A DNA stretch of 64,000 bases from Lewinella sp. W8 (GTDB taxonomy: Bacteria; Bacteroidota; Bacteroidia; Chitinophagales; Saprospiraceae), in assembly GCF_004375085.3 (NCBI RefSeq), contig NZ_SNAQ03000004.1:186001-250000 (forward strand), written 5' to 3'. The notes below the pieces were generated by a model. That model searched no databases, was not told the origin of the DNA, and saw only the letters and a program-made list of their open reading frames with translations. The stretch's first letter is position 1. Each line of letters begins with the position of its first letter. This document shows positions 1-64,000 of this stretch, piece by piece. The position numbers and the translations under genes were made by a program.

Positions 1-1528
1 ACTGTTTGACCACCTTGTGCGTCACCGTGCGATGCTGGTCCGTTAGGGCGACGTAGTAAAGGCCAGCAGGGTAAGTGGACAAATCAAAGGATTGATGGCC
101 CGTCAGAAGGTCTTTTCGTAAGACCTGCCCCCGCCCATTGTGGAGCGTAAGGGTCACCGGGTGCAGAAATGCCGGAGTAGCTCGAATCAGCAGCTGGTCC
201 CGCACCGGATTCGGAAATAGGGAAATCTCGTGGTTGGGAAAAATCGCGCTCACTGCATTGGGGCGGGTGATGCCACAGTCGGCATCATCGCCAACGCAGT
301 AGTTGGCTACGTAAGCCCGGATAATCGGACTTTCACAATCTGCGTCAAGGTTTACAACCCCGGCAAAGCGGCCCCTCAACCTTCCGATACCGGATACCAT
401 TACATCTCGGTTGATCACCTGGTATTTTCTCAAAGCACCACCATATTCCACCCAACGAACCAGGTCAATTCCACCGGTATTACACCGTGAATCGAACGGC
501 AATGAATCTCCTGCTGCCAGGGTAAAGTCATAAAGGAGAATCTCACCGGGATAAGCCGTCGCGAAATCCGGATCAATCAGTCGGGCATACACCCGTTGCC
601 TCAGCGTATCGTCCCGTAGTAAAGCCCATAACTTCGTCGGTCCGGAAGTGGAATAGGGCGGCACATCATTTGGGTACGGATAATCTGGATTGACCGGTAA
701 ATATTGGCGGCGGAATAACTTTTTGTACATATTTCCTTCCACCATAGTATCTCCCCGGATGCTCATAATCCGATGTCCCGTCAATAGGCCCTCCGGTTGA
801 TTATCCCAGACTACCCAATTCGCATTCTCCACGGCCAGGGGCTGATAGGGTGTTGCTTCGGGTATCACCACGTTAATGTTACAGTCCGATAATTCTCCCA
901 CGCAGTAATCGAGCACCAAAGTGACACCATCTTGGGTACGATAACGAAGCCCCCCGGATTGTGGACCATAGTTCAATGACCCAACACCCTCAATGTATTC
1001 ACGGTCTCCCTCAATAACCCTGCGGATTTGTCCCCAACGCTCTTCTTCGGTAATGGAGTAAATCTCAATCGGAGACGCTTCCGGCTTGAAGAATGCCCCC
1101 TGCATAATATCTCCCTCCACCAAAGAATAATCATGTAGCAGGGTGTCCGAGGAAAACGTGTCGGCCAGGGTCCAATATCTGCCCAACACCCTTTTTCCTG
1201 CCACATCGTCCCACAGCAACGCTACCAGTTTTCTTTCCTGCGCGACGTAATAGGGCGGTGCGGGAGAATCCGTATCGAAGATATTCCACCAGTCGTGGTA
1301 CATCCGGTAACGGTAGAGTTTTTTGTAGGTATAATTACCGACTACCGTATCTCCCTCCAGGCGTTGGACGAAACCGTAGTTTTCGGAACCGCTGGCCCGG
1401 GTGTTGATTTGCACCCAATTAGCCCCCTCCAGAGCCGTCGGTGCGTACGCTATTTGTCCCTTAGCCGGGATGGTCAGGCACCCCAACAACAATGTGGAGT
1501 AGAGAATTTTGAATAAACGGGTAAGCAT
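1..1528 (-). CDS. Secreted T9SS cargo protein with internal duplication (3' end cut by window edge)
   Basis: The reading frame is open from an ATG to the window edge (about 509 codons). It starts with a signal peptide (MLTRLFKILYSTLLLG...AKGQ). The C-terminus, about residues 430-509, is a typical type IX secretion sorting domain: ISLFPNPVRDQLLI, then LSTYPAGLYYVAL, then a basic tail ending KVVKQ at the edge, so only a few bases are missing. The body holds two copies of one module, ALEGANWVQ...GDTVVGNYTYKKLYR near the N-terminus and AVENANWVV...GDTMVEGNMYKKLFR about 200 residues later. The module belongs to no family I recognise. The protein should cross the outer membrane through T9SS and be surface-attached or released; its substrate is unknown. 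The domain call is firm, the function is not. Confidence 0.8.
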   Translation of the reverse strand, partial: MLTRLFKILYSTLLLGCLTIPAKGQIAYAPTALEGANWVQINTRASGSENYGFVQRLEGDTVVGNYTYKKLYRYRMYHDWWNIFDTDSPAPPYYVAQERKLVALLWDDVAGKRVLGRYWTLADTFSSDTLLHDYSLVEGDIMQGAFFKPEASPIEIYSITEEERWGQIRRVIEGDREYIEGVGSLNYGPQSGGLRYRTQDGVTLVLDYCVGELSDCNINVVIPEATPYQPLAVENANWVVWDNQPEGLLTGHRIMSIRGDTMVEGNMYKKLFRRQYLPVNPDYPYPNDVPPYSTSGPTKLWALLRDDTLRQRVYARLIDPDFATAYPGEILLYDFTLAAGDSLPFDSRCNTGGIDLVRWVEYGGALRKYQVINRDVMVSGIGRLRGRFAGVVNLDADCESPIIRAYVANYCVGDDADCGITRPNAVSAIFPNHEISLFPNPVRDQLLIRATPAFLHPVTLTLHNGRGQVLRKDLLTGHQSFDLSTYPAGLYYVALTDQHRTVTHKVVKQ

Positions 1529-1835
1529 AGGAAGCGGGTGTTTCTACTGTCCCCGTAAGATAAAGGCTCCCAAAGGTTCTTTTTGTCCGGTTTCAAACAT
1601 CCCGCTGATTAGGGGGGGAGGAAGGCAATCAGGCATCAATAATCAAACTCCGACAACCGCCTTTTGAAGATTGCAAGGGCAGTGCTAAAAAATTGAGGAC
1701 AAAAGTTGGTCGCCCTCCCCTTAGTTGCCAGGACAAGCATTTGTCTGAATTCAGGCATCCCCGCCAAAAATTCTGAGAATGCCCCTAATTTTAGAGACCC
1801 TCCCTATTTGTTACACCTCCTAGCGTACACCACCG
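1529..1835. other. Intergenic spacer between divergent genes
   Basis: This 307-base spacer separates two divergently transcribed genes and must carry both promoters. I see no repeat-family hairpin in it and no perfect TAnnTTTG box. Confidence 0.4.
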
Positions 1836-2495
1836 ATGAAAACCTATACCAGTTATTTCCTTTCCCTCGCTTTTCTTCTGATCCTTTTTGCCCCCTCCTG
1901 CGCCCCCGTTTTTTCGGACCTGCAAAGCGCCCGTACCGTAGGCCAGGGCAACCACGAGCTCACCCCCAGCTACTCTTCCGTTTCCGCCTCCAATGACGGA
2001 GAAACCCAGGGCGTGCAAAATCACCTCGGTCTGCAGTATGCCCTCGGCCTGTCCGACAAGGTGGATCTCCGGCTCCGCTACGAGTACATCTGGGCGAAGG
2101 GAGACGACAGTTTTGAAAATGGTGTCCACGTGCTCGCCGCCGGGCCTAAATTCAGCCTCGTCAAAGATCGGGTCGCCTTCTTTCTTCCCGTGGGAAAACC
2201 CTTTGGAGAAGATGTGGAAGATGCGCCCTGGCAAATCCACCCCACGGTACTGCTCACCGCGCCGCTGGTTCCCCAGAAGTTTGACCTTACCCTGGGAACG
2301 AAATACATTATCGTTCTCGAAGAAGGCGTGGACGGCCTACTGGCCTTTAACCTGGGGGCTGCCATCAGTAGTGACGTCACGAAGTGGGCCATCCGGCCAG
2401 AATATGGCCGGCTCTACAACCCCGGTGAAATGGGTAGTTTCGGTCAGTTCAGCATTGGTTTTACCAAGGCCTTCGGTCAGGGCAGCAAGAAATGA
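1836..2495 (+). CDS. Putative outer-membrane lipoprotein, beta-rich
   Basis: This 219-residue protein begins with a lipoprotein signal peptide whose lipobox is LFAPSC, with the modified cysteine at about residue 22. The rest alternates short hydrophobic and polar stretches typical of small outer-membrane beta-barrels (KVDLRLRYEYIW, LDLTLGTKYIIVL-like strands) and ends in FSIGFTKAFGQGSKK. It resembles the many uncharacterised lipidated barrel-like proteins of Bacteroidota, but I cannot name a family. It stands alone, divergent from the T9SS gene and convergent with the sulfotransferase gene, with a palindromic repeat in the convergent gap. Confidence 0.65.
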   Translation: MKTYTSYFLSLAFLLILFAPSCAPVFSDLQSARTVGQGNHELTPSYSSVSASNDGETQGVQNHLGLQYALGLSDKVDLRLRYEYIWAKGDDSFENGVHVLAAGPKFSLVKDRVAFFLPVGKPFGEDVEDAPWQIHPTVLLTAPLVPQKFDLTLGTKYIIVLEEGVDGLLAFNLGAAISSDVTKWAIRPEYGRLYNPGEMGSFGQFSIGFTKAFGQGSKK

Positions 2496-2511
2496 TGCCC
2501 GCGAGTACTAC

Positions 2512-2668
2512 TTATTGTAGGCTGTTCCGTGAATTAACCCTTTGGCCATCAAGTTATTGAATTTACTAGTAGCGGCAAGGCATGCCTTGCCGCTACCATT
2601 TGCCCCTCTGAACTGCCGCGATTCCGCAGGAATCGCTGATGAAACCTCACTGAACAGCCTACTACTTA
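2512..2668. repeat. MITE-like palindromic element, family 1 copy 1
   Basis: The element lies between two convergent genes. At 2569-2596 there is a perfect 28-base palindrome: left arm GTAGCGGC, core AAGGCATGCCTT, matching right arm. At 2618-2636 a second palindrome reads GCGATTCC...GGAATCGC. The edges carry inverted TAGGCTGTTC motifs (about 2518-2527 and 2651-2662), giving terminal inverted repeats. Five more copies of the two-palindrome core occur in the window. It may act as a bidirectional terminator for the convergent genes. Confidence 0.7.
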
Positions 2669-3354
2669 ATGGTAAGCTTCCCGCCGCCACTCAGCATTTT
2701 GCCCAACTGGGCCTGAAAGTCGGCGCGCTTGTTTTTGAAGGGAAAGTCTTCTTCCGGAACGGGGACGCCCAAAAATGCGCAGAGGGGCTCCCACCCCTGG
2801 CTGACCTCCCATTCGAGCAACTGACCGGCCGGCACCTCCCGTCGGACCCGTTCGCAGTGGTCCAGATAGGTAGCGATGGTCTTTTCGCGGTTCAGGAAAT
2901 CTCCGCCGTAGTGGCGGTTGAGCAGGTATACCTCCACCAACGCCAGGGTCTTCGCGATGCCCAGAAAGCGCGGATTGTCCTTCCCCTTCTCGGCGAGCAT
3001 GGCCTTGGCCTCTGCGGTTTTGGGCACCGTGGGGTACACGGTTTTCATCATGCTTTCGTACCAGGATGCGGGATCGCGGTAATTGAGAATAACTTTCAGG
3101 TCGGGGTACTGGTTCAGGAGAGGTTTGTACTGGAAACAACCGGGAAAATCGGTGCTGCTCCGGTAACCGTCAAAGAGCGCGTCAAAATCGGTCGTTCCCG
3201 TTTCGTAGAGCTCAATCCAGTAATCGACGAGATGAGGCTGGTTGAACAGCTCGTCCATGTGCATACAACCGCCGAAACCGAGAGTATTCAGGGCGGCTTT
3301 CAGGGAGGAGGTGCCGGTGCGCGGGACACCGACGGCAAGGATTTCCAGGGCCAT
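2662..3354 (-). CDS. Sulfotransferase family protein (PAPS-type fold)
   Basis: The protein starts MALEILAVGVPRTGTSSLK, which is the 5'-phosphosulfate-binding P-loop of cytosolic-type sulfotransferases (PRTGTSS), followed by CMHMDEL and a RDPASWYESM segment matching the 3'-phosphate loop. At 230 residues and with this layout it fits the Sulfotransfer_4-type family. An upstream in-frame start at 3492 exists but reads through the end of the previous gene, so the ATG 7 bases after that gene's stop is preferred. It is probably co-transcribed with the arylsulfotransferase gene before it. It should move sulfate from PAPS to an unknown acceptor in the cytoplasm. Confidence 0.75.
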   Translation of the reverse strand: MALEILAVGVPRTGTSSLKAALNTLGFGGCMHMDELFNQPHLVDYWIELYETGTTDFDALFDGYRSSTDFPGCFQYKPLLNQYPDLKVILNYRDPASWYESMMKTVYPTVPKTAEAKAMLAEKGKDNPRFLGIAKTLALVEVYLLNRHYGGDFLNREKTIATYLDHCERVRREVPAGQLLEWEVSQGWEPLCAFLGVPVPEEDFPFKNKRADFQAQLGKMLSGGGKLTIK

Positions 3355-3361
3355 AGGTAGT

Positions 3362-4948
3362 TTATTTTTTTGCGGTGGGCGGAATAAGGTCGTAGCGTTC
3401 TCCGCGGAAGACCAGGTCAAACTGCGCCCAATCTGCCTCCCCGGATCCCAGCGCATCCTTAAAGAAAATATTCGCCTCGAAGACGACTTCATTATCGGGA
3501 TAGGTCACCTCCACCATTTTGGCGTGGGGAGGTAGGGAGCCCTTCCGTACGTTCCCGGAAGTAATCAACCGATTGCCGGTTACGGGCAGGTCATCCACGT
3601 CGCTGGTGATGGGGGAATACATTTCCAGGCCCCGTTGCTTTCCGTACTCCCAGACTTGGGTAACGGTTCCGCGGGCGGCGTCGATTTGGTATTCCACGGC
3701 GCGGGAATAGCTGGGGTCCGGCTGGTAATTCCGGCGCAATCCGTTATCGAAGAGCAGCAGGTTACCGTTCGGGAGGACATTGAGGGCGTGCTGGCCCATG
3801 GGCCAGTCGAAATCTTCGGCAGATTCGACGCCCTGCTGGACTGCAGGAGGATAAAGGTTGCCGTTGGCATCCACCGCCCGCAGCAGGTATTCGGAGGTCG
3901 TTAGCCCCTTGCCGTCCAGGCCGGCCTTATCCCAGGCTACCAGTGGGGCAAAAATCCACTGAAGCTGGTTATCCTGATTGACTTTGACGACCCCCTGGTT
4001 GCGGCCGGAGACCAGGATGCCATTATCGGCCGGATCAACGGTAATGGAGTTTACGTGAAACCAGTCCGTGGCGGGGTTCATTCCGTAATCCCCGGGGAAG
4101 ATGGAACGGTCCACGTCGAGTACTTCGCGCATGTCCCAGTCCCTGACCGTACGGTTATTTTTTCGGTCCCAAAGCACCACGTGATCGAAACGGGTAGGAA
4201 CTTCCTGGCCGTCCCGGATGACGTAGCTGTCCTTTTTAGACCCTCCCATTAACAACTGATCATTGGGCATTTCGAGGACTTCGTGATTGCCCGCATTCCC
4301 CCACATCTGTTCCTGGCGGATGGTCTTGCCCAGGTCATCGACCTCCAGAATGTCGATCCAGTTCAGGTAAAGCCAGTTGCCGTTGCTCAGGCGATGAGTG
4401 GTGTAGGTGATTTGTCCGTTTTCGCTCATGTCCATGAACCAGCGGACGGTGCCCCGGTCATCGAAGAGCACCGTATACGGCAGGAATTTGCCGTCGTTGG
4501 CAATGAGCAAATCCATGAGGTGAAAACCACTCTCCATCCGCTCACGATTCACCACCGTGACGTCCACTTCGGGGAAGGTGGCCGGCAGGGGTTGCGTGGT
4601 GAGATTTGTCGTTCCGGTATAGACGGTGCCCGATTCGGTGGTCAGGGTAATTTCTACGGGATTGTCCTGTCCGGGATAGAGCCCGAGTACCGGGACGGAG
4701 TGATTCTTTGCCGGGCGGGGGAATTCCCGGGTTACCGGGATGTCTCCGGGCACGGTAATCGATACCCAGCAGGGCTCTTCGGTGCGGAAAGTCAGTTCTG
4801 CTCCCAGCGGAACTCTTCCGTAGGGATTGACCACCGCGTCAATGGGACCAAGTAACACCTCATCAATGGAGCGAGGGTCCTGGTTGCAACCAACCAGAAA
4901 AAGAAAGCATAGGGTGTAAATGGTTAACCCCTTAAGGGTTTGTTTCAT
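3362..4948 (-). CDS. Arylsulfotransferase (ASST) family lipoprotein
   Basis: This 528-residue protein has a lipoprotein signal peptide with lipobox FLFLVGC. An N-terminal beta-sandwich (to about residue 120) precedes a beta-propeller-like body with repeats typical of the ASST family, for example GQHALNVLPNGNLLLFDNG and HVNSITVDPADNGILVSG, each with the aromatic/Asn-Gly turns of that fold. Known ASST enzymes move sulfate between phenolic donors and acceptors in the periplasm without PAPS, via a catalytic histidine. The neighbouring cytosolic-type sulfotransferase suggests a shared sulfation theme. The family call is good; the substrate is unknown and non-enzymatic ASST-fold members exist. Confidence 0.75.
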   Translation of the reverse strand: MKQTLKGLTIYTLCFLFLVGCNQDPRSIDEVLLGPIDAVVNPYGRVPLGAELTFRTEEPCWVSITVPGDIPVTREFPRPAKNHSVPVLGLYPGQDNPVEITLTTESGTVYTGTTNLTTQPLPATFPEVDVTVVNRERMESGFHLMDLLIANDGKFLPYTVLFDDRGTVRWFMDMSENGQITYTTHRLSNGNWLYLNWIDILEVDDLGKTIRQEQMWGNAGNHEVLEMPNDQLLMGGSKKDSYVIRDGQEVPTRFDHVVLWDRKNNRTVRDWDMREVLDVDRSIFPGDYGMNPATDWFHVNSITVDPADNGILVSGRNQGVVKVNQDNQLQWIFAPLVAWDKAGLDGKGLTTSEYLLRAVDANGNLYPPAVQQGVESAEDFDWPMGQHALNVLPNGNLLLFDNGLRRNYQPDPSYSRAVEYQIDAARGTVTQVWEYGKQRGLEMYSPITSDVDDLPVTGNRLITSGNVRKGSLPPHAKMVEVTYPDNEVVFEANIFFKDALGSGEADWAQFDLVFRGERYDLIPPTAKK

Positions 4949-5041
4949 TTGGCATGATTGGGCACGTGACTAAAAACTTCGGAAAATGTCAGGGTAAGTC
5001 AGCGGGCAGGTTTGGTAATGTGGGGGGGGATCAGCAAACTA

Positions 5042-5049
5042 CAAAGCTA
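5042..5049 (-). promoter_or_regulatory. Candidate -7 box for the ASST operon
   Basis: On the minus strand the sequence reads TAGCTTTG, a perfect match to the Bacteroidota -7 consensus TAnnTTTG, about 93 bases upstream of the ASST start. No convincing -33 TTTG lies at 19-21 bases, so this is a modest call. Confidence 0.35.
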
Positions 5050-5180
5050 GAACGGCGACGGTCAGGCTTTCGCCGCCTCGCAGACAAAAAGCTACTTGTT
5101 TACGGACATTTTTTTTGCCCCAAAAACCGGCATACCGAAAAGCAGCAGGCTCCCGGTTCCTGGCACCTGCGGTGATCGCA

Positions 5181-5216
5181 AAAAGGGCCGAACACCTAAG
5201 TGTCCGGCCCAAAAAG
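5181..5216. terminator. Bidirectional intrinsic terminator
   Basis: An 11-bp stem with one mismatch (GGGCCG...GGCCC, loop TAAG side) is bounded by AAAAA on the left and AAAAAG on the right. On the minus strand it reads as a stem followed by CCCTTTTTGC. It closes the small-protein/GLPGLI/barrel cassette, 57 bases after the last stop codon. Confidence 0.75.
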
Positions 5217-5272
5217 ATTATTGGCTAATCTACTATCGATTCGGAGCCCGAAGGCTCGGCAATGTGAGTGGC

Positions 5273-5494
5273 TTACTCTTCAATGAGCGAGCGGGCCAGG
5301 CGAGCGGCCTTGGCGCAGGTGGAGGCCGTTACCGTCACGTCGTCGCCATCAACCTGAACGGTTACGGAACAATCAGCGGTCAGATCAGCAGGTACCGCGG
5401 GCATTACTTCGCCGCCGGCCATGGCGTTATTGGCGATGGCAAAAATTGCCACGAGAGAAAGAGAGAAAGAAAGGATAATGGATTTGAACTTCAT
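5273..5494 (-). CDS. Small secreted two-cysteine protein (cassette paralogue 1)
   Basis: This 73-residue protein has a clear signal peptide (MKFKSIILSFSLSLVAIFA...NAMA). The mature part of about 47 residues ends with the block ADCSVTVQVDGDDVTVTAS then TCAKAARLARSLIEE. The same block, cysteine then beta-hairpin then cysteine then a short charged helix, recurs in the genes at 9544-9828 (both cysteines kept) and 9181-9444 (both cysteines replaced), so the three are paralogues. It is the last gene before a strong terminator. I do not recognise the family. The two cysteines could form a disulfide in the periplasm or outside the cell. Confidence 0.75.
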   Translation of the reverse strand: MKFKSIILSFSLSLVAIFAIANNAMAGGEVMPAVPADLTADCSVTVQVDGDDVTVTASTCAKAARLARSLIEE

Positions 5495-5527
5495 GATATT
5501 AAATATTTATAATTAGTGATATATTTA

Positions 5528-8215
5528 TTAGAAAGACCACCGAACTCCCCCCATGAAGGTGCGCGGACGCAGGACGAAACTGCGCTGAGAGATTTGGTAG
5601 CTGTTTACGAGGTTTTGGAAGAATTCTCCCTGGTTGAGGAGATTCAGGCCGTCGACGTGAAGCTTTAAGCGATCACTGATCGGGCAACGGAATTTGAAGG
5701 AAAGCAGCTGCACGTCCGTGGCTTGCCCGCCCTGTTCCCAGATGAATCCGCTGGCCCTCAGCGCCAGGCTGGTCTGCTTGGCCAGCTGAAGGGTCATGGT
5801 AGAGTTATAGGTATAGGTGTAGTGGCCATTGCGCCCCAGTTCCGGACCTCCAATCTGACTATTTTCCGCCGAACGGTATCCCAGGGTTACCGAGAATTTC
5901 AGCCAATCGGTTACGGTACTCAGATAGCGGAGGTCTCCGGCAAATATCTGATAGCGGTTTAGCGTAAGTTCCTGGTTCAGGTTGAGTTGGTTGTCGAACC
6001 GGATCAACTTGAATTTCACCTCCACGGAGCCCTTGATCAGTTGAATGTACTTACTGATGCCGCCCCGGAGTTGCAATGAACTGGAGGGGAATCCGGCTTC
6101 CAGTTGCTGCAGGGTAAACAAGGGTTCAACGGAAAGCGACCGCTGAAGGCCGTTGGGAATGCGCGTCCGTTGCAGGCCTACGTAGTAGGATAATTGACGG
6201 AAGGTATTGTTGTAATTGTAGCGCAACCCAAAGCTGCTGGTTTTTTGCAGGTACAGCGTATCCAGTCCCGTCATCAGGGTTTGGTAATCGGACAGGTAGG
6301 GTACCGATACCAACTGGTTCACGCCCGGTAGTTCCTGCTTCAGCTCTGCGCTTGCGCTGATCCGACTGCGGGACGAGATTTCGTATTCTGCCTGAGCGTA
6401 GGGAAGGAAGAGCAGGTTGCGGAAATTACGGTCCCCTCCGTTTTCTCCCTGGGTGTACCACAGGTTGGACATGGAGATGGCCAGGCCGCCGTTCGTTTCC
6501 AGTTTTCCGAACGTACGGGAGACGGTGCTTTCCAGGTACGTTTCGTCAAACTTGTAGTGCAGGTCATTGGCGTTCTGCGGAAGGGCGTCGGTGGGTTCTT
6601 CGGCCAGGGAAGTGAGCAGCGTATTGACGTCCCCTCCGGTGATGCGATGTCCGATCGTACCGTTGAGGAACCATCCTTTATAATTGTAGAGGACTTCCAC
6701 GTGAGGATCAATTCCGCGGGTCGATTCGGCGGCCTGCTGACGCAGGCCAAGCGCGGCCTGGGGGAACAGGCTCTGATACCGGTCACTTTCGTAGTCCGCC
6801 ACCTGGTCATTGGTGTTCAGGTTACCGGTCAGGATGAACCGAAAGGCGAGCAGGTCGGTGGCCCGCAGGGTATACCGAAGGTCTCCCTGGAGCGCGACGG
6901 GCGTCCCCTCCAGGGAGGTGCCCAGGGCGTTTACCCGCTCCGCGGTTTGGGAGCTCAACTCCGCCGAAAGATCCGATCTGCTCAGCATGGCGTTGAGGTC
7001 CAGGTCCAGGCGACTCTTCTTCCCCAACACGATTTTACTTTCGTTATCGATCCACGCACTGCCCAGGGATTCACGGTAGAGCTTGAAGTTATCCACGGTA
7101 ACGGGGAAATTCTGGTTAAAGAAATTCAGCCGTTCCAGGTTATCCAGCCGGAATAAATTGTTATCCAGGGAGAATATCGTCCGGCTCTTCACCTTTTTGC
7201 TGGGATTAAAGAGCAGCGAGCCGGCGGTGGCGTACACCTCGTTCTGCAGATACTCCTGAGAGCCGATTGACTTGGGACGGCTACCACGAGGAGAAGACAG
7301 AAGCCCCGTCCGCTGACCAGAAAAGGCGCTGATGTTTCCATCCATCTGGTAGGCGAGATCGAGTCCGCTGGTCGGTTCAAATCCGGCCGTGTTGTTTTGG
7401 GCGAAGAGAATCGACTTTGTTTTACCGGACAGCATGAAGAGGTTGGCGTCGTTCATGGAGACGTCCGGCGTGCCGTGGATCAGGGTAAGCTCGCCGAAGA
7501 TCAGTTTCTTTCTGGAGTCTTCCAGATTGAGGTTCAGCACCAGTTCCTCGTCATTACTCAGGTCTCCCGTCAGGTCATCTTCCTTGAAATTACTGATGAC
7601 GTCTACCCGGTCAATGAAGCCGGCATTAATGTTTTGGGTGGCCAGTCGGTAATTCGACCCGAAGGCATCTTCGCCGTCGATCAGTACCCGGTCGATGGAT
7701 TTTCCCTGGACGCTGATTTGTCCCTTCTCGTCTACTTCTACCCCGGGAAGCTTTTTCAGCATGTCTTCCACTTTTTCTTCGGTCCCGTCCGTAAAAGAAT
7801 CCGTATCGTAGATGAGGGTATCCTGTTTCATGGCCAGGGGCAGCGCCTCGGCTGAAATCACAATTTCTTCAATTTCAATGGCCGCATTTTTCAGGACGAT
7901 CTTTTTGGAGACTCCTGGCGTCCATAATGGCAGGGTATAATTTGCGTAGCCAAACATCCTGATTTCGATGTTCATGGATTCCGCGGGCTCCTCGGGTACT
8001 TCAATGGAAAAATTTCCGTCTAAATCCGCAAGGGAATATCCCTTGATGGCGTCTCCCTGCTTTAGGATGACTTGTGCGGAGGCCAGTAGGGTTCCTTCTT
8101 CATCCTGCACGATTCCAGTCAGCGCTTGTTGCGCAAAAACACTTCCGGCGAAAAAGCTAAAAACTAATATAAGAGAGCAGCTAACTAAATTGAATTGTTT
8201 ATTTCGAGGCCACAT
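5528..8215 (-). CDS. TonB-receptor-like outer-membrane beta-barrel with carboxypeptidase-regulatory domain
   Basis: The 895-residue protein has a signal peptide ending VFAQQ, then a carboxypeptidase-D regulatory-like domain (about residues 30-110: LTGIVQDEEGTLLASAQVIL, DLDGNFSIEVP). Next comes a plug-like domain (about 120-240) with DMLKKLPGVEVDEKG and SVQGKSIDRVLIDGEDAFG, and then a long barrel ending RTFMGGVRWSF with the usual terminal Phe. No TonB box is obvious, as is common in this outer-membrane beta-barrel group often found next to GLPGLI genes. The start at MWPRNKQF is preferred over one 30 codons upstream because it begins the signal peptide. It probably exports, imports or binds the cassette's small products; that is inference. 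Confidence 0.8.
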   Translation of the reverse strand: MWPRNKQFNLVSCSLILVFSFFAGSVFAQQALTGIVQDEEGTLLASAQVILKQGDAIKGYSLADLDGNFSIEVPEEPAESMNIEIRMFGYANYTLPLWTPGVSKKIVLKNAAIEIEEIVISAEALPLAMKQDTLIYDTDSFTDGTEEKVEDMLKKLPGVEVDEKGQISVQGKSIDRVLIDGEDAFGSNYRLATQNINAGFIDRVDVISNFKEDDLTGDLSNDEELVLNLNLEDSRKKLIFGELTLIHGTPDVSMNDANLFMLSGKTKSILFAQNNTAGFEPTSGLDLAYQMDGNISAFSGQRTGLLSSPRGSRPKSIGSQEYLQNEVYATAGSLLFNPSKKVKSRTIFSLDNNLFRLDNLERLNFFNQNFPVTVDNFKLYRESLGSAWIDNESKIVLGKKSRLDLDLNAMLSRSDLSAELSSQTAERVNALGTSLEGTPVALQGDLRYTLRATDLLAFRFILTGNLNTNDQVADYESDRYQSLFPQAALGLRQQAAESTRGIDPHVEVLYNYKGWFLNGTIGHRITGGDVNTLLTSLAEEPTDALPQNANDLHYKFDETYLESTVSRTFGKLETNGGLAISMSNLWYTQGENGGDRNFRNLLFLPYAQAEYEISSRSRISASAELKQELPGVNQLVSVPYLSDYQTLMTGLDTLYLQKTSSFGLRYNYNNTFRQLSYYVGLQRTRIPNGLQRSLSVEPLFTLQQLEAGFPSSSLQLRGGISKYIQLIKGSVEVKFKLIRFDNQLNLNQELTLNRYQIFAGDLRYLSTVTDWLKFSVTLGYRSAENSQIGGPELGRNGHYTYTYNSTMTLQLAKQTSLALRASGFIWEQGGQATDVQLLSFKFRCPISDRLKLHVDGLNLLNQGEFFQNLVNSYQISQRSFVLRPRTFMGGVRWSF

Positions 8216-8236
8216 GATATGTTCTTTGTGGCTCCC

Positions 8237-8275
8237 AGCGAGGGTTGTCCTTTTGTCCATTGACAACCCTCGCTG
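8237..8275. promoter_or_regulatory. Perfect 14-bp hairpin in the leader of the barrel gene
   Basis: CAGCGAGGGTTGTC pairs perfectly with GACAACCCTCGCTG around a 12-base loop. It lies 22 bases upstream of the chosen start of the barrel gene. There is no T-run behind it on the minus strand, so it looks more like a leader structure or RNA-processing site than a terminator. It could set different expression levels for the GLPGLI gene and the barrel gene. Confidence 0.5.
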
Positions 8276-8396
8276 TTCAGCCGGTTTATATACTATCCGG
8301 TTCATTATTACGCACCGAAAGAATTGGATATTTATCTATTAAAATCTACTCATTAGGTTACTGATGATACCATCAGGTAAGGATCGTACTATTTGA

Positions 8397-9152
8397 TTAT
8401 TTAGCGATCTCGAAGTAACTCTTCTTCTTCGCGGGGCGTACGGTTACCCCCGGGTGAGCAGAAATCTTTTTCACCCATTCTTCGTCCTTGCGCACGCGGG
8501 TATCGAAGAAGCCTTCAAAGCTGATGTTCATCCCGTTCCGGGGGGCTTTATTCCAGGCGATGGTGGCAGGGTCAACCTGCTTCAGTCCGGCAAAAATGAA
8601 CTGGATCATTCCGTCACGGGCCTTCGCTTCGAGGATCAGGCCGGGCAGTCCGCCGAGTTTCCAGGGGCCGACGTTGAGGGGAATTTCCTGAGCGAACCAG
8701 GCGTCGTATACGCGGCCGCGGAAGGTGGTAACCGCCAGCTGACACTGATAACCACCGATTTCTTTCGTTTCTTCTTTGATCTCCCAGCTGATCTGGGGAA
8801 TATCCTCCTTGATGATGAAGGGTTGGTCTTTGATCATGTCCCGGGAGACGATGGATTTATCGTCCTGATTACGGTAAAAGACGTATCCCCGAGCGTCGCT
8901 GTAAATGATCTTTACGGAGTTGTTGTCTCCCCGGAAAACCTGCTTGCCTTCGCCGCCCTGTCCGAATCGGTAGGTGGATTCCACACCATTGGATACCAGT
9001 TGAGCGTAGTAATCCGTGCTGAAGAAATCTCCGTTGGGTTGGTTCGGGCGGGGGTTCGTTTTCTGTAGATAGGTAACCTCAACGCCCGATTGTGCGAATA
9101 TGCTGGCGGCAAAAAAGACCAGGCTAAATACGGTAAGAATAAAGTTTTTCAT
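8397..9152 (-). CDS. GLPGLI family secreted protein
   Basis: This 251-residue protein carries the family-defining motif as KLGGLPGLILEAKARDG at about residue 165, after a signal peptide MKNFILTVFSLVFFAASIFAQ. The family is restricted to Bacteroidota and has no settled function. Its members often sit next to TonB-like barrels with a carboxypeptidase-regulatory domain and near small peptide genes, exactly as here. It lies 28 bases after the cysteine-less small secreted protein and 181 bases before the barrel gene, so the cassette is likely one or two transcripts. The predicted location is the periplasm or outer membrane. Confidence 0.9.
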   Translation of the reverse strand: MKNFILTVFSLVFFAASIFAQSGVEVTYLQKTNPRPNQPNGDFFSTDYYAQLVSNGVESTYRFGQGGEGKQVFRGDNNSVKIIYSDARGYVFYRNQDDKSIVSRDMIKDQPFIIKEDIPQISWEIKEETKEIGGYQCQLAVTTFRGRVYDAWFAQEIPLNVGPWKLGGLPGLILEAKARDGMIQFIFAGLKQVDPATIAWNKAPRNGMNISFEGFFDTRVRKDEEWVKKISAHPGVTVRPAKKKSYFEIAK

Positions 9153-9180
9153 GACTATCAGATATTATTGGTGTGCGATA

Positions 9181-9444
9181 TTACTTTTCCGTCAATTCTG
9201 CTACGGCGCGCTTCAACTGCTGAGTGGCTTCGTAGTAGGAGTTGGCCGTAGACGTTACGGCGTGGACTGACTGGTCAATCTGCAGGTTGACGGTAACCGA
9301 AAAATCACTATTGACCTGGGTGTATTCGAGGGTCAGCACCTCCACGGTTTCGGTGCTTAGCGATTCGGTGGTGGGCAACTCAGTGGAAGCCATGGGAGAT
9401 ACCGTAAAAAACCCGATTACCACGGCGAAGAAAGAATTGTACAT
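9181..9444 (-). CDS. Small secreted protein, cysteine-less paralogue (cassette paralogue 3)
   Basis: The 87-residue protein has a short hydrophobic start (MYNSFFAVVIGFFTVSPMAS). Its C-terminal block SDFSVTVNLQIDQSVHAVTS then YYEATQQLKRAVAELTEK aligns with the cysteine blocks of the genes at 5273-5494 and 9544-9828. Phe replaces the first cysteine and Tyr or Ser the second. The paired loss implies the two cysteines bond with each other in the paralogues. It may be a decoy, chaperone-like or immunity partner, or simply diverged; there is no direct evidence. Confidence 0.65.
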   Translation of the reverse strand: MYNSFFAVVIGFFTVSPMASTELPTTESLSTETVEVLTLEYTQVNSDFSVTVNLQIDQSVHAVTSTANSYYEATQQLKRAVAELTEK

Positions 9445-9475
9445 GATTATATTTTTTTAGCGATGAAAGGATGGT

Positions 9476-9520
9476 CCACACGTCGTTTATGGTCGGTGAT
9501 TTACGACCGAAGTCGTGTGG
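9476..9520. promoter_or_regulatory. Nested hairpin between two small secreted-protein genes
   Basis: An outer stem CCACACG/CGTGTGG encloses an inner stem GGTCG/CGACC. It fills the 99-base gap between the two paralogous genes and has no clear T-run, so an attenuator or processing site is possible. Confidence 0.4.
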
Positions 9521-9543
9521 TTAAAGTGGTTGAGAAATTCTGA

Positions 9544-9828
9544 TTATTCAAAGACCTCCTGTACCATGCGGCGAGCTTCGGAGCAGGTCTCAGCCGTAGC
9601 GGAAACCGTAGCCTCCTGGCCCAGAATGCTGATGGTAGCCGTAACCGTACACTCGGCATCGTCACCCAGGGTGGTGCTGATGAAAGTGATGGTGTGAGGA
9701 ACGTTGTTGCTGTCGTATACTACTACCGTGTCCTTGGGAGTGTCCTCCAGAGGAGCTACGTCGCCGGCAAAAGCGAAAGTGGAAACGAGAGCGAGTGCGA
9801 GTGCGAGAAAGAAATTTTTGAATTTCAT
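9544..9828 (-). CDS. Small secreted two-cysteine protein (cassette paralogue 2)
   Basis: Starting at MKFKNFFLALALALVSTFAFA, which closely matches the signal peptide of the paralogue at 5273-5494, the product is 94 residues. The mature part has an acidic linker and ends AECTVTATISILGQEATVSA then TCSEARRMVQEVFE, the same Cys-strand-strand-Cys-helix block. A start 15 codons upstream exists but would place residues before the signal peptide and is rejected. Its position right after the Gly-Gly peptide gene (82 bases) puts it near the head of the cassette. Function unknown. Confidence 0.75.
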   Translation of the reverse strand: MKFKNFFLALALALVSTFAFAGDVAPLEDTPKDTVVVYDSNNVPHTITFISTTLGDDAECTVTATISILGQEATVSATAETCSEARRMVQEVFE

Positions 9829-9910
9829 AATAAATGGATTTAAAAAAGAAATGAAGAAATGATTGACCTCCACTTCGTGCGAACCATCCAGTTCGAATTA
9901 CTCTAAAGGA

Positions 9911-10072
9911 TTATCCTTTGCCTCCCAGAATGGTATCCGGAAAGGGGTTATAAGGACCCGTAGAGCCACCGATTGGCCATCCGTCATCATCGTCGTTAGG
10001 ATCATCCCAGCAATCAGGGTTTCCTCCAATGATATTTTTGACCTGGTGAAGGCGAAGATGTTGGATCTTCAT
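9911..10072 (-). CDS. Short Asp-rich peptide with Gly-Gly leader-like motif
   Basis: The 53-residue product starts MKIQHLRLHQVKNIIGG and continues with an acidic, aromatic, Pro/Gly-rich part (NPDCWDDPNDDDDGWPIGG... ending ILGGKG). A charged/amphipathic N-terminus ending in GG is how Bacteroidota double-glycine leader peptides look, where a peptidase-containing ABC exporter cuts after GG. No such exporter or maturation enzyme lies in this window. The peptide has one cysteine and two tryptophans. It is the first gene behind a good promoter match, which supports it as a real gene. It could instead be a small regulatory or structural protein. Confidence 0.55.
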   Translation of the reverse strand: MKIQHLRLHQVKNIIGGNPDCWDDPNDDDDGWPIGGSTGPYNPFPDTILGGKG

Positions 10073-10149
10073 GGTGAAAAAATTTAAATAAATGATAAAA
10101 TGGTTCGTCAACCAGGATTGGAAAATTCCTTTCCCGTTGTTGACACTTC

Positions 10150-10180
10150 AAATATGGGGGGATCAGCCAGGGCACTCAAA
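10150..10180 (-). promoter_or_regulatory. Promoter of the small-protein/GLPGLI cassette
   Basis: On the minus strand TTTG is followed after 19 bases by CATATTTG. This matches the Bacteroidota arrangement of a -33 TTTG, 19-21 bases, then TAnnTTTG, with one mismatch in the -7 box. It sits 78 bases upstream of the Gly-Gly peptide start and would drive the whole minus-strand cassette. Confidence 0.5.
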
Positions 10181-10393
10181 GGACAAGCCAAAAGCCATTG
10201 TTCTACCATAAAAACCCTTTTAACCAGCACAACTTATTTTTAAATAATTGATTTACAGTATTTTATTAATTTAATCTTAAGCAAGTACACACCCTCTTTT
10301 CAAGCGAAATTCACCAGCATACAGGAGTTTTATTCGCTATTTTCCGGGCCATTCTTCACGATTCCCCACTTGCCTTTCCGGCAGCCTGGACCC

Positions 10394-10430
10394 AAAAGAA
10401 AAGCGCACAACCGGGGGGCCGTGCGCTTCT
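10394..10430 (-). terminator. Intrinsic terminator downstream of recG
   Basis: An 8-bp stem AAGCGCAC/GTGCGCTT with a C-rich loop is followed on the minus strand by TTTTCTTTT. It lies about 290 bases past the recG stop, leaving room for a small transcribed ORF or leader between. Confidence 0.6.
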
Positions 10431-10551
10431 TCATCAATATGGAATTAAATGCTTACTATATTTCACCTATTCCAACTATCACCTATTTTTTTTGAATATT
10501 CTGGTATATATACTTTACCGTGGATATTTCTATTAATTCTCCGTATCTGGA

Positions 10552-10671
10552 TTATAGTATTTCATGTGATTCGGTATTAACTATTGACAATTCAAATGTC
10601 CGGCCTTCCCTCGTCCTCACCAAAGACGAATATCCATTCATTGTTCCCGCCAAAATTGAATTTTTGGCCAC
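10552..10671 (-). CDS. Possible 39-residue ORF between recG and its terminator
   Basis: From a GTG the frame reads VAKNSILAGTMNGYSS then LVRTREGRTFELSIVN and stops 122 bases before the intrinsic terminator; an internal ATG would give 29 residues. The composition is protein-like, but there is no homology I recognise and no promoter. The rest of the 647-base region between the Gly-Gly peptide gene and recG is AT-rich and shows nothing else besides the cassette promoter and the terminator. Confidence 0.15.
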   Translation of the reverse strand: MAKNSILAGTMNGYSSLVRTREGRTFELSIVNTESHEIL

Positions 10672-10719
10672 CCAATGATCCTCAACCCACTGGCAAACAA
10701 CCTTTTACCCTTGCATAAC

Positions 10720-12939
10720 CTAGGATATTCTCCCCCACCCCTTGATGCCCTGCATGTATTTGGCCAGATGATTTCCCAGCGCGTGGTGCTCGGGACGTTG
10801 CAGGCGGGGGTCCTGGCTCAGTAAATTCTTGGCCCGATCCCTGGCCACGCCCAGAATTTTACCGTCGTTGGCCAGATCAGCGATCCGCATCTGAAGGAGA
10901 CCGGACTGCTGGGTACCATCAATCATCCCCGGCCCGCGTAAGCGTAAATCCGCTTCGGCAATCTTGAAGCCGTCCGTGGTGTCCACCATCGTCTTGATGC
11001 GCTCCCGACTTTCCTTACTCAGCTTCACGCTGGACAGCAGAATACAAAAGCTCTCTTCCGCCCCGCGGCCCACCCGACCCCGGAGCTGGTGCAGCTGACT
11101 CAGGCCAAAACGCTCCGTATGCACGATCACCATGATGGTTGCGTTGGGAACGTTTACGCCCACTTCAATCACGGTCGTGGCCATCATGATCTGCGTATCC
11201 CCATTTTTGAAGCGCGCCATTTCCTGGTCCTTGACCTCCGCCTTCATTTTTCCGTGCACGACGCTGATCTGATAGTCCGGGCGGGGAAAGCGCTGCAGCA
11301 TTTCGTCATAAGCCTCCTCCAGCGCCAGCAGGTCCAGCTTCTCGTTTTCCTCAATGAGGGGATATACGACGTAGGCTTGCCGCCCCTTGGCAATTTCTTC
11401 CCGGATGCGTCCGAAGACCCGCTCCCGACGATGCTCGGTAAAGTGCACGGTCGTGACGGGTTTACGCCCGGGAGGAAGTTCATCAATGACGCTCACGTCC
11501 AGATCTCCGTAGGCCGTCATGGCCAGCGTCCGGGGAATGGGCGTGGCGGTCATCACCAGAATATGCGGGGGATACGGCTTGTTTTTCTTCCACAGCTTGG
11601 CCCGCTGCTTCACCCCAAAGCGGTGCTGCTCGTCGATGATGGCCAGTCCGAGGTTTTGGAAAACTACCGGGGCCTCAATCAGGGCGTGGGTACCGATGAG
11701 GATGTGAATCTCCCCGTTGGCCAGGTCTTCCAGGATTTCCTTCCGGGCCTTTCCCTTGATGCTTCCGGACAGGAAGGCCACCCGCAGCTCCATCCCCTCC
11801 ACGTATTCCTGAATGGATTCGTAGTGTTGCTGGGCCAGGATCTCCGTGGGCGCCATCATGCAGGCCTGAAAGCCGTTGTCGAGGGCCATGAGCATGGACA
11901 TCAGTCCCACCATCGTCTTGCCCGAGCCCACGTCTCCCTGCAGGAGACGGTTCATCTGTATGCCGCGCCCCAGGTCCTGGCGGATTTCCTTCAACACGCG
12001 CTTCTGGGCGCCCGTCAGTTCAAAGGGCAGGTGGTCGCGATAAAAGCGGTTGAAGTACTCCCCGATGGCTCCGAAGGCGTAACCGGCGATCTGGCTTTCC
12101 CGGACCAGTTTAAGCTGCAACAACCTTAATTGTAGCAGGAACAGCTCCTCGAACTTCATTCTCCGCCGCGCGGCGTCGAGCACTTCCTGGTTCGGGGGGA
12201 GGTGCAGGGCGTGCAGGGCCTTTGCCCGCGGCATGAGCCGCAGCTCCTCCATCAGGTAGGGAGGCAGGATTTCCGGCAGGTCGGCGGGAGAGAGTTGCGC
12301 GAAGAGTGCCCGGATGAGCTTGCGACGCCCGCGGGCGTCGAGCCCGCGGCGGTTCAGCTTTTCGGTACTGGAATACACCGGCTCGAAGGTGGCCGCCTCC
12401 TCGGTGGCCGCCTTGGCGGCCAGCTCCATCTCGGGGTGGGTGATGCTCAGGCGGCCGTTAAACTCCTGCACCGGCCCGTACACCACGTACTCCTCGCCCA
12501 CGACCAGCATGTTCTGCAGGACGTTGATGCCCCGGAACCAGACCAGCTCCAGCGCGGCGCCGCTGTCGTCGCGTAACCGGCCCGTCAGCCGCATTTTACG
12601 GCCGTCGCCGCGCACGTTGAGCACCGTCAGTTTGCCCTTCACCTGCACCGCGCCCTGGTTGGGCATGATCTCAATGATGCGGTGGAATTGGGTACGGTCC
12701 ACGTAGCGGAAGGGGTAGGCATGCAGGAGGTCGCCCAGGGAATGAATCTGCAGGTCTTCGGACAACAGCTTCGCCTTCGCCGGGCCAATCCCCTTCAGGA
12801 AGGCAACCGGGCGGTCCAGGACCGAAACAGCGGGTGAGGGTGGCGTAGGCAAAACGTGGTTTTCAAACAATTTGCGGCAGAGACGCAAGATATTACCTCT
12901 TTGGAAAATTTTCGTAGGAAAATAATCCGATGCCATCAT
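10720..12939 (-). CDS. recG: ATP-dependent DNA helicase RecG
   Basis: RecG unwinds branched DNA and drives fork regression. The sequence shows the N-terminal wedge/OB region opening with VLDRPVAFLKGIGPAKAKLL, then helicase motifs I (GDVGSGKT), II (IIDEQH), III (MTATPIPRTLA) and VI (QLRGRVGRG), and ends YMQGIKGWGRIS. Family length is about 700 residues. The open frame extends 40 codons further upstream into a tandem-repeat spacer, so I chose the double Met about 45 residues before VLDRP; a TTG nearer VLDRP is also possible. It is divergent from pepP across a repeat-rich spacer. Confidence 0.95.
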   Translation of the reverse strand: MMASDYFPTKIFQRGNILRLCRKLFENHVLPTPPSPAVSVLDRPVAFLKGIGPAKAKLLSEDLQIHSLGDLLHAYPFRYVDRTQFHRIIEIMPNQGAVQVKGKLTVLNVRGDGRKMRLTGRLRDDSGAALELVWFRGINVLQNMLVVGEEYVVYGPVQEFNGRLSITHPEMELAAKAATEEAATFEPVYSSTEKLNRRGLDARGRRKLIRALFAQLSPADLPEILPPYLMEELRLMPRAKALHALHLPPNQEVLDAARRRMKFEELFLLQLRLLQLKLVRESQIAGYAFGAIGEYFNRFYRDHLPFELTGAQKRVLKEIRQDLGRGIQMNRLLQGDVGSGKTMVGLMSMLMALDNGFQACMMAPTEILAQQHYESIQEYVEGMELRVAFLSGSIKGKARKEILEDLANGEIHILIGTHALIEAPVVFQNLGLAIIDEQHRFGVKQRAKLWKKNKPYPPHILVMTATPIPRTLAMTAYGDLDVSVIDELPPGRKPVTTVHFTEHRRERVFGRIREEIAKGRQAYVVYPLIEENEKLDLLALEEAYDEMLQRFPRPDYQISVVHGKMKAEVKDQEMARFKNGDTQIMMATTVIEVGVNVPNATIMVIVHTERFGLSQLHQLRGRVGRGAEESFCILLSSVKLSKESRERIKTMVDTTDGFKIAEADLRLRGPGMIDGTQQSGLLQMRIADLANDGKILGVARDRAKNLLSQDPRLQRPEHHALGNHLAKYMQGIKGWGRIS

Positions 12940-13014
12940 TTTGGGCGTTGGGGTTTGGTGCGTACATTTCCGTTCGCCCGTTTGGGCGCGCAGCGCAGGT
13001 GCCGTGGAGCGGGG

Positions 13015-13132
13015 ATTTAGGATTGAGGTCTTAGGATTTAGGCTTAAGGAATTATCCATTTTGCTAAATTCTGAATCCTTGATCCTGAATCCTTGATCCT
13101 GAATCCTTGATCCTAAATCCTTGATCCTAATC
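13015..13132. repeat. Tandem 14-mer repeat with inverted partner
   Basis: Four head-to-tail copies of a 14-base unit (CTGAATCCTTGATC, the last CTAAATCCTTGATC) occupy 13071-13126. The facing sequence at about 13015-13047 carries GGATTTAGG/GGATTGAGG words of opposite sense, so the stretch can fold into a long imperfect hairpin between recG and pepP. Similar TCCTAAATCCT words recur near 15930, 16845 and 19470. Confidence 0.7.
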
Positions 13133-13137
13133 TCCCT

Positions 13138-13210
13138 GGCACCTGCGCCCCGTCGCCTGCTAATAGAATCGACGATCCCGACGAGTAAACGGAATTCGGG
13201 ACCGTCGCCC
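13138..13210 (+). repeat. Upstream motif GCACCTGCG...CGTCGC with GACGATCCCGACGAG, copy 1
   Basis: This stretch just upstream of pepP aligns over about 70 bases with the reverse complement of 21340-21410, upstream of another gene. Shared blocks are GGCACCTGCG, CGTCGC, AATCGACGATCCCGACGAG and TCGGGAC. Shorter versions of the first part occur upstream of lysS (16930), proS (28109), the AraC-type gene (35682-35705, reversed) and the beta-propeller gene (63532-63551, reversed). The orientation matches the downstream gene in each of these cases. Confidence 0.55.
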
Positions 13211-13228
13211 TACCCAAAATTTTTGACC

Positions 13229-14575
13229 ATGTTTTCCGCCGACACCTACGCACAACGCCGTCAACGTCTTGCCGCCAGCCTGGCCGAAGCCCAAAATTCG
13301 GAGACGCAAAATATTGCGCCGCTACTGTTTCTGCCGGGCAACCACGACGCGCCGATGAACTACGCGGATAATATTTACCCCTTTCGTCAGGACAGCAACT
13401 TCCGCTACTTCGCCGGCCACAACCTGCCCGGACTGGCCCTGACCATCGACACCGCTACCGGCGACAGCCTCCTGTGGGGCAACGACATCAGCATCGACCA
13501 CATCGTCTGGATGGGCGAGCAACCCAGCGTCGCGGAGCTGGCCGAACGCATCGGCGCGAAGCGCGGCGGCACCCGCCGGGAGTTATCCGACCTGCTGAAA
13601 CTCCGCGCCGATGCGGTGCTGCATCTGCCCCCCTACCGCGAAGAGCGCCGCACCTTCCTGCGCGAGCACCTTGGTCCGGAAGCTACCCCCAGCGAGGCCC
13701 TCATCCGGGCCGTCATTGCCCTGCGCGCCGTCAAGAGCGCCGAAGAGTTGGCCGAGATGGACCGGGCGGTGGCCACCAGCATGACCATGCACCGGGCCGC
13801 CCAGGAACACGCCGCTCCGGGCATGCTGGAAGCCGAAGTGGCCGGCCTGATCGAGGGGATTGCCATCCAGGCCAACGGCCGCCTGGCCTACCCCGCCATC
13901 GTCACCCGCAACGGGCAAATCCTCCACAACCACTACCACGGCAACGTGCTAAAAAAAGGCGATCTACTGCTCATCGACGCTGGGGCCGAAAGCGACACCG
14001 GCTACGCCGGCGACATCACCCGCACCTTCGCCGTAGGCGCCCCAATGACGAATCAGCAGCGGGAAATCCACGACATCGTTGATCGCGCCAAGCGCGAGGC
14101 CATTGCGGCCCTCCGTCCCGGCATCACCTTCCGGGAGGTGCACGACCTGGCCAGCACCATCATCGCCCGGGGCCTGACGGACCTCGGCCTGATGACCGGC
14201 GACCCCGAGCGCGCCGTGGCCACCGGCGCCCACACCATGTTTTTCCCCCACGGACTGGGCCACATGATCGGCCTTGACGTTCACGACATGGAAGACCTCG
14301 GGGAGGACCTGGTCGGCTACGACGAGGAGGTCAAGCGCAGCTGTATGTTTGGCACCCGCAGCCTGCGCCTGGGGCGCAAGCTGGAGACCGGCTTCGTGGT
14401 CACCGTTGAGCCCGGCATCTACTTCATCCCCGCCCTCATCGATCGTTGGCGGGAGAAGGGCAAGTTCACCAACTTCATCAACTACGCCGCCCTGGACGCC
14501 TACCGCGACTTCGGCGGCATCCGCCTCGAAGACAACGTGGCGGTGACGGAGGGTGGTCACCGGGTGCTGGGGTAA
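13229..14575 (+). CDS. pepP: Xaa-Pro aminopeptidase (M24B, aminopeptidase P)
   Basis: The 448-residue enzyme removes N-terminal residues preceding proline, using two metal ions. The N-terminal half (to about residue 170) is the creatinase-like domain, with FRQDSNFRYFAGHNLPG. The catalytic domain carries the metal ligands as DAGAESDTGYAGDITRTF (two Asp), HGLGHMIGLDVHD (His), TVEPGIYF (Glu) and GGIRLEDNVAVTEGG (Glu), in canonical order. The start MFSADTYAQRRQRL is preferred; the frame is open further upstream into a repeat. Cytosolic housekeeping role in peptide turnover. Confidence 0.93.
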   Translation: MFSADTYAQRRQRLAASLAEAQNSETQNIAPLLFLPGNHDAPMNYADNIYPFRQDSNFRYFAGHNLPGLALTIDTATGDSLLWGNDISIDHIVWMGEQPSVAELAERIGAKRGGTRRELSDLLKLRADAVLHLPPYREERRTFLREHLGPEATPSEALIRAVIALRAVKSAEELAEMDRAVATSMTMHRAAQEHAAPGMLEAEVAGLIEGIAIQANGRLAYPAIVTRNGQILHNHYHGNVLKKGDLLLIDAGAESDTGYAGDITRTFAVGAPMTNQQREIHDIVDRAKREAIAALRPGITFREVHDLASTIIARGLTDLGLMTGDPERAVATGAHTMFFPHGLGHMIGLDVHDMEDLGEDLVGYDEEVKRSCMFGTRSLRLGRKLETGFVVTVEPGIYFIPALIDRWREKGKFTNFINYAALDAYRDFGGIRLEDNVAVTEGGHRVLG

Positions 14576-14607
14576 TTTGCCATTTGGTAGGCTGGGGAAA
14601 ATACTTT

Positions 14608-14635
14608 GGAAAAGGCTTGCTCCGCAAGCCGGTCG
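14608..14635 (+). repeat. 28-bp repeat, exact inverse copy at 44078
   Basis: The stretch starts GGAAAAGGCTTGC and ends AAGCCGGTCG, with an internal hairpin GGCTTGC/GCAAGCC. Its exact reverse complement occurs at 44078-44105. The rest of the 320-base spacer between pepP and the MCE lipoprotein gene shows no other recognisable element. Confidence 0.75.
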
Positions 14636-14895
14636 CAAGATCTATTGGCAAAAATTGAAAGCCTTTTTGGCTCTCTAGACGGATTTAATCAATGAAGCAG
14701 GAATATTAACCATCTCCGTGACTGGCGAGCTTTCACCAGACAAAACATCCTTTCACGCGAAAACATGGCATCGTTGATGGAAGAGCCTAACCCCACAGTA
14801 AACTTAATTAGTCGATCCCTCCCCCCATTCAGTCGAAGGAAGTTTCCCGGCCTTCGTACTTCCCCCACCTTCGCCAGCGTAACAAAAGATGCACC

Positions 14896-15654
14896 ATGCG
14901 TAGCGTACTCAATTATGGCCTTCTGGTCTGCCTGGCTCTAGTTTTCGTGGCCTGCTCGGGCAATAAGACCTATTACCTGAACACCAGTGATGCGGAGGGC
15001 ATCCGCCCCGGTGCCGACGTCATACGCCAGGGCGTGATCATCGGAGAAGTCAAGGACGTGGATTTTGACGACGACATGGTGGCCATTGAGGTTTCCGTGG
15101 ACGAAGAAGTCTACGAAGGCCAGCGATTCCACCTCGGGCGCCAGGACGGAGAAACGGTGGTCAAGTTCGGGCCACCCAACGTAAAGGCCGAAGCCCTGCC
15201 CAACGGCGGCACACTTCGGGAGCGGGAAGTGGAAGGAGCCCTACTGAATGGTCTGGGGGAAGTACTGGAAGAATCTTTAGGGGCCGCCTTTGAGCTCGAC
15301 GACGAAGATCGCGACCAATTGTTCTCCGAGCGCACCGGTAACCGCCTGGAAAGGGCTTTTGAGGGACTGGGTGAAATGCTGGAAGGTCTCGGCGAAAGCC
15401 TCGAAGAGTGGGCCGAAGAGCACGAAGAAACCTTTGAGGAACTCGAAGAAAAACTCGAAGAGTGGGCCGAGGAAAACGAGGAAGAATTTGAAGAGTTCGG
15501 TCGCGAAATGGAAGAGTGGGCCGAAGACTTCGAAGGAGACATGGAAGATTTCGGCCAGGAACTGGAGCGGATTTCCGAAAAACACGAAGTGGGTTCCAAC
15601 CGCTGGAAGAAAGAAGTGCGGAAGGCACTGCGGGAACTGAAGGAGCGGAACTAA
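14896..15654 (+). CDS. MCE (MlaD-like) domain lipoprotein with acidic tryptophan repeat helix
   Basis: The 252-residue protein has a lipobox ending at Cys20 (LVFVAC). Residues 26-110 match an MCE/MlaD domain: YYLNTSDAEGIRPGADV, QGVIIGEVKDV, then alternating strands. MCE proteins bind and move lipids across the envelope. The C-terminal half is highly acidic and helical. It contains three head-to-tail 18-residue repeats (169-186, 187-204, 205-222) of the form (L/M)EEWAE(E/D)xExxxEEFxxE. Eighteen residues equal five helical turns, so each Trp falls on the same face. No permease or ATPase genes of an Mla system adjoin it. It is lipid-anchored rather than having the usual single TM. Confidence 0.7.
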   Translation: MRSVLNYGLLVCLALVFVACSGNKTYYLNTSDAEGIRPGADVIRQGVIIGEVKDVDFDDDMVAIEVSVDEEVYEGQRFHLGRQDGETVVKFGPPNVKAEALPNGGTLREREVEGALLNGLGEVLEESLGAAFELDDEDRDQLFSERTGNRLERAFEGLGEMLEGLGESLEEWAEEHEETFEELEEKLEEWAEENEEEFEEFGREMEEWAEDFEGDMEDFGQELERISEKHEVGSNRWKKEVRKALRELKERN

Positions 15655-15685
15655 GTGGGAAGAAGGAGGAATAAAGAGGGAAGTC

Positions 15686-15955
15686 GCGTTCCTCGGATGT
15701 CTCCGGGGCAACGCGACGGGTCATCCGAGGCATCGCGGGTTCCCCGCAAAAGCTAATTCCACCAATGACCGCGACGCATCGGATCAGCTCGCTGCGCTCG
15801 ACGGATCCGATGAGCGCTGGTGGGTTATTGAAACCATTTTCGTGAATACCCCGTAGAGCCAAGGCATGCCTTGGCTCTACGCGACGCACCCAACAATCCC
15901 CCGCGATTCCCGAGGGAATCGCCCACCTAAATCCTGGAGCCTAAATCCTCAAGCC
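15686..15955 (+). repeat. Long intergenic repeat block, left copy flanking the oxygenase gene
   Basis: The block runs in the same order as 16604-16865. It has a CCTCGGATG/CATCCGAGG hairpin, an ATCGGATC/GATCCGAT hairpin (about 15779-15811), a conserved GTTATTGAAACCATTTTCG word, the family 1 palindrome (15853-15880, arm GTAGAGCC), the GCGATTCCC/GGGAATCGC palindrome (15903-15922) and TCCTAAATCC words. Identity to the right copy is high except at the palindrome arms, which differ in a compensated way. Confidence 0.85.
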
Positions 15956-15969
15956 TACAACCCAGACCT

Positions 15970-16524
15970 TCACCGTTTCCTCCGGTACATCACGTCGGAA
16001 CGCAGGACGTATTTAATGCCTTCCCGAAGTTGTTCTCCTTCGTGGGACAACTGGTGATTGAAGATGAGCAGCTTTCCCGTTCGGGGAACAATGGTATACT
16101 CCCGGAATCGCGTGGCCCCACCCTTCATGCCCTCGTTGAGGTAGACCATGAAGGTGAATTCACTCCACTCGTTGGTGTTCTTGATGTAGGACCCGTCCTG
16201 ATGCATCCGAAACTGTTGACCGGGATGGTAACGATAAAAACGGAAACGGGTATTCATGCCCATTGCCACAACCCGATCCAACTCCGCGGGCACGAAATCT
16301 TGCGCGCGCTGCCAAAGCGCATCGGCTAAATCCGGGGCGTCATAAATCACCCGATCGTTGTTGCGGACACTAAGGTTGAGGTGCTGCACCCTACCCGGTC
16401 CGATCTTCGCCTTTTCGTAGCCCCGCGCCTCGCTGAAATCAATCCAGTGTTGACATTCTTCGGGGGTGAAAAAATCCTTGACCGTCCAGATTCCCGGAGC
16501 GATGGTTTTTAGGGTAGGTGTCAT
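15970..16524 (-). CDS. 2-oxoglutarate/Fe(II) oxygenase, prolyl-4-hydroxylase-like
   Basis: This 184-residue protein has the iron triad as His108 and Asp110 (MHQDGSY) and a distal His161 (LSHEGEQL), with Lys171 or Arg175 (GIKYVLRSDVMY) placed to bind 2-oxoglutarate. The FFTPEECQHWIDF start segment is typical of procollagen-hydroxylase-like bacterial enzymes. It should hydroxylate a protein or peptide side chain, but the substrate is unknown. The gene stands alone between two nearly identical direct repeats of about 260 bases, as if it were an insertable unit, and its direction is opposite to both neighbours. Confidence 0.85.
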   Translation of the reverse strand: MTPTLKTIAPGIWTVKDFFTPEECQHWIDFSEARGYEKAKIGPGRVQHLNLSVRNNDRVIYDAPDLADALWQRAQDFVPAELDRVVAMGMNTRFRFYRYHPGQQFRMHQDGSYIKNTNEWSEFTFMVYLNEGMKGGATRFREYTIVPRTGKLLIFNHQLSHEGEQLREGIKYVLRSDVMYRRKR

Positions 16525-16603
16525 GGAAAAGGTTTTAATCGGTAATAAAGAGTTGCCTAAAAATAACGTCCCGTTAAGGTCAATTGGTTGCCTGACCAGC
16601 GAA

Positions 16604-16865
16604 GCGTTCCTCGGATGTCTCCGGAGCCACGCGACGGGTCATCCGAGGCATCGCGGGTTCCCCGCAAAAGCTAATTCCATCAATGACCGCGACGCATCGG
16701 ATCAGCTCGCTGTGCTCGACGGATTCGATGAGCGCTGGTGGGTTATTGAAACCATTTTCGTGAATACCGCAGAGACAAGGCATGCCTTGTCTCTGCGGGG
16801 CACACCAATTCTCTCCCCCGCGATTCCCGAAGGAATCGCCCTCCTGAATCCTAAATCCTCAAACC
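16604..16865 (+). repeat. Long intergenic repeat block, right copy flanking the oxygenase gene
   Basis: This is the direct repeat partner of 15686-15955. Its family 1 palindrome at 16769-16796 has arm GCAGAGAC instead of GTAGAGCC and stays perfectly paired. The second palindrome is at 16820-16839. A GGCACCCGCGCCCCGTCGCC motif follows at 16930, about 108 bases before the lysS start. Confidence 0.85.
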
Positions 16866-17037
16866 TCTCCTTTCGGCCATCGGCCGAAACTTTTTCTCCC
16901 CGCCAACCATTGCCCTTGGACATGTTTTCGGCACCCGCGCCCCGTCGCCCTGATCCATCCAGACATGCTGGTGACCGGAGATATTCCCGTACTACCGCCG
17001 CATGGCTTACCTTCGCGGTGCTAAAACGCAAAATTGT

Positions 17038-18597
17038 ATGGAACGCAGCGAGCAGGAACTCGTCCGTAGGGAAAACTTGCAAAAGATTCGTGACCTGGGC
17101 ATCGAGCCGTATCCCGCGGCTACTTTCCCCGTCACCCATCTGGCCGCCGACATTAAAGCCAACGTCCAGGAGGACGCCGAAGGTAAGGTGACTAACTTCC
17201 AGGAGGTTACCCTGGCCGGCCGCATCATGAGCCGTCGGGTGATGGGAAAGGCCAGCTTTGCCAACCTGCAGGACAGCTCCGGACGCATCCAGCTTTACGT
17301 CTCCCGCGACGACATCGCTCCGGGCGAGGACAAGTCCCTCTACAACGACCTGTTCAAGAAGTATCTGGACCTCGGTGACTTCATCGGCGTCTCCGGCTTC
17401 GTCTTCAAGACCCGCACCGGAGAAATCAGCGTGCACGTCAAGGAATTCACCTTCCTGAGTAAGAGCCTGCGCCCCCTGCCGGTGGTGAAGACCGACGACG
17501 AGGGCAACGTCTACGATGCCTTCTCGGACCCCGAGTTGCGCTACCGGATGCGTTACGTTGACCTAACGGTCAACCCCCAGTACAAGGAAATCTTCCGCAA
17601 GCGTAGTCGCCTCATCACGGCCATGCGCTCCTTCCTGGATGACCTCGGGCTGATGGAGGTGGAAACCCCCATCCTGCAGCCCATCCACGGGGGTGCCGCC
17701 GCCCGGCCGTTCAAGACGCACCACAATACGCTGGACGTGCCCATGTACCTGCGCATCGCCAACGAGCTTTACCTCAAGCGGCTCATCGTCGCCGGCTTCG
17801 ACGGCGTCTACGAGTTCGCCAAGATGTTCCGCAACGAGGGCATGGACCGCACCCACAACCCCGAGTTCACCGCCGTGGAATTCTACGTGGCCTACAAGGA
17901 CTACGACTGGATGATGACCACCTGCGAGAACCTGCTGGAACACGCCGTGGGTGCCGTCAATGACGGCAACACCAAGGTAAGGGTGGGCGAGAACGAGATC
18001 GACTTTAAGGGGCCCTACCGCCGGCTGACGATGGCGGACGCCATCATGGAGTACACCGGCGAAAACATCCGCGGAGCGGATGAAGCCGCCCTGCGCGACA
18101 TCTGTAAGCGTCTGCACATCGAGGTGGACGACACCATGGGCCGCGGCAAGCTCATCGACGAGATTTTCGGCGAAAAGGTGGAGGGGCACCTGATCCAGCC
18201 CACCTTCATCATCGACTATCCCATCGAGATGTCACCGCTGACCAAGAAGCACCGCAGCGAAGAAGGGCTCGTGGAGCGCTTTGAACTGATGGTGAACGGC
18301 AAGGAGGTGGCCAACGCCTACTCGGAGCTCAACGACCCCATCGATCAGCGCGAACGCTTCGAAGACCAGCTCAAGCTGGCCGAGCGCGGCGACGATGAGG
18401 CCATGGCCATGGACGAAGACTTCCTCCGCTCCCTGGAATACGGCATGCCCCCCACGGCGGGCATTGGTATCGGCATTGACCGCCTGGTCATGATGATCAC
18501 CGGCCAGACGAGTATCCAGGAAGTACTCTTCTTCCCCCAGATGAAGCCCGAACGTGACGGCCAGGCCGAAGCCGATGACGACAACGACGACGATTAA
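17038..18597 (+). CDS. lysS: Lysyl-tRNA synthetase, class II
   Basis: The 519-residue enzyme charges tRNA-Lys. It has the OB-fold anticodon-binding domain (about 50-150: [21 protein letters not shown]) followed by the class II core. Motif 2 reads [19 protein letters not shown] and motif 3 [13 protein letters not shown]. The start [13 protein letters not shown] is preferred over an ATG 12 codons upstream, since the family begins there. The C-terminus is an unusual all-acidic tail (DDDNDDD). A terminator follows directly. Confidence 0.96.
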
Positions 18598-18610
18598 TTA
18601 CTTCCCCGAG

Positions 18611-18650
18611 CCGCCCGATTGCCCCGAGTAGTCGGGCGGTTGCTTTTGCA
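18611..18650 (+). terminator. Intrinsic terminator after lysS
   Basis: CCGCCCGA pairs with TCGGGCGG, followed by TTGCTTTTG. It lies 14 bases past the lysS stop and just before lgt. Confidence 0.65.
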
Positions 18651-18663
18651 CCAAGTAACGCCT

Positions 18664-19467
18664 ATGCTAGCCTACATTACCTGGGACGTTTCCCCCGAAA
18701 TCATTCAGCTCGGCCCCCTTTCCCTGCGGTGGTACGGTCTCATGTTCGCCTTTGGTTTCATGATCGGCTTCAGTCTGGTGCGACGGATGTTTCTGGCCGA
18801 AGGCGCCCCGGAAAAGTGGCTGGACTACGTATTCTACCTCCTCATCGCCGGCACCATCCTCGGCGCCCGCCTCGGTCACGTCCTCTTCTACCAGCCGGAA
18901 TACTACTTCAATAACCCCGGCGACATCTTCAAAATCTGGGAGGGTGGACTCGCCAGTCACGGCGGCGTCATTGGGGTCGTTACCGCCCTGTGGGTATTCA
19001 GCAAATACGTTAGTAAAAAATCCTTTTTCTGGATCAGCGACAAAGTCGCTGCCCCCATCGCCCTGGTCGGCGCCATGATCCGCTTCGGTAACCTGATGAA
19101 CTCCGAGATTGTCGGCACGCCCAGCGACGCCCCCTGGGCCTTCCACTTCGTCAACGCCGCCCGCGAAAGCCTCGCCGACGTGCCCCGCCACCCCGTCCAG
19201 CTCTACGAACTACTGGGCTACTTTGGCATCTTCATCCTCCTGCTCTGGCTCTACTGGAAACGGGACGCCTGGAAAGCGCCCGGCTACCTCACCGGCCTCT
19301 GGTTTGTGGGCATCTTCGGCACTCGCTTCGTTTGGGAATACTTCAAAAGCGACCAGGGCGGCTTCGGCGTGGCCCTCACCACGGGGCAGTGGCTCAGCAT
19401 CCCCCTTGTCCTCATCGGCGCCTGGATGATGTACTCCAGTAAGGACCGGGGGTATGCGGAGGTTTGA
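18664..19467 (+). CDS. lgt: Prolipoprotein diacylglyceryl transferase
   Basis: Lgt attaches diacylglycerol to the lipobox cysteine of prelipoproteins in the inner membrane. The 267-residue protein has about seven hydrophobic segments, the GGLASHGGVIG segment with the conserved His, and the signature RFGNLMNSEIVG with Arg, Asn and Glu in place. The start MLAYITWDVSPE is chosen; an upstream in-frame start overlaps the lysS terminator. This is the canonical Lgt of the window, serving the lipoproteins here; compare the divergent paralogue at 48071-48808. Confidence 0.95.
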   Translation: MLAYITWDVSPEIIQLGPLSLRWYGLMFAFGFMIGFSLVRRMFLAEGAPEKWLDYVFYLLIAGTILGARLGHVLFYQPEYYFNNPGDIFKIWEGGLASHGGVIGVVTALWVFSKYVSKKSFFWISDKVAAPIALVGAMIRFGNLMNSEIVGTPSDAPWAFHFVNAARESLADVPRHPVQLYELLGYFGIFILLLWLYWKRDAWKAPGYLTGLWFVGIFGTRFVWEYFKSDQGGFGVALTTGQWLSIPLVLIGAWMMYSSKDRGYAEV

Positions 19468-19494
19468 GGTTTTAGGATTGAGGATCAAGGGGAG

Positions 19495-19561
19495 GCGATT
19501 CCTGAGGAATCGCGGCTGATTGTTGGGCGTGGCCGTTGCAACAAGGCATGCCTTGTTGCAA
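19495..19561 (-). repeat. Family 1 palindrome pair, copy 4 (reverse orientation)
   Basis: The GCGATTCC/GGAATCGC palindrome (19495-19513) precedes the core palindrome at 19536-19561, whose arms are TTGCAAC and GTTGCAA around AAGGCATGCCTT. The order is reversed relative to copies 1-3. It lies between the convergent ends of lgt and the membrane-protein gene. Confidence 0.75.
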
Positions 19562-19620
19562 TAGTATGCCTGATCGCTGAATAAAAATTATCACAGCACC
19601 TCACCCGGTTCATCATTTCC

Positions 19621-19677
19621 GTAGCAACGGCCGTATCCGTTGACCGGATGCCTTTCGCCGGATAAATCCGGCGCTAC
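19621..19677 (+). repeat. Three-stem repeat, family 2 copy 1
   Basis: The outer stem GTAGC/GCTAC encloses a variable stem (AACGG...CCGTT type) and a fixed stem CGCCGGATAAATCCGGCG at 19656-19673. The same layout recurs at 63907-63962 and the fixed stem again, imperfectly, at 45514-45531. The rest of this gap (19710-19825) holds two further hairpin repeats: CTCGAAGCGTCCGC...GGACCTTTGAGCGTC and CCTCGGATGACC...CTCCGGAGACAGCCGAGG. Confidence 0.7.
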
Positions 19678-19859
19678 TGAAACGACAATGATCATTGGCC
19701 AGCGACTCCCTGCGTCCTCGAAGCGTCCGCAGGACCTTTGAGCGTCGCGTCGGGGTAGGTTTTTCTAATCCCGCGACACCTCGGATGACCCGGCGCTTCG
19801 CTCCGGAGACAGCCGAGGAGCGCTACTCTTTTCACTTCATTCTTCCATCTTCATTCTTC

Positions 19860-20435
19860 CTACTTCCCCAACCCTTCCAACCGCTCCCGCAACACCGCCC
19901 AGTGCTGCGCAAAGAAGAAGGGCCGGAGTAGGTGTACTTCCTTGCCCTCGTCCGACGTAACCACGATCCGGCGGTCGGTGGCGTCTACGGAAGCGATGCG
20001 GAACAGCGGCACGCGGTAGGGAGCCCGGAAGCCCGTTTTGGCTTCCAGTTGCACGTCGTCCAGGCGAATCTTGAAGAGGCCGCGCAGCAGGAACAGAAAC
20101 AACACGGGGACCAACAGCAGGTTCCCCGGATGCAGCAGCTGGGGGCCAACTTGCTGGTAGATCAGGACCACCGGATAGGCTACCAGAGTGAAGGCGGCCA
20201 TGAAGAAGGTGGCGTTGCGCATGGGGAACAGGTGCCCCCGCCGATAATCCCGGTACAACACGCCCGCTTCCAGGGCACCACTGAGGAAAGCCATGCCGGA
20301 GAGGATGCCCGCCGTCCAGAGCATCCAGGACGCGGGAAGCTCCGTCCGGAACTGGTACATCCAGATCACCAGGATCACGACCAGGAGGGCCGCAACGATG
20401 CCAATCTTTTGGTAGGGTGCCAGGTGCTTCATCAT
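19860..20435 (-). CDS. Membrane protein with C-terminal PH-like region
   Basis: The 191-residue protein has four hydrophobic segments in its first 130 residues (for example IGIVAALLVVILVIWMY and LLLVPVLFLFLL). They are followed by a soluble stretch, IRLDDVQLEAKTGFRAPYRV...IASVDATDRRIVVTSDEG, resembling bacterial PH-like membrane-associated domains. The ATG overlaps the stop of the preceding gene (ATGATGA), so the two are translationally coupled; a TTG start a few codons upstream is less likely. Function unknown. Confidence 0.6.
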   Translation of the reverse strand: MMKHLAPYQKIGIVAALLVVILVIWMYQFRTELPASWMLWTAGILSGMAFLSGALEAGVLYRDYRRGHLFPMRNATFFMAAFTLVAYPVVLIYQQVGPQLLHPGNLLLVPVLFLFLLRGLFKIRLDDVQLEAKTGFRAPYRVPLFRIASVDATDRRIVVTSDEGKEVHLLRPFFFAQHWAVLRERLEGLGK

Positions 20436-21298
20436 ACTTCGCAAATCCGCAGACCTTCGTTGAGGGCCTGGATTTTGTCTTCGTAAGTGGGGATAAATTC
20501 CTGGGCCACGTAACCGGTAAAGCCCGTTTCGTGGATCGCCCGGATAATGGCGGGGTAATTCAGTTCCTGGCTGTCGTTAATCTCGTGGCGACCGGGCACG
20601 CCGCCCGTGTGGTAGTGCCCGATGTAGTCGGCGTACTTCCGGATGGTGGCGATGACGTCCCCTTCCATGATTTGCATGTGGTAGATATCGTAGAGCAACT
20701 TGAAGTTCGGGGAGTTGATCATTTCCGCCAGCGCCACGCCCCAGGAGGTGCGGTCGCACATGTAGTCGGGGTGGTTCACCTTGCTGTTGAGCAGTTCCAT
20801 CTGGATCAGGATGCCCGCCTCTTCGGCCAGCTTCACGATGGGCCGCAGGCCCACGGCGCAATTGCGCATCCCGTCGTAGTCGCTCATGCCCCGGCGGTTA
20901 CCGCTCATCACGATCAGGCTGGGGATTCCGTGGTCGGCCGCATCCTTGATGGCCTGGGTGTAGTTCTCCCGCAGGGACGCATGGTTCTTGGGGTCATTCC
21001 AGCCCTGATCGATGCTGAAGGTGCTCAGCGTACCCATCGCACAGGTCATGCCGTAGTTTTTCAGGATGGGCCACTGGTCAACGGTGGTCAGTTCCACGCT
21101 TTTCAGGCCAACTTCCTTGGACCGTTCGCAGAACGCCTCAAAGGGGATATCACTGTAGCACCAGTAGCAAGCGCTGTGGTTGGTTTGGGCGGTGGGGCTG
21201 ACCAGCCGGTCGGCCGCCTCCGTTGCCCGGAGTTGACGACTCATGGAGATGGCGCCCAGTCCGAGGGCAGCCGATTGTAGCGCTTTACGACGATTCAT
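20432..21298 (-). CDS. Sugar isomerase-like TIM-barrel protein with Tat signal (hydroxypyruvate isomerase family)
   Basis: The 288-residue product opens with a twin-arginine-like leader (MNRRKALQSAALGLGAISMS), so it is probably exported folded. The body is a xylose-isomerase-like barrel: a metal-binding Glu in ILIQMELLNSKVNHPDY, LLYDIYHMQIMEGD, IGHYHTGGVPGRHEI and a final Glu in GYVAQEFIPTY, the pattern of hydroxypyruvate isomerase relatives. A GTG two codons upstream is also open. It lies just downstream of the GMC oxidoreductase gene on the same strand, a common pairing in Bacteroidota sugar or polyol oxidation loci. Confidence 0.8.
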   Translation of the reverse strand: MNRRKALQSAALGLGAISMSRQLRATEAADRLVSPTAQTNHSACYWCYSDIPFEAFCERSKEVGLKSVELTTVDQWPILKNYGMTCAMGTLSTFSIDQGWNDPKNHASLRENYTQAIKDAADHGIPSLIVMSGNRRGMSDYDGMRNCAVGLRPIVKLAEEAGILIQMELLNSKVNHPDYMCDRTSWGVALAEMINSPNFKLLYDIYHMQIMEGDVIATIRKYADYIGHYHTGGVPGRHEINDSQELNYPAIIRAIHETGFTGYVAQEFIPTYEDKIQALNEGLRICEV

Positions 21299-21339
21299 AG
21301 ACACGTTGGTTTAGGGGTAAGTTAGGAAATTTTGCGGCG

Positions 21340-21410
21340 GTGCCAGTCCCGAGTTCCGAACCTCGTCGGGATCGTCGATTCAAATTGAATGCGACGAGCC
21401 GCAGGTGCCG
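21340..21410 (-). repeat. Upstream motif GCACCTGCG...CGTCGC, copy 2
   Basis: The reverse complement aligns with 13138-13210, sharing AATCGACGATCCCGACGAG and the flanking words. It lies 42-112 bases upstream of the TIM-barrel start, facing it, as the other full copy faces pepP. Confidence 0.55.
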
Positions 21411-21435
21411 AGAATTTTCCGGAGGGCCATGCCGA

Positions 21436-23151
21436 CTAGAGATTCCGCTTATTTAATTCCTTCACGGCGTGGTCGGCCGCCCGGGCCGTCAGGGCCATGT
21501 AGGTCAGGCTCGGGTTCACGCATCCCGCACTGGCCATCGCCGCGCCGTCCGTGACGTAGAGGTTACGACAGTTCCACACCTGGTTGTGCTTGTTGAGCAC
21601 GCTGGTCTTCGGATCGCGGCCCATGCGGGCCGCCCCCATTTCGTGGATGGAGAACCCGGGATGGGCTTCCGTTTCGTAGGGCGTAACGTTCTTTCCTCCC
21701 GCGGCTTCCAGCATCTCGGCGGCGTAGGCCTTCATGTCCTGGCGCATTGCCCGTTCGTTTTCCCCAAAGGCCACGTCCATGATCAGGGTGGGCAGTCCGT
21801 CCTGATCGAGGCGATCTTCGTTGAGGGTGACGCGGTTGTTGGGGTTGGGCAGGCATTCTCCGAAGCCCGTCATGCCCATGCTCCAGCCGCCCGGCTCCGC
21901 CAGGGCCGCCTTGAGCTCCGGCCCCGGCGAGATACTCAGTTCCCGAACCGTGCGGTACCACCCTTCCCGGGACCCACCGCCCTGGTAGCCGAATCCCCGC
22001 AGGTAGTCGCGTTGGCTATCTGGCCCCATGTTCACGAAGCGGGGAATGTAGAAGCCATTGGGGCGCCTCCCCTTGTAGTACTTATCCTCAAAGCCCTCAA
22101 ACTGGGCGCTAGCCCCGATTCGGTGGTGGTGGTCCATGATGTTGCGGCCCACCACGTCGTTGTCGTTGCCCAGTCCGTTCGGCTGGGCCGCAGACTTACT
22201 CGCCAGGAGAATCGCCGCCGAATTCAGCGTGGAAGCACACAAGAAAACTACCCCCCGACTGAAGAACTCCACTTCTTCCCCCGTAGTGGTCATCTTCACG
22301 CGCACGCCCGCGGCGCGCCGTTCATCGGCGTCGTAAATTATTTCCCGCACGGCCGCCCCGGGCACCAGGGTCATGTTTCCGGTGGCTTCGGCCACCGGCA
22401 GGGTGGCCGAATTGCTGCTGAAGTAGCCGCCGTAGGGACAGCCGCGCCGACAGCGATCGCGGTACTGACAGTTTCCCCGAGACCCCAGATGCACCTCGGG
22501 GTCGTAGGCCGTCAGGTGCGCCGCCCGCCCGGGGGTGACCCGCCGGTCGGGGAAGCGGGCGTGCACCCGGTCGCGCAGTACCTCCTCGACGCAGTTCAGG
22601 GGCATGGCCGGCTGAAAGGGGCCATCGGGCAGGTGCGCCAGGCCTTCGGCCTGGCCGCTGACCCCCACGAAGCGGGTTACGTAGTCGTACCAGTCCTTAA
22701 GGTCCCGGTAGCGGATCGGCCAGTCTACCCCGATGCCCTCGCGGGCGTTGGCCTCAAAGTCCAGGTCGGTCAGTCGGTAACACTGCCGCCCCCAGACGAG
22801 GCTTCGTCCGCCGGTCTGGTAGGCCCGAATCCAGTCAAAACGTTGCTTTTCCTCATAGGGGTATTCCCGGTCCTTCACGAAGTGGTGAATGTCGCTCTGC
22901 CGGGTGATGTAGTCCTTACGGCTGATGACGGGATAATCCCGCTGCTTCACCTCTTCGGGAATTTGGTTGTTGTGGGGCAGCTCCCAGTTGTCGAGGGTAG
23001 CCGTGGGGTAGTCGCCGTGCTTGATCAGTCGGCCCCGCTCCAGCACGAGGGTTTTCAGTCCTTTCCGACACAGTTCCATTGCCGCCCAGCCACCACTAAT
23101 GCCCGTGCCCACCACGATGGCGTCGTACGTATCCGCTTCTTTTCCTTGCAT
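21436..23151 (-). CDS. GMC family oxidoreductase (FAD-dependent)
   Basis: The 571-residue enzyme begins with an FAD Rossmann motif (DAIVVGTGISGGWAAMELCRKG then LVLERG) at about residues 8-35. A cysteine cluster, CQYRDRCRRGCPYGG, lies in mid protein, as in glucose/choline-type dehydrogenases of this branch, and the conserved C-terminal HEMGAARMG and NLYVTDGAAMASAGCVNPSLT motifs follow. The family oxidises sugars or polyols, usually with a small Tat-exported subunit; that partner gene is not adjacent. The start MQGKEADTYDAIVVG is preferred over an ATG 13 codons upstream. It is probably co-transcribed with the TIM-barrel gene. Confidence 0.88.
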   Translation of the reverse strand: MQGKEADTYDAIVVGTGISGGWAAMELCRKGLKTLVLERGRLIKHGDYPTATLDNWELPHNNQIPEEVKQRDYPVISRKDYITRQSDIHHFVKDREYPYEEKQRFDWIRAYQTGGRSLVWGRQCYRLTDLDFEANAREGIGVDWPIRYRDLKDWYDYVTRFVGVSGQAEGLAHLPDGPFQPAMPLNCVEEVLRDRVHARFPDRRVTPGRAAHLTAYDPEVHLGSRGNCQYRDRCRRGCPYGGYFSSNSATLPVAEATGNMTLVPGAAVREIIYDADERRAAGVRVKMTTTGEEVEFFSRGVVFLCASTLNSAAILLASKSAAQPNGLGNDNDVVGRNIMDHHHRIGASAQFEGFEDKYYKGRRPNGFYIPRFVNMGPDSQRDYLRGFGYQGGGSREGWYRTVRELSISPGPELKAALAEPGGWSMGMTGFGECLPNPNNRVTLNEDRLDQDGLPTLIMDVAFGENERAMRQDMKAYAAEMLEAAGGKNVTPYETEAHPGFSIHEMGAARMGRDPKTSVLNKHNQVWNCRNLYVTDGAAMASAGCVNPSLTYMALTARAADHAVKELNKRNL

Positions 23152-23242
23152 GATTTTTCTTATCCGGGGTAAACGTCCAAGGTACCCCAAATAGGACGTT
23201 GACCATCGGCCAACGCCATGATTTGTCCGTCAAAACATAACG

Positions 23243-23320
23243 GTAGAGACAGGGCATGCCCTGTCTCTGCTGCATGCCCTGTCACCAATTTACCGGCCAT
23301 GATTCCTCAGAAATCGCGTT
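23243..23320 (+). repeat. Family 1 palindrome pair, copy 5
   Basis: The core palindrome at 23243-23270 reads AGGGCATGCCCT with arms GTAGAGAC/GTCTCTGC, so even the core edge has changed on both sides at once. The second palindrome is degenerate (GATTCCTCAGAAATC, 23301-23315) and contains the stop codon of the metal-dependent hydrolase gene, meaning the element contributes that gene's C-terminal codons. Confidence 0.65.
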
Positions 23321-24548
23321 TCCTACCCTTCAACCGTTCCCAGAGGCGACCGAACAGGTCATTCTCGTCTTCCTGCGGGCCGGCAAATTCCCGGACAACC
23401 CGCACGGGATGCACCGAGGTGTCCACCTTCCAGCTGAAGATATAACTGGCCGGGTCTTCGGGATCTTCGTTGATGAGGCCGTAGCGCAGGTCATTGACCT
23501 GCAGGTAGCCACTATCCCGGGCAACCACGCCATAATAGCCCTGGGTGAACCACCGCAGAATGGCTACGTCACGGTCTTCGCCGTAGGGCGCCAGCCAGTC
23601 GTGATGACCGTTGATAGGCGTAAACTCATCAAATATCCGCTCCTCGTCCAGGAGGCTGTACTGACCGAAGTGGTACTGATCTCCCTCACTGCGGGCGGTC
23701 CCCGACCAGAGGACATTATTGAGAATACTGGGCGAGATCACCCGGTCTTCAGCGGTGATACCCGCCTGCTCCAGACTGTGCTCAAAGACGTAATCGACGT
23801 TGAAGTAATTGATGATCGTCAGGCCCAGATAGACCGAACTAACCACCAGTCCCGCCCGATTCAAACGCTGCCGCCAGGCCGAACCCTGCACCTGCGTCCG
23901 CGCCCAGATTAACAAGATCAGGAACGGGAGGGTGTAGAGAGGATCGGCCACGGAAATGGTGTTCCAGGCGACCCGCGTTTTACTGAAGGGCTCCAACAGC
24001 TGGGTGCCGTAGGCCGTAAAGCAATCCAGCAGGGGGTGGGTGACGATGGCCCAGAAGAAGAGTAGCGTCCAGCCCCGCCAGTCGGCGTTGGCGTTCTTTT
24101 TCGGGAAGCCCCGGATCCAACGCAGCAGGGCGATGACCAGGCAAATCCCCACGAAGGCGGCCGTCACCGCCGCCGTGATGGCCGGAATGTTCCTGATCTC
24201 TACCGGCATCAGCAAGGAACCGACGGTGAGCATGACGTAGAACGCCAGGATGAGCAGCGGATACAACGCAAGGTTATTCACCTTATCCTTCCAGGCACTT
24301 CCGCCATACAGTCGGTGGATGGCCAGGCCGATGAGCGGCGCGGCCAGGAAAGCAAAGGGAAGGCTGTGGGTGAAGGCCCGGTGGTAGGCAAGGGCACTCA
24401 TCGGGTCACTGACGACGTTGGCCATCACGTCCAGATCCGGCAGGGTACCCGCAATACCCCCCCAGAGCATGGCACGATTTCCAACTTTCCGGCCGAGTAC
24501 CGCTTCCCCGACGGCGGCCCCTAAAACGATCTGGGTTAATGAGTCCAT
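23307..24548 (-). CDS. Membrane-bound metal-dependent hydrolase (YdjM/DUF457 family)
   Basis: The 413-residue protein starts MDSLTQIVLGAAVGEAVLG, the signature opening of this family. It keeps the metal-binding GTLPDLDVMANV, YHRAFTHSLPFAFL and THPLLDCFTAYGTQLLEPF motifs, with several hydrophobic segments between. The last 150 residues form a soluble domain that is longer than the minimal family. It is an inner-membrane protein; the biochemical reaction is not established for the family. The C-terminal codons overlap a palindromic repeat. Confidence 0.8.
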   Translation of the reverse strand: MDSLTQIVLGAAVGEAVLGRKVGNRAMLWGGIAGTLPDLDVMANVVSDPMSALAYHRAFTHSLPFAFLAAPLIGLAIHRLYGGSAWKDKVNNLALYPLLILAFYVMLTVGSLLMPVEIRNIPAITAAVTAAFVGICLVIALLRWIRGFPKKNANADWRGWTLLFFWAIVTHPLLDCFTAYGTQLLEPFSKTRVAWNTISVADPLYTLPFLILLIWARTQVQGSAWRQRLNRAGLVVSSVYLGLTIINYFNVDYVFEHSLEQAGITAEDRVISPSILNNVLWSGTARSEGDQYHFGQYSLLDEERIFDEFTPINGHHDWLAPYGEDRDVAILRWFTQGYYGVVARDSGYLQVNDLRYGLINEDPEDPASYIFSWKVDTSVHPVRVVREFAGPQEDENDLFGRLWERLKGRKRDF

Positions 24549-24628
24549 ACGCCGGGAACGCGCGGCAGGGTGGATGGTTGGATTTTAGTAGGGTAGTTCT
24601 GTAGGCGGGCTAGAATTACGGTTAATTT

Positions 24629-26134
24629 CTAAAAGCCCCGGAAGCCCACCGTCAGCACGGCCGTCACGAGGGTACGGTTGGTCTCCACCACCTGGGGTTG
24701 GAAAGCGAAGGTGCGGTAGGGCGCGTAAAAGGACTGGTAGCCCTCGTAGCGGGCGGCGAAGTCAGCGAAGAATTTACCCTTGCTGTAGCCCGCACCCGCG
24801 GAGAAGCCCAGGATGGCTTCGTCTTCGCCGAAGCGGAAGTCCGTCATCGGCAGCTGGCGGTAACTGACGCCGGCCCGGAGTTGGACGGGTTTGAGATTAA
24901 GCTCTCCGCCGGCACGCAGGCCCAGGGCCCCGCCGAGGGAGTTTTCGATATCGGAGTTGGCGGCCTCGTCCAGGGTCGCAAAATCATCGAAGCTGAACTT
25001 ATTGCTGCCGAAGTTTTGGTAGTCTACGTCTACCGTCACGAAGCCATTGCGGCCGATCAGGTAACCAACGCCCCCCATGAATCGCCAGGGCGTCTGCAGG
25101 TTGACCACACTTTCACTGCGGGGGCTGAGGCCCACGCCACCGAGGGCCTGGCCGTCGTCGGTATAATTGTATTCCAGGGTGGTGAAGTACACCTCATCCA
25201 GGCTCCAGAAGGTGGGGCTGTGGACGGCTGCGCTGATGCGCAGCTGCTCGGTCGGCCGGCCGATCAGGCCGAACTTGAAGTTAACCCCGCTCCCACTCAT
25301 TTCCAGTGTTTCGTCGAATCCGGCATCATCGAAAAAGATGATTTCGTCCCGGTCGTCCACCTCGTCGTAGACCTTAATTTCTTCGAAATTGAGGAAGGGA
25401 ATGCCGAGGCTAAAGCCCCACATAACCTTATCCTGGTAGTTGCCGCCCAGCGCCAGGCTCAGTTCGTTGATGCTTCCGCTGCGCTCCACCCGTCCCTGGC
25501 GGCGGATTTGGCCACCGGCACTTTCGGCCAGGTCGAAATCGGAGAAAAATCCGAGGTCGTCTTCCTGGATCGCTCCGGGAATATCGAAGATGAGGTCGGC
25601 GCGGAAGGGGTCGCCGATGTTGTCGTTGAGGTCTTCGACGATGGCGTCGATGACGCCGCCCTCTCCCCTGCCGTCAAAGGCAATTGTTTCGTTGAAGTCG
25701 GCCAGTCGGTTCACGGCAATCCCGAAGTTCAGCGTGGGCCAGTTTAGCGACCGGGTGGTTCCCGCCCAGACGATGCCCAGGCTGGGCAGGGCCGGCGTGA
25801 AGACGGATTCCGACAGGGGCGCCGTAGAGCCGTCGCCCGTCAGGGTAGTTTCCGTGGAGGAAAAGGACAGCCCCGGACTCAGCTGAAAACTGTTGTAACG
25901 GTTCCAACCGATACCCGCCGGATTGGTGCTCAGGGTACTGTGGTCAACGCCGATGGAACTCATGCTGCCTCCGGTGCCCATGAAGCGGGCGGTACCCACG
26001 GGGAAGGTCGTGGAAAAGCGCAGGGCGTCTTCCACCCGCGCGGGTAAAACGGCGGGTAGCACCTGAGCGAGCAGGTCGCCGGAAAAGGCCAGGAAAGTCA
26101 GCAGGGTAATGGCAAATAATCTGGTCATGGTCAT
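24629..26134 (-). CDS. OmpP1/FadL-like outer-membrane transport protein
   Basis: The 501-residue product has a signal peptide (MTMTRLFAITLLTFLAFSGDLLAQ). It continues with DALRFSTTFPVGTARFMGTGGSMSSIGVDHSTLSTNPAGIGW-type N-terminal sequence, the hatch-like segment typical of FadL relatives in Bacteroidota. A long barrel ends in VLTVGFRGF. FadL proteins admit hydrophobic compounds. Two adjacent ATGs are possible starts; longer upstream starts read through the leader. It is probably monocistronic, with the upstream gene closed by a terminator. Confidence 0.8.
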   Translation of the reverse strand: MTMTRLFAITLLTFLAFSGDLLAQVLPAVLPARVEDALRFSTTFPVGTARFMGTGGSMSSIGVDHSTLSTNPAGIGWNRYNSFQLSPGLSFSSTETTLTGDGSTAPLSESVFTPALPSLGIVWAGTTRSLNWPTLNFGIAVNRLADFNETIAFDGRGEGGVIDAIVEDLNDNIGDPFRADLIFDIPGAIQEDDLGFFSDFDLAESAGGQIRRQGRVERSGSINELSLALGGNYQDKVMWGFSLGIPFLNFEEIKVYDEVDDRDEIIFFDDAGFDETLEMSGSGVNFKFGLIGRPTEQLRISAAVHSPTFWSLDEVYFTTLEYNYTDDGQALGGVGLSPRSESVVNLQTPWRFMGGVGYLIGRNGFVTVDVDYQNFGSNKFSFDDFATLDEAANSDIENSLGGALGLRAGGELNLKPVQLRAGVSYRQLPMTDFRFGEDEAILGFSAGAGYSKGKFFADFAARYEGYQSFYAPYRTFAFQPQVVETNRTLVTAVLTVGFRGF

Positions 26135-26414
26135 GTGAAGCTGGGAAGTAGTACTCAAGAAAAGAAAAATCCGGCAACGGAGTTCAGCGGGGAGGGGAAC
26201 GGTAACGTTTTGGTAGGAAAATTCTGCCCCTAATGTCCCCGGGTAGGGTGTTGACGTTTGCCCCAGGGGTGACCGCTCCGTAACACGGAACGCTTCCGGC
26301 AGGCCCGACCGCACGATCATGCTCGCCATCATGAGCGGCGAAGAATTGGAAAATAGGTAACGTCAGGTTAGGCCCCGGCAGCGCAAGAGGATTCCCCTTC
26401 GCTGCCTACCGGAC

Positions 26415-26449
26415 ATAAGAAAAGGGGAAGTGCCGTGGCACTTCCCCTT
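26415..26449 (-). terminator. Strong intrinsic terminator after the Ser-Arg-rich gene
   Basis: A perfect 13-bp stem (AAGGGGAAGTGCC/GGCACTTCCCCTT) is followed on the minus strand by TTTTCTTATG, 50 bases past the stop. The remaining spacer to the FadL-like start (26135-26414) shows nothing further that I recognise. Confidence 0.85.
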
Positions 26450-26498
26450 CAAGGTATCAGCTTACCGACCGCTGCCCGCGATCGGTGGCGTGTTCGGT

Positions 26499-27776
26499 TT
26501 ATTCACCTCCGCGGCCGCTACGGCTGCTGGAAGAGCGGGTAGCGCTGCTGCGGGTGCTGCTCCGGCTGGGGCTAACACTACGGCTGCCACTGGAGCGGCT
26601 GGGGCTTACGCTACGGCTACGGCTGCTGGAGCGGCTCGGCGTGTAGCTACGGGTGCTGCTCCGGCTGGGAGCTACACTACGGCTACGACTACTGGAGCGG
26701 CTCGGCGTGTAGCTGCGGCTGGAACGGCTCGGAGCTACGGCACGGCTGCTGGAGCGGCTCGGCGTGTAGCTGCGGGTGCTGCTCCGGCTGGGGCTAACAC
26801 TGCGGCTGGTTCCGGTGCGGCTCGGGGCTACGGCGCGGCTGCGGCTTCCCGTGGCGGGACGTACCGTAGTGCGGCTGCGGTCGATCCGGCTTCCGGCGGA
26901 AGAACGGGTCGTGCGACCGGTCGTAGCGGTGCGCGTGGCCGTGGGACGGTTGCTGCGCGTGGCCGTGCTGCGGGTAGCGGAGCGTGATGCGGACTTCGAG
27001 GGCGTGCCGGCCGTCTGCTGCTGACGAGCACTCGTGCGGCTGATGCGATCGGCAATCGACGTCGTGGCACCACGGGGACGCGTGGAGGTATTGCGATTGT
27101 TGACGACAACGTTGTTTACGTTGTTGACGGTATTGAACTGGAAGTTGCTGCCTACACCACCGAAGGGAGGAGGACAGGCGTAACCACCGGCGAAACCGGC
27201 ACCGGCAAAGCCGCCGCCAAAGCCACCGAAGCGGTTGAATCCGTTACCCCAACCGGCGTTCCAGGAGTTGAAGCCGCGGTTCCAGCTGGGTCCCCAGGCA
27301 TTCCAGGAGTTCCAGCCGAAGTTGTTGAAGCCACGGTTCCAGCGGTTCCAACGGTTGAAGCGATTCCAACGGTTCCAGGAGTTGAAGCCAACTCCCAGTC
27401 GGGGGCCGAAACCAAATCCACTGTCGTAAATCAGCACGGTGGTGCCGAAGGGACGGAAGAAAGGATCGTAGTACGCTACGTCGACGTAGAAGGGGTCGTA
27501 GTAGTTAAAGCCGGACAGGGGGCGGCGGAAACGGCGGATGCGACTGGTATACTCGTAATCGTAGTAGTCATCATCGTAATCGTAACCGGCCTGATCTTCG
27601 TAGTAGTCATCATCGTAGTATCCATCATCTGAGGAATAGTACGTGCTGGAATACTCATCGTTTTGGTAATCAGACGGGTCATAATACACGTCGTCATACT
27701 GTGCCATTACCGGCACGGCGAAGAAGAGTAGGGCCAGAAGACCAAAGACCGCCGAGTAAAGCTTTTGATTGGGCAT
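26499..27776 (-). CDS. Secreted low-complexity protein with Tyr-Asp, Trp-Asn and Ser-Arg repeat regions
   Basis: This 425-residue protein has a signal peptide (MPNQKLYSAVFGLLALLFFAVPVMAQ). Three biased regions follow: Tyr/Asp-rich (about 28-70), Asn-Trp-Arg repeats of the type RWNRWNRFN (about 120-180), and a long Ser/Arg/Pro tail. The tail contains near-perfect 22-residue repeats (SRSSTRSYTPSRSSSRSRSV) resembling eukaryotic SR domains in composition. The tail is strongly basic while the N-terminus is acidic. I do not know its role; adhesion, matrix or mineral binding are possible. A strong terminator closes the gene. Confidence 0.75.
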   Translation of the reverse strand: MPNQKLYSAVFGLLALLFFAVPVMAQYDDVYYDPSDYQNDEYSSTYYSSDDGYYDDDYYEDQAGYDYDDDYYDYEYTSRIRRFRRPLSGFNYYDPFYVDVAYYDPFFRPFGTTVLIYDSGFGFGPRLGVGFNSWNRWNRFNRWNRWNRGFNNFGWNSWNAWGPSWNRGFNSWNAGWGNGFNRFGGFGGGFAGAGFAGGYACPPPFGGVGSNFQFNTVNNVNNVVVNNRNTSTRPRGATTSIADRISRTSARQQQTAGTPSKSASRSATRSTATRSNRPTATRTATTGRTTRSSAGSRIDRSRTTVRPATGSRSRAVAPSRTGTSRSVSPSRSSTRSYTPSRSSSRAVAPSRSSRSYTPSRSSSRSRSVAPSRSSTRSYTPSRSSSRSRSVSPSRSSGSRSVSPSRSSTRSSATRSSSSRSGRGGE

Positions 27777-28197
27777 GATGTATAAGTTTGATGTAATCCG
27801 TGAGTCTGCCACTTATTACAAGGTCGAAAGTAGTATTTTTGTGCCTTCCATTTGGTTAAGGTGGCCTTAAAGCCGTTAAAAAGCGCGTTAAATCGCGGCT
27901 TGCGGACGGTTTTTGGGGCTTTCCTGATCCCAGGATGACAATTAAAACTCGTTTCTCCGGGTTCGTGAACCCGGATTTGGCAAGTTTTGGCACGGGAGCT
28001 TTCCCACCGTTGTGGGCTTGCTCTGATATTGCGACGAAGCGCAGGTGCATTATTATGACGAAAAGCAAGGTGAAAAGGTAACTTTTTTGCTCCTTTCCGG
28101 CGTTCTTTGCACCCGCGCTGCGGCGCCCAAGGTCAACTACTGCTGGTAGTTCACCTTATCTACTATTTAAAACGTTGAACCTCAACCGATAGTTTAT
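27777..28197. other. Spacer with hairpins and GCACC motif before proS
   Basis: This 421-base spacer must hold the promoters of the divergent secreted-protein and proS genes. I see a CCGGGTTCGTGAACCCGG palindrome near 27957-27974 and two copies of the GCACC(T/C)GCG...CG motif, reversed at 28031 and forward at 28109, the latter about 90 bases before proS. No perfect TAnnTTTG box was found. Confidence 0.45.
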
Positions 28198-29667
28198 ATG
28201 GCCAGCGCCGTAACCCCGAGAACAGAAGATTACAGCCAGTGGTACCTGGACATCGTTAAAAACGCCAACCTGGCGGCCAACAGCGCCGTGCGTGGCTGCA
28301 TGGTCATCAAGCCCTATGGTTTTGGCATCTGGGAGCGGATGCAGCGCCAGCTCGACGACATGTTTAAGGAAACGGGCCACGTCAACGCCTACTTCCCGCT
28401 CTTTATCCCCAAGTCTTTCCTGAGCAAAGAAGCCGATCACGTCGAGGGATTCGCCAAGGAATGTGCCGTCGTCACCCACTACCGCCTGAAGAATGCCGAT
28501 GACGGCAGCGGCGTGGTGGTGGACCCCGAAGCCAAACTGGAAGAGGAGCTCATCGTACGTCCCACTTCGGAGACCATCATCTGGAACACTTACCGCGACT
28601 GGATCACCAGCTACCGCGACCTGCCCCTGCTGGTCAACCAGTGGGCCAACGTCGTGCGCTGGGAGATGCGTACCCGCCTTTTCCTCCGCACCGCCGAATT
28701 CCTCTGGCAGGAGGGGCACACCGCCCACGCCACGGCCGAGGAAGCGCAGGAAGAAACCCTGCGGATGCAGGAGGTCTACGCCACCTTCGCCGAAGAATAC
28801 ATGGCCATGCCCGTCATCCGTGGCTACAAAACGGAATACGAACGCTTCGCCGGTGCCGACAACACCTACACCATCGAGGCCCTGATGCAGGACGGCAAGG
28901 CCCTGCAGGCCGGCACCAGCCACAACCTGGGCCAGAATTTCGCCAGGGCTTTCGACGTGAAGTTCGCCAACAAGGAAAACAAGGAAGAATACGTCTGGGC
29001 CACCAGCTGGGGTGTTTCCACCCGCCTGATCGGCGGGCTCATCATGACCCACTCCGACGACGAAGGCCTCGTACTGCCCCCCAAGCTGGCCCCGATTCAG
29101 GTGATCATCGTACCCATCCCCAAGCCCAACGAAGCGCTGGACGCCAAGGCCCAGGAGCTGATGGCCGAGCTGAAGGCCCGCGGCGTGCGGGTGAGCTACG
29201 ACGATGACGACAAGAAGCGCACCGGCTTCAAGTTCGCCGAAAGCGAACTCAAGGGTATTCCCGTTCGCCTCGGACTCGGCAAGCGCGACCTGGAGAACGG
29301 CACCATCGAGGTGGCCCGTCGGGACACCAAGACCAAGGAAAGTCAGCCGCTGGAAGGCATCGTTGACCACGTCGTCAACCTCCTCGACGAGATTCAGCAG
29401 AACCTCTTCGACACGGCCGTGAAGTTCCGCGAGGATCACACTACCCACGTGGACACCTTCGAGGAGTTCCAGGAAGTCCTCAACCGCGACATCCCGGGCT
29501 TCATCTACGCCCACTGGGACGGTACCACCGAGACCGAACTCAAGATCAAGGAACTGACCAAGGCGACCATCCGCTGCATCCCCAACGACGCGCCGGAAGA
29601 AGACGGCAAGTGCATCCTGACGGGTAAGCCGAGCAAGCGCCGGGTGGTGTTTGCGAAGGCGTACTAG
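28198..29667 (+). CDS. proS: Prolyl-tRNA synthetase, archaeal/eukaryote-type (short form)
   Basis: The 489-residue enzyme charges tRNA-Pro. It lacks the editing insertion of the bacterial long form and matches the type 3 ProRS common in Bacteroidota. Motifs include [49 protein letters not shown], and [14 protein letters not shown] with [15 protein letters not shown]. It ends in [10 protein letters not shown], a conserved C-terminal Tyr. A tRNA-Pro-like gene lies 1.2 kb downstream. Confidence 0.96.
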
Positions 29668-29668
29668 T

Positions 29669-29702
29669 TGGCTGGTTGCTGGTTGCTGGTTGCTGGTTGC
29701 TG
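29669..29702 (+). repeat. Tandem GCTGGTT heptamers
   Basis: About five head-to-tail GCTGGTT units follow the proS stop directly. They are followed at about 29710-29760 by a hairpin repeat, GTCGTCCGCCGAAACGCGAG...CTGGTTCGTCTGCCGACC, which recurs near 63570-63618. Confidence 0.7.
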
Positions 29703-29820
29703 GAAGATGCCAGGTCGTCCGCCGAAACGCGAGGCATGAGCTGGTTCGTCTGCCGACCGGATATTGGAGAAGTTGCTGGTGGCGCCGTGGCGCCATTGCT
29801 GGTCATAAAAATGGTGGAGC

Positions 29821-30342
29821 ATGCAGAAGCATCTGGTTGAGATAAAGGCACGTACCCGTCGGGCGGACGCCCAGCGGGAAATCCTGCTGGCGCAGGGTGC
29901 CGACTTTCGGGGTACGGACCACCAGGTTGACCACTACTTCCGGGTGCCGGAGGGGCGACTGAAGCTCCGCAGCGGCAACATCGAGCAAAGCCTGATCTTT
30001 TACCGCCGTCACAACCAGGCGGGTCCCAAGAACAGCGAGGTTACCCTTACCCGCCTGGACGGGCAGGCGGTGGCCGACAGCCTCGCCAGTACCCTGGGCC
30101 GCGCCCTCGGCACCTGGGTGACCGTGGACAAGCACCGCGAGATCTACTTCATCGGCAACGTCAAGTTTCACCTCGATCGGGTGGAAGGCCTCGGGGAATT
30201 CATCGAAATCGAAGCCATCGGCGATTCGGCGGCAGAACAGGACGCCCTGCGGACGCAGTGTGATCACTACATCGCCCTGCTCGGGGTGGAGGCGGAGGAT
30301 TTGATTGACCGCAGTTATAGTGATTTACTGGGGGAGGGGTAG
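29821..30342 (+). CDS. CYTH domain protein (class IV adenylate cyclase/thiamine-triphosphatase-like)
   Basis: The 173-residue protein opens with the CYTH signature HLVEIKARTRR (ExK type) and continues with the alternating charged strands of the triphosphate tunnel: HYFRVPEGRLKLRSG, FYRRHNQ, KHREIYFIGNVKFHLDRVEGLGEFIEIE. CYTH proteins hydrolyse or cyclise triphosphate compounds using Mg2+. The size fits stand-alone CyaB-like members. Substrate not predictable. It follows proS on the same strand with a short repeat between. Confidence 0.82.
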   Translation: MQKHLVEIKARTRRADAQREILLAQGADFRGTDHQVDHYFRVPEGRLKLRSGNIEQSLIFYRRHNQAGPKNSEVTLTRLDGQAVADSLASTLGRALGTWVTVDKHREIYFIGNVKFHLDRVEGLGEFIEIEAIGDSAAEQDALRTQCDHYIALLGVEAEDLIDRSYSDLLGEG

Positions 30343-30520
30343 TTTTTTGAGGGAGCAATCAGGGGGTTAGCGGTGATGGCTAGTCGCCGAAAGTTGATCC
30401 TGCTGCGGGGAAGGGGGGTAGTACGGTAGCGGGTAGTAGGGTAGAATGGTAGCAAGTAGTGGGTAGTGGGTAGTGAGCCTCTTGAGGTGAAGGGATTAGA
30501 GCCGCAGACGCCGGAGGAAA

Positions 30521-30587
30521 GGCAAAAAACAACGGCAGCGAGGAGGATCTCGAAGCGTCCGCAAGGCGGTCCTTCGAGCGTCCGGTC
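30521..30587 (+). repeat. 67-bp direct repeat, left copy bracketing a tRNA-like gene
   Basis: The stretch contains GGATCTCGAAGCGTCCGC and GCGGTCCTTCGAGCGTCC hairpin halves. Its partner at 31059-31125 is the same length and differs at 7 positions, all transitions. Related hairpins occur near 19715, 45568 and 63675. Confidence 0.85.
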
Positions 30588-30821
30588 GGGGCAGGAAGTA
30601 ATCCTCGGCGGATTCCGTTGCCGGATGAATTTAGCGCAATGGCAGGCAAGAATTTTCCGGCTAGCCTCATCCTTTGGGAACTTTTCCTGCACGTCGGCGC
30701 ATTCTCTTCTCGACAAAAAAATGTAACGCCATGTCCGCCATCGTCTGGACTCCCAACTACCCCATTTATCCTCCGCCGACCCGACGGTAACGAATCTTGC
30801 GTGCTCAGCTGTGCGTAAGCG

Positions 30822-30855
30822 AAGGCCCGTCGGAGATGTTCCGGAGGGCCTTTTT
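30822..30855 (+). terminator. Intrinsic terminator immediately upstream of the tRNA cluster
   Basis: Stems AAGGCCC/GGGCCTT and CGG/CCG are followed by TTTTTC, ending 3 bases before the first tRNA-like gene. A 19-codon ORF (MSAIVWTPNYPIYPPPTRR) precedes it at about 30731; I do not claim it as a gene. Confidence 0.6.
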
Positions 30856-30857
30856 CT

Positions 30858-30931
30858 ATGGGTGTAGCTTAACTGGCCAGAGCGCTGCGCTTGGACCGCA
30901 GGAGGTGTTCGTTCGAATCGGACTACCCATA
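30858..30931 (+). tRNA. tRNA-Pro-like gene, anticodon TGG, atypical
   Basis: A complete cloverleaf folds: acceptor ATGGGTG/TACCCAT, D arm GCTT/GAGC with a GG loop, anticodon stem CTGCG/CGCAG with loop CTTGGAC (anticodon at 30892-30894), and T arm GTTCG-TTCGAAT-CGGAC, discriminator A. Two features are odd for tRNA-Pro. Position 37 is A instead of the near-universal G, and the first acceptor pair is A-U rather than C-G. CCA is not encoded. It may be a diverged or non-functional tRNA. A 67-bp direct repeat lies on each side. Confidence 0.65.
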
Positions 30932-31058
30932 CAAATTTTGAGGAGGAGTGAATAGGGGTGGTATTGATGATTATTGGTGTTATGAGGTACAGGCCGCTTC
31001 GGTTGAGCGGGTAGTAGGATAGGTTGCTTTTAAGGTTGGGGTGCTGACGCAAGAGAAG

Positions 31059-31125
31059 GGCAAAAAATAACGGTAGTGGGAAGGATCTCGAAGCGTCCGC
31101 GAAGCGGTCCTTCGAGCGTCCGGTC
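31059..31125 (+). repeat. 67-bp direct repeat, right copy bracketing a tRNA-like gene
   Basis: Partner of 30521-30587. The seven differences are all C/T or A/G changes, and the two stem halves stay paired. Confidence 0.85.
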
Positions 31126-31162
31126 TGTTTAAGGATAGCGTTGATAGATACTTTATTGTAAT

Positions 31163-31273
31163 TGATCGGTAGACCGTAACGGGTAGCGGGCCTGACTGTA
31201 GATCAGGTGCTTCGGCCTTGGGCCCGCCAGGCCTGACAACCGTCGGACAGGGGTTCGAGTCCCTCCCGATCAA
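31163..31273 (+). tRNA. tRNA-Tyr-like gene, anticodon GTA, with an oversized variable region
   Basis: The acceptor TGATCGG/CCGATCA is perfect and the anticodon stem CCTGA/TCAGG carries loop CTGTAGA (anticodon at 31198-31200). The T arm AGGGG-TTCGAGT-CCCTC has one weak pair, and the D arm is irregular. Between anticodon and T stems lie about 41 bases, including a GGCCT/AGGCC hairpin, against fewer than 20 in normal tRNA-Tyr. Position 37 is G rather than A. It could be functional with an expanded arm, interrupted, or decayed. Confidence 0.6.
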
Positions 31274-31277
31274 CACC

Positions 31278-31297
31278 GGTAGCGTTTTTGCGCTACC
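31278..31297 (+). other. Short hairpin between two tRNA genes
   Basis: GGTAGCG and CGCTACC pair around a T-rich loop, 4 bases after the tRNA-Tyr-like gene and 4 bases before the tRNA-Trp-like gene; a processing site is plausible. Confidence 0.4.
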
Positions 31298-31301
31298 CCT
31301 C

Positions 31302-31377
31302 ACCTCCCCAGCAAGTGGGGTTGCCGACGGATTCCAAACCCGTTGCGTTGTGGGTTCGATTCCTACGGGAGGTGCCA
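31302..31377 (+). tRNA. tRNA-Trp-like gene, anticodon CCA
   Basis: The acceptor ACCTCCC/GGGAGGT is perfect, with discriminator G and an encoded CCA tail. The D arm is GCAA/TTGC, the anticodon loop TTCCAAA (anticodon CCA with the expected A37) and the T arm GTGGG/CCTAC around TTCGATT. A1-U72 and G73 agree with known tryptophan identity elements. One mismatch (A-C) sits at the base of the anticodon loop. The gene ends 44 bases before the GHMP kinase start. In Bacteroidota the main tRNA-Trp is usually near secE, so this may be a second, diverged copy. Confidence 0.7.
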
Positions 31378-31421
31378 GATAAAAAAGGGAACTTTACGGT
31401 TGATTTCACAGTTTACCCACC

Positions 31422-32270
31422 ATGAGCCGTACCTACCCCGCCAAAGTCCTCTTGTTCGGAGAGCACACCGTCTTGCGGGGTGGTCGGGGGCTCGCGGTCC
31501 CCTATCCGGAGTTCAGCCTCCGCTGGCAGCAGCAGCGGCCCGACGAGCGGCTGCTGAAGTTCAGTGACTTCTTGCGGGTCATGATCCCTCCGGAATTGCT
31601 GGACGTCGAAGGGCTGGCCGACGCGCTGCTCAACGACTGGCGGCTGGTGGGCGACATCCCCACCGGCTACGGCCTGGGCAGCAGCGGCGCGGTATGCGCC
31701 GCCATCTGGGACGTCTACGCCACCGAGACGGGCAAAGCCCTTTCCGGGGATGCGCTGCGCCACCAACTGGCCAAGATGGAGAAGTATTTCCACGGCACGA
31801 GCTCCGGCACCGACCCGCTGATCAGTTACCTCAACTTGCCCGTTTTGCTCGGGGGAGGCAGCGCACCGGAACCCGTAAAGCTTCCCAACCATTGGGCCTC
31901 CGGCTTCTTTCTCCTTGATACCGGCAAGGAGCGCAAGGCCTCCACCTTCATCGATCACTTCACCCACCGCTACGACCACGAAGCGGCCTTCCGCACGGCC
32001 ACGGACGCGGAATGGCGCGGCGCGGCCGACGCCGCCATCGAGGCCATCCTGTCTTCCGATCGCCCGGCGCTGGAGCGGCAGATCCGCCGCATGAGCGCCT
32101 TTCAGTTGCGGGAGTTGCCGTCCTTCATCCCGCCGGATTTACGTGCCCACTGGCTTCACGACGACTACGTGCTCAAAATCTGTGGCGCGGGGGGCGGCGG
32201 GATGATGCTGGGCTACACCACCGACCGCCATGCAGTACGGCAGCTCCCCGGCCAGATCCGCTGGATGTAG
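31422..32270 (+). CDS. GHMP kinase, mevalonate-kinase-like
   Basis: The 282-residue protein has the three GHMP motifs. Motif 1 is YPAKVLLFGEHTVLRGGRGLA near the N-terminus, motif 2 is IPTGYGLGSSGAVCAAI at about 86 (the ATP P-loop) and motif 3 is KICGAGGGGMMLGY near the C-terminus. The KVLLFGEH start is typical of mevalonate kinases, which feed isoprenoid synthesis in those Bacteroidota that use the mevalonate route. Length fits the short bacterial members. No other mevalonate-pathway gene lies in this window, so the substrate is inferred. Confidence 0.8.
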   Translation: MSRTYPAKVLLFGEHTVLRGGRGLAVPYPEFSLRWQQQRPDERLLKFSDFLRVMIPPELLDVEGLADALLNDWRLVGDIPTGYGLGSSGAVCAAIWDVYATETGKALSGDALRHQLAKMEKYFHGTSSGTDPLISYLNLPVLLGGGSAPEPVKLPNHWASGFFLLDTGKERKASTFIDHFTHRYDHEAAFRTATDAEWRGAADAAIEAILSSDRPALERQIRRMSAFQLRELPSFIPPDLRAHWLHDDYVLKICGAGGGGMMLGYTTDRHAVRQLPGQIRWM

Positions 32271-32484
32271 CGCAATCGGCTTCGTCCGCCGGATGAAAAC
32301 CTCCGGGTCACGCACGCCGCTCCGGGAAAGTCTGAGCTGATTACCCCTGAAATATGCGCCATCCCGAAGTTTGAGCCCACAACAATGTGAGGCTAAATGA
32401 TGGCCCCGCTACATCCGTAAAGCGGTACCGAGTTGCCTCGGTACCGCTCTGGTTATTTCCCGCTTGCGCCGTGGAGGATGATCA

Positions 32485-32554
32485 GCGATTCCGGGGGAAT
32501 CGCGCGGGCATCTTAGGGGCTTCAGTAGGCGGCAAGGCATGCCTTGCCGCTACT
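32485..32554 (-). repeat. Family 1 palindrome pair, copy 6 (reverse orientation)
   Basis: The GCGATTCC/GGAATCGC palindrome (32485-32503) precedes the core palindrome at 32529-32550 (arms GCGGC/GCCGC around AAGGCATGCCTT), followed by CTACTTTTTTG. It lies between the convergent GHMP kinase and beta-lactamase-family genes; the T-run could make it a terminator. I see nothing else definite in this 422-base gap. Confidence 0.7.
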
Positions 32555-32692
32555 TTTTTGCCCTATAATCAGTCCTCCTATTCCCCTACACCTCCATTAC
32601 TTGCAGAGGCATTATTTCCGGGCAACTGGGCCATCACGGAAATTCTTGACGACTTATGTTTCACGCATTACCTAGCCTATTTCCTGGTCCGA

Positions 32693-34354
32693 CTATTTAG
32701 TCACCCGCACGCAGCGGAGGTTCATGATCCGGTTGCCGTCGCCAAGGCGCAGTTCGGTAATGCTGCCGTCTGCGGCCCGCACGGCCCGCAGCTTGTAGTT
32801 TTGCACGAGTAACTCATCCGGGCCCAGCAATCGCCCCTTTAGTTTCTCGCCACCCAGGTGAATCTGGTATTTGCCCTCCGCCTGATGTTGGACGGAGAAG
32901 GCCAGTCCGGTTTCCTCGTTCTGGAAGCTTCCGTTCATGGCCCGGAAGTCGTAGTCCGTAAGGTCAATCTCGGACCTGGTGAGGGTGTAGGGGGCGTGGG
33001 ACCAGTAGTAGGCCGTAACCTGGAGTTCCCCCCGCTCGTTGCGGGTAAATTCCTGCTTGAAGGCCGGATCGGCAATTTCGTGGTAGACGTTACCGCGTTC
33101 CAGTTCAATTTCCACCGGATTACGCTCGTGGCGCTCCAGGAAAACCTTAGCGTCACGGCTCGCGAAGCGGAAGTAAAAGCCGCTGGGGAGGCGATAGGTG
33201 CCCAGCAGGTCGTCGACCGGAATTTCCTCCGCGACGCTGGCGGGTTCCTGCAGGAAGCGGGGAGCCGTGAACGCCTCTTCCAGCAGCATATCCGCTGCGT
33301 CGTACACCAGGCGCTGGGTACCAAACTTACCGCTGTTGTTCATGGCCACGATGGTGAGGTCGTGGTCGACGAACCGGATGAAGGACGCCTTCCAGGCACC
33401 AGTGCTCCCCTCGTGGTAGGTGATTGGCAGGCCCCGGTACTTTCCGCGTTCCAGGCCGTAGCCGTATCCCGTTACTTCCGGGAAGATGGCCGCTTGGCTG
33501 GTCGCCAGTAATTCTTTCGCCACGCCCTCGCTTTGGCCCCGCATGAGGGTGGCTTCCCAGCGCAACTGGTCCGGCAGGGTGGAGAACAGGGCGCCGTCGC
33601 CGACCATGTCGGAGAGCCATTCGTAGGTCGTCCAGGTATCGAAGCTGAAGTAGGGGCGGGCCAGGTTGGGCAGCTTCATGGTGTGGTCGTCCATGAAGAC
33701 CGTGTTGGTCATGCCCAGGTCGGTGAACAGTTCGGTGGTGTATTCCCGGAAGCTTTGGCCGGACACCCGGGCCACCAGCTCGGCGAGCAGGACGTAGTTG
33801 GAGTTGCTGTAGTTGTGCTGACTGCCGGGCGGGAAGTTCAACTCCTGCTGGCTCCGCAACAGCTTGAGGACGTCCTGATTGTTCAGGGTTTGCTGCCACC
33901 AGGTGACGCCCTGAAGGCTCCAGAGGCTGTTCATGTCGCGGATGCCGCTGGTGTGGGTCAGCAGGTGATTGACCGTAATGGGTTCCCGGACCTCGGGGTA
34001 CAGTTCGGGGAAGTACTGGCGGATGTCGTCCGTCAGCTTCAGCTTACCCTCCCGGGCGAGCCGCAAGACACTGAGGGCCGTAAACTGCTTGGCGCAGGAA
34101 GCGATGTTGAAGTGGGTTTCGGGACCGATGGGCGTCTCGGTATCCAGATCGGCCAGTCCGCCGTAGCCGGCGTAGACCACCTCACCGCCCATGACCACGC
34201 CCAGGGCCCCGCCGGGGCCGCCTTCGGGGATGTACTTCATGAGCCGCTCCGTGAGGGCGGCCCGCTGGTCGTCACTCAGGGTCTGGCCGGAGACCAGTAG
34301 GGAAATCAGGAGGATGGGAAAAAGAAAGAGAAAGCGGAGCATGTCGTGCGTCAT
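32693..34354 (-). CDS. Beta-lactamase-fold serine hydrolase (class C/PBP4*-like), secreted
   Basis: The 553-residue protein has a signal peptide (MLRFLFLFPILLISLLVSGQ from the second Met). Its serine hydrolase domain carries the nucleophile motif SCAK (Ser86-Lys89), the NYSNSNY motif (Tyr-x-Asn) and a late YHEGSTG in the HxG position. The C-terminal 170 residues form an extra beta-rich domain common in Bacteroidota esterase/peptidase members. Substrates of the family range from D-amino-acid peptides to esters. The gene for a membrane AraC-type regulator lies upstream on the same strand, separated by a hairpin. Confidence 0.85.
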   Translation of the reverse strand: MTHDMLRFLFLFPILLISLLVSGQTLSDDQRAALTERLMKYIPEGGPGGALGVVMGGEVVYAGYGGLADLDTETPIGPETHFNIASCAKQFTALSVLRLAREGKLKLTDDIRQYFPELYPEVREPITVNHLLTHTSGIRDMNSLWSLQGVTWWQQTLNNQDVLKLLRSQQELNFPPGSQHNYSNSNYVLLAELVARVSGQSFREYTTELFTDLGMTNTVFMDDHTMKLPNLARPYFSFDTWTTYEWLSDMVGDGALFSTLPDQLRWEATLMRGQSEGVAKELLATSQAAIFPEVTGYGYGLERGKYRGLPITYHEGSTGAWKASFIRFVDHDLTIVAMNNSGKFGTQRLVYDAADMLLEEAFTAPRFLQEPASVAEEIPVDDLLGTYRLPSGFYFRFASRDAKVFLERHERNPVEIELERGNVYHEIADPAFKQEFTRNERGELQVTAYYWSHAPYTLTRSEIDLTDYDFRAMNGSFQNEETGLAFSVQHQAEGKYQIHLGGEKLKGRLLGPDELLVQNYKLRAVRAADGSITELRLGDGNRIMNLRCVRVTK

Positions 34355-34383
34355 TTCATTTGGTTTGACCCAAAAGTGGGGTC

Positions 34384-34403
34384 CCCGACGGGCTTCCGTC
34401 GGG
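34384..34403. terminator. Small hairpin between regulator and hydrolase genes
   Basis: CCCGACGG and CCGTCGGG pair around GCTT, in the 85-base gap after the regulator stop. There is no T-run, so the effect on read-through is uncertain. Confidence 0.35.
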
Positions 34404-34439
34404 CCAAATCACGATCTGGCACGCAGTTTTGGGTCTGGA

Positions 34440-35633
34440 TTACCGCTTGGGGTCGGTTCCGGCTTCGCGCTGCTCCTTTTCGGACAAATATTGCACCGGC
34501 GTCCGCGCCATCTGCCTTTTAAAGGCCCGGTTGAAGGTGGTCTTGGAATTGAACCCACAGGACAATGCGATGCTGAGAATGGTAAATTTCTTGTGCTCCC
34601 CGCGATCGAATTTCTCCAGTACCGCGGTCACCCGGTGGTGATTGACAAAGTCGTTAAAATTCATCCCGAAGCCCTGGTTGATGATGCCCGACACCTGCTT
34701 GGTGGTGACGCCCAGCCGCTCGGCCAGGTCCTGCAACGTCAGCGTCGGATTCTCGTACATCTTTTCTTCCCGGATGAGGGCCTCCACGCGGGGTTTCCAG
34801 TTGTCCAGATCCAGTTCCGATCCGGAAGCAGCGGCCGGTGGCTCCGGAGTTACGGCCTCCACGGCGGGTACTTTCTCGCGCAGCCAGCGCAGGGGGGCCA
34901 TGGTCTTGACGACGTTGGTGTAGCCCGCCACGCCGATGAAGGTGAACAGCATGGAGAACACGATGTAGTACCAAAACCAGGCCCCAAAACTGCCGAAGTT
35001 GGGCAGGAGGATCATGAAGGTGATCCGCAAGAGGAGGATGGCCAGGAGAACGACCAAAAATTGCCTCACCCAGGCGTAGACCACCGTATCCGCGTAACTG
35101 AGTTCTTCGAAAATTTTCTTCCGGTACTCATTGTACCGCCGCAGGCTGAAGTAGGAGTAAACGGCCACCGAAATCAGCCCCGAATACTGGTACCAGTCGG
35201 CCAGGTCCTTATCCCGTCCGTCGGCGTAGAAATAGTACTCCTCCAGCACCCAGTAATCGACTACGAAAATCACGATGGTGTACAGCAGGTACAGCCCTCC
35301 GGGCAGAAAATGCCACCATTCCTTCCCGCGAATGCGGACGTCGTCGCCGAGCAGGGATCGCGTGTAGCCGTAAATCACCGGCCCCAGGAAGAAGAGTTGC
35401 TGAAAGGGTACGAAGAAGAGGAAGTCCGCGTAGCCCTCCCGGCCGTACCATCCGCTATAGCCCAGCATGAAGGGAGTGATGTAGCCGCAGCACAGCAGCA
35501 GAAACGTACTGAGCCAGTAGCTGGGGCGGTGCTGGTAAGACAATCCCTTGGCCAGCAACAGGCCGGCGAAGAGGAGACCCTGGATAAAAAATAGGGACAA
35601 TAGGGCGGTCTTGGAACCTAGGGTGAAGTCCAT
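34440..35633 (-). CDS. Membrane-anchored AraC-family transcription regulator
   Basis: The 397-residue protein begins with about seven hydrophobic segments (to about residue 250), followed by a linker (EAVTPEPPAAASG) and a C-terminal AraC-type double helix-turn-helix domain. The recognisable motifs there are LTLQDLAERLGVTTKQVSGIIN and ILSIALSCGFNSKTTFNRAFKR. This layout is common in Bacteroidota, where the membrane part is thought to sense a ligand or envelope state. The start MDFTLGSKTALLSL is preferred over one 12 codons earlier. It may control the adjacent hydrolase gene. Confidence 0.85.
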   Translation of the reverse strand: MDFTLGSKTALLSLFFIQGLLFAGLLLAKGLSYQHRPSYWLSTFLLLCCGYITPFMLGYSGWYGREGYADFLFFVPFQQLFFLGPVIYGYTRSLLGDDVRIRGKEWWHFLPGGLYLLYTIVIFVVDYWVLEEYYFYADGRDKDLADWYQYSGLISVAVYSYFSLRRYNEYRKKIFEELSYADTVVYAWVRQFLVVLLAILLLRITFMILLPNFGSFGAWFWYYIVFSMLFTFIGVAGYTNVVKTMAPLRWLREKVPAVEAVTPEPPAAASGSELDLDNWKPRVEALIREEKMYENPTLTLQDLAERLGVTTKQVSGIINQGFGMNFNDFVNHHRVTAVLEKFDRGEHKKFTILSIALSCGFNSKTTFNRAFKRQMARTPVQYLSEKEQREAGTDPKR

Positions 35634-35838
35634 GGGATAAAGGTAAATGGCGTAGGTAAAGACGGTCAAATTTTTATTTGGCGGCGGGGCGCGGGTGCAG
35701 TGAAACGGAACCCTCGTGCTCAGCCGGGGTGCCGTGTTTTTTGGGGAGGGCCCCGGAGGGGTCTTCCTACTGGAGCGGGGTCTGCAGCCGATGCGCAGCA
35801 GCGGCCAGGGCCTCCGCGGTCATTGATCATCGGGGAGA

Positions 35839-35870
35839 TTTCGGCAATTTGCCGTGGCCACCTACCTTTG
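35839..35870 (+). promoter_or_regulatory. Promoter of the Bat operon
   Basis: TTTC, 20 bases, then TACCTTTG matches the Bacteroidota -33/-7 layout, with a perfect TAnnTTTG box and one mismatch at -33. It lies 33 bases upstream of the first Bat-operon start. Confidence 0.55.
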
Positions 35871-35902
35871 TACACTCCCCCCAAAATTCCGACCTTAGCC
35901 CC

Positions 35903-36880
35903 ATGCCCCGAATCCTTTTGATGCTTTGCTTCTGCCTGGGAGGTGTACTGCTGGCGCAGCAGTCCACCAACGAGCAAGTGCTGGTCCGCGCTGAACTGGC
36001 CCGCAAGGAAATCACCATTGGCGACCAGTTGTACCTGGAGGTCAACGTTTCGGCGCCGCCGGCCACCGAGGTCGTCGGCCTCGATCCCGAGGCCATCAAC
36101 GGCCTGCCCGGCATTGAGGTCGTCACCCCCGGCGACCTGAACACCGTAGCCGAAACGCCGGAACTCCTGCTGCAGCAGCGCTTTCTGGTGACCAGCTTCG
36201 ACACCGGCTACATTGCCATCCCGCCCCTGGCCTACTCCTTCCGGGCGGCCGATGGCCGCCGCGACACGGCCTACACCAACGACCTGCTCCTGCACGTCCG
36301 GGCCCTTCCCGTTACGGAAGACGACGAGCTAAGGCCGATCAAGCCCATCATCGAGGAGCCCCTGAACGTCTGGGATTTCTGGCCCCTCTACCTGGCCGTT
36401 CTCCTGGGCAGCATCGGCTACGCCCTCTGGCTGAACCACAAACGAAAAACCCGGATCGCGCCGCCCCCACCACCGCCGCCACCGGCCCACGTGCTGGCCC
36501 TGCGGGAACTGGACGCCCTGGACGCCAAAAACCTCTGGCAACAGGGGGACGTCAAGCATTACTACAGCGAACTCACCCGCATTCTCCGCGAGTACCTGGA
36601 GGGCCGCTTCAGCCTGGCGGCCATGGAGATGACCACCCGGCAGATCACCGACAAGCTGCGGGAGCGTGCCGAGCTGCGGGAAGACCAGCGGGCGGAACTC
36701 AGTCAGTTGCTCCAGCTGTCGGATCTGGTAAAATTTGCCAAAGCCGAGCCCGCGGAGAATCTCCACGCGGCGGGCATGACCCGCGTGCGGGAATTCGTTA
36801 AAACCACCGGTGAACTTCCCTCCGTCCTCGCTGCGCAGCAGGCCCCCACGGCTGCGGAAGTGCAAAACGAAGAAGAATGA
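35903..36880 (+). CDS. Bat-operon membrane protein with N-terminal Ig-like domain
   Basis: The 325-residue protein has a signal peptide (MPRILLMLCFCLGGVLLAQQ), an Ig-like/BatD-type domain (about 25-150), one transmembrane helix (WPLYLAVLLGSIGYALWL), a run of eight prolines and a cytoplasmic helical domain with HYYSELTRILREYLEGRF. This resembles the DUF4381-like proteins found between the MoxR/DUF58 genes and batA in Bacteroidota. The stop overlaps the next start (ATGA). It probably anchors or regulates the VWA proteins. Confidence 0.75.
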   Translation: MPRILLMLCFCLGGVLLAQQSTNEQVLVRAELARKEITIGDQLYLEVNVSAPPATEVVGLDPEAINGLPGIEVVTPGDLNTVAETPELLLQQRFLVTSFDTGYIAIPPLAYSFRAADGRRDTAYTNDLLLHVRALPVTEDDELRPIKPIIEEPLNVWDFWPLYLAVLLGSIGYALWLNHKRKTRIAPPPPPPPPAHVLALRELDALDAKNLWQQGDVKHYYSELTRILREYLEGRFSLAAMEMTTRQITDKLRERAELREDQRAELSQLLQLSDLVKFAKAEPAENLHAAGMTRVREFVKTTGELPSVLAAQQAPTAAEVQNEEE

Positions 36881-37884
36881 TCAGTTGGTGGAATCAGTTT
36901 GAATTCGTCTATCCCTGGCTGCTCCCCCTCCTGGTCGTGCCGCCCCTCCTCTGGCTGTGGCAATGGCGGCGGGAGCGCGACCGGCAGGTCAGTCTCCGCC
37001 TGCCGAGTACCCAGTCGGTTCGCGGACTGGAGAGCTGGCGCAGCCGAATCCGCCCCTTCCTCCCGCTCTTGCGGGTGGCCGCCCTGTGCCTCTTCGTCCT
37101 TGCCCTGGCCCGCCCCCGGCTGGACCTCAGTGAGGAATCCGTGACCGCCGAGGGCATCGACATCGTGCTGACCATGGACCTCTCCACCAGTATGGGCGCC
37201 ACCGACTTCCAGCCGAACCGGCTGGAGGTAGCCAAACAGGTGGCGCGGGACTTCGTCTCCCGCCGAGAATTTGACCGGATCGGTCTGGTCGTCTACGCCG
37301 GAGAGGCCTACACCAAGTCTCCCCTGACCGTCGACCACGACATCATCGACCGCTTCATCGCCGAGCTGGAGATGGGCGAGATTACCGACGGGACGGCCAT
37401 CGGGACGGGACTGGCCACGGCCGTCAACCGCCTCAAGGACAGCGAAACGGCCAGTAAGATCATCATCCTGCTCACCGACGGGGAGAACAACGCCGGGTAT
37501 CACAGTCCGGAATTGGCCGCTGAACTGGCCAAGGAATTTGACATCCGGGTGTACACCATCGGCGTGGGCAGCGGCCGGGAAACCCTGATGCCCAGTGCTC
37601 CGCTGGGTGGTGGGCGCTACCGCTTCAAACCCACCCGCGGAACGGTGGACGACGAGCTGCTCGGCTACATCGCCGAGACCACCAACGGCCGTTACTTCCG
37701 GGCCCGCGACACGGAGGAGCTGGCCAGCATCTACGACTACATCGACGAGCTGGAAAAAACCGAGATCGAGACGACGGTCTTCAAGCGCTACGAGGAACAG
37801 TTTGCGCGCTTCCTGCTGATCGGCTTCCTGGTCTTGCTGCTCGAAACCACCCTGCGGTATACGGTGTTGAAAACGGTGCCCTAG
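36877..37884 (+). CDS. batA: BatA, VWA-domain membrane protein
   Basis: The 335-residue protein has N-terminal hydrophobic segments. Its von Willebrand A domain has an intact metal-binding DLSTS motif (LTMDLSTSMGATDFQPNR), TDGTAIGTGLATAV and LLTDGENNAG, and a C-terminal transmembrane helix (FLLIGFLVLLLETTL). BatA and BatB act as membrane-bound VWA partners in a complex linked to aerotolerance and stress in Bacteroides and Leptospira; the mechanism is unsettled. Translationally coupled to the gene before it. Confidence 0.9.
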   Translation: MISWWNQFEFVYPWLLPLLVVPPLLWLWQWRRERDRQVSLRLPSTQSVRGLESWRSRIRPFLPLLRVAALCLFVLALARPRLDLSEESVTAEGIDIVLTMDLSTSMGATDFQPNRLEVAKQVARDFVSRREFDRIGLVVYAGEAYTKSPLTVDHDIIDRFIAELEMGEITDGTAIGTGLATAVNRLKDSETASKIIILLTDGENNAGYHSPELAAELAKEFDIRVYTIGVGSGRETLMPSAPLGGGRYRFKPTRGTVDDELLGYIAETTNGRYFRARDTEELASIYDYIDELEKTEIETTVFKRYEEQFARFLLIGFLVLLLETTLRYTVLKTVP

Positions 37885-37916
37885 GTTAGTTAATCACCTG
37901 GGTAAAAAGCTACGCA

Positions 37917-38468
37917 ATGTCCTTTACCCCCCAAGAAGCCCGCGCACAACTCCGGCTGGTCTACGAGCAGATGATCGTGGAGGGGCGCCCCGGCTACGAG
38001 AAAGTGGCCTTCGGGGAAAATACCTTCAACGACCTGCTGACCTTCCTGGCCATGACGCCGGATGGTGACCGCACCGAGCTGATTTACCGCCTGTCGGAGG
38101 GCGTAGACACCGTCAGGGTGGCCGCCCTGTACAACGTGCTAATGTGGTCGGCGGAGAACAATGCCGGGGTGGACCCGGAGGTGCTGCAGGAGTGGTTCTA
38201 CCGCCGGGAGCGCCGGCGGGTGGAGATCGCGCTGCAGGCGGACATCTATCCCAGCAACAGCATGGAGGAAAGTCAGCGAATTCTCGACGAGATCAAAAAA
38301 CGCTTCCCGCCGCTGCGCGGCTACGTGCGGCGGTTACGGCAGGAGGTCGACCACCGCTTGGCCGAGGAGGAAGCCTGGTCGCAGTACCGCCGGGAGACCT
38401 TCGAGATGCCCAAGGAAATGACGCCGTCGATCATGGGCATCATCGAGAACATCAAGCGAAGACAATAA
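37917..38468 (+). CDS. Uncharacterised Bat-operon protein between batA and batB
   Basis: This 183-residue soluble, charged helical protein has no signal peptide. Motifs include ARAQLRLVYEQMIVEGRPGYEKVAFGE and RRERRRVEIALQADIYP. I recognise no family. It sits 32 bases after batA and 45 before batB, same strand, so it belongs to the operon and likely acts in the cytoplasm with the complex. Confidence 0.65.
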   Translation: MSFTPQEARAQLRLVYEQMIVEGRPGYEKVAFGENTFNDLLTFLAMTPDGDRTELIYRLSEGVDTVRVAALYNVLMWSAENNAGVDPEVLQEWFYRRERRRVEIALQADIYPSNSMEESQRILDEIKKRFPPLRGYVRRLRQEVDHRLAEEEAWSQYRRETFEMPKEMTPSIMGIIENIKRRQ

Positions 38469-38513
38469 GCTTGACCGATCACGCCTTATTTTAGCGCACA
38501 GATATTGCTTGCT

Positions 38514-39539
38514 ATGTTTCGATTCCAAAGCCCCGAATACCTCTGGTTACTCCTTGCCGTCCCGCTGATCACGGGGGTATTCCTCTGGTACTGGAACCGC
38601 CGGCGGCGGGCTCTGGACCGGTTCAGCGACCGGGAGCTCATTGATCACCTCGCTCCGGGCATCAACCGGCGGCTGCCGTGGACAAAATTTTTCCTGCTGC
38701 TGGCCAGCTTCCCGCTCCTGGCGGTGGCCCTGGCCAACCCGCAGTGGGCGGCCGAACGGCAGGAGATCAAACGGCGGGGTATTGACGTCATCATCGGGCT
38801 GGACATTTCCAATTCCATGCTCGCCGAAGACGTGCAGCCAAGTCGGATGGAACGTGCCCGCTACTTCGCCACCGCCCTGGTGGACGAGCTGGTGGGCAAC
38901 AACATCGGCGTGGAGCTTTTCACCTGCACCTCCCTGATGCAGGCGCCCCTGACGACGGATTACGCCTTCGTCAAGTCCGTCATCAGCGCGGCGGGGCCCT
39001 ACCAGATCAGCGCCCAGGGCACCAACCTCGGGGAGGCCATTGACCGGGCCGAGCAGGCCTTCGAAGAAGAAAGCGCCAACCACCGGGCCCTGATCCTGAT
39101 CTCCGACGGAGAGGACCACGACGGCTCGGCGGCCGCGGCGGCCGCGGCCGCCCACGGTGACGGCCTGCTGATCTACACCGTGGGGGTGGGCAAGCAGGAA
39201 GGGAGTTTCATGCCCGTGACGCTGAACAACGGGCGCAAGGATTACGTGAGAACGCCCGGTGGTGGCCCCGCCACCACCAACGCTGACCCGGCCACCCTGG
39301 AGCGCGTAGCGGCCAGTGGCGGTGGGACCTACTTCCCCCTCAGCGGCGACAGCCAGGCCCTGGCCGAGGCGATCCGCAAGCGGGTGGACCTGATCGAAAA
39401 ACAAGAATTTGAAAGCCAGGCTTTCTCTACCTACGATAGTTTTTTCTACTACTTCCTGGCCCCGGCCTTTCTGTTGTTGTTGCTGGATTTCGGGCTGGGA
39501 CGCAAAGACCGACGGAAAGCCAAAAACTTTGAGTTATGA
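38514..39539 (+). CDS. batB: BatB, VWA-domain membrane protein
   Basis: The 341-residue protein starts MFRFQSPEYLWLLL; a TTG three codons upstream is also open but ATG is preferred. It has two N-terminal hydrophobic segments, a VWA domain with intact DISNS (GLDISNSMLAEDVQPSRME), TNLGEAIDRA and LISDGEDHDG, and a C-terminal transmembrane helix (YYFLAPAFLLLLLDFGL). It is paralogous to BatA. Its stop overlaps the batC start by four bases. Confidence 0.9.
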   Translation: MFRFQSPEYLWLLLAVPLITGVFLWYWNRRRRALDRFSDRELIDHLAPGINRRLPWTKFFLLLASFPLLAVALANPQWAAERQEIKRRGIDVIIGLDISNSMLAEDVQPSRMERARYFATALVDELVGNNIGVELFTCTSLMQAPLTTDYAFVKSVISAAGPYQISAQGTNLGEAIDRAEQAFEEESANHRALILISDGEDHDGSAAAAAAAAHGDGLLIYTVGVGKQEGSFMPVTLNNGRKDYVRTPGGGPATTNADPATLERVAASGGGTYFPLSGDSQALAEAIRKRVDLIEKQEFESQAFSTYDSFFYYFLAPAFLLLLLDFGLGRKDRRKAKNFEL

Positions 39540-40345
39540 TGCAGGGTAAACTTTTTGGGCACCGCCTCGCGGTGCGGCTCGGACTGCTGGCCGTGCTGGT
39601 GGTCGTGGCCGTGAGCCTGGACGCCCAGACGAGCCACCGCGCCCTGCGGCGCGGCAACAAGGCCTACAAAGACAAGAACTATTCCGCCGCCGAGCAGGAA
39701 TACAACCGGGCGCTGGAGAACGACAATACGGCCAAGGGCAACTACAACCTGGGCAACGCCCTCTACGAGCGCGGCGACTTTGAGGAGGCCGCCAAGCGCT
39801 ACGAGGAGGCCGCCGGCCTGAGCGATGACCCCACCATCACCTCGCGGGCCTACCGGAACCTGGGCGACGCCAAGTACCGGCAAGAGAAGTACGACGAGAG
39901 CATTGAGGCTTACAAGGAAAGTCTCCGTATCAACCCCGACGATACCGAAACCAAGTATAACCTGAGCAAGGCCATCCGGCGCCTGCAACAACAGCAGCAG
40001 CAACAGCAACAAAATCAGCAGCAGCAGGACGAGCAGGACCAGCAAAATCAGGACCAGCAGGACCAACAGAATCAGCAGCAGGGCCAGAGTCAGAACCAGG
40101 ACCAACAGCAGCAGCAAAACCAGCAGCAGCAGCAACAGAACGGTCAGCCCTCCGACGAAGAGCAGCAGCAGGCCGGGGAGCCCCAGGAAAGCGAGGGGCA
40201 GCCGAAGGCCAACCCCAACCAGCCCAAGATGAGCCGGGAGGAGGCCGAGCGGCAGCTCGGCATTGCCGCCGAAGCGGAAAAGGAAACCATGCGCAAGCTG
40301 CAAAAAGGAGAACGCTCGGGTTGCACGGGCGACAAAGACTGGTAG
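39536..40345 (+). CDS. batC: BatC, TPR protein with Gln-rich tail
   Basis: The 269-residue protein has a hydrophobic N-terminus. About three tetratricopeptide repeats follow (ALRRGNKAYKDKNYSAAEQEY, KGNYNLGNALYERGDFEEAA, SRAYRNLGDAKYRQEKYDES). Next is a Gln/Asn/Asp stretch of about 65 residues consisting mostly of Q, a strong low-complexity region, and then a charged end. BatC is the scaffold partner of BatB in characterised systems. The CAG/CAA-rich tract is prone to length change. Confidence 0.88.
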   Translation: MMQGKLFGHRLAVRLGLLAVLVVVAVSLDAQTSHRALRRGNKAYKDKNYSAAEQEYNRALENDNTAKGNYNLGNALYERGDFEEAAKRYEEAAGLSDDPTITSRAYRNLGDAKYRQEKYDESIEAYKESLRINPDDTETKYNLSKAIRRLQQQQQQQQQNQQQQDEQDQQNQDQQDQQNQQQGQSQNQDQQQQQNQQQQQQNGQPSDEEQQQAGEPQESEGQPKANPNQPKMSREEAERQLGIAAEAEKETMRKLQKGERSGCTGDKDW

Positions 40346-40391
40346 GCGGAGGACCTGGAGACGCTTATCTTCGCCCCTAACCCAAGGATTG

Positions 40392-42140
40392 ATGACACGA
40401 ACGATCTGGACCAAGCTGGCTTTTCTGGTACTACTCTGCACCTGCGGTGACGCCCTGCTGAACGCCCAACATCAGGACATCAGCTTCGTCGCGAAAGTGG
40501 ATAAGTCCCGGACCCTGGAAAACAGTACCGTAGAATTCAGTCTGACCCTCAACAACGCCCAGGGTGCGGACCTGAAGGCCCCGGCCTTCAACGACTTCAT
40601 CGTCCTCAGCGGTCCGAACCGCCTGATGGGCACCTCGATCGTGAACGGCGTGGGGTCCAGCTACCTGACCTTCAACTGGCTGCTGCAGCCGAAGCGGACG
40701 GGAGAGCTCACCATCGAATCGGCCAGCATCCGGGCCTCGGGACGCACCTACCGGACAAATTCCAAGAAGGTCACGGTGCTGCCCGCCGACTCCGAGGCGG
40801 GCGCCCTCGCCCCCGAAAATTTCCTGCGCGCGGAGCTTTCCACCACCACGGCCTTCGTGGGGCAGCAAGTCATTCTGGACCTCAACCTCTACTCCAGCAC
40901 CAACGTCATTTCGCGCAACCTGATGAAGGAGCCGGACTTCTCCGGATTCTACGCCCGCCCCCGCCGGCAGTACGACGGACGGCCGCGCCCCGTCATTGAA
41001 AACGGGCGCGAATACCAGAAGCGGACGCTGGGCAGCCTGGCCCTCTTCCCCACCAAGAGCGGACGGATCATGATCGAGCCCTACCGCATGGTGCTGGGGA
41101 CGGTGCGCTACCGCAGTAACAGCAGCTTCAGTCGGCGCTTCACGGAGCAGGTGCCGCTGAACACCGACACGCTCTACATCGACGTAAGTGAGCTCCCCTC
41201 CCCCCGGCCCGATGACTTCAGCGGCGGCGTGGGCAGCTACAAATTGCAGGTACAGGCCGACCGGGATCAGATGACCACCGATGACGCCCTGACGCTGCGC
41301 ATGGCCATCACCGGGGAGGGCGACATTGAGCGGATCGAGTCCTTTCCGCCCGTCAGTGAGGACGACTGGGACATCTACGATCCGGTGATCCTGCAGGAAG
41401 AATTTCTCGACAGTCCGACGGGAATGCTGGGCAGAAAGATATTTGAGTATAAGGTCGTCCCGAAGCGCGGGGGCACCTTCACCATCAAGCCCGGCCTGAG
41501 CTACTTCAACGTCGACAGTGCCGCCTACGTGCTGGAAGCACCTACGGAGTTTACCGTCGCCGTGACCGGCGGTACGGGAACCCCCACCTACGACATCGAC
41601 ACCTCCGCCGTAGAGGTGCCGGCCATTACCCTGTTGTCCGTTACGGAGCTACCTCGCGGCCGCCGCTACGGCAGCGACCTGACGGGTAAGTCCTGGTTCT
41701 GGTTACTGCTGCTGCTGCCGGTTGTCCTCAGTGGCGGGGCCATTGGCTGGGACCGTTACCGGCAGTTGCAGGAGAACCGCGATCCCGTGGAAGTTGCCCG
41801 GGAACGGGCCGCCGCCATGGCGCGGCAGCACCTCAAGGAGGCAAAGAAATATCAGGAGCAGGTGGCCGCCCGGTCCTTCTATGACGCCATCGAAAATGCG
41901 CTCCAGGGGTATCTGCGGGACAAGCTCAACCTGCCCGCCTCCGACCTGAGTCGGCGCGTCATTGGCGAGAAATTACGGGAGGCCGGCGCGGAGAGTGGGC
42001 TGATCGAACGCTACAACCAGCTGCTTCAGCGCTGTGAGATGGCCCTCTACGCCGGGCAGGACAAGGCCGACGACCTGGCCGAGACCTATCAGATGGCCCG
42101 CTCCGTGATCACGGATACCGAAAAAGAGTTGCGGGGCTAG
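40392..42140 (+). CDS. batD: BatD, large Ig-like membrane protein
   Basis: The 582-residue protein starts MTRTIWTKLAFLVLLCTCGD. It has a signal peptide, repeated beta-sandwich (BatD/oxygen-tolerance) domains (for example RTLENSTVEFSLTLNN and TAFVGQQVILDLNLYSS), one transmembrane helix near residue 440 (FWLLLLLPVVLSGGAIGW) and a cytoplasmic helical tail similar to that of the first operon protein. The frame is open upstream across batC, but the signal peptide fixes the start. It ends the operon. Confidence 0.88.
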   Translation: MTRTIWTKLAFLVLLCTCGDALLNAQHQDISFVAKVDKSRTLENSTVEFSLTLNNAQGADLKAPAFNDFIVLSGPNRLMGTSIVNGVGSSYLTFNWLLQPKRTGELTIESASIRASGRTYRTNSKKVTVLPADSEAGALAPENFLRAELSTTTAFVGQQVILDLNLYSSTNVISRNLMKEPDFSGFYARPRRQYDGRPRPVIENGREYQKRTLGSLALFPTKSGRIMIEPYRMVLGTVRYRSNSSFSRRFTEQVPLNTDTLYIDVSELPSPRPDDFSGGVGSYKLQVQADRDQMTTDDALTLRMAITGEGDIERIESFPPVSEDDWDIYDPVILQEEFLDSPTGMLGRKIFEYKVVPKRGGTFTIKPGLSYFNVDSAAYVLEAPTEFTVAVTGGTGTPTYDIDTSAVEVPAITLLSVTELPRGRRYGSDLTGKSWFWLLLLLPVVLSGGAIGWDRYRQLQENRDPVEVARERAAAMARQHLKEAKKYQEQVAARSFYDAIENALQGYLRDKLNLPASDLSRRVIGEKLREAGAESGLIERYNQLLQRCEMALYAGQDKADDLAETYQMARSVITDTEKELRG

Positions 42141-42167
42141 TGATCCGGCGGATTGGACCCAGTGGGC

Positions 42168-42204
42168 ACAAAAAAAGCCCGCGGTTCATGGGAAGGGCCG
42201 CGGG
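42168..42204 (-). terminator. Strong minus-strand terminator without a clear gene
   Basis: GCCCGCGG pairs perfectly with CCGCGGGC, and on the minus strand the stem is followed by TTTTTTTGTG. It faces a transcript coming from the right, where only a doubtful 115-codon ORF (42137-42484) exists, and that ORF reads through the hairpin. The hairpin lies 28 bases past batD and could also end batD transcripts weakly. Confidence 0.6.
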
Positions 42205-42629
42205 CGTAGATGGCAATAGGGTTTAGTTGGGTGTTCACTTTGAGGGATGAGGGAATATCCAGGGATGTTTCTAGGGTAAGTTTAATGGGTGATACAAATT
42301 CAACAACTAGAATACTATTGGTTCTTGATTCGAGACATTCAATTGATGCAAATAGACCTCTGTAAGGTGGGGGCAAAAAATTAACGGCAATTTCACCGGC
42401 GTGAGGACCGTTACCCGCCTTCAGAGGAAGAAGCGCAAGACAAATCGTTAATAAGGTGCGCTTATTCCCAGGACCGGTTTTCACCCCTAAGACGGGCGGA
42501 TTATCGGATTAGGACATCCGGCGAAAAAAAATCTTCTTTTTCGGGCAAAATCCTTCCCCTACCTTTACTCCACTGGCTATTATCCTTCGCAACCGGCCGT
42601 TACCACCCGTATTTACGCTCCCCGTATCC

Positions 42630-43616
42630 GTGCTATCACTCTTCCGTACCAATCAGATTTATTCCAGTCCGCTGCTTTTTTTGTACGCACTGGCCTTCCA
42701 GCTTCCCCTTTTCCTGCTGCCGGCGGCCCCGCCGCCCGTGGCGGCGGATGCGGGCGTCCTCGGGGAATTGCTGCTCTATTTTTTCCACGCCCCCAAATGG
42801 TTGAACCTCTCGGTGGCGGCGCTGCTGGTCGGCCTTCAGGCGCTGCTGGCCAACGTCATTGCGGATCGTTACCGCCTGTCGCGTACCCCCTCGCAGTTCC
42901 CCGGCTTCTTTCTGGTTACCTGCTGGGCGATGGTGCCCGCCTTTCACTGGCTTTCGCCCCTGCAGCTGGGCAACATCTTTCTGCTGTTCGCGCTGATGTC
43001 CATCGGTCGCATTTACAAACGCAACGAGCCCGCCGTGGCCCTCTTCAACGCCGGTGCCTGGCTGGCGCTGGCCGCACTGGCCGTACCCAGTTACGTGGTC
43101 ATGATCGTCGCCGTGGTGGCCGGGGTCGGCATCCTGAGTACGCCCTCCCCCACCAATCTGATGCGGGTGATCGTGGGTACCGTCATCATCTTTTTTCTCG
43201 TCGGGTCCTACGCTTACTTCCGGGGGTGGTTCCCGGAGTTGATCGACGCCCAGCTGGGGGAACTGGGCCTCCTAACCATAAGCCCCACCCTCCCGGCCGA
43301 GCTCTTTGGATTGGGCGTCCTGGGGCTGCTGGTGGTCGTCAGTCTGCTCAGTTACGGAGCGTCCACCCAGTTGCTCAACATCGAGGGCAAGAAAAACGTG
43401 AACATTCTGTTCTGGGTGCTGCTGGTTTCCTCCCTCGTCGTGGTGATCGGTGGTCCCGTAGTGGCGGCCGACGCGCAGGCGGCCGTACTCCCACTCGGCA
43501 TGTTGGTAGGCCTGGTGATGATCCGGCAGAGTACCCGCCGCTCGGAATTCTATCACTTCCTCTTGATGGTGGCCGCGGTATTGCTGATGGTGTACCGGTG
43601 GTGGTCGGTGGTGTAG
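42630..43616 (+). CDS. Multi-pass membrane protein (DUF6427-like)
   Basis: The 328-residue protein is hydrophobic throughout, with about nine to ten transmembrane helices, starts at GTG (MLSLFRTNQIYSSPLLFLYAL) and ends YRWWSVV. The RTNQIYSSPLL opening and overall layout match a Bacteroidota-specific family of inner-membrane proteins with no assigned function. It is a single gene between the Bat operon and a repeat-rich spacer. Confidence 0.65.
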   Translation: MLSLFRTNQIYSSPLLFLYALAFQLPLFLLPAAPPPVAADAGVLGELLLYFFHAPKWLNLSVAALLVGLQALLANVIADRYRLSRTPSQFPGFFLVTCWAMVPAFHWLSPLQLGNIFLLFALMSIGRIYKRNEPAVALFNAGAWLALAALAVPSYVVMIVAVVAGVGILSTPSPTNLMRVIVGTVIIFFLVGSYAYFRGWFPELIDAQLGELGLLTISPTLPAELFGLGVLGLLVVVSLLSYGASTQLLNIEGKKNVNILFWVLLVSSLVVVIGGPVVAADAQAAVLPLGMLVGLVMIRQSTRRSEFYHFLLMVAAVLLMVYRWWSVV

Positions 43617-43708
43617 GGGGGAGAAAGAAGAAGGAAGAAGGAAGAAGGAAGGGAGAAGACGGAAGCGGAGAGGACGAGAACGACCGGCTTGGCGGCTATT
43701 TTGGGCGA

Positions 43709-44105
43709 TCACCGCAGGTGCAGTGAAACGGAATCCTCGCGCTCTGCCGGGATGCAATGTAGAGGAGTGAATGAGTGCTCATCGGATCCGTCGAGCGCTT
43801 GTGCGACTAGCCGAAGGCGACGGCGTGCAGCGAGCTGATCCGATGTGTTGCGGATTCTTTCCGAGCGCTCATCGCCATTCCCACTTCCTTCTTCATTCTT
43901 CTCCCTTAACCTCTTGGCCTCCCGACGGCACACTCAAAGGAACCGTTCGCCTGCGGCAGACCGGCACACTTCGAGGAGCTGCTGTTTTTCTTTCCCGGAC
44001 GCAGGTAGGCGTCGCTACACTGCCAGCGGTCGCCTAGTTTTACTTCGCCTCGGCTTCAGTCTTCTTCTCCTTCCGGACGACCGGCTTGCGGAGCAAGCCT
44101 TTTCC
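43709..44105. repeat. Cluster of intergenic hairpin repeats left of the CoA-transferase gene
   Basis: In order: a reversed GCACCTGCG motif (about 43709-43727), a CATCGGATCCG...GATCCGATG hairpin (about 43790-43842), a 100-base repeat starting CCTCCCGACGGCACACTCAA (43918-44020) whose direct partner is at 45643-45745, and the 28-base inverse copy of 14608-14635 (44078-44105). No coding sequence is credible here. Confidence 0.8.
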
Positions 44106-44150
44106 GGTGGGTGCAGGTAAAACGGAGGGCTGTACTGGAGTAACTTATCG

Positions 44151-45191
44151 TTAAATAAGCGCCGTTCTCACCCTCACCGTATCCATCCCCGCAACGCGTT
44201 CCCGGAGCAGCATCTTCTCCGCCCGGGCGTCCGCAAAAACCTCCTGCATATTCTTGACCACGCCGTAAGGGATATTGCGGCGGTCAAATTCCGCCGCCCA
44301 GTAAGCGGACGTTTTTTGCGCGATCCGCTCACCGATTTGGCGGTTCAGGGCGGCTCTGTTGGCTAGTCGCCGCGCGTTCGTCCGAAACGCGTCAATGTCC
44401 AGGTCTATCGTCGAGCACAGATGCTCGAATTGCCTGTCGGAGCCAACCGCCAGGACCAGTAGTTTACCGTCTGCGGTTTGGTACATGTCTCCGTAGGGGG
44501 CGATGTTAGGGTGCTGGGTACCCATGGGTTGTGGGATGTGCCCCTCCATTAACCAGTTCGTCGCCTGGTTGGCCAGGGAGGCCAGGGCACTTTCGTAGAG
44601 CGAGATCTGGATATGTTTCCCTTCGCCGGTCCGTAGTTTATGGATCAGGGCACAGAGAATCGCTTCCTTGAGGTGATGGGCGGCCAGAACATCAATGAGG
44701 GCCACGGGCATTTTCACGGGCGGCCTTCCCGGTTCACCGTTCATGTACATGAACCCGGTTTCCGCCTGGAGGACCACATCAAAGGCCGGTCGCGCGTCAT
44801 CCTCGCCGAAGCCCGTGAGTTCGGCGTAGATGAGCGAGGGGTAGTGCGGGGCCAAATCCTCGTAACTCAAGCGCAGTTTCTGCGCAGTACCGGGTTTGTA
44901 GTTGGCGATGACGACGTCGGCCCCCCGGATGTGCTCCAGGACCACCGCGTAATCCTTCGCGTCGGTAACGTCCAGCAGCAGGCTTTCCTTTCCATAATTT
45001 GCCGCACTGTAGTAGGCCGAAACCGGGGTCTCCTTGGATTCCTTCGGCAGCCGCCAGGTCCGCGTTACGTCTCCTACCGTCCGCTTGTTTTCTATTTTGG
45101 TTACGGTGGCTCCGAGCTCGGCGAAGAAGGTCCCGGTTAACGGGCCGGCGAGGACGCTGGCGAGCTCTACGACTTTTAGGTTTTGGAACAT
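44151..45191 (-). CDS. CaiB/BaiF-type CoA transferase
   Basis: The 346-residue family III CoA transferase starts MFQNLKVVELASVLAGPLTG. It carries ENKRTVGDVTR, YYSAANYGKESLLLDV, the catalytic Asp segment FDVVLQAETGFMYMNG, and SLYESALASLANQAT, all in family order. Such enzymes move CoA between organic acids, for example carnitine, oxalate or bile-acid derivatives. The true substrate is not predictable. The start 13 codons downstream of the longest frame is preferred. The gene stands alone between two direct repeats of about 100 bases. Confidence 0.88.
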   Translation of the reverse strand: MFQNLKVVELASVLAGPLTGTFFAELGATVTKIENKRTVGDVTRTWRLPKESKETPVSAYYSAANYGKESLLLDVTDAKDYAVVLEHIRGADVVIANYKPGTAQKLRLSYEDLAPHYPSLIYAELTGFGEDDARPAFDVVLQAETGFMYMNGEPGRPPVKMPVALIDVLAAHHLKEAILCALIHKLRTGEGKHIQISLYESALASLANQATNWLMEGHIPQPMGTQHPNIAPYGDMYQTADGKLLVLAVGSDRQFEHLCSTIDLDIDAFRTNARRLANRAALNRQIGERIAQKTSAYWAAEFDRRNIPYGVVKNMQEVFADARAEKMLLRERVAGMDTVRVRTALI

Positions 45192-45267
45192 GGGTGGGGG
45201 TGGAGTTGGTGGTGCTTTGTGTAGGAGCAATGATCTCTAACGAAGGTAGCTAGTCCTGTCCAACCGC

Positions 45268-45745
45268 GATGCATCGGATGACCCGTCGTTACACTCCGGA
45301 GACATCCGATGAACGCTACATTTTTCGTTGCGCTCATCCGCTCCGTCGAGCGTAGCGAGCTGATCGGATGCGTCGCGGGCTCATTACATTCTTCCTTTTT
45401 CTTCCTTACCCTTTCGGCACCAAATCCGGACGCTCGGAGGACCGCTGCGCGGACGCTCCGAGATCCGGGGGGGGCTCATAAAGACAAAGCCATTCAGTGC
45501 TAGGGGTGCTTTTCGCCGAATAAATCCGGCGCTACGGTAAAGACTTTAATTTTTGGCAAGCACTTAACCTCGCGTCCTCAAAGCGTCCGCAGGACCTTTG
45601 AGCGTCGCTTCCGGAAATCTATATTCTTCCTTCTCCTTTCAACCTCCCGACGGCACCCTCAAAGGAACCGTTCGCCTGCGGCAGACCGGCACACTTCGAG
45701 GTGGCTGCTGTGTTTTCTCCTTGGACGTATGCATGCGTCGCTATA
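45268..45745. repeat. Cluster of intergenic hairpin repeats right of the CoA-transferase gene
   Basis: In order: ATCGGATGACC...CTCCGGAGACATCCGAT (45268-45312), CATCCGCTCCG...CTGATCGGATG (about 45335-45374), CCGGACGCTCGGAGG...CTCCGAGATCCGG (45426-45468), the CGCCGAATAAATCCGGCG stem (45514-45531), CTCAAAGCGTCCGC...TTTGAGCGTC (about 45572-45608) and the direct-repeat partner of 43918-44020 (45643-45745). No coding sequence is credible here. Confidence 0.8.
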
Positions 45746-45806
45746 CGACCCTTTAGATTCCTTCTCCTTCAAAAAGTCCTTCAGCCTAGATCCTTCATCC
45801 TTTTGC

Positions 45807-46001
45807 CTACACCAACGACCCACAAACTCCCGCCCCCACAATGAAGTAGGCGATGGCCACGTAAATGAGCGTCTTGCTCGTCTTCGGTTTTTTCTTGCGC
45901 CACGACAGTCCGAGGATCAGCATGATGATGGCCGGGAGGTGGAGGACCAGGTAGACCATGATGACGAAGCCCGCCAGGTTGAGGTTATCGAGGAAGATCA
46001 T
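45807..46001 (-). CDS. Small two-helix membrane protein coupled to the radical SAM gene
   Basis: The 64-residue protein has two hydrophobic segments (GFVIMVYLVLHLPAIIMLIL and LIYVAIAYFIVGAGVCG) separated by a basic loop RKKKPKTSK. Its ATG overlaps the stop of the radical SAM gene by four bases, which is good evidence that it is real and co-translated. Function unknown; it could anchor the enzyme or its product at the membrane. Confidence 0.7.
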   Translation of the reverse strand: MIFLDNLNLAGFVIMVYLVLHLPAIIMLILGLSWRKKKPKTSKTLIYVAIAYFIVGAGVCGSLV

Positions 46002-47392
46002 GGGTACACTTCTTTTAGTTCTTGGAGACGGACGGCCTTTTCGTCCCGGTACAGCAGGTTCATGGTTTCGAAGGGGATGATGCGGCAGTCTTTGTCCACG
46101 ATGTGGACGCAGGATTTTTTGACGGCCCGCACGTCAAAGTTATGGGCGTCCATGAACTGCATGATGATGACGCGGAAGAGATTGCTGTAGGTCAGGTTGG
46201 GCGCTTCGATGTGGGGGAGGCAGCAGAGGATGGCGTGGAGATTTTCTTCGGAGCGCTCCACCGAATTACCGGTACTGAACAGCTCGATCATCTTGCCCTT
46301 CAGGACGTCGTCCTGCTCGTAAACGATGGTGTTCTTGCTGTTGTCGAGTAGGTCCTGCGGATTGACGTAGCGGGTGAGGGGGAAGTTGCCGCCGTCCAGC
46401 TTGAGGATGTAGGCCATGGCCAGGGAGTCGGGATTGCAGGGGACGGGTATGATGTCCTCGCCCTTGAGGATGGGCGTTTGCTCCAGGATTTTCCGCCGGA
46501 CCTCGGTGAGCGTAATCCGATCGGTGGCGGGCCTGAAGTTATCGAGGCGGCCGGCGATCTGCGTGGGCTGGAAGGTGACGCCCCGCACGCACGGCTGTTG
46601 GAGGCCGTAGTCAATGATGGCGCCCATCTCATCGTCGTTCAGCCCCTTTTGCACCGTCACCACCAGGGTGGTGGAGAGGTTCAGCTTATTGAGGTGCTCG
46701 ATGGCCTGATCGCGGATTCTCGTGAGGTCTGCCCCCCGCAGTTCCCGCAGGACGCCGTTGCGGAAGGAATCGAACTGCAGGTAGATTTCAAAGTCGGGCT
46801 GGTACTCCGCCAGCCGCCGGGCGAAGTCGAAATCCTGTGCGATGCGGATACCGTTGGTGTTGAGCATGAGGTGCTTGATCGGCAGGGTCTTGGCGTAGTC
46901 CAGGATGGCGAAGAAATCCGGGTGGATGGTGGGCTCCCCACCACTGAGCTGCACCACGTCCGGCTCGCCCTCGTTGAGCACCACGGCATCGAGCATCTTC
47001 TTTACTTCCTCCAGCGTTCGGTGCCGCCCGTAGGTCGGCGAAGAACAGGCGTAGCAGGTCGGACAAGTCAAATTGCACCGGTCGGTGATCTCCACCACCG
47101 TCAGACAGGAGTGCTGCTCGTGGTCCGTACACAATCCACAATCATAGGGGCACCCGTAGTGCGTCTTCGTGTTAAACCGTAGCGGCACCTCCGACGGCTT
47201 ATTGTAATTCCGGATGCTCTTGTAATACTCCACGTCGTCCGCAATCAGCACGGTTGAGGCCCCGTGCTCCGGGCAGTGCTTCAGCATGTACACCTTCTCG
47301 TCCCGAAACACAATTTTCGCGTCCACTCGCTTCAGGCACTGCTCGCAGAGGCTCAGGGTGAAGTCGTAGTAGGTGTACTTTCTTACGGGCAT
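45998..47392 (-). CDS. Radical SAM protein resembling tetraether-lipid synthase (Tes, COG1964)
   Basis: The 464-residue protein has the radical SAM cluster motif CNLTCPTC (Cys106, Cys110, Cys113), then SGGEPTIHPDF and NTNGIRI. N-terminal to it are further cysteines: CEQC (16, 19), Cys40, and CPYDCGLCTDHEQHSC (81, 85, 88, 96), the cysteine-rich arrangement of the Tes/MJ0619 group. In archaea Tes joins lipid chain ends; bacterial relatives have been linked to membrane-spanning lipids. The neighbours, a small membrane protein and an Lgt-like protein, fit a lipid-modifying role. The substrate is inference. Confidence 0.8.
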   Translation of the reverse strand: MPVRKYTYYDFTLSLCEQCLKRVDAKIVFRDEKVYMLKHCPEHGASTVLIADDVEYYKSIRNYNKPSEVPLRFNTKTHYGCPYDCGLCTDHEQHSCLTVVEITDRCNLTCPTCYACSSPTYGRHRTLEEVKKMLDAVVLNEGEPDVVQLSGGEPTIHPDFFAILDYAKTLPIKHLMLNTNGIRIAQDFDFARRLAEYQPDFEIYLQFDSFRNGVLRELRGADLTRIRDQAIEHLNKLNLSTTLVVTVQKGLNDDEMGAIIDYGLQQPCVRGVTFQPTQIAGRLDNFRPATDRITLTEVRRKILEQTPILKGEDIIPVPCNPDSLAMAYILKLDGGNFPLTRYVNPQDLLDNSKNTIVYEQDDVLKGKMIELFSTGNSVERSEENLHAILCCLPHIEAPNLTYSNLFRVIIMQFMDAHNFDVRAVKKSCVHIVDKDCRIIPFETMNLLYRDEKAVRLQELKEVYP

Positions 47393-47553
47393 GGAGGCGT
47401 GGTTTTGTGATGTTGAAGATAATGATTGGGGGCGTACGCTTTTTGTCTTTTCTTTTTTCCTATTGGCTTGCGCCGCGTTAAATTTTTATTGCTTGGACCA
47501 GAATCGGCCAAGATTTTCCTCAAGAGTGAGGTAGATTCTAACCCCCGATGTTT

Positions 47554-47914
47554 CCACCTTTTGTAGGCCAAAAGGTGGAGCCAAAAGCCTTCGGCTGCAT
47601 CATCGGCTTAACGCGGATTAAGACCTTTGCTGACCTACGAAATTGAAACTCGCCACTCACTTAGTTTTCCAAGGGTCGCTTGTAGAGTAATCTCATTTTG
47701 TAGACAAAGGATAACTCGTTGTGTGCTCAGACAGCAATTCCGCTTAACGGTCGCAAAGGCCTTAATCCACTACCGATAACGAAGGCCGATAATTGGGGTT
47801 GCAGGGAACGCCTTGGTGTTATTGCAACGCCAAAGGTCCAAAAGTGCTGCGGACCCGTTAAGCCAGCGATTTAGACGGAAGGCTTTTGCGTCACTTTTGG
47901 CCTACAAAAGTGAC
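47554..47914. repeat. MITE-like element with long imperfect terminal inverted repeats
   Basis: Each end is a perfect 10-bp hairpin: CCACCTTTTG-TAGGC-CAAAAGGTGG at 47554-47578 and GTCACTTTTG-GCCTA-CAAAAGTGAC at 47890-47914. The two loops are reverse complements of each other. Inside, (G)CCAAAAGCCTTC and GGCTTAACG words appear in opposite orientation at the two ends, making inverted repeats of about 60 bases. No ORF is credible within. The element separates the radical SAM gene from the Lgt-like gene; the flanks (47393-47553 and 47915-48070) show nothing further. Confidence 0.7.
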
Positions 47915-48070
47915 AATCTTAGACAGCGAAAAAGGTGCTCAGCCTCGGTAGAAGCTTATGATAGAAGCAGTATTTCATTCCATTGACCACCGACAAAAGA
48001 TGGAAACATCAATAGGTGGAACAAACTCCACTCCAGAAAAATCTTAAAAAAACTGTACGTACCACCGTCG

Positions 48071-48808
48071 CTATTTATCAATCAACATCACCTTCCCATA
48101 ATACCCCAAACACACCAAACACAAATACTGAATACTACTCAACCCCAACACAAAAAACTCATTCGGCTTCAAAAACTCAATCCCGAACCGAAACCCGAAA
48201 TACGCCACCATAAAGTATTGAAAGAGCGCACCACTGGGCAGGTCCGCCCGCCGCCGCTGCAACACCCGCAAAAACCAAAACAGCGCCACCAAAAACACGA
48301 TTTCGTATAAAGCAATCGGATGCCGCAGCACCCCATCCCCCAGATCCATGCCGAAAAGGCTCGCCGTGGGCGAGCCATACGTAAACTCGTTGACGCCCGA
48401 CAAAAAACACCCCACCCGACCAATAATCAACCCCAGAATAATCGGAAACGTAAACAAATCCCCCGACGATTCTTTTTCCCCGATGAGCTTCTTCGTCCAC
48501 TCCACCCCCACCAGGCCACCAAACAAGCCCCCCATGATGGTCTTGGCGTTCATGATGGTCATAAAGTCCGCCCCCACCAAACCCGCCGGATGCTCCAACC
48601 ACCCAAACACCCGCGAGCCAATCAGCGCCCCCAACGCCGCGCCAATGATGATCGTACTCCGGTTCCCACTACTAATCCGATCCGCCGACCGCTGCTTCAA
48701 ATACACGTAGTACCGGTACCCCACGATGAAGGCCGCATACTCCAGCACGAGGTGGACGTTGATGGGGAAGCCCCAGAGGGTGGGGTCGTAGGGGATGGGG
48801 ATGGGCAA
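48071..48808 (-). CDS. Lgt-like membrane protein lacking canonical active-site residues
   Basis: The 245-residue protein has about seven hydrophobic segments and aligns with prolipoprotein diacylglyceryl transferase (GRVGCFLSGVNEFTYGSP, RHPIALYEIVF, FGFRFGIEFLKPNEFF). The key RxGNxxNxE signature is altered: Asn becomes Cys134, the second Asn Ser137, and the Glu is displaced. The GGxxxHGG histidine is absent (MGGLFGGLVG). The start codon appears to be TTG, with no in-frame ATG nearby. A canonical lgt lies at 18664-19467, so this paralogue likely has a different reaction, perhaps on the radical SAM pathway's lipid. Confidence 0.72.
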   Translation of the reverse strand: MPIPIPYDPTLWGFPINVHLVLEYAAFIVGYRYYVYLKQRSADRISSGNRSTIIIGAALGALIGSRVFGWLEHPAGLVGADFMTIMNAKTIMGGLFGGLVGVEWTKKLIGEKESSGDLFTFPIILGLIIGRVGCFLSGVNEFTYGSPTASLFGMDLGDGVLRHPIALYEIVFLVALFWFLRVLQRRRADLPSGALFQYFMVAYFGFRFGIEFLKPNEFFVLGLSSIQYLCLVCLGYYGKVMLIDK

Positions 48809-48892
48809 GGGGGTGGAATTTATCGAACACCTAAGCTAGGTCTTTTCCAGTAGTCGCTAATTTCCCATGAGGTTCTCCTCGCCTAAGAAAGC

Positions 48893-49151
48893 AGCGCTCA
48901 TCCGATCCGTCGAGCGTAAAGCGAGCTGATCCGATGCGTCGCGGTTCAAAATGTCTTCATCCTTAACTTCTTACTCTTAGAATTACCTGTGTGAGGTTTA
49001 GCACACCCCAACTATTCGGAATTTCCGAACAGTTCCTACCCACTACCGCCTACCCCCTGATTTTTCTCCCTTCGCCTCCTCCTCAGCCTCAGCCTTTCGG
49101 CCCCAAAACCGGACGCTCGGAGGACCGCTGCGCGGACGCTCCGAGATCCGG
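48893..49151. repeat. Hairpin repeats, longer copy of a duplicated spacer
   Basis: A CATCCGATCCG...GATCCGATG hairpin (about 48900-48938) is followed by TTCGGAATTTCCGAA (49015-49029), a pyrimidine-rich stretch, and CCGGACGCTCGGAGG...CTCCGAGATCCGG (49109-49151). The part from 49015 on is repeated in shortened form at 49397-49480. Confidence 0.75.
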
Positions 49152-49396
49152 TGGGCATTCTCTTCCCTTGGTCCCCGAAAGGGTTTTAGGGGTACGTGCA
49201 AAATCTGCACCCACCACTTCAACTGGAAATTCCTGGCAAAAGGCTAACTTAGACTACCGTTAAACCATCGCATTTTTTGCGACAGTTACCCTGTTTTACA
49301 GGAATCTAGTGATGTACAATCTCTTATTGTTGAAAAGCACCTATTAGTGAGTAAAGGGACACTAGCTGGACCCAAATAACTCACCGCACCACATCT

Positions 49397-49480
49397 GTTC
49401 GGAATTTCCGAACAGTTCCTACCCCATGATTTTTCTCCCTTAGCCTCAGCCTTCCGGCACCAAAACCGGACGCTCCGAGA
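49397..49480. repeat. Shortened direct copy of 49015-49151
   Basis: GTTCGGAATTTCCGAAC, AGTTCCTACCC, GATTTTTCTCCCTT and CAAAACCGGACGCTCCGAGATCC follow in the same order as in the longer copy, with two blocks missing. One missing block is exactly the sequence between two GGACGCTC words. The sequence between the copies (49160-49396) shows no gene. Confidence 0.8.
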
Positions 49481-49509
49481 TCCTACCGACCATCTCGTTA
49501 AAACACCCC

Positions 49510-49932
49510 CTACTTCTCCATGATTGACCTAGAACTGTACAGCTCCTTAATCAAAGAAGTAACGATATTCTTGATGCTCGAGTAATTCTCGTTTACCCAT
49601 TCCAGGGCGCGTTCATCTTCCACCTCTAGCTCCATTTTTAGGGTAGGTTGACCAGGACTGGGCTCCTCCACTTTAGCCAGCTCGCCTAAGTCTTCCAGAC
49701 TTGTGCCCGCAGGCAGTTGGGTCCATTCGTAATCGTCAAATTCCAGATCGTAGGCAACGTCCTCGTCACGGTAAAGGATGTTCTGTTCGGGGATGACGAT
49801 GCCATGATCCGCCAGTAGCAGGGCATCTACCGCCTTCACCTGAGTTTCCGCCAAGTCTTTGATGGCCCAGCCCTCCAACGACTCGTCGGCTCTGGCCATT
49901 TCGATTGCCTTCTGGACATCAATTACCTTCAT
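49510..49932 (-). CDS. Hypothetical acidic protein
   Basis: The 140-residue protein is acidic and without signal peptide or membrane segment. It opens MKVIDVQKAIEMARADESLEGWAIKDL and has a mid region EFDDYEWTQLPAGTSLEDL. The balanced codon positions and GC content match the surrounding chromosome rather than the AT-rich block that begins just beyond it. I recognise no family. It marks the left edge of the island. Confidence 0.55.
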   Translation of the reverse strand: MKVIDVQKAIEMARADESLEGWAIKDLAETQVKAVDALLLADHGIVIPEQNILYRDEDVAYDLEFDDYEWTQLPAGTSLEDLGELAKVEEPSPGQPTLKMELEVEDERALEWVNENYSSIKNIVTSLIKELYSSRSIMEK

Positions 49933-50043
49933 CGTCCTGGTCTTTTAGTTATTCCATTTTCAGGGAAGTTTACAGCTTGTTTTCACAATTTATTTTATAC
50001 CTTTTTACCAGACAAAATTCAAACCCTTAGATTACGGACTATT

Positions 50044-50051
50044 TACTTTTG
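50044..50051 (+). promoter_or_regulatory. Candidate -7 box of the nuclease-like gene
   Basis: TACTTTTG matches TAnnTTTG exactly, 21 bases upstream of the start; no -33 TTTG at the right distance. The XRE operon at the other end of the island uses the same octamer. Confidence 0.4.
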
Positions 50052-50072
50052 TCCAAAAAGTAGTATTTTAAA

Positions 50073-50939
50073 ATGAAACGAATTCACCCTGAGCGTGTGA
50101 CTCTTGCGAAACATCCAGAAGTCAAGGAAACTTGGCTACAAGATCAAATTGCAAATGATCCTGGCATTTTAGGTCTAGGAGACCTAATCTTGAAAGACAA
50201 AGAACGAATTCAGCCAAGAGCAGGAAGGCTTGACCTACTACTTCAAGATCCTGATAACAATCGCCGTTATGAAGTGGAAATTCAACTCGGAAAAACGGAT
50301 GAAGCACATATTGTACGGACAATTGAATATTGGGACATTGAAAGAAAGCGATACCCACAGTATGATCATTGCGCTGTTATTGTTGCTGAAGACATAACTA
50401 GTCGTTTTCTAAACATAATTAGCCTTTTTAATGGTCACATTCCACTCATAGCAATACAATTAAATGCCTATAAAATTCCTGGGCAAGAAGGGCTAGCTTT
50501 AATATTTACTAAAATACTAGATGAATTGCCACTAGGACTTGTTGACGAAGACGAAGAACTTCAGGAAGTTACCGATAGAGAATATTGGCTGAATCGAGGC
50601 ACAAAAGAAACTGTGAAAATGGCTGATCAAGTTCTAGATATAATCAAAGAGTTTGCTCCTGACATTGAGTTTAAATACAATAAATTCTATATAGGATTAG
50701 CCAAGAACGGGCAACCCAATAATTTCACAATATTCCGGCCTCGAAAAAAAGATCTTAATGTTGAAATTCGCTTACCTCAATCCGATGAAATACAGCAGAA
50801 AATCGACGAGTCAGGTATAGACGACATGGGATACTTAAAAAAGTGGGGGAAATATCGCTTTAGACTATCCAAAGCTGATATAGTAGACCATCATGAACTT
50901 TTGAAAGAGATCATGCAAATGGCTTATGATAACTCTTGA
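50073..50939 (+). CDS. PD-(D/E)xK nuclease-like protein (NucS/DUF91-type)
   Basis: The 288-residue protein has RAGRLDLLLQDPDNNRRYEVEIQLGK at about residues 48-73. There the Asp, the Glu and the Gln-Lys positions follow the D...ExK-type nuclease layout, with Gln in the lysine position as in several NucS-like relatives (EVEIQLG). HIVRTIEYWDIER follows, typical of this group. The C-terminal half is uncharacterised. It is convergent with the helicase/methylase/ATPase operon and may be an added DNA-cleaving defence gene or an independent passenger. Confidence 0.6.
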   Translation: MKRIHPERVTLAKHPEVKETWLQDQIANDPGILGLGDLILKDKERIQPRAGRLDLLLQDPDNNRRYEVEIQLGKTDEAHIVRTIEYWDIERKRYPQYDHCAVIVAEDITSRFLNIISLFNGHIPLIAIQLNAYKIPGQEGLALIFTKILDELPLGLVDEDEELQEVTDREYWLNRGTKETVKMADQVLDIIKEFAPDIEFKYNKFYIGLAKNGQPNNFTIFRPRKKDLNVEIRLPQSDEIQQKIDESGIDDMGYLKKWGKYRFRLSKADIVDHHELLKEIMQMAYDNS

Positions 50940-51126
50940 ACTCAATCTATTTTCCCTACGACCGTTTAGGGAGCATTATTTGTAATAATCACTACCTGAT
51001 CTGACAGTCGGCAACTATTTATTTCATTTCTGTCAGCGTTGGGGTCAGCCATCCTCTTTGGGAAGTTTTGACTATTGTGCCTGCTTTGAGCGACTTGCCA
51101 AGGTGTATGAACGCATTGGGTCGACC

Positions 51127-52725
51127 TCATAGTTTTATTCCGCTTAAGGTTGAAACTTGTTCCAAGGTTTCAATTGCTATCTTTAATTCATTTTGGAATA
51201 CTGGAGTGTATACGTCATGATGAGAACCCGGGTTGAATATGTTCGTTCTCATTTGGTCTAAGTCCGAAATGATCGTTCTTGACCACCCTCTTGTTCGGGC
51301 AAAAGCCCTACTTTTATTTATCAGTTGACTTAGGTTAAGCCTATTAAAACTTCTATCATATTGTTTATTCTTTGGCACGAATTCATAAACGAAACATTCG
51401 GTAGCTTTCCTCATATGATTTGCAGAAGCTGCAAATTCCTTTTGTTTGAAGAATGATTTTGCCTTTTCCAGATTTGTCTTTGACCTTAATATAAGTGGAT
51501 ACTTTATATTCTTCTCTTCATCTAGGTACATTTCAAGTTTTATCCAAGCACTAGATGAGCCTGACGCATTGATTTTCCCCTTAGCTAATTCAAAAAAATA
51601 GCGGTCATGTGTCATCATCAAAAGTTGGTAATCCGTACTATATCGATTGAGCAATAGGTTCAAAACCACATCCCGATTGCTCATGTCCAAACTCAAAAGC
51701 ATATCGTCTATGGTCAAAAGTTTAAGTTCAGCCGTATTGGGTCTGTTAGTCCAGTCCTCGAGAATGGCAAATCGAATACTTAATCCAATGCTAGTCCATT
51801 TGGCTTCATTTAGGAATGAATGGGCACGTTTTACGACATTTCTTCGGCCTTCGTACCGTGGTATTTTCAGAATAACTTTTGGATCTTGCCAATTAAGTTC
51901 CTCAGCGGTTATTCCTGCTCTTGCAGACACATATTCTAGTTTGATTTCGAAGTTTTGACCAAAATCATTTTGTAGAATTTCATTAGCTCGGACTGCTCTG
52001 TCTCGTAGATAGGATTTAAACTTTTGGTTGAATTTCTTGAGCTTTCGCTCGTACTTTTGATACTTCTTATAATCCTTCTTAACTGCTTCGTCAGGATGCA
52101 GACGCATAGCAGGGTTAGGATAGACTTCCGTGTCCAGCTCATCAAAGTCTTTTACCTTTTCTGGACCTTCTTTGAGTTCCTGATAAACATCTCCAATACT
52201 ATTAACTCGGCTAATTTGGTCAATAATGATATATGGAAAAATCTCATCCTCAAACCATCCAAACAGATTATTGTCTTTTGAATGCTTCACATGGTGCAAA
52301 CGGAAAAGCACCCGATAATTGATGAAGTCGCTTGCCATTCCGCTCTCCCGAACATCAGAATTACCTTGAATAGCCGCAATGGTGTCGTCATCCCCATTTA
52401 TCAAATACTCTTTTTGATTACCTGCTTCATCACCAAGAACTACTTTGATGTATGGTTTTTGTTTTTGTGCTCTGGTCGCATGGATGTTTACCAGGCCTGA
52501 CTCATGACCTTTTGTAAAGTAATTTTTGACCTTTTGCTTACCCTCTTCTCCTTGTTTGAAAGCACTCTCCAGCAAGGTGTAAATAGCCCAATAAATGGTG
52601 GACTTCCCACTGCCGTTTTCTCCATAGATGAGTAGGTTATTTCCGCCAATTTCTAATAGCGGACTATTGGGATCATGCTTGGGAAAAAACTTGAAGTTCT
52701 GGATATGGAGTTCTTGCAGTTTCAT
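51127..52725 (-). CDS. AAA ATPase of the defence operon (SMC/RecF-like)
   Basis: The 532-residue protein starts MKLQELHIQNFKFFPKHDPN, typical of RecF/SMC-like ATPases. It has Walker A GENGSGKST at about residues 35-43, a coiled-coil-like middle (KKDYKKYQKYERKLKKFNQKF) and a degenerate Walker B region LLTIDDMLLSLDMSNRD, where the usual Asp-Glu is Asp-Asp. The C-terminal helical part KAKSFFKQKEFAASANHMRKA might be HEPN-like, but I cannot show a catalytic motif. Its ATG overlaps the methylase stop (ATGA), so it is the last gene of the operon. Confidence 0.78.
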   Translation of the reverse strand: MKLQELHIQNFKFFPKHDPNSPLLEIGGNNLLIYGENGSGKSTIYWAIYTLLESAFKQGEEGKQKVKNYFTKGHESGLVNIHATRAQKQKPYIKVVLGDEAGNQKEYLINGDDDTIAAIQGNSDVRESGMASDFINYRVLFRLHHVKHSKDNNLFGWFEDEIFPYIIIDQISRVNSIGDVYQELKEGPEKVKDFDELDTEVYPNPAMRLHPDEAVKKDYKKYQKYERKLKKFNQKFKSYLRDRAVRANEILQNDFGQNFEIKLEYVSARAGITAEELNWQDPKVILKIPRYEGRRNVVKRAHSFLNEAKWTSIGLSIRFAILEDWTNRPNTAELKLLTIDDMLLSLDMSNRDVVLNLLLNRYSTDYQLLMMTHDRYFFELAKGKINASGSSSAWIKLEMYLDEEKNIKYPLILRSKTNLEKAKSFFKQKEFAASANHMRKATECFVYEFVPKNKQYDRSFNRLNLSQLINKSRAFARTRGWSRTIISDLDQMRTNIFNPGSHHDVYTPVFQNELKIAIETLEQVSTLSGIKL

Positions 52726-55700
52726 GAGCCGGTTACGTCATTGATTCTTCTGATAATCTCACTCCGGCTTTCCGATACCAAAATACGGTTGCGAATAGGA
52801 TTATCTTTTTGCTGTAGCTCGTAATACATTTTTTGGATGGTGGCTTTTTTCTCTTCCGGGTTCATTTCTGAAATATCCGGGAAGGATTTTTCATTGATGA
52901 ATTGTAGTACATCCAACTCTTTATCTTTCATCTCCTTTTCGAAATAGAGTTCGTAGACTATCATATTGGCTATATCTTCAAAAAAATCACTCATTCGCTG
53001 ATTGCTAATGCCCTCATTAATTTCCTCTGATGCAGGATCATTCAGGTATAACAAGACCTCTCCAATGTTCTCAACTTTTGCAATATTGGCATCCGAGGAA
53101 AAGACTACCGGAATTTGCTCCACCTTGTATTTGTTCCACATGGTTGTTCCCATTCCAGAGCTGGTAGAAATTTGAGAAAAATACCAAACCAGGGTTTTTG
53201 AATTTAGCAACACCATCAAATACTTCAATTGGTCACCGGTCAAAATGAAGGTTGTTTTGTTGGTGTAGTAACCTTCTTCATCGTACACAAACTTGGGAAG
53301 GTCTGATAGTTCGGCCCAGATTAGCTTAGGCTTCTCAAAATCGAGAATATAAGCGCAATCCCTGAGATTAGTCCAATGATTTCCTTGGTCACTTCTTTTT
53401 AAAAGTCTATCCTTAAGCTCTGGATTTGAGAAATATTGAAATAATGTAGGGTAATCTTTCTCTACATCTACTGGAGGTATTAACTCATTTTTTACTCCAT
53501 TATGGGCATTTATCAACCAGTCATCATTCCATTCAATCCGGTATTTAGAAAGATCTCGGCCACTCAAAAATCGCTTGATGATTTCACTATTCTTCGGATC
53601 CTGCTCAATAAGCTTATTTCTAAGCCCTGTTTTGATAATGAAAGCTTTGTTATAGCCGGTTAATATGCCTCGATTTGGGGTGAACTTTTGCCCCAAAGGA
53701 ACTCCGGCTTCTTCAATCATAAGCTTAATTCGATAATCCTCAGGATCAGCCACACTCCATCCATCATCATTAAGGCTATCTAGTACGATGTGTCTCTTTT
53801 GTTGATACGAAGCCAGAGGCGTATTTCCTAAGTCAGATTGAACGGCGGTGGCTTGGAGATACCCTTTGAACTTTTCTCTTTTCAAGACGAGGATATTTGT
53901 TTCAACAGTCGCAGCAGGAAATAATAGGGTGTCTTCAAAGTTGAGAAGTCTAACAGGATTGGTATTGGCTCTGAAATACTGACGTAATGCTTTGCCGTAT
54001 TTGGCCCTCATCCATGAATTAGATGTAATAAAAGATAACACCCCTCCCTGAGACTTCAGCATCTCTGTTCCTTTCTCATAAAAAAGACAATATATATCGG
54101 CAGAACGGGAAAAAGTATCAAATTTTGCATCCTGATACACAGAAGCTTCTTCTTTAATTTTTTGCAATTGAATATAAGGCGGATTGCCAATCATCACATC
54201 AAAACCACCTTTATCAAAGACATCCATAAAGTATAAATGCCACAGAAAATAGGGGCGTTCGTCAGTTTCTTCAAACTTCAGGAGGTTTTGCCTTGCCTTG
54301 GCTTTGTTTTCCAGTTGTTTTTGGCGTTTGCCTATTTCCCTGAGTTCCTTACTTTTTCTATCGTATTGCGCTTTTTGGCTTTCGGAAAGTCCTTCCGTTT
54401 TAGCCTTATATCTTTTCTCATAGGCGGCAATCTCAATCAGCAATTGGTTCTCATAGCCTTCTAGTGATTTATCAATATGATTCAGAACATTGCTATCTAT
54501 GGCCTTATGAATTCGAGACTTTTCTTCCCTATCTTCTACTTGGAAATAGTTTTGTACCAACTGCTTAATACTCTTACGGTTTTCTTCGCCAAAACCATAG
54601 GAGGAATCTGGTTCTTCAAACATGCTGGCTTGGAAAACAGTAACTTGTGGTTCTTCAAGAACAGCCACCTTGCTTAGGTCAATACCTTCATATTGCTCCA
54701 GCAAGCTGTTACCCTGCATGATCTTGTAGTCCAGGTTAGGCAGGGGATGCGGGTTAACCTCTTCCACCACTAGGGCCAGCCAAAATCGCAGTTGGGCAAT
54801 GTCTACCGCACCTTTTTCAATATCCACTCCATAAATTGAATTTTGGATGATGTTCTTTTTGGTGGCTGCCGGGTCAAACGGCTGGCTAGTTTTGAGGTAA
54901 GGATAGATGAATCGCTTGGATTCAAAGATTTCCTGCAACATGCCAATGGGAAATGCTCCCGAACCAATGGCCGGGTCGCATACTTTGATGTCGTCCAACA
55001 GCTGATTGAGCTTGGCCGCCTTGTCCCTTTCTGCAAGAAAAGCTGAAACGGAATGCTGACGAATAAACTCATCAATATCCTGTCTTTTGTCAAAGTGGTT
55101 GTACAGATACTGAATCAGGCTTTCCTGACACATATACTGCACAATTTCCTTGGGGGTGTAAAAAGCCCCTTTCTCCCGGTTTTCTTCTAGCAGGTTTTCA
55201 AAAATGTGACCTAGCATTTCCGGGTCAATGCCCACTTCATGGTCGTCCGGGCTGTTTTCGTCTATAGTGAAATTGTATTGCTCAAAGAATTCCAACAGTT
55301 CTTCAAAGTATTGCACTGGGAAATCTACTTTGAACGTCGCTTTGTTTTTTTCCGGCTCAAAAAGTCCTCCGTTCAGGTAAGGTACATGAGATCCGCTCAG
55401 CTTCCCTTCCAGTCCCGCAATGTGGAATACACCATTAGGCCGTTTGGTATTAAGTGTTTCAAAAAACAGTTTGGTCAGGCATTTGCTGTGAAAATGTTCT
55501 TTGTCAGCAAACTCCTCAAAGATCACCTGCATGAAGCGTTTTTCACCGTCCTGCCACTCGTTGGGTTCTGAAGAGCAGCCCATCCAGCCTTTTTTTTGCA
55601 AGAAGTGGAGAAATACAATACGACCGAGCAGTTTTTTTACAAAATCCCGTATTGGTTTTTCCTTCTTGTCAGTCTCCTCTTTTTCTGCATTAATCAATTC

Positions 55701-56324
55701 ATCACGCCAAGGAGATTCAGCCAGGTATTTCCAAAACTTTTCGTAGTGGATTTTATAGGATTTGAAAAACTCCCGGTTCAGGGCTTCTACCGAGAAGACT
55801 TGTTGTACCTCTTTAATAGTTGCTTCCCCAGCTTCCTGTTTAGGGATAAGCGTCAATAACCGCTTGGCTGCCGTGGTACAGGCCTCATTAGGGCCAAGCA
55901 AATAAGTGTATCTTTTTGGTTTGGTTTCTCCTTTGATGAACTCACCCGTTTCCATATCCAAAGCAGACCACTTGGCAATGAAAGAGAAACGATAATCCTT
56001 TTGGCTGGAGTTATGGAAGAAAACAATTGCACCATGTGTAATGTCCTGATCAATGTGCTTGATGGCAATGTCCCGAAGTTCTTTACGGTTGCGGGCAATG
56101 ACCACTTTATCTGCTACTTCTACATCAAAAATGGCCAATGACTTGTCATCATCTAAAGTGATTCGTCCGATCTGCTTGCCTTGAACTACTTTTTCGCGCT
56201 CATCAAATAAGGCTTGTACCTGAGAGAAGTATTGCACCTTTTTGAAAAACATAGGCAATAGCTCTTTCCAGTTGTCAAAACTGTAGGGCTGCTGCAATAT
56301 CCGTTTTAGGTCCTTTTCTCTCAT
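52722..56324 (-). CDS. N6-adenine DNA methylase, Eco57I/PglX-like
   Basis: The 1200-residue protein has the methylase core in mid protein. GAFYTPKEIVQYMC precedes the SAM motif CDPAIGSGAFPIGML (about residue 447) and the catalytic NPPYIQLQ (about residue 711). Long N- and C-terminal parts should hold accessory and target-recognition domains. Size and layout resemble Eco57I-type type IIG and BREX PglX methylases. I cannot confirm a nuclease motif. It lies between helicase and ATPase genes with 4-base overlaps on both sides, implying one multi-subunit system. Confidence 0.88.
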   Translation of the reverse strand: MREKDLKRILQQPYSFDNWKELLPMFFKKVQYFSQVQALFDEREKVVQGKQIGRITLDDDKSLAIFDVEVADKVVIARNRKELRDIAIKHIDQDITHGAIVFFHNSSQKDYRFSFIAKWSALDMETGEFIKGETKPKRYTYLLGPNEACTTAAKRLLTLIPKQEAGEATIKEVQQVFSVEALNREFFKSYKIHYEKFWKYLAESPWRDELINAEKEETDKKEKPIRDFVKKLLGRIVFLHFLQKKGWMGCSSEPNEWQDGEKRFMQVIFEEFADKEHFHSKCLTKLFFETLNTKRPNGVFHIAGLEGKLSGSHVPYLNGGLFEPEKNKATFKVDFPVQYFEELLEFFEQYNFTIDENSPDDHEVGIDPEMLGHIFENLLEENREKGAFYTPKEIVQYMCQESLIQYLYNHFDKRQDIDEFIRQHSVSAFLAERDKAAKLNQLLDDIKVCDPAIGSGAFPIGMLQEIFESKRFIYPYLKTSQPFDPAATKKNIIQNSIYGVDIEKGAVDIAQLRFWLALVVEEVNPHPLPNLDYKIMQGNSLLEQYEGIDLSKVAVLEEPQVTVFQASMFEEPDSSYGFGEENRKSIKQLVQNYFQVEDREEKSRIHKAIDSNVLNHIDKSLEGYENQLLIEIAAYEKRYKAKTEGLSESQKAQYDRKSKELREIGKRQKQLENKAKARQNLLKFEETDERPYFLWHLYFMDVFDKGGFDVMIGNPPYIQLQKIKEEASVYQDAKFDTFSRSADIYCLFYEKGTEMLKSQGGVLSFITSNSWMRAKYGKALRQYFRANTNPVRLLNFEDTLLFPAATVETNILVLKREKFKGYLQATAVQSDLGNTPLASYQQKRHIVLDSLNDDGWSVADPEDYRIKLMIEEAGVPLGQKFTPNRGILTGYNKAFIIKTGLRNKLIEQDPKNSEIIKRFLSGRDLSKYRIEWNDDWLINAHNGVKNELIPPVDVEKDYPTLFQYFSNPELKDRLLKRSDQGNHWTNLRDCAYILDFEKPKLIWAELSDLPKFVYDEEGYYTNKTTFILTGDQLKYLMVLLNSKTLVWYFSQISTSSGMGTTMWNKYKVEQIPVVFSSDANIAKVENIGEVLLYLNDPASEEINEGISNQRMSDFFEDIANMIVYELYFEKEMKDKELDVLQFINEKSFPDISEMNPEEKKATIQKMYYELQQKDNPIRNRILVSESRSEIIRRINDVTGS

Positions 56325-59300
56325 ATTTTTTTCACAAAACTTTCTGAAATAATAATTTCAGGGTTCAATGACTTTTTGGATTTTGTTTTGGCTTCTCCAC
56401 CTTCACCCTGAATGGTTTGCAATGGATAGCTCTTCAATATCTCAATAATCTTTTCCAGAATGACAGCCGGTTTTAAAGGAGACTTTTTGACGGTTCGTTT
56501 TAGTTTGTTAATGTCTCGCTGCAAGCGCTGAAACCGTCCCTTACGGATTGCCTCTTTTGCCTTAATGATTAGGCCTCTCTCTTCTTCGTTGGTAAAAGGC
56601 AAATCCAACATGGCATCCAAATAGGCAATTGCCCGCTTTTCATTCGGTCCTTGCGTTACATCCACCTTCTTATCCCGGGCTTTTTCAGCTTCAATCAAAT
56701 CAGTGAATAGAGAAATGCCCGTTTGAACTTGTTCGTGGTGGTGATCATGAAGCTTGACGCCTTTTTCAACCGGTTCGGCCTCGAATATCTTCACCGTCTC
56801 AAGAAACGTCAATTCTTCTGTTTCTCCGTTTTTATTCACTTTAATAAAAGCATCCCGCTTTTGATCCTTAATATAGCAAATAGTGGACTCATCCAATTCG
56901 TCATTCTTCCTTCCCGCACGTGCCCGCAGCGGCATGTTCTTAATCTTCTTGAACAAGCCAGGTGTATCCTCCTTGATGTTACGAATCATCATGAGATAAG
57001 CTAGCTTCTCGTCTTTTTCTTCTTCTATGGTATGATCAAAGAGTCCGAAAGATTCCGTCTCTTCATCAGGCGAATAAATCTGACTATCTTCCCCAAGTGC
57101 AGCATGGAAAGCTTGTAACTTCATGATGGCTCGTTTCTCCAACTCAATGTCATTATTCACTTTGGCAGTGGGATAGAAATTGAAAACATAAACCTGTTCA
57201 GCAGTCGAACCGATTCGATTAACACGTCCAATGCGTTGCATCAAGCGAGTAGAATTCCAGGGCGTATCGTAATTTACGATCACATTCGAGCGATGAAGGT
57301 TGACCCCTTCAGCAAGAACTTCAGTGGTTAGAATGATGTCATACTTATTTTCCTGTTCTGTTTTGGGAAGGTTTGCATCAAAGTTCTTGCGCACAGTCGG
57401 CATTCGGTCTTTCCTAGATTTGCTATCCACCAAAATAATTCGCTGCGGAATGTGCTTTGGTAGTTCATCCATCAAATACTGAGTGGTTTCCTTACTTTCT
57501 GAGAACACCACTAATTTGGATTCCGGATTTATCTTCTTTTCAAGCAGCCTGTTCTGCAAATACTCAATGAATACATCCAGTTTGGGGTCTTCTGTTACTT
57601 CCTGCCATCTGGCATTAAGCTGCTTAAGCAAATCATAATCTTGTTTAAGTCCCGGAAGAAAGTCGTATTCAAAATCGTCCGGTTCACAGATGTCAATGGT
57701 GGGGTCTTCAATTGACTTTTCAATGATAAGTTCAAGAAGTTCTTCCTCTTTACCTTCATTGATCATGTCGGAAACAGGTAGATTGGGAGCAATGTAAATC
57801 TTGCCATTCTTAAACATGGTAATCATGGCTTCCGTAGCTCGAAAGAATCTGAAAAGTGATTGCTTAAAGGCGTAAAAACTGCTGTCAATCCTTTTTACAA
57901 GCATAGTTTTCATGATTTTAGCCAATTGCTCAGAAATCATGTCGGCCTGTTTGTACTTTTCTTTCTTGTGCGGTTTTAGGAAGCGAATTGCCTGGTAGCG
58001 GAAATATTTTAATCCTTGCGTTTTATGGCTCAAAACATGAATAGTTCTGTCGTACAAATCCTCCAAATGCGGCTCTAACTCATAAAGAATCTTTTCGGGT
58101 TGCCGAACGGCAGGAAAATTAATTCCCTGCTTTTTCAAATCTTCCGAATACAGTTCATGAGCCATCAAGTCTGTACGTGTTCTGCGCACAGTAAGCGGCT
58201 CAATGATTTTCGTTCGGATTCTCTCATAAATACGCTTTACACCTGCCTTGACCTGGTCCACATCAGACTCATCTTTCAGCTTTTTGTAGGCATCGATTTC
58301 ACTTCTGAAGAAGTGCTGCAGATTTCCTATTTCAAGGGTGGAATTCTTGCTATCCTGGAAGAGATAAACAAGATTGGCAATATCTTCCGGCTTGTTATTA
58401 AGAGGAGTAGCAGAAATCAAGATTACTCGTTTAGACACTCTCGTTCCATCCGGTAATATTCGTTTAGTAGTAGTTTTACAAATTTTTTGCAGCTCGTTGT
58501 ACATATCTGCCGTATCCGAACGAAATTTGTGGGCTTCATCTACAATGATCAAGTCATAACGTTCCAAACTTCTGAGTTTGTGAAGACTACCATTCGTAAT
58601 GATTTTTACATTATCCAGATTAAACTTTTCAATGGTTTCTGACCAATTTTCTTTTAATGCGGGAGGAACGATAATTAGCGTCCTCGAACGGTGTTGAGGA
58701 AACCCATTAGAGTAGAAGTATTTTTTTGCAATCAGAGTCGCAACAATTGTTTTACCTAACCCAACCACATCCGCCAAGAAAAAACCGTTGTGCTTAACCA
58801 TTTTGGCATAGCCATCATTAACGGCATCTACCTGATACGATAGCCGTTTAAAGCCTCTAGGCAGATCGGAAATAGAATTTGGGTCAAACTCGATGCTTTT
58901 CCCGAAATATTCGATTAGGAATTTGAGGTAGATTTCGTAAGGTGTATAGCCATCATTGAGATAGGTGTCCTTTTGAAGTTTCTCGATATAATCGGCATCA
59001 ATAGGGACGGATTCTTCCCATAATTTCTCAAACGTTTCCGTTGCAAAGTCAATGTCGGAATTATCTCTTAGCTCAACATTGAATTCAAAGTTCCTTCCGA
59101 GTCCAGCATCTGTAAGATTACTTGAGCCAGTAATCACAGAACCATAACCATGATCATGCTTAACCTTTTCTCTAAAAATATAAATCTTGGCGTGAATATT
59201 CTGTTTAGGATGCACCTTGATTTTGACTTTCCCAGAAACAATGTCTTGAATGAGTTGAAGCATTCCTTCTTCAACCTTTTTGTCATATTCCGCTTCTTGT

Positions 59301-59587
59301 ATATTCTTTTTTACTTCTTTAAAAAATTCCTCCTGGGCCTTTTCAGCATTCGCATCAAATAGTAACCCTTGTTGATTGGCCTCAAAGACAAGATGGTCAA
59401 TATTGATTCCGACAAGTATACGGATTTCAGCAGCTTTTTCGACAAAGTCTCTGATTTGGAAATAACCTGAAGCACGGAAATAGCCAACAAGTGCATCAAA
59501 AAAGTGGATACTCTTGTGCTTAAATACACCTTCTAATTTGTTTAGAAGCGTGTTTTTGTCTTCGTTGGTGAAAAACTTTGTGCTCAT
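56321..59587 (-). CDS. PLD-SNF2 helicase of the defence operon
   Basis: The 1088-residue protein has an N-terminal phospholipase-D-like domain (HAKIYIF at about residue 131 and GSSNLTDAG), then an SNF2-type helicase. The helicase motifs are Walker A DVVGLGKTIVA (about residue 270), DEAH (IIVDEAHKF), SATPLNNKPED and motif VI QRIGRVNRIG. The fusion of a PLD nuclease-like domain with a DEAH/SNF2 motor is common in antiphage loci. It overlaps the XRE gene upstream and the methylase gene downstream by four bases each. Confidence 0.88.
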   Translation of the reverse strand: MSTKFFTNEDKNTLLNKLEGVFKHKSIHFFDALVGYFRASGYFQIRDFVEKAAEIRILVGINIDHLVFEANQQGLLFDANAEKAQEEFFKEVKKNIQEAEYDKKVEEGMLQLIQDIVSGKVKIKVHPKQNIHAKIYIFREKVKHDHGYGSVITGSSNLTDAGLGRNFEFNVELRDNSDIDFATETFEKLWEESVPIDADYIEKLQKDTYLNDGYTPYEIYLKFLIEYFGKSIEFDPNSISDLPRGFKRLSYQVDAVNDGYAKMVKHNGFFLADVVGLGKTIVATLIAKKYFYSNGFPQHRSRTLIIVPPALKENWSETIEKFNLDNVKIITNGSLHKLRSLERYDLIIVDEAHKFRSDTADMYNELQKICKTTTKRILPDGTRVSKRVILISATPLNNKPEDIANLVYLFQDSKNSTLEIGNLQHFFRSEIDAYKKLKDESDVDQVKAGVKRIYERIRTKIIEPLTVRRTRTDLMAHELYSEDLKKQGINFPAVRQPEKILYELEPHLEDLYDRTIHVLSHKTQGLKYFRYQAIRFLKPHKKEKYKQADMISEQLAKIMKTMLVKRIDSSFYAFKQSLFRFFRATEAMITMFKNGKIYIAPNLPVSDMINEGKEEELLELIIEKSIEDPTIDICEPDDFEYDFLPGLKQDYDLLKQLNARWQEVTEDPKLDVFIEYLQNRLLEKKINPESKLVVFSESKETTQYLMDELPKHIPQRIILVDSKSRKDRMPTVRKNFDANLPKTEQENKYDIILTTEVLAEGVNLHRSNVIVNYDTPWNSTRLMQRIGRVNRIGSTAEQVYVFNFYPTAKVNNDIELEKRAIMKLQAFHAALGEDSQIYSPDEETESFGLFDHTIEEEKDEKLAYLMMIRNIKEDTPGLFKKIKNMPLRARAGRKNDELDESTICYIKDQKRDAFIKVNKNGETEELTFLETVKIFEAEPVEKGVKLHDHHHEQVQTGISLFTDLIEAEKARDKKVDVTQGPNEKRAIAYLDAMLDLPFTNEEERGLIIKAKEAIRKGRFQRLQRDINKLKRTVKKSPLKPAVILEKIIEILKSYPLQTIQGEGGEAKTKSKKSLNPEIIISESFVKKI

Positions 59588-59862
59588 AGGCTTTTCAACG
59601 TTTCATTCAGTCCATCTTTCAAATGCTTCAATCCACTGAATTGAGCCAAGATCGAGTGGATAATGAATTTAACCTCAACTTCTTTTAATTCCCTTTCAAG
59701 TACTTTCGAGAAAATGGGCAACATATCTTTCGTTGCTTCTCTTTCACCGCGTTCAATCTTGCTAAGTATTGAAGTGTCAATGTCGAGTTCGGCAGCAACT
59801 TTTCTGAGTGGTAAACCAATATTTTCTCGTTGTCCTCGCAGGTATTCTCCAAATGAATTCAT
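59584..59862 (-). CDS. XRE-family transcription regulator
   Basis: The 92-residue protein has a Cro/CI-type helix-turn-helix (MNSFGEYLRGQRENIGLPLRKVAAELDIDTSILSKIERGERE). It is the first gene of the defence operon and probably autoregulates it; a small palindrome lies just upstream of its start. Control of toxic defence genes by such a protein is common. Confidence 0.88.
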   Translation of the reverse strand: MNSFGEYLRGQRENIGLPLRKVAAELDIDTSILSKIERGEREATKDMLPIFSKVLERELKEVEVKFIIHSILAQFSGLKHLKDGLNETLKSL

Positions 59863-59864
59863 CT

Positions 59865-59898
59865 CGAATAATTCGTTTAGACGATTCTGTCAAAAGTA
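59865..59898 (-). promoter_or_regulatory. Promoter box and palindromic operator of the defence operon
   Basis: On the minus strand TACTTTTG (59891-59898) is a perfect TAnnTTTG box. The 11-base palindrome CGAATAATTCG (59865-59875) lies between it and the XRE start, in the position expected for autorepression. The spacer from here to 60333 shows no repeat-family hairpin and no credible gene; the GC-rich composition resumes at about 60040. Confidence 0.5.
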
Positions 59899-60333
59899 GA
59901 GGATATTCTGGGATTTCCCTCTCAGCGGATCGGGGAAATTTTAGCTCTTTTGGTTTTTTGAAGTAGGATTTGACCGGTGGCAAAAACCAAATGTGCTAAA
60001 ATGTGCGGTTTGGGCCGTTTTCAGCCTAGCATACAGCCTCAGCAGGCACTGCGCATATCTCCCGAAATATCCGTGCAATCACGCTAAAGGGCAGGTGTTA
60101 AGGATGTGGGGCAAGCCAAAACATAACAATTTTTCTAATCCAACACAACCCCACCCCCCAAATAAATCCCCTGTCCAAACATCTATGTTCAAACACGTAA
60201 TATTCAGCTTTGCTCCTCCTGAATAGCCTTGCACCAGCGCGCTGCGGCCCTTAATACTCCCCCCAAAACCTCGGGGCCGCCACCCTCCAGCAACGGCCCC
60301 GAATCCAACCCCCAACAAGTAGGGATTATCTCC

Positions 60334-63300
60334 CTATTTATCCTTCATCACCCCTTCCAGCTTCACCTTCTCCGCCCGCAGCTCTTCCAGGCGCTCAAAA
60401 ACGTCCCGGCCGGGCTCCTGATCCGCCCGCCGGACGACCCCGTAGAGGTAACCAATCTGCGCAATGAGCATGGGCTGCATGTAAGTACCCTCCGCTGTTT
60501 CCAGCAGCTGCTCCAGCTCCGCCAGCTCGGCGAGTTGGGCCTTCTGCTCGGCGGTGGGGTTGGCCTTGCCCTTAAGGGCCTTCTGCCGTTGCTTGATGTC
60601 GTGGCTCATCCGCTTGACGTCGGAGAGGAGATCGACGATCTCCAGCGCCACAGCCTCCTGCTGCTGCACGTCGGCCAGGGTGACGCCGCTGGCCGCCACG
60701 TTGGGGTCGAGCTGGAGGGCAAAGGATTCCTCCATCGTTTGCCCGTCTACGGTCAGGCGGACGGTGTAGGTGCCCGGCGCCACCATCGGCCCGCCGGCGT
60801 AGCGCCGGCGCTGGTTAGCGTCCCAGGCGCCGTGGTGCCGCATGTCCCAGCGGAAACGGTGCAGCCCCTCGGTGGTGCGCAGGGCACTGCTCAGGGTGTA
60901 GGCAATTTCTTCGGTCGACATATCCCGGGTCACCGTCCCGTCGCCCGTCGCGCCGCTGCCGCTGCGTAGGGTGCGGACGACCTTGCCCTCGGCGTTCAGG
61001 AAGTCCAGCTGGATCGGTCCGGCCACGCCCTTGGGCAGGTAGTACTCGACGTCAACTCCCGGCAGGCGGTAGTCGACGTGGTCGCTGCCACCCCGACCGC
61101 CGCGGTAACGGGCCCGGATGTGGTCGCGGGGCCGGAAGAGGCGGGGCGCATCGCCCGCCAGCGCTTCGGCCCCCTGGTGGAGGGCGGAGAGGTTATCCAT
61201 CACCCAGAAGGAGCGGCCCATGGTGGAGAGCACCAGGTCCTTGCGGTGCACCTTGATGTCCGTGATGGGCGTCACCGGCAGGTTCTGCTGGAAGGATTTC
61301 CAGCTCTTGCCGTCGTCAAAGGAGATGAACATGCCAAACTCGGTCCCGGCGTAGAGCAGGCCCGCGCGGTCGGGGTCCTCGCGCACCACCCGCACGGGGT
61401 AATCGGCGGGGATGCCGTTGCTGCCGTCGGTGAGCAGGGTCCAGCTCTTACCGTAGTTGGTCGTTTTGTAGATGTAGGGCCGCCAGTCGCCCAGCTGGTA
61501 GCGCAGCACGCTGAAGTAGGCCTTGCCGGCATCGTGGGGCGAGGGCTCCACGCAGTCGACCCGACCGCCACCGGGCAGGTCCTTGGGCGTGACGTTGTCC
61601 CACTTGCCGCCGCCGTCGCGGGTGACGTGCACGGGACCGTCGTTGGCGCCGACCCAGATCACGCCCGCTTCCACGGCCGATTCGCGGATGGCGTAGATGG
61701 TGCTGTAGAATTCCTCCCCGGTGATGTCGCGGGTGATGGGCGCGCCCGAGATCACCTGCTTATCGTCCTCGAAGGCGGTCAGGTCCGGCGAGATGATCTC
61801 CCAGCTCTTGCCGTCGTCGGTGGTTTTGTGGACGAACTGCGAGGTGTGGTACACCACGTCGGGGTCGTGGGGCGAGACGTGGATGGGCGATACCCGCTGG
61901 AAGCGGAACTTCAGCTCCTTGGGGTTGTGGCCGTACATGTAGGCGGCGCCCACGTCGTAACTCTGCTCCTGCCCGGTGGTCTTGTTGTACACGCTGAAGC
62001 GGCCCTTGCAGTTGGCGTAGACGATGTTCGGGTTGCCGGGCTTGGGCACGGCGGGTCCCGTTTCGCAGCCGCCGGTGTTCATCACCAGTCCGATGGGTCC
62101 GGCCTGGTGGCCGTAGGGCGGCTGACTGGGCACCGCAATGGTGGTGTAGTTGTCCTGCTGCCCGGCGTAGAGCCAGTAGGGGTACTGGTCGTCGACCTCC
62201 ACGGTGTAGAGCTCGGCCGTGGGTTGGTTCAGCTGGGTCGACCAGGTTTTGCCGCCGTTGTGGGTCACGTTGGCGCCGCCGTCGTTGGCCTGGATGAAGA
62301 GCTGCGGGTTATCGGGGTTGATCCACATATCGTGGTTGTCGCCGTGGGGCGGATTGAGGCGGCCCCAGCTCTTCCCGCCGTCGACGGATTTCAGGTAGGG
62401 CGTCGCCATCACGTAGACTACGTCGGTGTCCTTTGGGTCCACGTCCAGGTTGCTGTAGTAGAAGGGCCGGATGCCGAGGCGGCGGTCGTTCGAGACGTGC
62501 GTCCAGTTTTCCCCCTGGTCATCCGAGCGGTACAGGCCGACCTTATCGTCGGGGGCTTCCACCAGTGCGTACACCAGGCTCGGATTGGCCGGACTCACGG
62601 CCAGGTCGATCTTCCCGACGATGCCCGTCGGCAGTCCGCCACCCAGTTTCTCCCAGGTATCGCCGCCGTCGATGGATTTGTAGATGCCGTGCTCTTCGCC
62701 GCCGCTGATGATGGTCCAGGGCTTCCGCTCGGCCCGCCAGACGGTGGCGTAAATGATGTCGGGGTTGCTGGGCATGAATTCCAGGTCCGCCGCGCCGGTT
62801 TGCTCCGAGATGAAAAGCACCTTCTCCCAGCTCTTCCCGCCGTCCTTCGTGCGGAAGACGCCCCGCTCCGGGTTGGGCGCAAAGGCGTTGCCAATGGCCG
62901 CTACGAAGACGACGTTATGGTTCTCCGGGTGGATCTCCACGGCGCCGATGTGGCCCGTCTTTTCCAGTCCGATATGCTTCCAGCTCTTGCCCGCGTCCAC
63001 GGATTTATACACCCCCTTGCCGGTGATCACGTTGGAGCGCAGGCCGTCCGATCCCGTGCCCACGTAGACGATATTCGGGTCGTTCTGCGCCACCCGAATC
63101 GCCCCGATCGAGGGCGTGGCGAAGTAGCCGTCGGAGACGTTGCTCCAGCTCGTGCCGTAGTCCTCCGTTTTCCACACCCCGCCACCGGTGGCGCCCATGT
63201 AGAACACATTGGGCTGGGTCCGTACGCCGGCTACGGCCGTGGCGCGTCCGCCGCGGGTGGGACCCACGTTGCGGTACTCAAGGTGGTCCAGCTCCATTTG

Positions 63301-63360
63301 CGCGGGCAGCTCGGCGAGGAACAACAGGCACAGCAGGGCGAGGAGGAAGGGGTGTTTCAT
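60334..63360 (-). CDS. Secreted BNR/sortilin-like beta-propeller protein
   Basis: The 1008-residue protein has a signal peptide (MKHPFLLALLCLLFLAELPAQ). It carries many Asp-box/BNR repeats of the form S-x-D-x-G-x-T/S-W (VWKTEDYGTSW, KSVDAGKSWKHIG, TKDGGKSWEKV, SIDGGDTWEKLG, SVDGGKSWGRL, TTDDGKSWEII), making up one or two VPS10/sortilin-like propellers (to about residue 700). A C-terminal beta domain and a helical tail (QRQKALKGKANPTAEQKAQL) follow. Such proteins are abundant in Bacteroidota; glycosyl-hydrolase naming is not backed by visible catalytic residues. No T9SS sorting domain is visible at the end. The frame extends 70 codons upstream of the chosen start but the signal peptide fixes it. 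Confidence 0.82.
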   Translation of the reverse strand: MKHPFLLALLCLLFLAELPAQMELDHLEYRNVGPTRGGRATAVAGVRTQPNVFYMGATGGGVWKTEDYGTSWSNVSDGYFATPSIGAIRVAQNDPNIVYVGTGSDGLRSNVITGKGVYKSVDAGKSWKHIGLEKTGHIGAVEIHPENHNVVFVAAIGNAFAPNPERGVFRTKDGGKSWEKVLFISEQTGAADLEFMPSNPDIIYATVWRAERKPWTIISGGEEHGIYKSIDGGDTWEKLGGGLPTGIVGKIDLAVSPANPSLVYALVEAPDDKVGLYRSDDQGENWTHVSNDRRLGIRPFYYSNLDVDPKDTDVVYVMATPYLKSVDGGKSWGRLNPPHGDNHDMWINPDNPQLFIQANDGGANVTHNGGKTWSTQLNQPTAELYTVEVDDQYPYWLYAGQQDNYTTIAVPSQPPYGHQAGPIGLVMNTGGCETGPAVPKPGNPNIVYANCKGRFSVYNKTTGQEQSYDVGAAYMYGHNPKELKFRFQRVSPIHVSPHDPDVVYHTSQFVHKTTDDGKSWEIISPDLTAFEDDKQVISGAPITRDITGEEFYSTIYAIRESAVEAGVIWVGANDGPVHVTRDGGGKWDNVTPKDLPGGGRVDCVEPSPHDAGKAYFSVLRYQLGDWRPYIYKTTNYGKSWTLLTDGSNGIPADYPVRVVREDPDRAGLLYAGTEFGMFISFDDGKSWKSFQQNLPVTPITDIKVHRKDLVLSTMGRSFWVMDNLSALHQGAEALAGDAPRLFRPRDHIRARYRGGRGGSDHVDYRLPGVDVEYYLPKGVAGPIQLDFLNAEGKVVRTLRSGSGATGDGTVTRDMSTEEIAYTLSSALRTTEGLHRFRWDMRHHGAWDANQRRRYAGGPMVAPGTYTVRLTVDGQTMEESFALQLDPNVAASGVTLADVQQQEAVALEIVDLLSDVKRMSHDIKQRQKALKGKANPTAEQKAQLAELAELEQLLETAEGTYMQPMLIAQIGYLYGVVRRADQEPGRDVFERLEELRAEKVKLEGVMKDK

Positions 63361-63531
63361 TGGGAAGTGGCTTTTTGTTGTGGCTAAGATAGCGGATAGG
63401 ATTTTTGATGTTTGATTTTTGACGTTTGAAGTAGGGGGGAGATACTGGGTGCAGCGGTTGGAGGGCGTGGAGAGGTTAGGCTTTTTCTTTTCTTCCTTCT
63501 TTGGTCTTCTCTCTTCCATCTTACAACTTGG

Positions 63532-63963
63532 GCGACGGCGCGCAGGTGCAATGTGTCGCGGCACCAGCAAGGTCGTCGGCCGAGACGTGAGGCACGAGCT
63601 GGCTCGTCCGCCGACCGGGGGTAAGGCTTCGGGTATTCTTTCATCCTTTAACCTAAATTATGGGACACCAACCGGACACTCAAAGGACCGCTTCGCGGAC
63701 ACTTCAAGGACCTACTTTCCCTGCGTCCTTCAGCTGTTTTATGACTGCTAAGCCCCACTCGGCCGACGAGTCAGTTCCTGCGTCACGCCTCGGCGGACGA
63801 GTTCGCTGGTATTTCCTGGAGTTGCCTTTCCCCGTCTAACGCCCAGCCGGACAAGCCCAAGGCAACCACACCCACTTTCCCGCAGCAGCCAAACAAAACC
63901 ACTCCAGTAGCGACGGCTTCAGCCGTTGAACGAAACCTTTCGCCGGATAAATCCGGCGCTACT
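63532..63963. repeat. Cluster of intergenic repeats at the right end
   Basis: In order: a reversed GCACCTGCGC...CGTCGCCC motif (63532-63551), the GGTCGTCGGCCGAGACGTGAGG...CTCGTCCGCCGACC repeat also found near 29710, an ACACTCAAAGGACCGC...CGGACACTTCAAGG hairpin (about 63675-63710), and the second complete three-stem element (63907-63962) with outer GTAGC/GCTAC, ACGGC/GCCGT and the fixed CGCCGGATAAATCCGGCG stem. No gene is credible from 63361 to the end. Confidence 0.75.
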
Positions 63964-64000
63964 GTACCAACAAAAGTTATTTTGTAACAGCCCACCAACA

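Follow-up and report, generated by a model that had tools for sequence, protein, structure and literature searches.

A comparative analysis of a 64,000-nucleotide stretch of the Lewinella sp. W8 genome (hereafter, the window) and of related loci revealed that small proteins with signal peptides are encoded directly beside a GLPGLI family gene and a gene for an outer-membrane barrel of the CarboxypepD_reg/plug type in several Bacteroidota families. We propose, with a probability of about 0.5, that these genes specify a dedicated outer-membrane delivery route for disulfide-containing mini-proteins. Linking GLPGLI to cystine mini-proteins and a barrel would give this family a concrete role that can be tested, draws attention to a large group of small secreted proteins that lack a Pfam or NCBIfam family over cut-off, and bears on the transport of small proteins across the outer membrane in Bacteroidota.

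In the window, the cassette runs on the minus strand from 10072 to 5273 in the order GG-leader peptide, P2, P3, GLPGLI, barrel and P1 (Table 1), all six open reading frames claimed in a preliminary description of this DNA being present at the same or close coordinates. The likely start codon of the barrel gene is the ATG at 8215, for a product of 895 aa (the searches used 5528–8221, a form longer by two residues). None of P1, P2, P3 and the GG peptide scores above the cut-off of any Pfam or NCBIfam family, and no immunity gene was recognised. The strong terminator placed earlier at 5181–5216 is recovered as an 11-pair hairpin with a T-run at 5210–5185; overall, 11 terminator-like sites were found in the region vs. 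8.6 expected from shuffles. The promoter placed at 10150–10180 holds up less well: a site with one mismatch to the Bacteroidota consensus is present at 10180–10149, but it is weak, being one of 16 such matches on the window's minus strand; in Neolewinella lacunae, a less strict scan of the 331 bases upstream of the GG peptide gave no match.

Table 1. Features of the cassette and its borders (positions in the window)
Feature	Position	Strand	Description
GG-leader peptide	9911..10072	(-)	53 aa; 17-aa leader ending ...KNIIGG; core Asp/Pro/Gly-rich, one Cys
P2	9544..9828	(-)	94 aa, secreted, two Cys (C60, C82); predicted beta4-alpha
P3	9181..9444	(-)	87 aa, without Cys; N-terminus signal-like by eye
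GLPGLI family protein	8397..9152	(-)	251 aa; TIGR01200; LolA-type half-barrel model
Outer-membrane barrel protein	5528..8215	(-)	895 aa (likely start); CarboxypepD_reg and plug regions, Oar-type architecture
P1	5273..5494	(-)	73 aa, secreted, two Cys; directly 3' of barrel
Terminator-like hairpin and T-run, closing the cassette	5185..5210	(-)	11 pairs
Terminator-like hairpin downstream of recG, marking the cassette's upstream border	10399..10430	(-)	14 pairs, T-run
Weak promoter-like site	10149..10180	(-)	TTTG-N20-CATATTTG; one mismatch to the Bacteroidota consensus

All six genes are found in unchanged order in genome G006, identified as N. lacunae KCTC 42187 by 17,519 bases identical to locus L051. 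Identities over aligned residues between the window and this genome amount to 41% for the GG peptide (19/46, with the GG and a CW.DP stretch among the shared residues; counterpart at L008 9339–9488), 41% for P2, 40% for P3 (35/87, position kept), 58% for GLPGLI, 53% for the barrel and 36% for P1, whose counterpart (L008 4709–4948) also keeps its position.

P1 and P2 had been described as small secreted two-cysteine proteins with a common C-terminal block, and indeed, against a profile built without them, 0 of 1000 shuffles reached the score of either protein. The cysteine-less P3 was regarded as their paralogue; the absence of Cys stands, but paralogy is unproven, as the scores of its window copy with two models were reached by 38 and 15 of 1000 shuffles, and those of its N. 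lacunae copy by 363 and 144. The small genes are real, because a small-protein homologue upstream of GLPGLI shows dN/dS values of 0.16, 0.16 and 0.21 in three related genomes. Since P2 as a single-sequence query reached just one genome besides its own (99 genomes), profiles and synteny were needed; in the genome of the window, P1 and P2 are the only two profile matches among the scored candidates.

The GLPGLI protein belongs to TIGR01200 (145 bits, cut-off 50), a family that itself carries no function, and also matches Porph_ging of Pfam (46 bits, cut-off 25). By fold comparison, its predicted model has the LolA-type half-barrel by which LolA/LolB proteins are recognised and which is also the fold of the periplasmic sensor RseB; a half-barrel in common gives no function, as ligands of this fold vary widely. 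GLPGLI proteins are encoded in all 21 genus genomes searched and are common elsewhere in the phylum, in many of its genomes. In the barrel protein, matches to PF13620 (22.1 bits, E 2e-4, under the Pfam cut-off of 32.3) and PF07715 (20.8 bits, E 6e-4, under the cut-off of 23.9) occur in the right order before the barrel.

To survey the upstream slot, GLPGLI homologues were drawn from 36 named loci, 345 phylum genomes (77 with a match at E <=1e-15) and 21 genus genomes. From the phylum genomes, 80 stretches of ~11 kb were taken, beginning with the strongest matches and sampling some of the weaker ones; 32 named loci, ten stretches from the genus and the window's first 20 kb completed the analysed set, and duplicate loci (L051, L052, L053 and L066, identity checked) were dropped before counting. 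The set held 128 GLPGLI-bearing clusters, 124 of them with upstream room (four with <450 bases upstream were dropped). By a crude rule (an ORF on the same strand, 50–135 aa long, with a signal peptide, two or more Cys in the mature part and its end no more than 450 bases upstream), a small Cys ORF precedes 36/69 GLPGLI-then-barrel clusters, 5/35 GLPGLI-only clusters and 1/20 barrel-first clusters, vs. 12/559 control genes of >=200 aa and 15/1380 shuffled upstream regions. With 300 bases free upstream, the respective fractions are 35/54, 5/30 and 1/8, vs. 9/245 for other genes. Some of the loci behind our GLPGLI profile were already known to encode small proteins, a selection bias; the source loci of the profile contribute 15 of the 69 GLPGLI-then-barrel clusters, 14 of them positive, and 22/54 remain positive without them. 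At least one small Cys ORF is present in 18 of 37 genus codes or named loci, and 35 of 38 small ORFs have an even number of Cys. By-eye review suggested two probable false positives (L145, L065) and three missed positives (L123, L192, L042), while the 12 control positives include P1 of the window and its N. lacunae counterpart, both cassette members, as well as four copies of an apparent lumazine synthase. A separate arrangement is seen at L139 4304–14338, where one barrel is followed by eight same-strand GLPGLI-like ORFs (one weak), with no small cystine ORF by the rule.

The upstream slot appears to be shared by at least four unrelated Cys frameworks, as grouped by eye. Beside the CTVT...TC type of P1 and P2, these include a different two-Cys type found twice at a second GLPGLI-barrel locus of the window's own genome (contig C88, L216 7305–11328, in the order small protein, GLPGLI, small protein, barrel), a four-Cys type (L142, L160, L175) and a six-Cys type with similar spacing (L041, L044). 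One representative each of the other two-Cys, four-Cys and six-Cys types failed to beat its own shuffles with the P1/P2-type models; the four-Cys protein of L085 beats them with the C-terminal model (5/1000) and not with the full model (296/1000). None of the small proteins scanned (eight in Pfam, plus NCBIfam) has a family over cut-off.

The reverse search used two small-protein profiles, A8 (14 proteins) and A12 (18 proteins), on overlapping genome sets, each of which includes the genome of the window. At E <=0.001, A8 matched at least 8/392 phylum genomes and at least 4/150 family genomes; A12 matched at least 5/375 class genomes and at least 11/376 order genomes. The profiles find few genomes: most small proteins of the forward survey have diverged too far or belong to other frameworks, and the search scored a capped number of initial candidates. 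With profile members and repeats left out, 12 of 13 new small-ORF matches belong to GLPGLI/barrel clusters. Eleven of them immediately precede GLPGLI, and one (L207) follows the barrel of a G500 cassette, with one 121-aa ORF between; that cassette has another small protein upstream too. There is kinship among the 12, as L208, L209 and L258 represent one genus and L259–L262 another, and the matches at L203, L204, L253 and L263 cover only about the first 60–75 profile positions. The thirteenth is a P1/P2-type (beta-type) homologue in genome G111 (L210 8560–8904), away from GLPGLI and with no full barrel gene nearby. Three further matches fall inside ORFs of 545–1197 aa (L248–L250), which are not small proteins and have no GLPGLI in their flanks; counting them in gives 12/16. 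The preliminary description had named homologues lying mostly away from GLPGLI and barrel genes as evidence against it, and profile co-occurrence as its check; the small proteins travel with GLPGLI and barrel genes in both search directions. The link extends to other families and to at least one other class.

By the rule, a small ORF is missing from about half of the clusters with GLPGLI before the barrel, and from most of those that are GLPGLI-only or barrel-first. This counts against a delivery route, as do the Cys-less P3, the G111 homologue away from GLPGLI and the lack of a recognised immunity gene; for the first two kinds of cluster it would also suit chance neighbours or spurious ORFs without a common function. 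That reading is highly improbable, and we regard it as refuted by the forward enrichment over other genes and shuffles, the reverse result and the dN/dS values.

In the delivery route proposed here, the small proteins would cross the inner membrane by Sec and oxidise in the periplasm, where GLPGLI may hold them as a chaperone or carrier; they would then be handed to the TonB-linked barrel and released outside, possibly acting on neighbours by antagonism or signalling. In the lineage of the window, a C39-exported GG peptide may be tied to the same route. A relay of this kind, through the periplasm and across the outer membrane, would accord with a periplasmic protein of LolA type, a barrel of Oar type and variable cystine proteins that carry signal peptides. 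Every step past those signal peptides and folds is our inference, as are the cargo status of the small proteins, their direction and their purpose. The central idea of the preliminary description, that the small proteins belong with GLPGLI and the barrel, is borne out; their suggested roles as cargo or ligands are putative, though in keeping with the LolA-type fold of GLPGLI and the Oar-type barrel. Somewhat more tentatively, GLPGLI and Oar-type barrels may form a widespread undescribed Bacteroidota secretion pathway with exchangeable disulfide mini-protein cargo, in which GLPGLI proteins would be LolA-like chaperones; if true, this would be the first function for GLPGLI.

The same genes could make up a capture system, in which the small proteins would be secreted or surface binders (hemophore-like), the barrel would import the loaded protein or its ligand, and GLPGLI would help in the periplasm. 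Most known TonB barrels are importers, SusC homologues match the N-terminal part of our barrel profile, and ligand binding is possible for secreted cystine proteins; however, several unrelated small frameworks served by one barrel type fit one common ligand poorly, and our scans found no known binding motif, so that we consider capture unlikely. We give still less weight to the small proteins as periplasmic regulators: retained there, they would gate either the barrel or GLPGLI, acting as inhibitor or assembly factor. Signal peptides are all that they carry, in the same run as the barrel, and RseB, a periplasmic sensor, has the GLPGLI fold, but the changing frameworks and a conservation well below that of GLPGLI (the N. 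lacunae identities given above for P2 and P1) would be unusual for a gate.

A precedent for the delivery route is provided by the TonB barrel Oar of Myxococcus xanthus, which is needed to secrete PopC and whose N-terminal extension is dispensable for this secretion (PMC6434023, available sections). The window barrel resembles Oar in its putative CarboxypepD_reg and plug regions before the barrel, for which its Pfam matches are under cut-off; the Oar cargo is a protease, and a GLPGLI partner or small cystine proteins are absent from the available account of Oar (PMC6434023). The Oar-type architecture leaves the direction unsettled, because according to the same sections it dominates Bacteroidetes TonB barrels generally; importers are among these, SusC homologues matching the N-terminal part of our barrel profile as noted above. 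A second likeness is offered by graspetide loci of Bacteroidetes, with their GG peptides, C39 exporter and barrel, where TonB-related outer-membrane proteins were predicted as graspetide exporters (PMC8939145, available sections). P1–P3 differ from graspetide peptides in having Sec-type signals and no GG leaders, and no ATP-grasp/SPASM genes were seen in the cassette or the N. lacunae region. Models made from L046, where both GWSG and SPASM maturases were found, had no match across the window's first 20 kb, which by this measure is no graspetide locus. L046 itself (4595–15500, genome G005) combines such a locus with a GLPGLI-barrel pair: grasp-with-spasm maturases, a C39 exporter and three GG-leader peptides are encoded together with the pair. 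Within the literature searched, with most subscription journals and bioRxiv outside its scope, no description was found of GLPGLI linked to small cystine proteins or of the small protein, GLPGLI and barrel trio, nor a matching paper on NVEALA/DUF6520 small secreted proteins or PF14905 secreted peptides; the word GLPGLI is rare there and absent from titles and abstracts.

The leader of the GG peptide fits by eye a pattern of hydrophobic residues at -4, -7 and -12, which we take to be characteristic of GG leaders. In N. lacunae, a C39 peptide exporter (TIGR01193, 512 bits vs. a cut-off of 524) and an adaptor of HlyD type (TIGR01843, 114 bits, also below its cut-off) lie ~5 kb beyond this peptide; the interval holds a CRxxGIC protein as well as two proteins of 490 aa that have no Pfam family. 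The genome of the window has three C39 genes, all outside the window; an exporter block, with 1097 bits to the N. lacunae exporter, is located on the same contig ~72 kb from the cassette. Across the surveyed loci, a strict GG-leader pattern matched two ORFs, one close to GLPGLI/barrel genes and the other distant from them, a weak negative in that the pattern misses the window's own leader as well as by-eye leaders in L046 and L068. The GG peptide described earlier is present in the window and N. lacunae but is less well supported as a general part of such cassettes, and GG-leader peptides were rejected as a general GLPGLI partner. N. lacunae also encodes, between cassette and exporter block (L008 10187–10333), a divergent 48-aa peptide with a different GG-type leader (LTDSELANIFGG).

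CRxxGIC-like proteins of ~150 aa (L213 9964–10419, L008 14003–14464, L040 153–659, L047 4788–5243 and L211 14036–14506; the three scanned have no Pfam family over cut-off) were considered, as family A9, for a link between the exporter and GLPGLI/barrel blocks. Such a protein adjoins HlyD/C39 genes in G000 and N. lacunae, and small-protein, GLPGLI or barrel genes in G018, G005 and G500. A9 matches occur in 51/199 family genomes, and 21 of 30 inspected loci lack any searched partner in their 1.5-kb flanks; A9 was rejected as this link, being a wider family found elsewhere with only its closest relatives linked, and their linkage is supporting evidence at most. Downstream of the cassette, past its terminator, an arylsulfotransferase (ASST) gene is located at 3362–4948 of the window.
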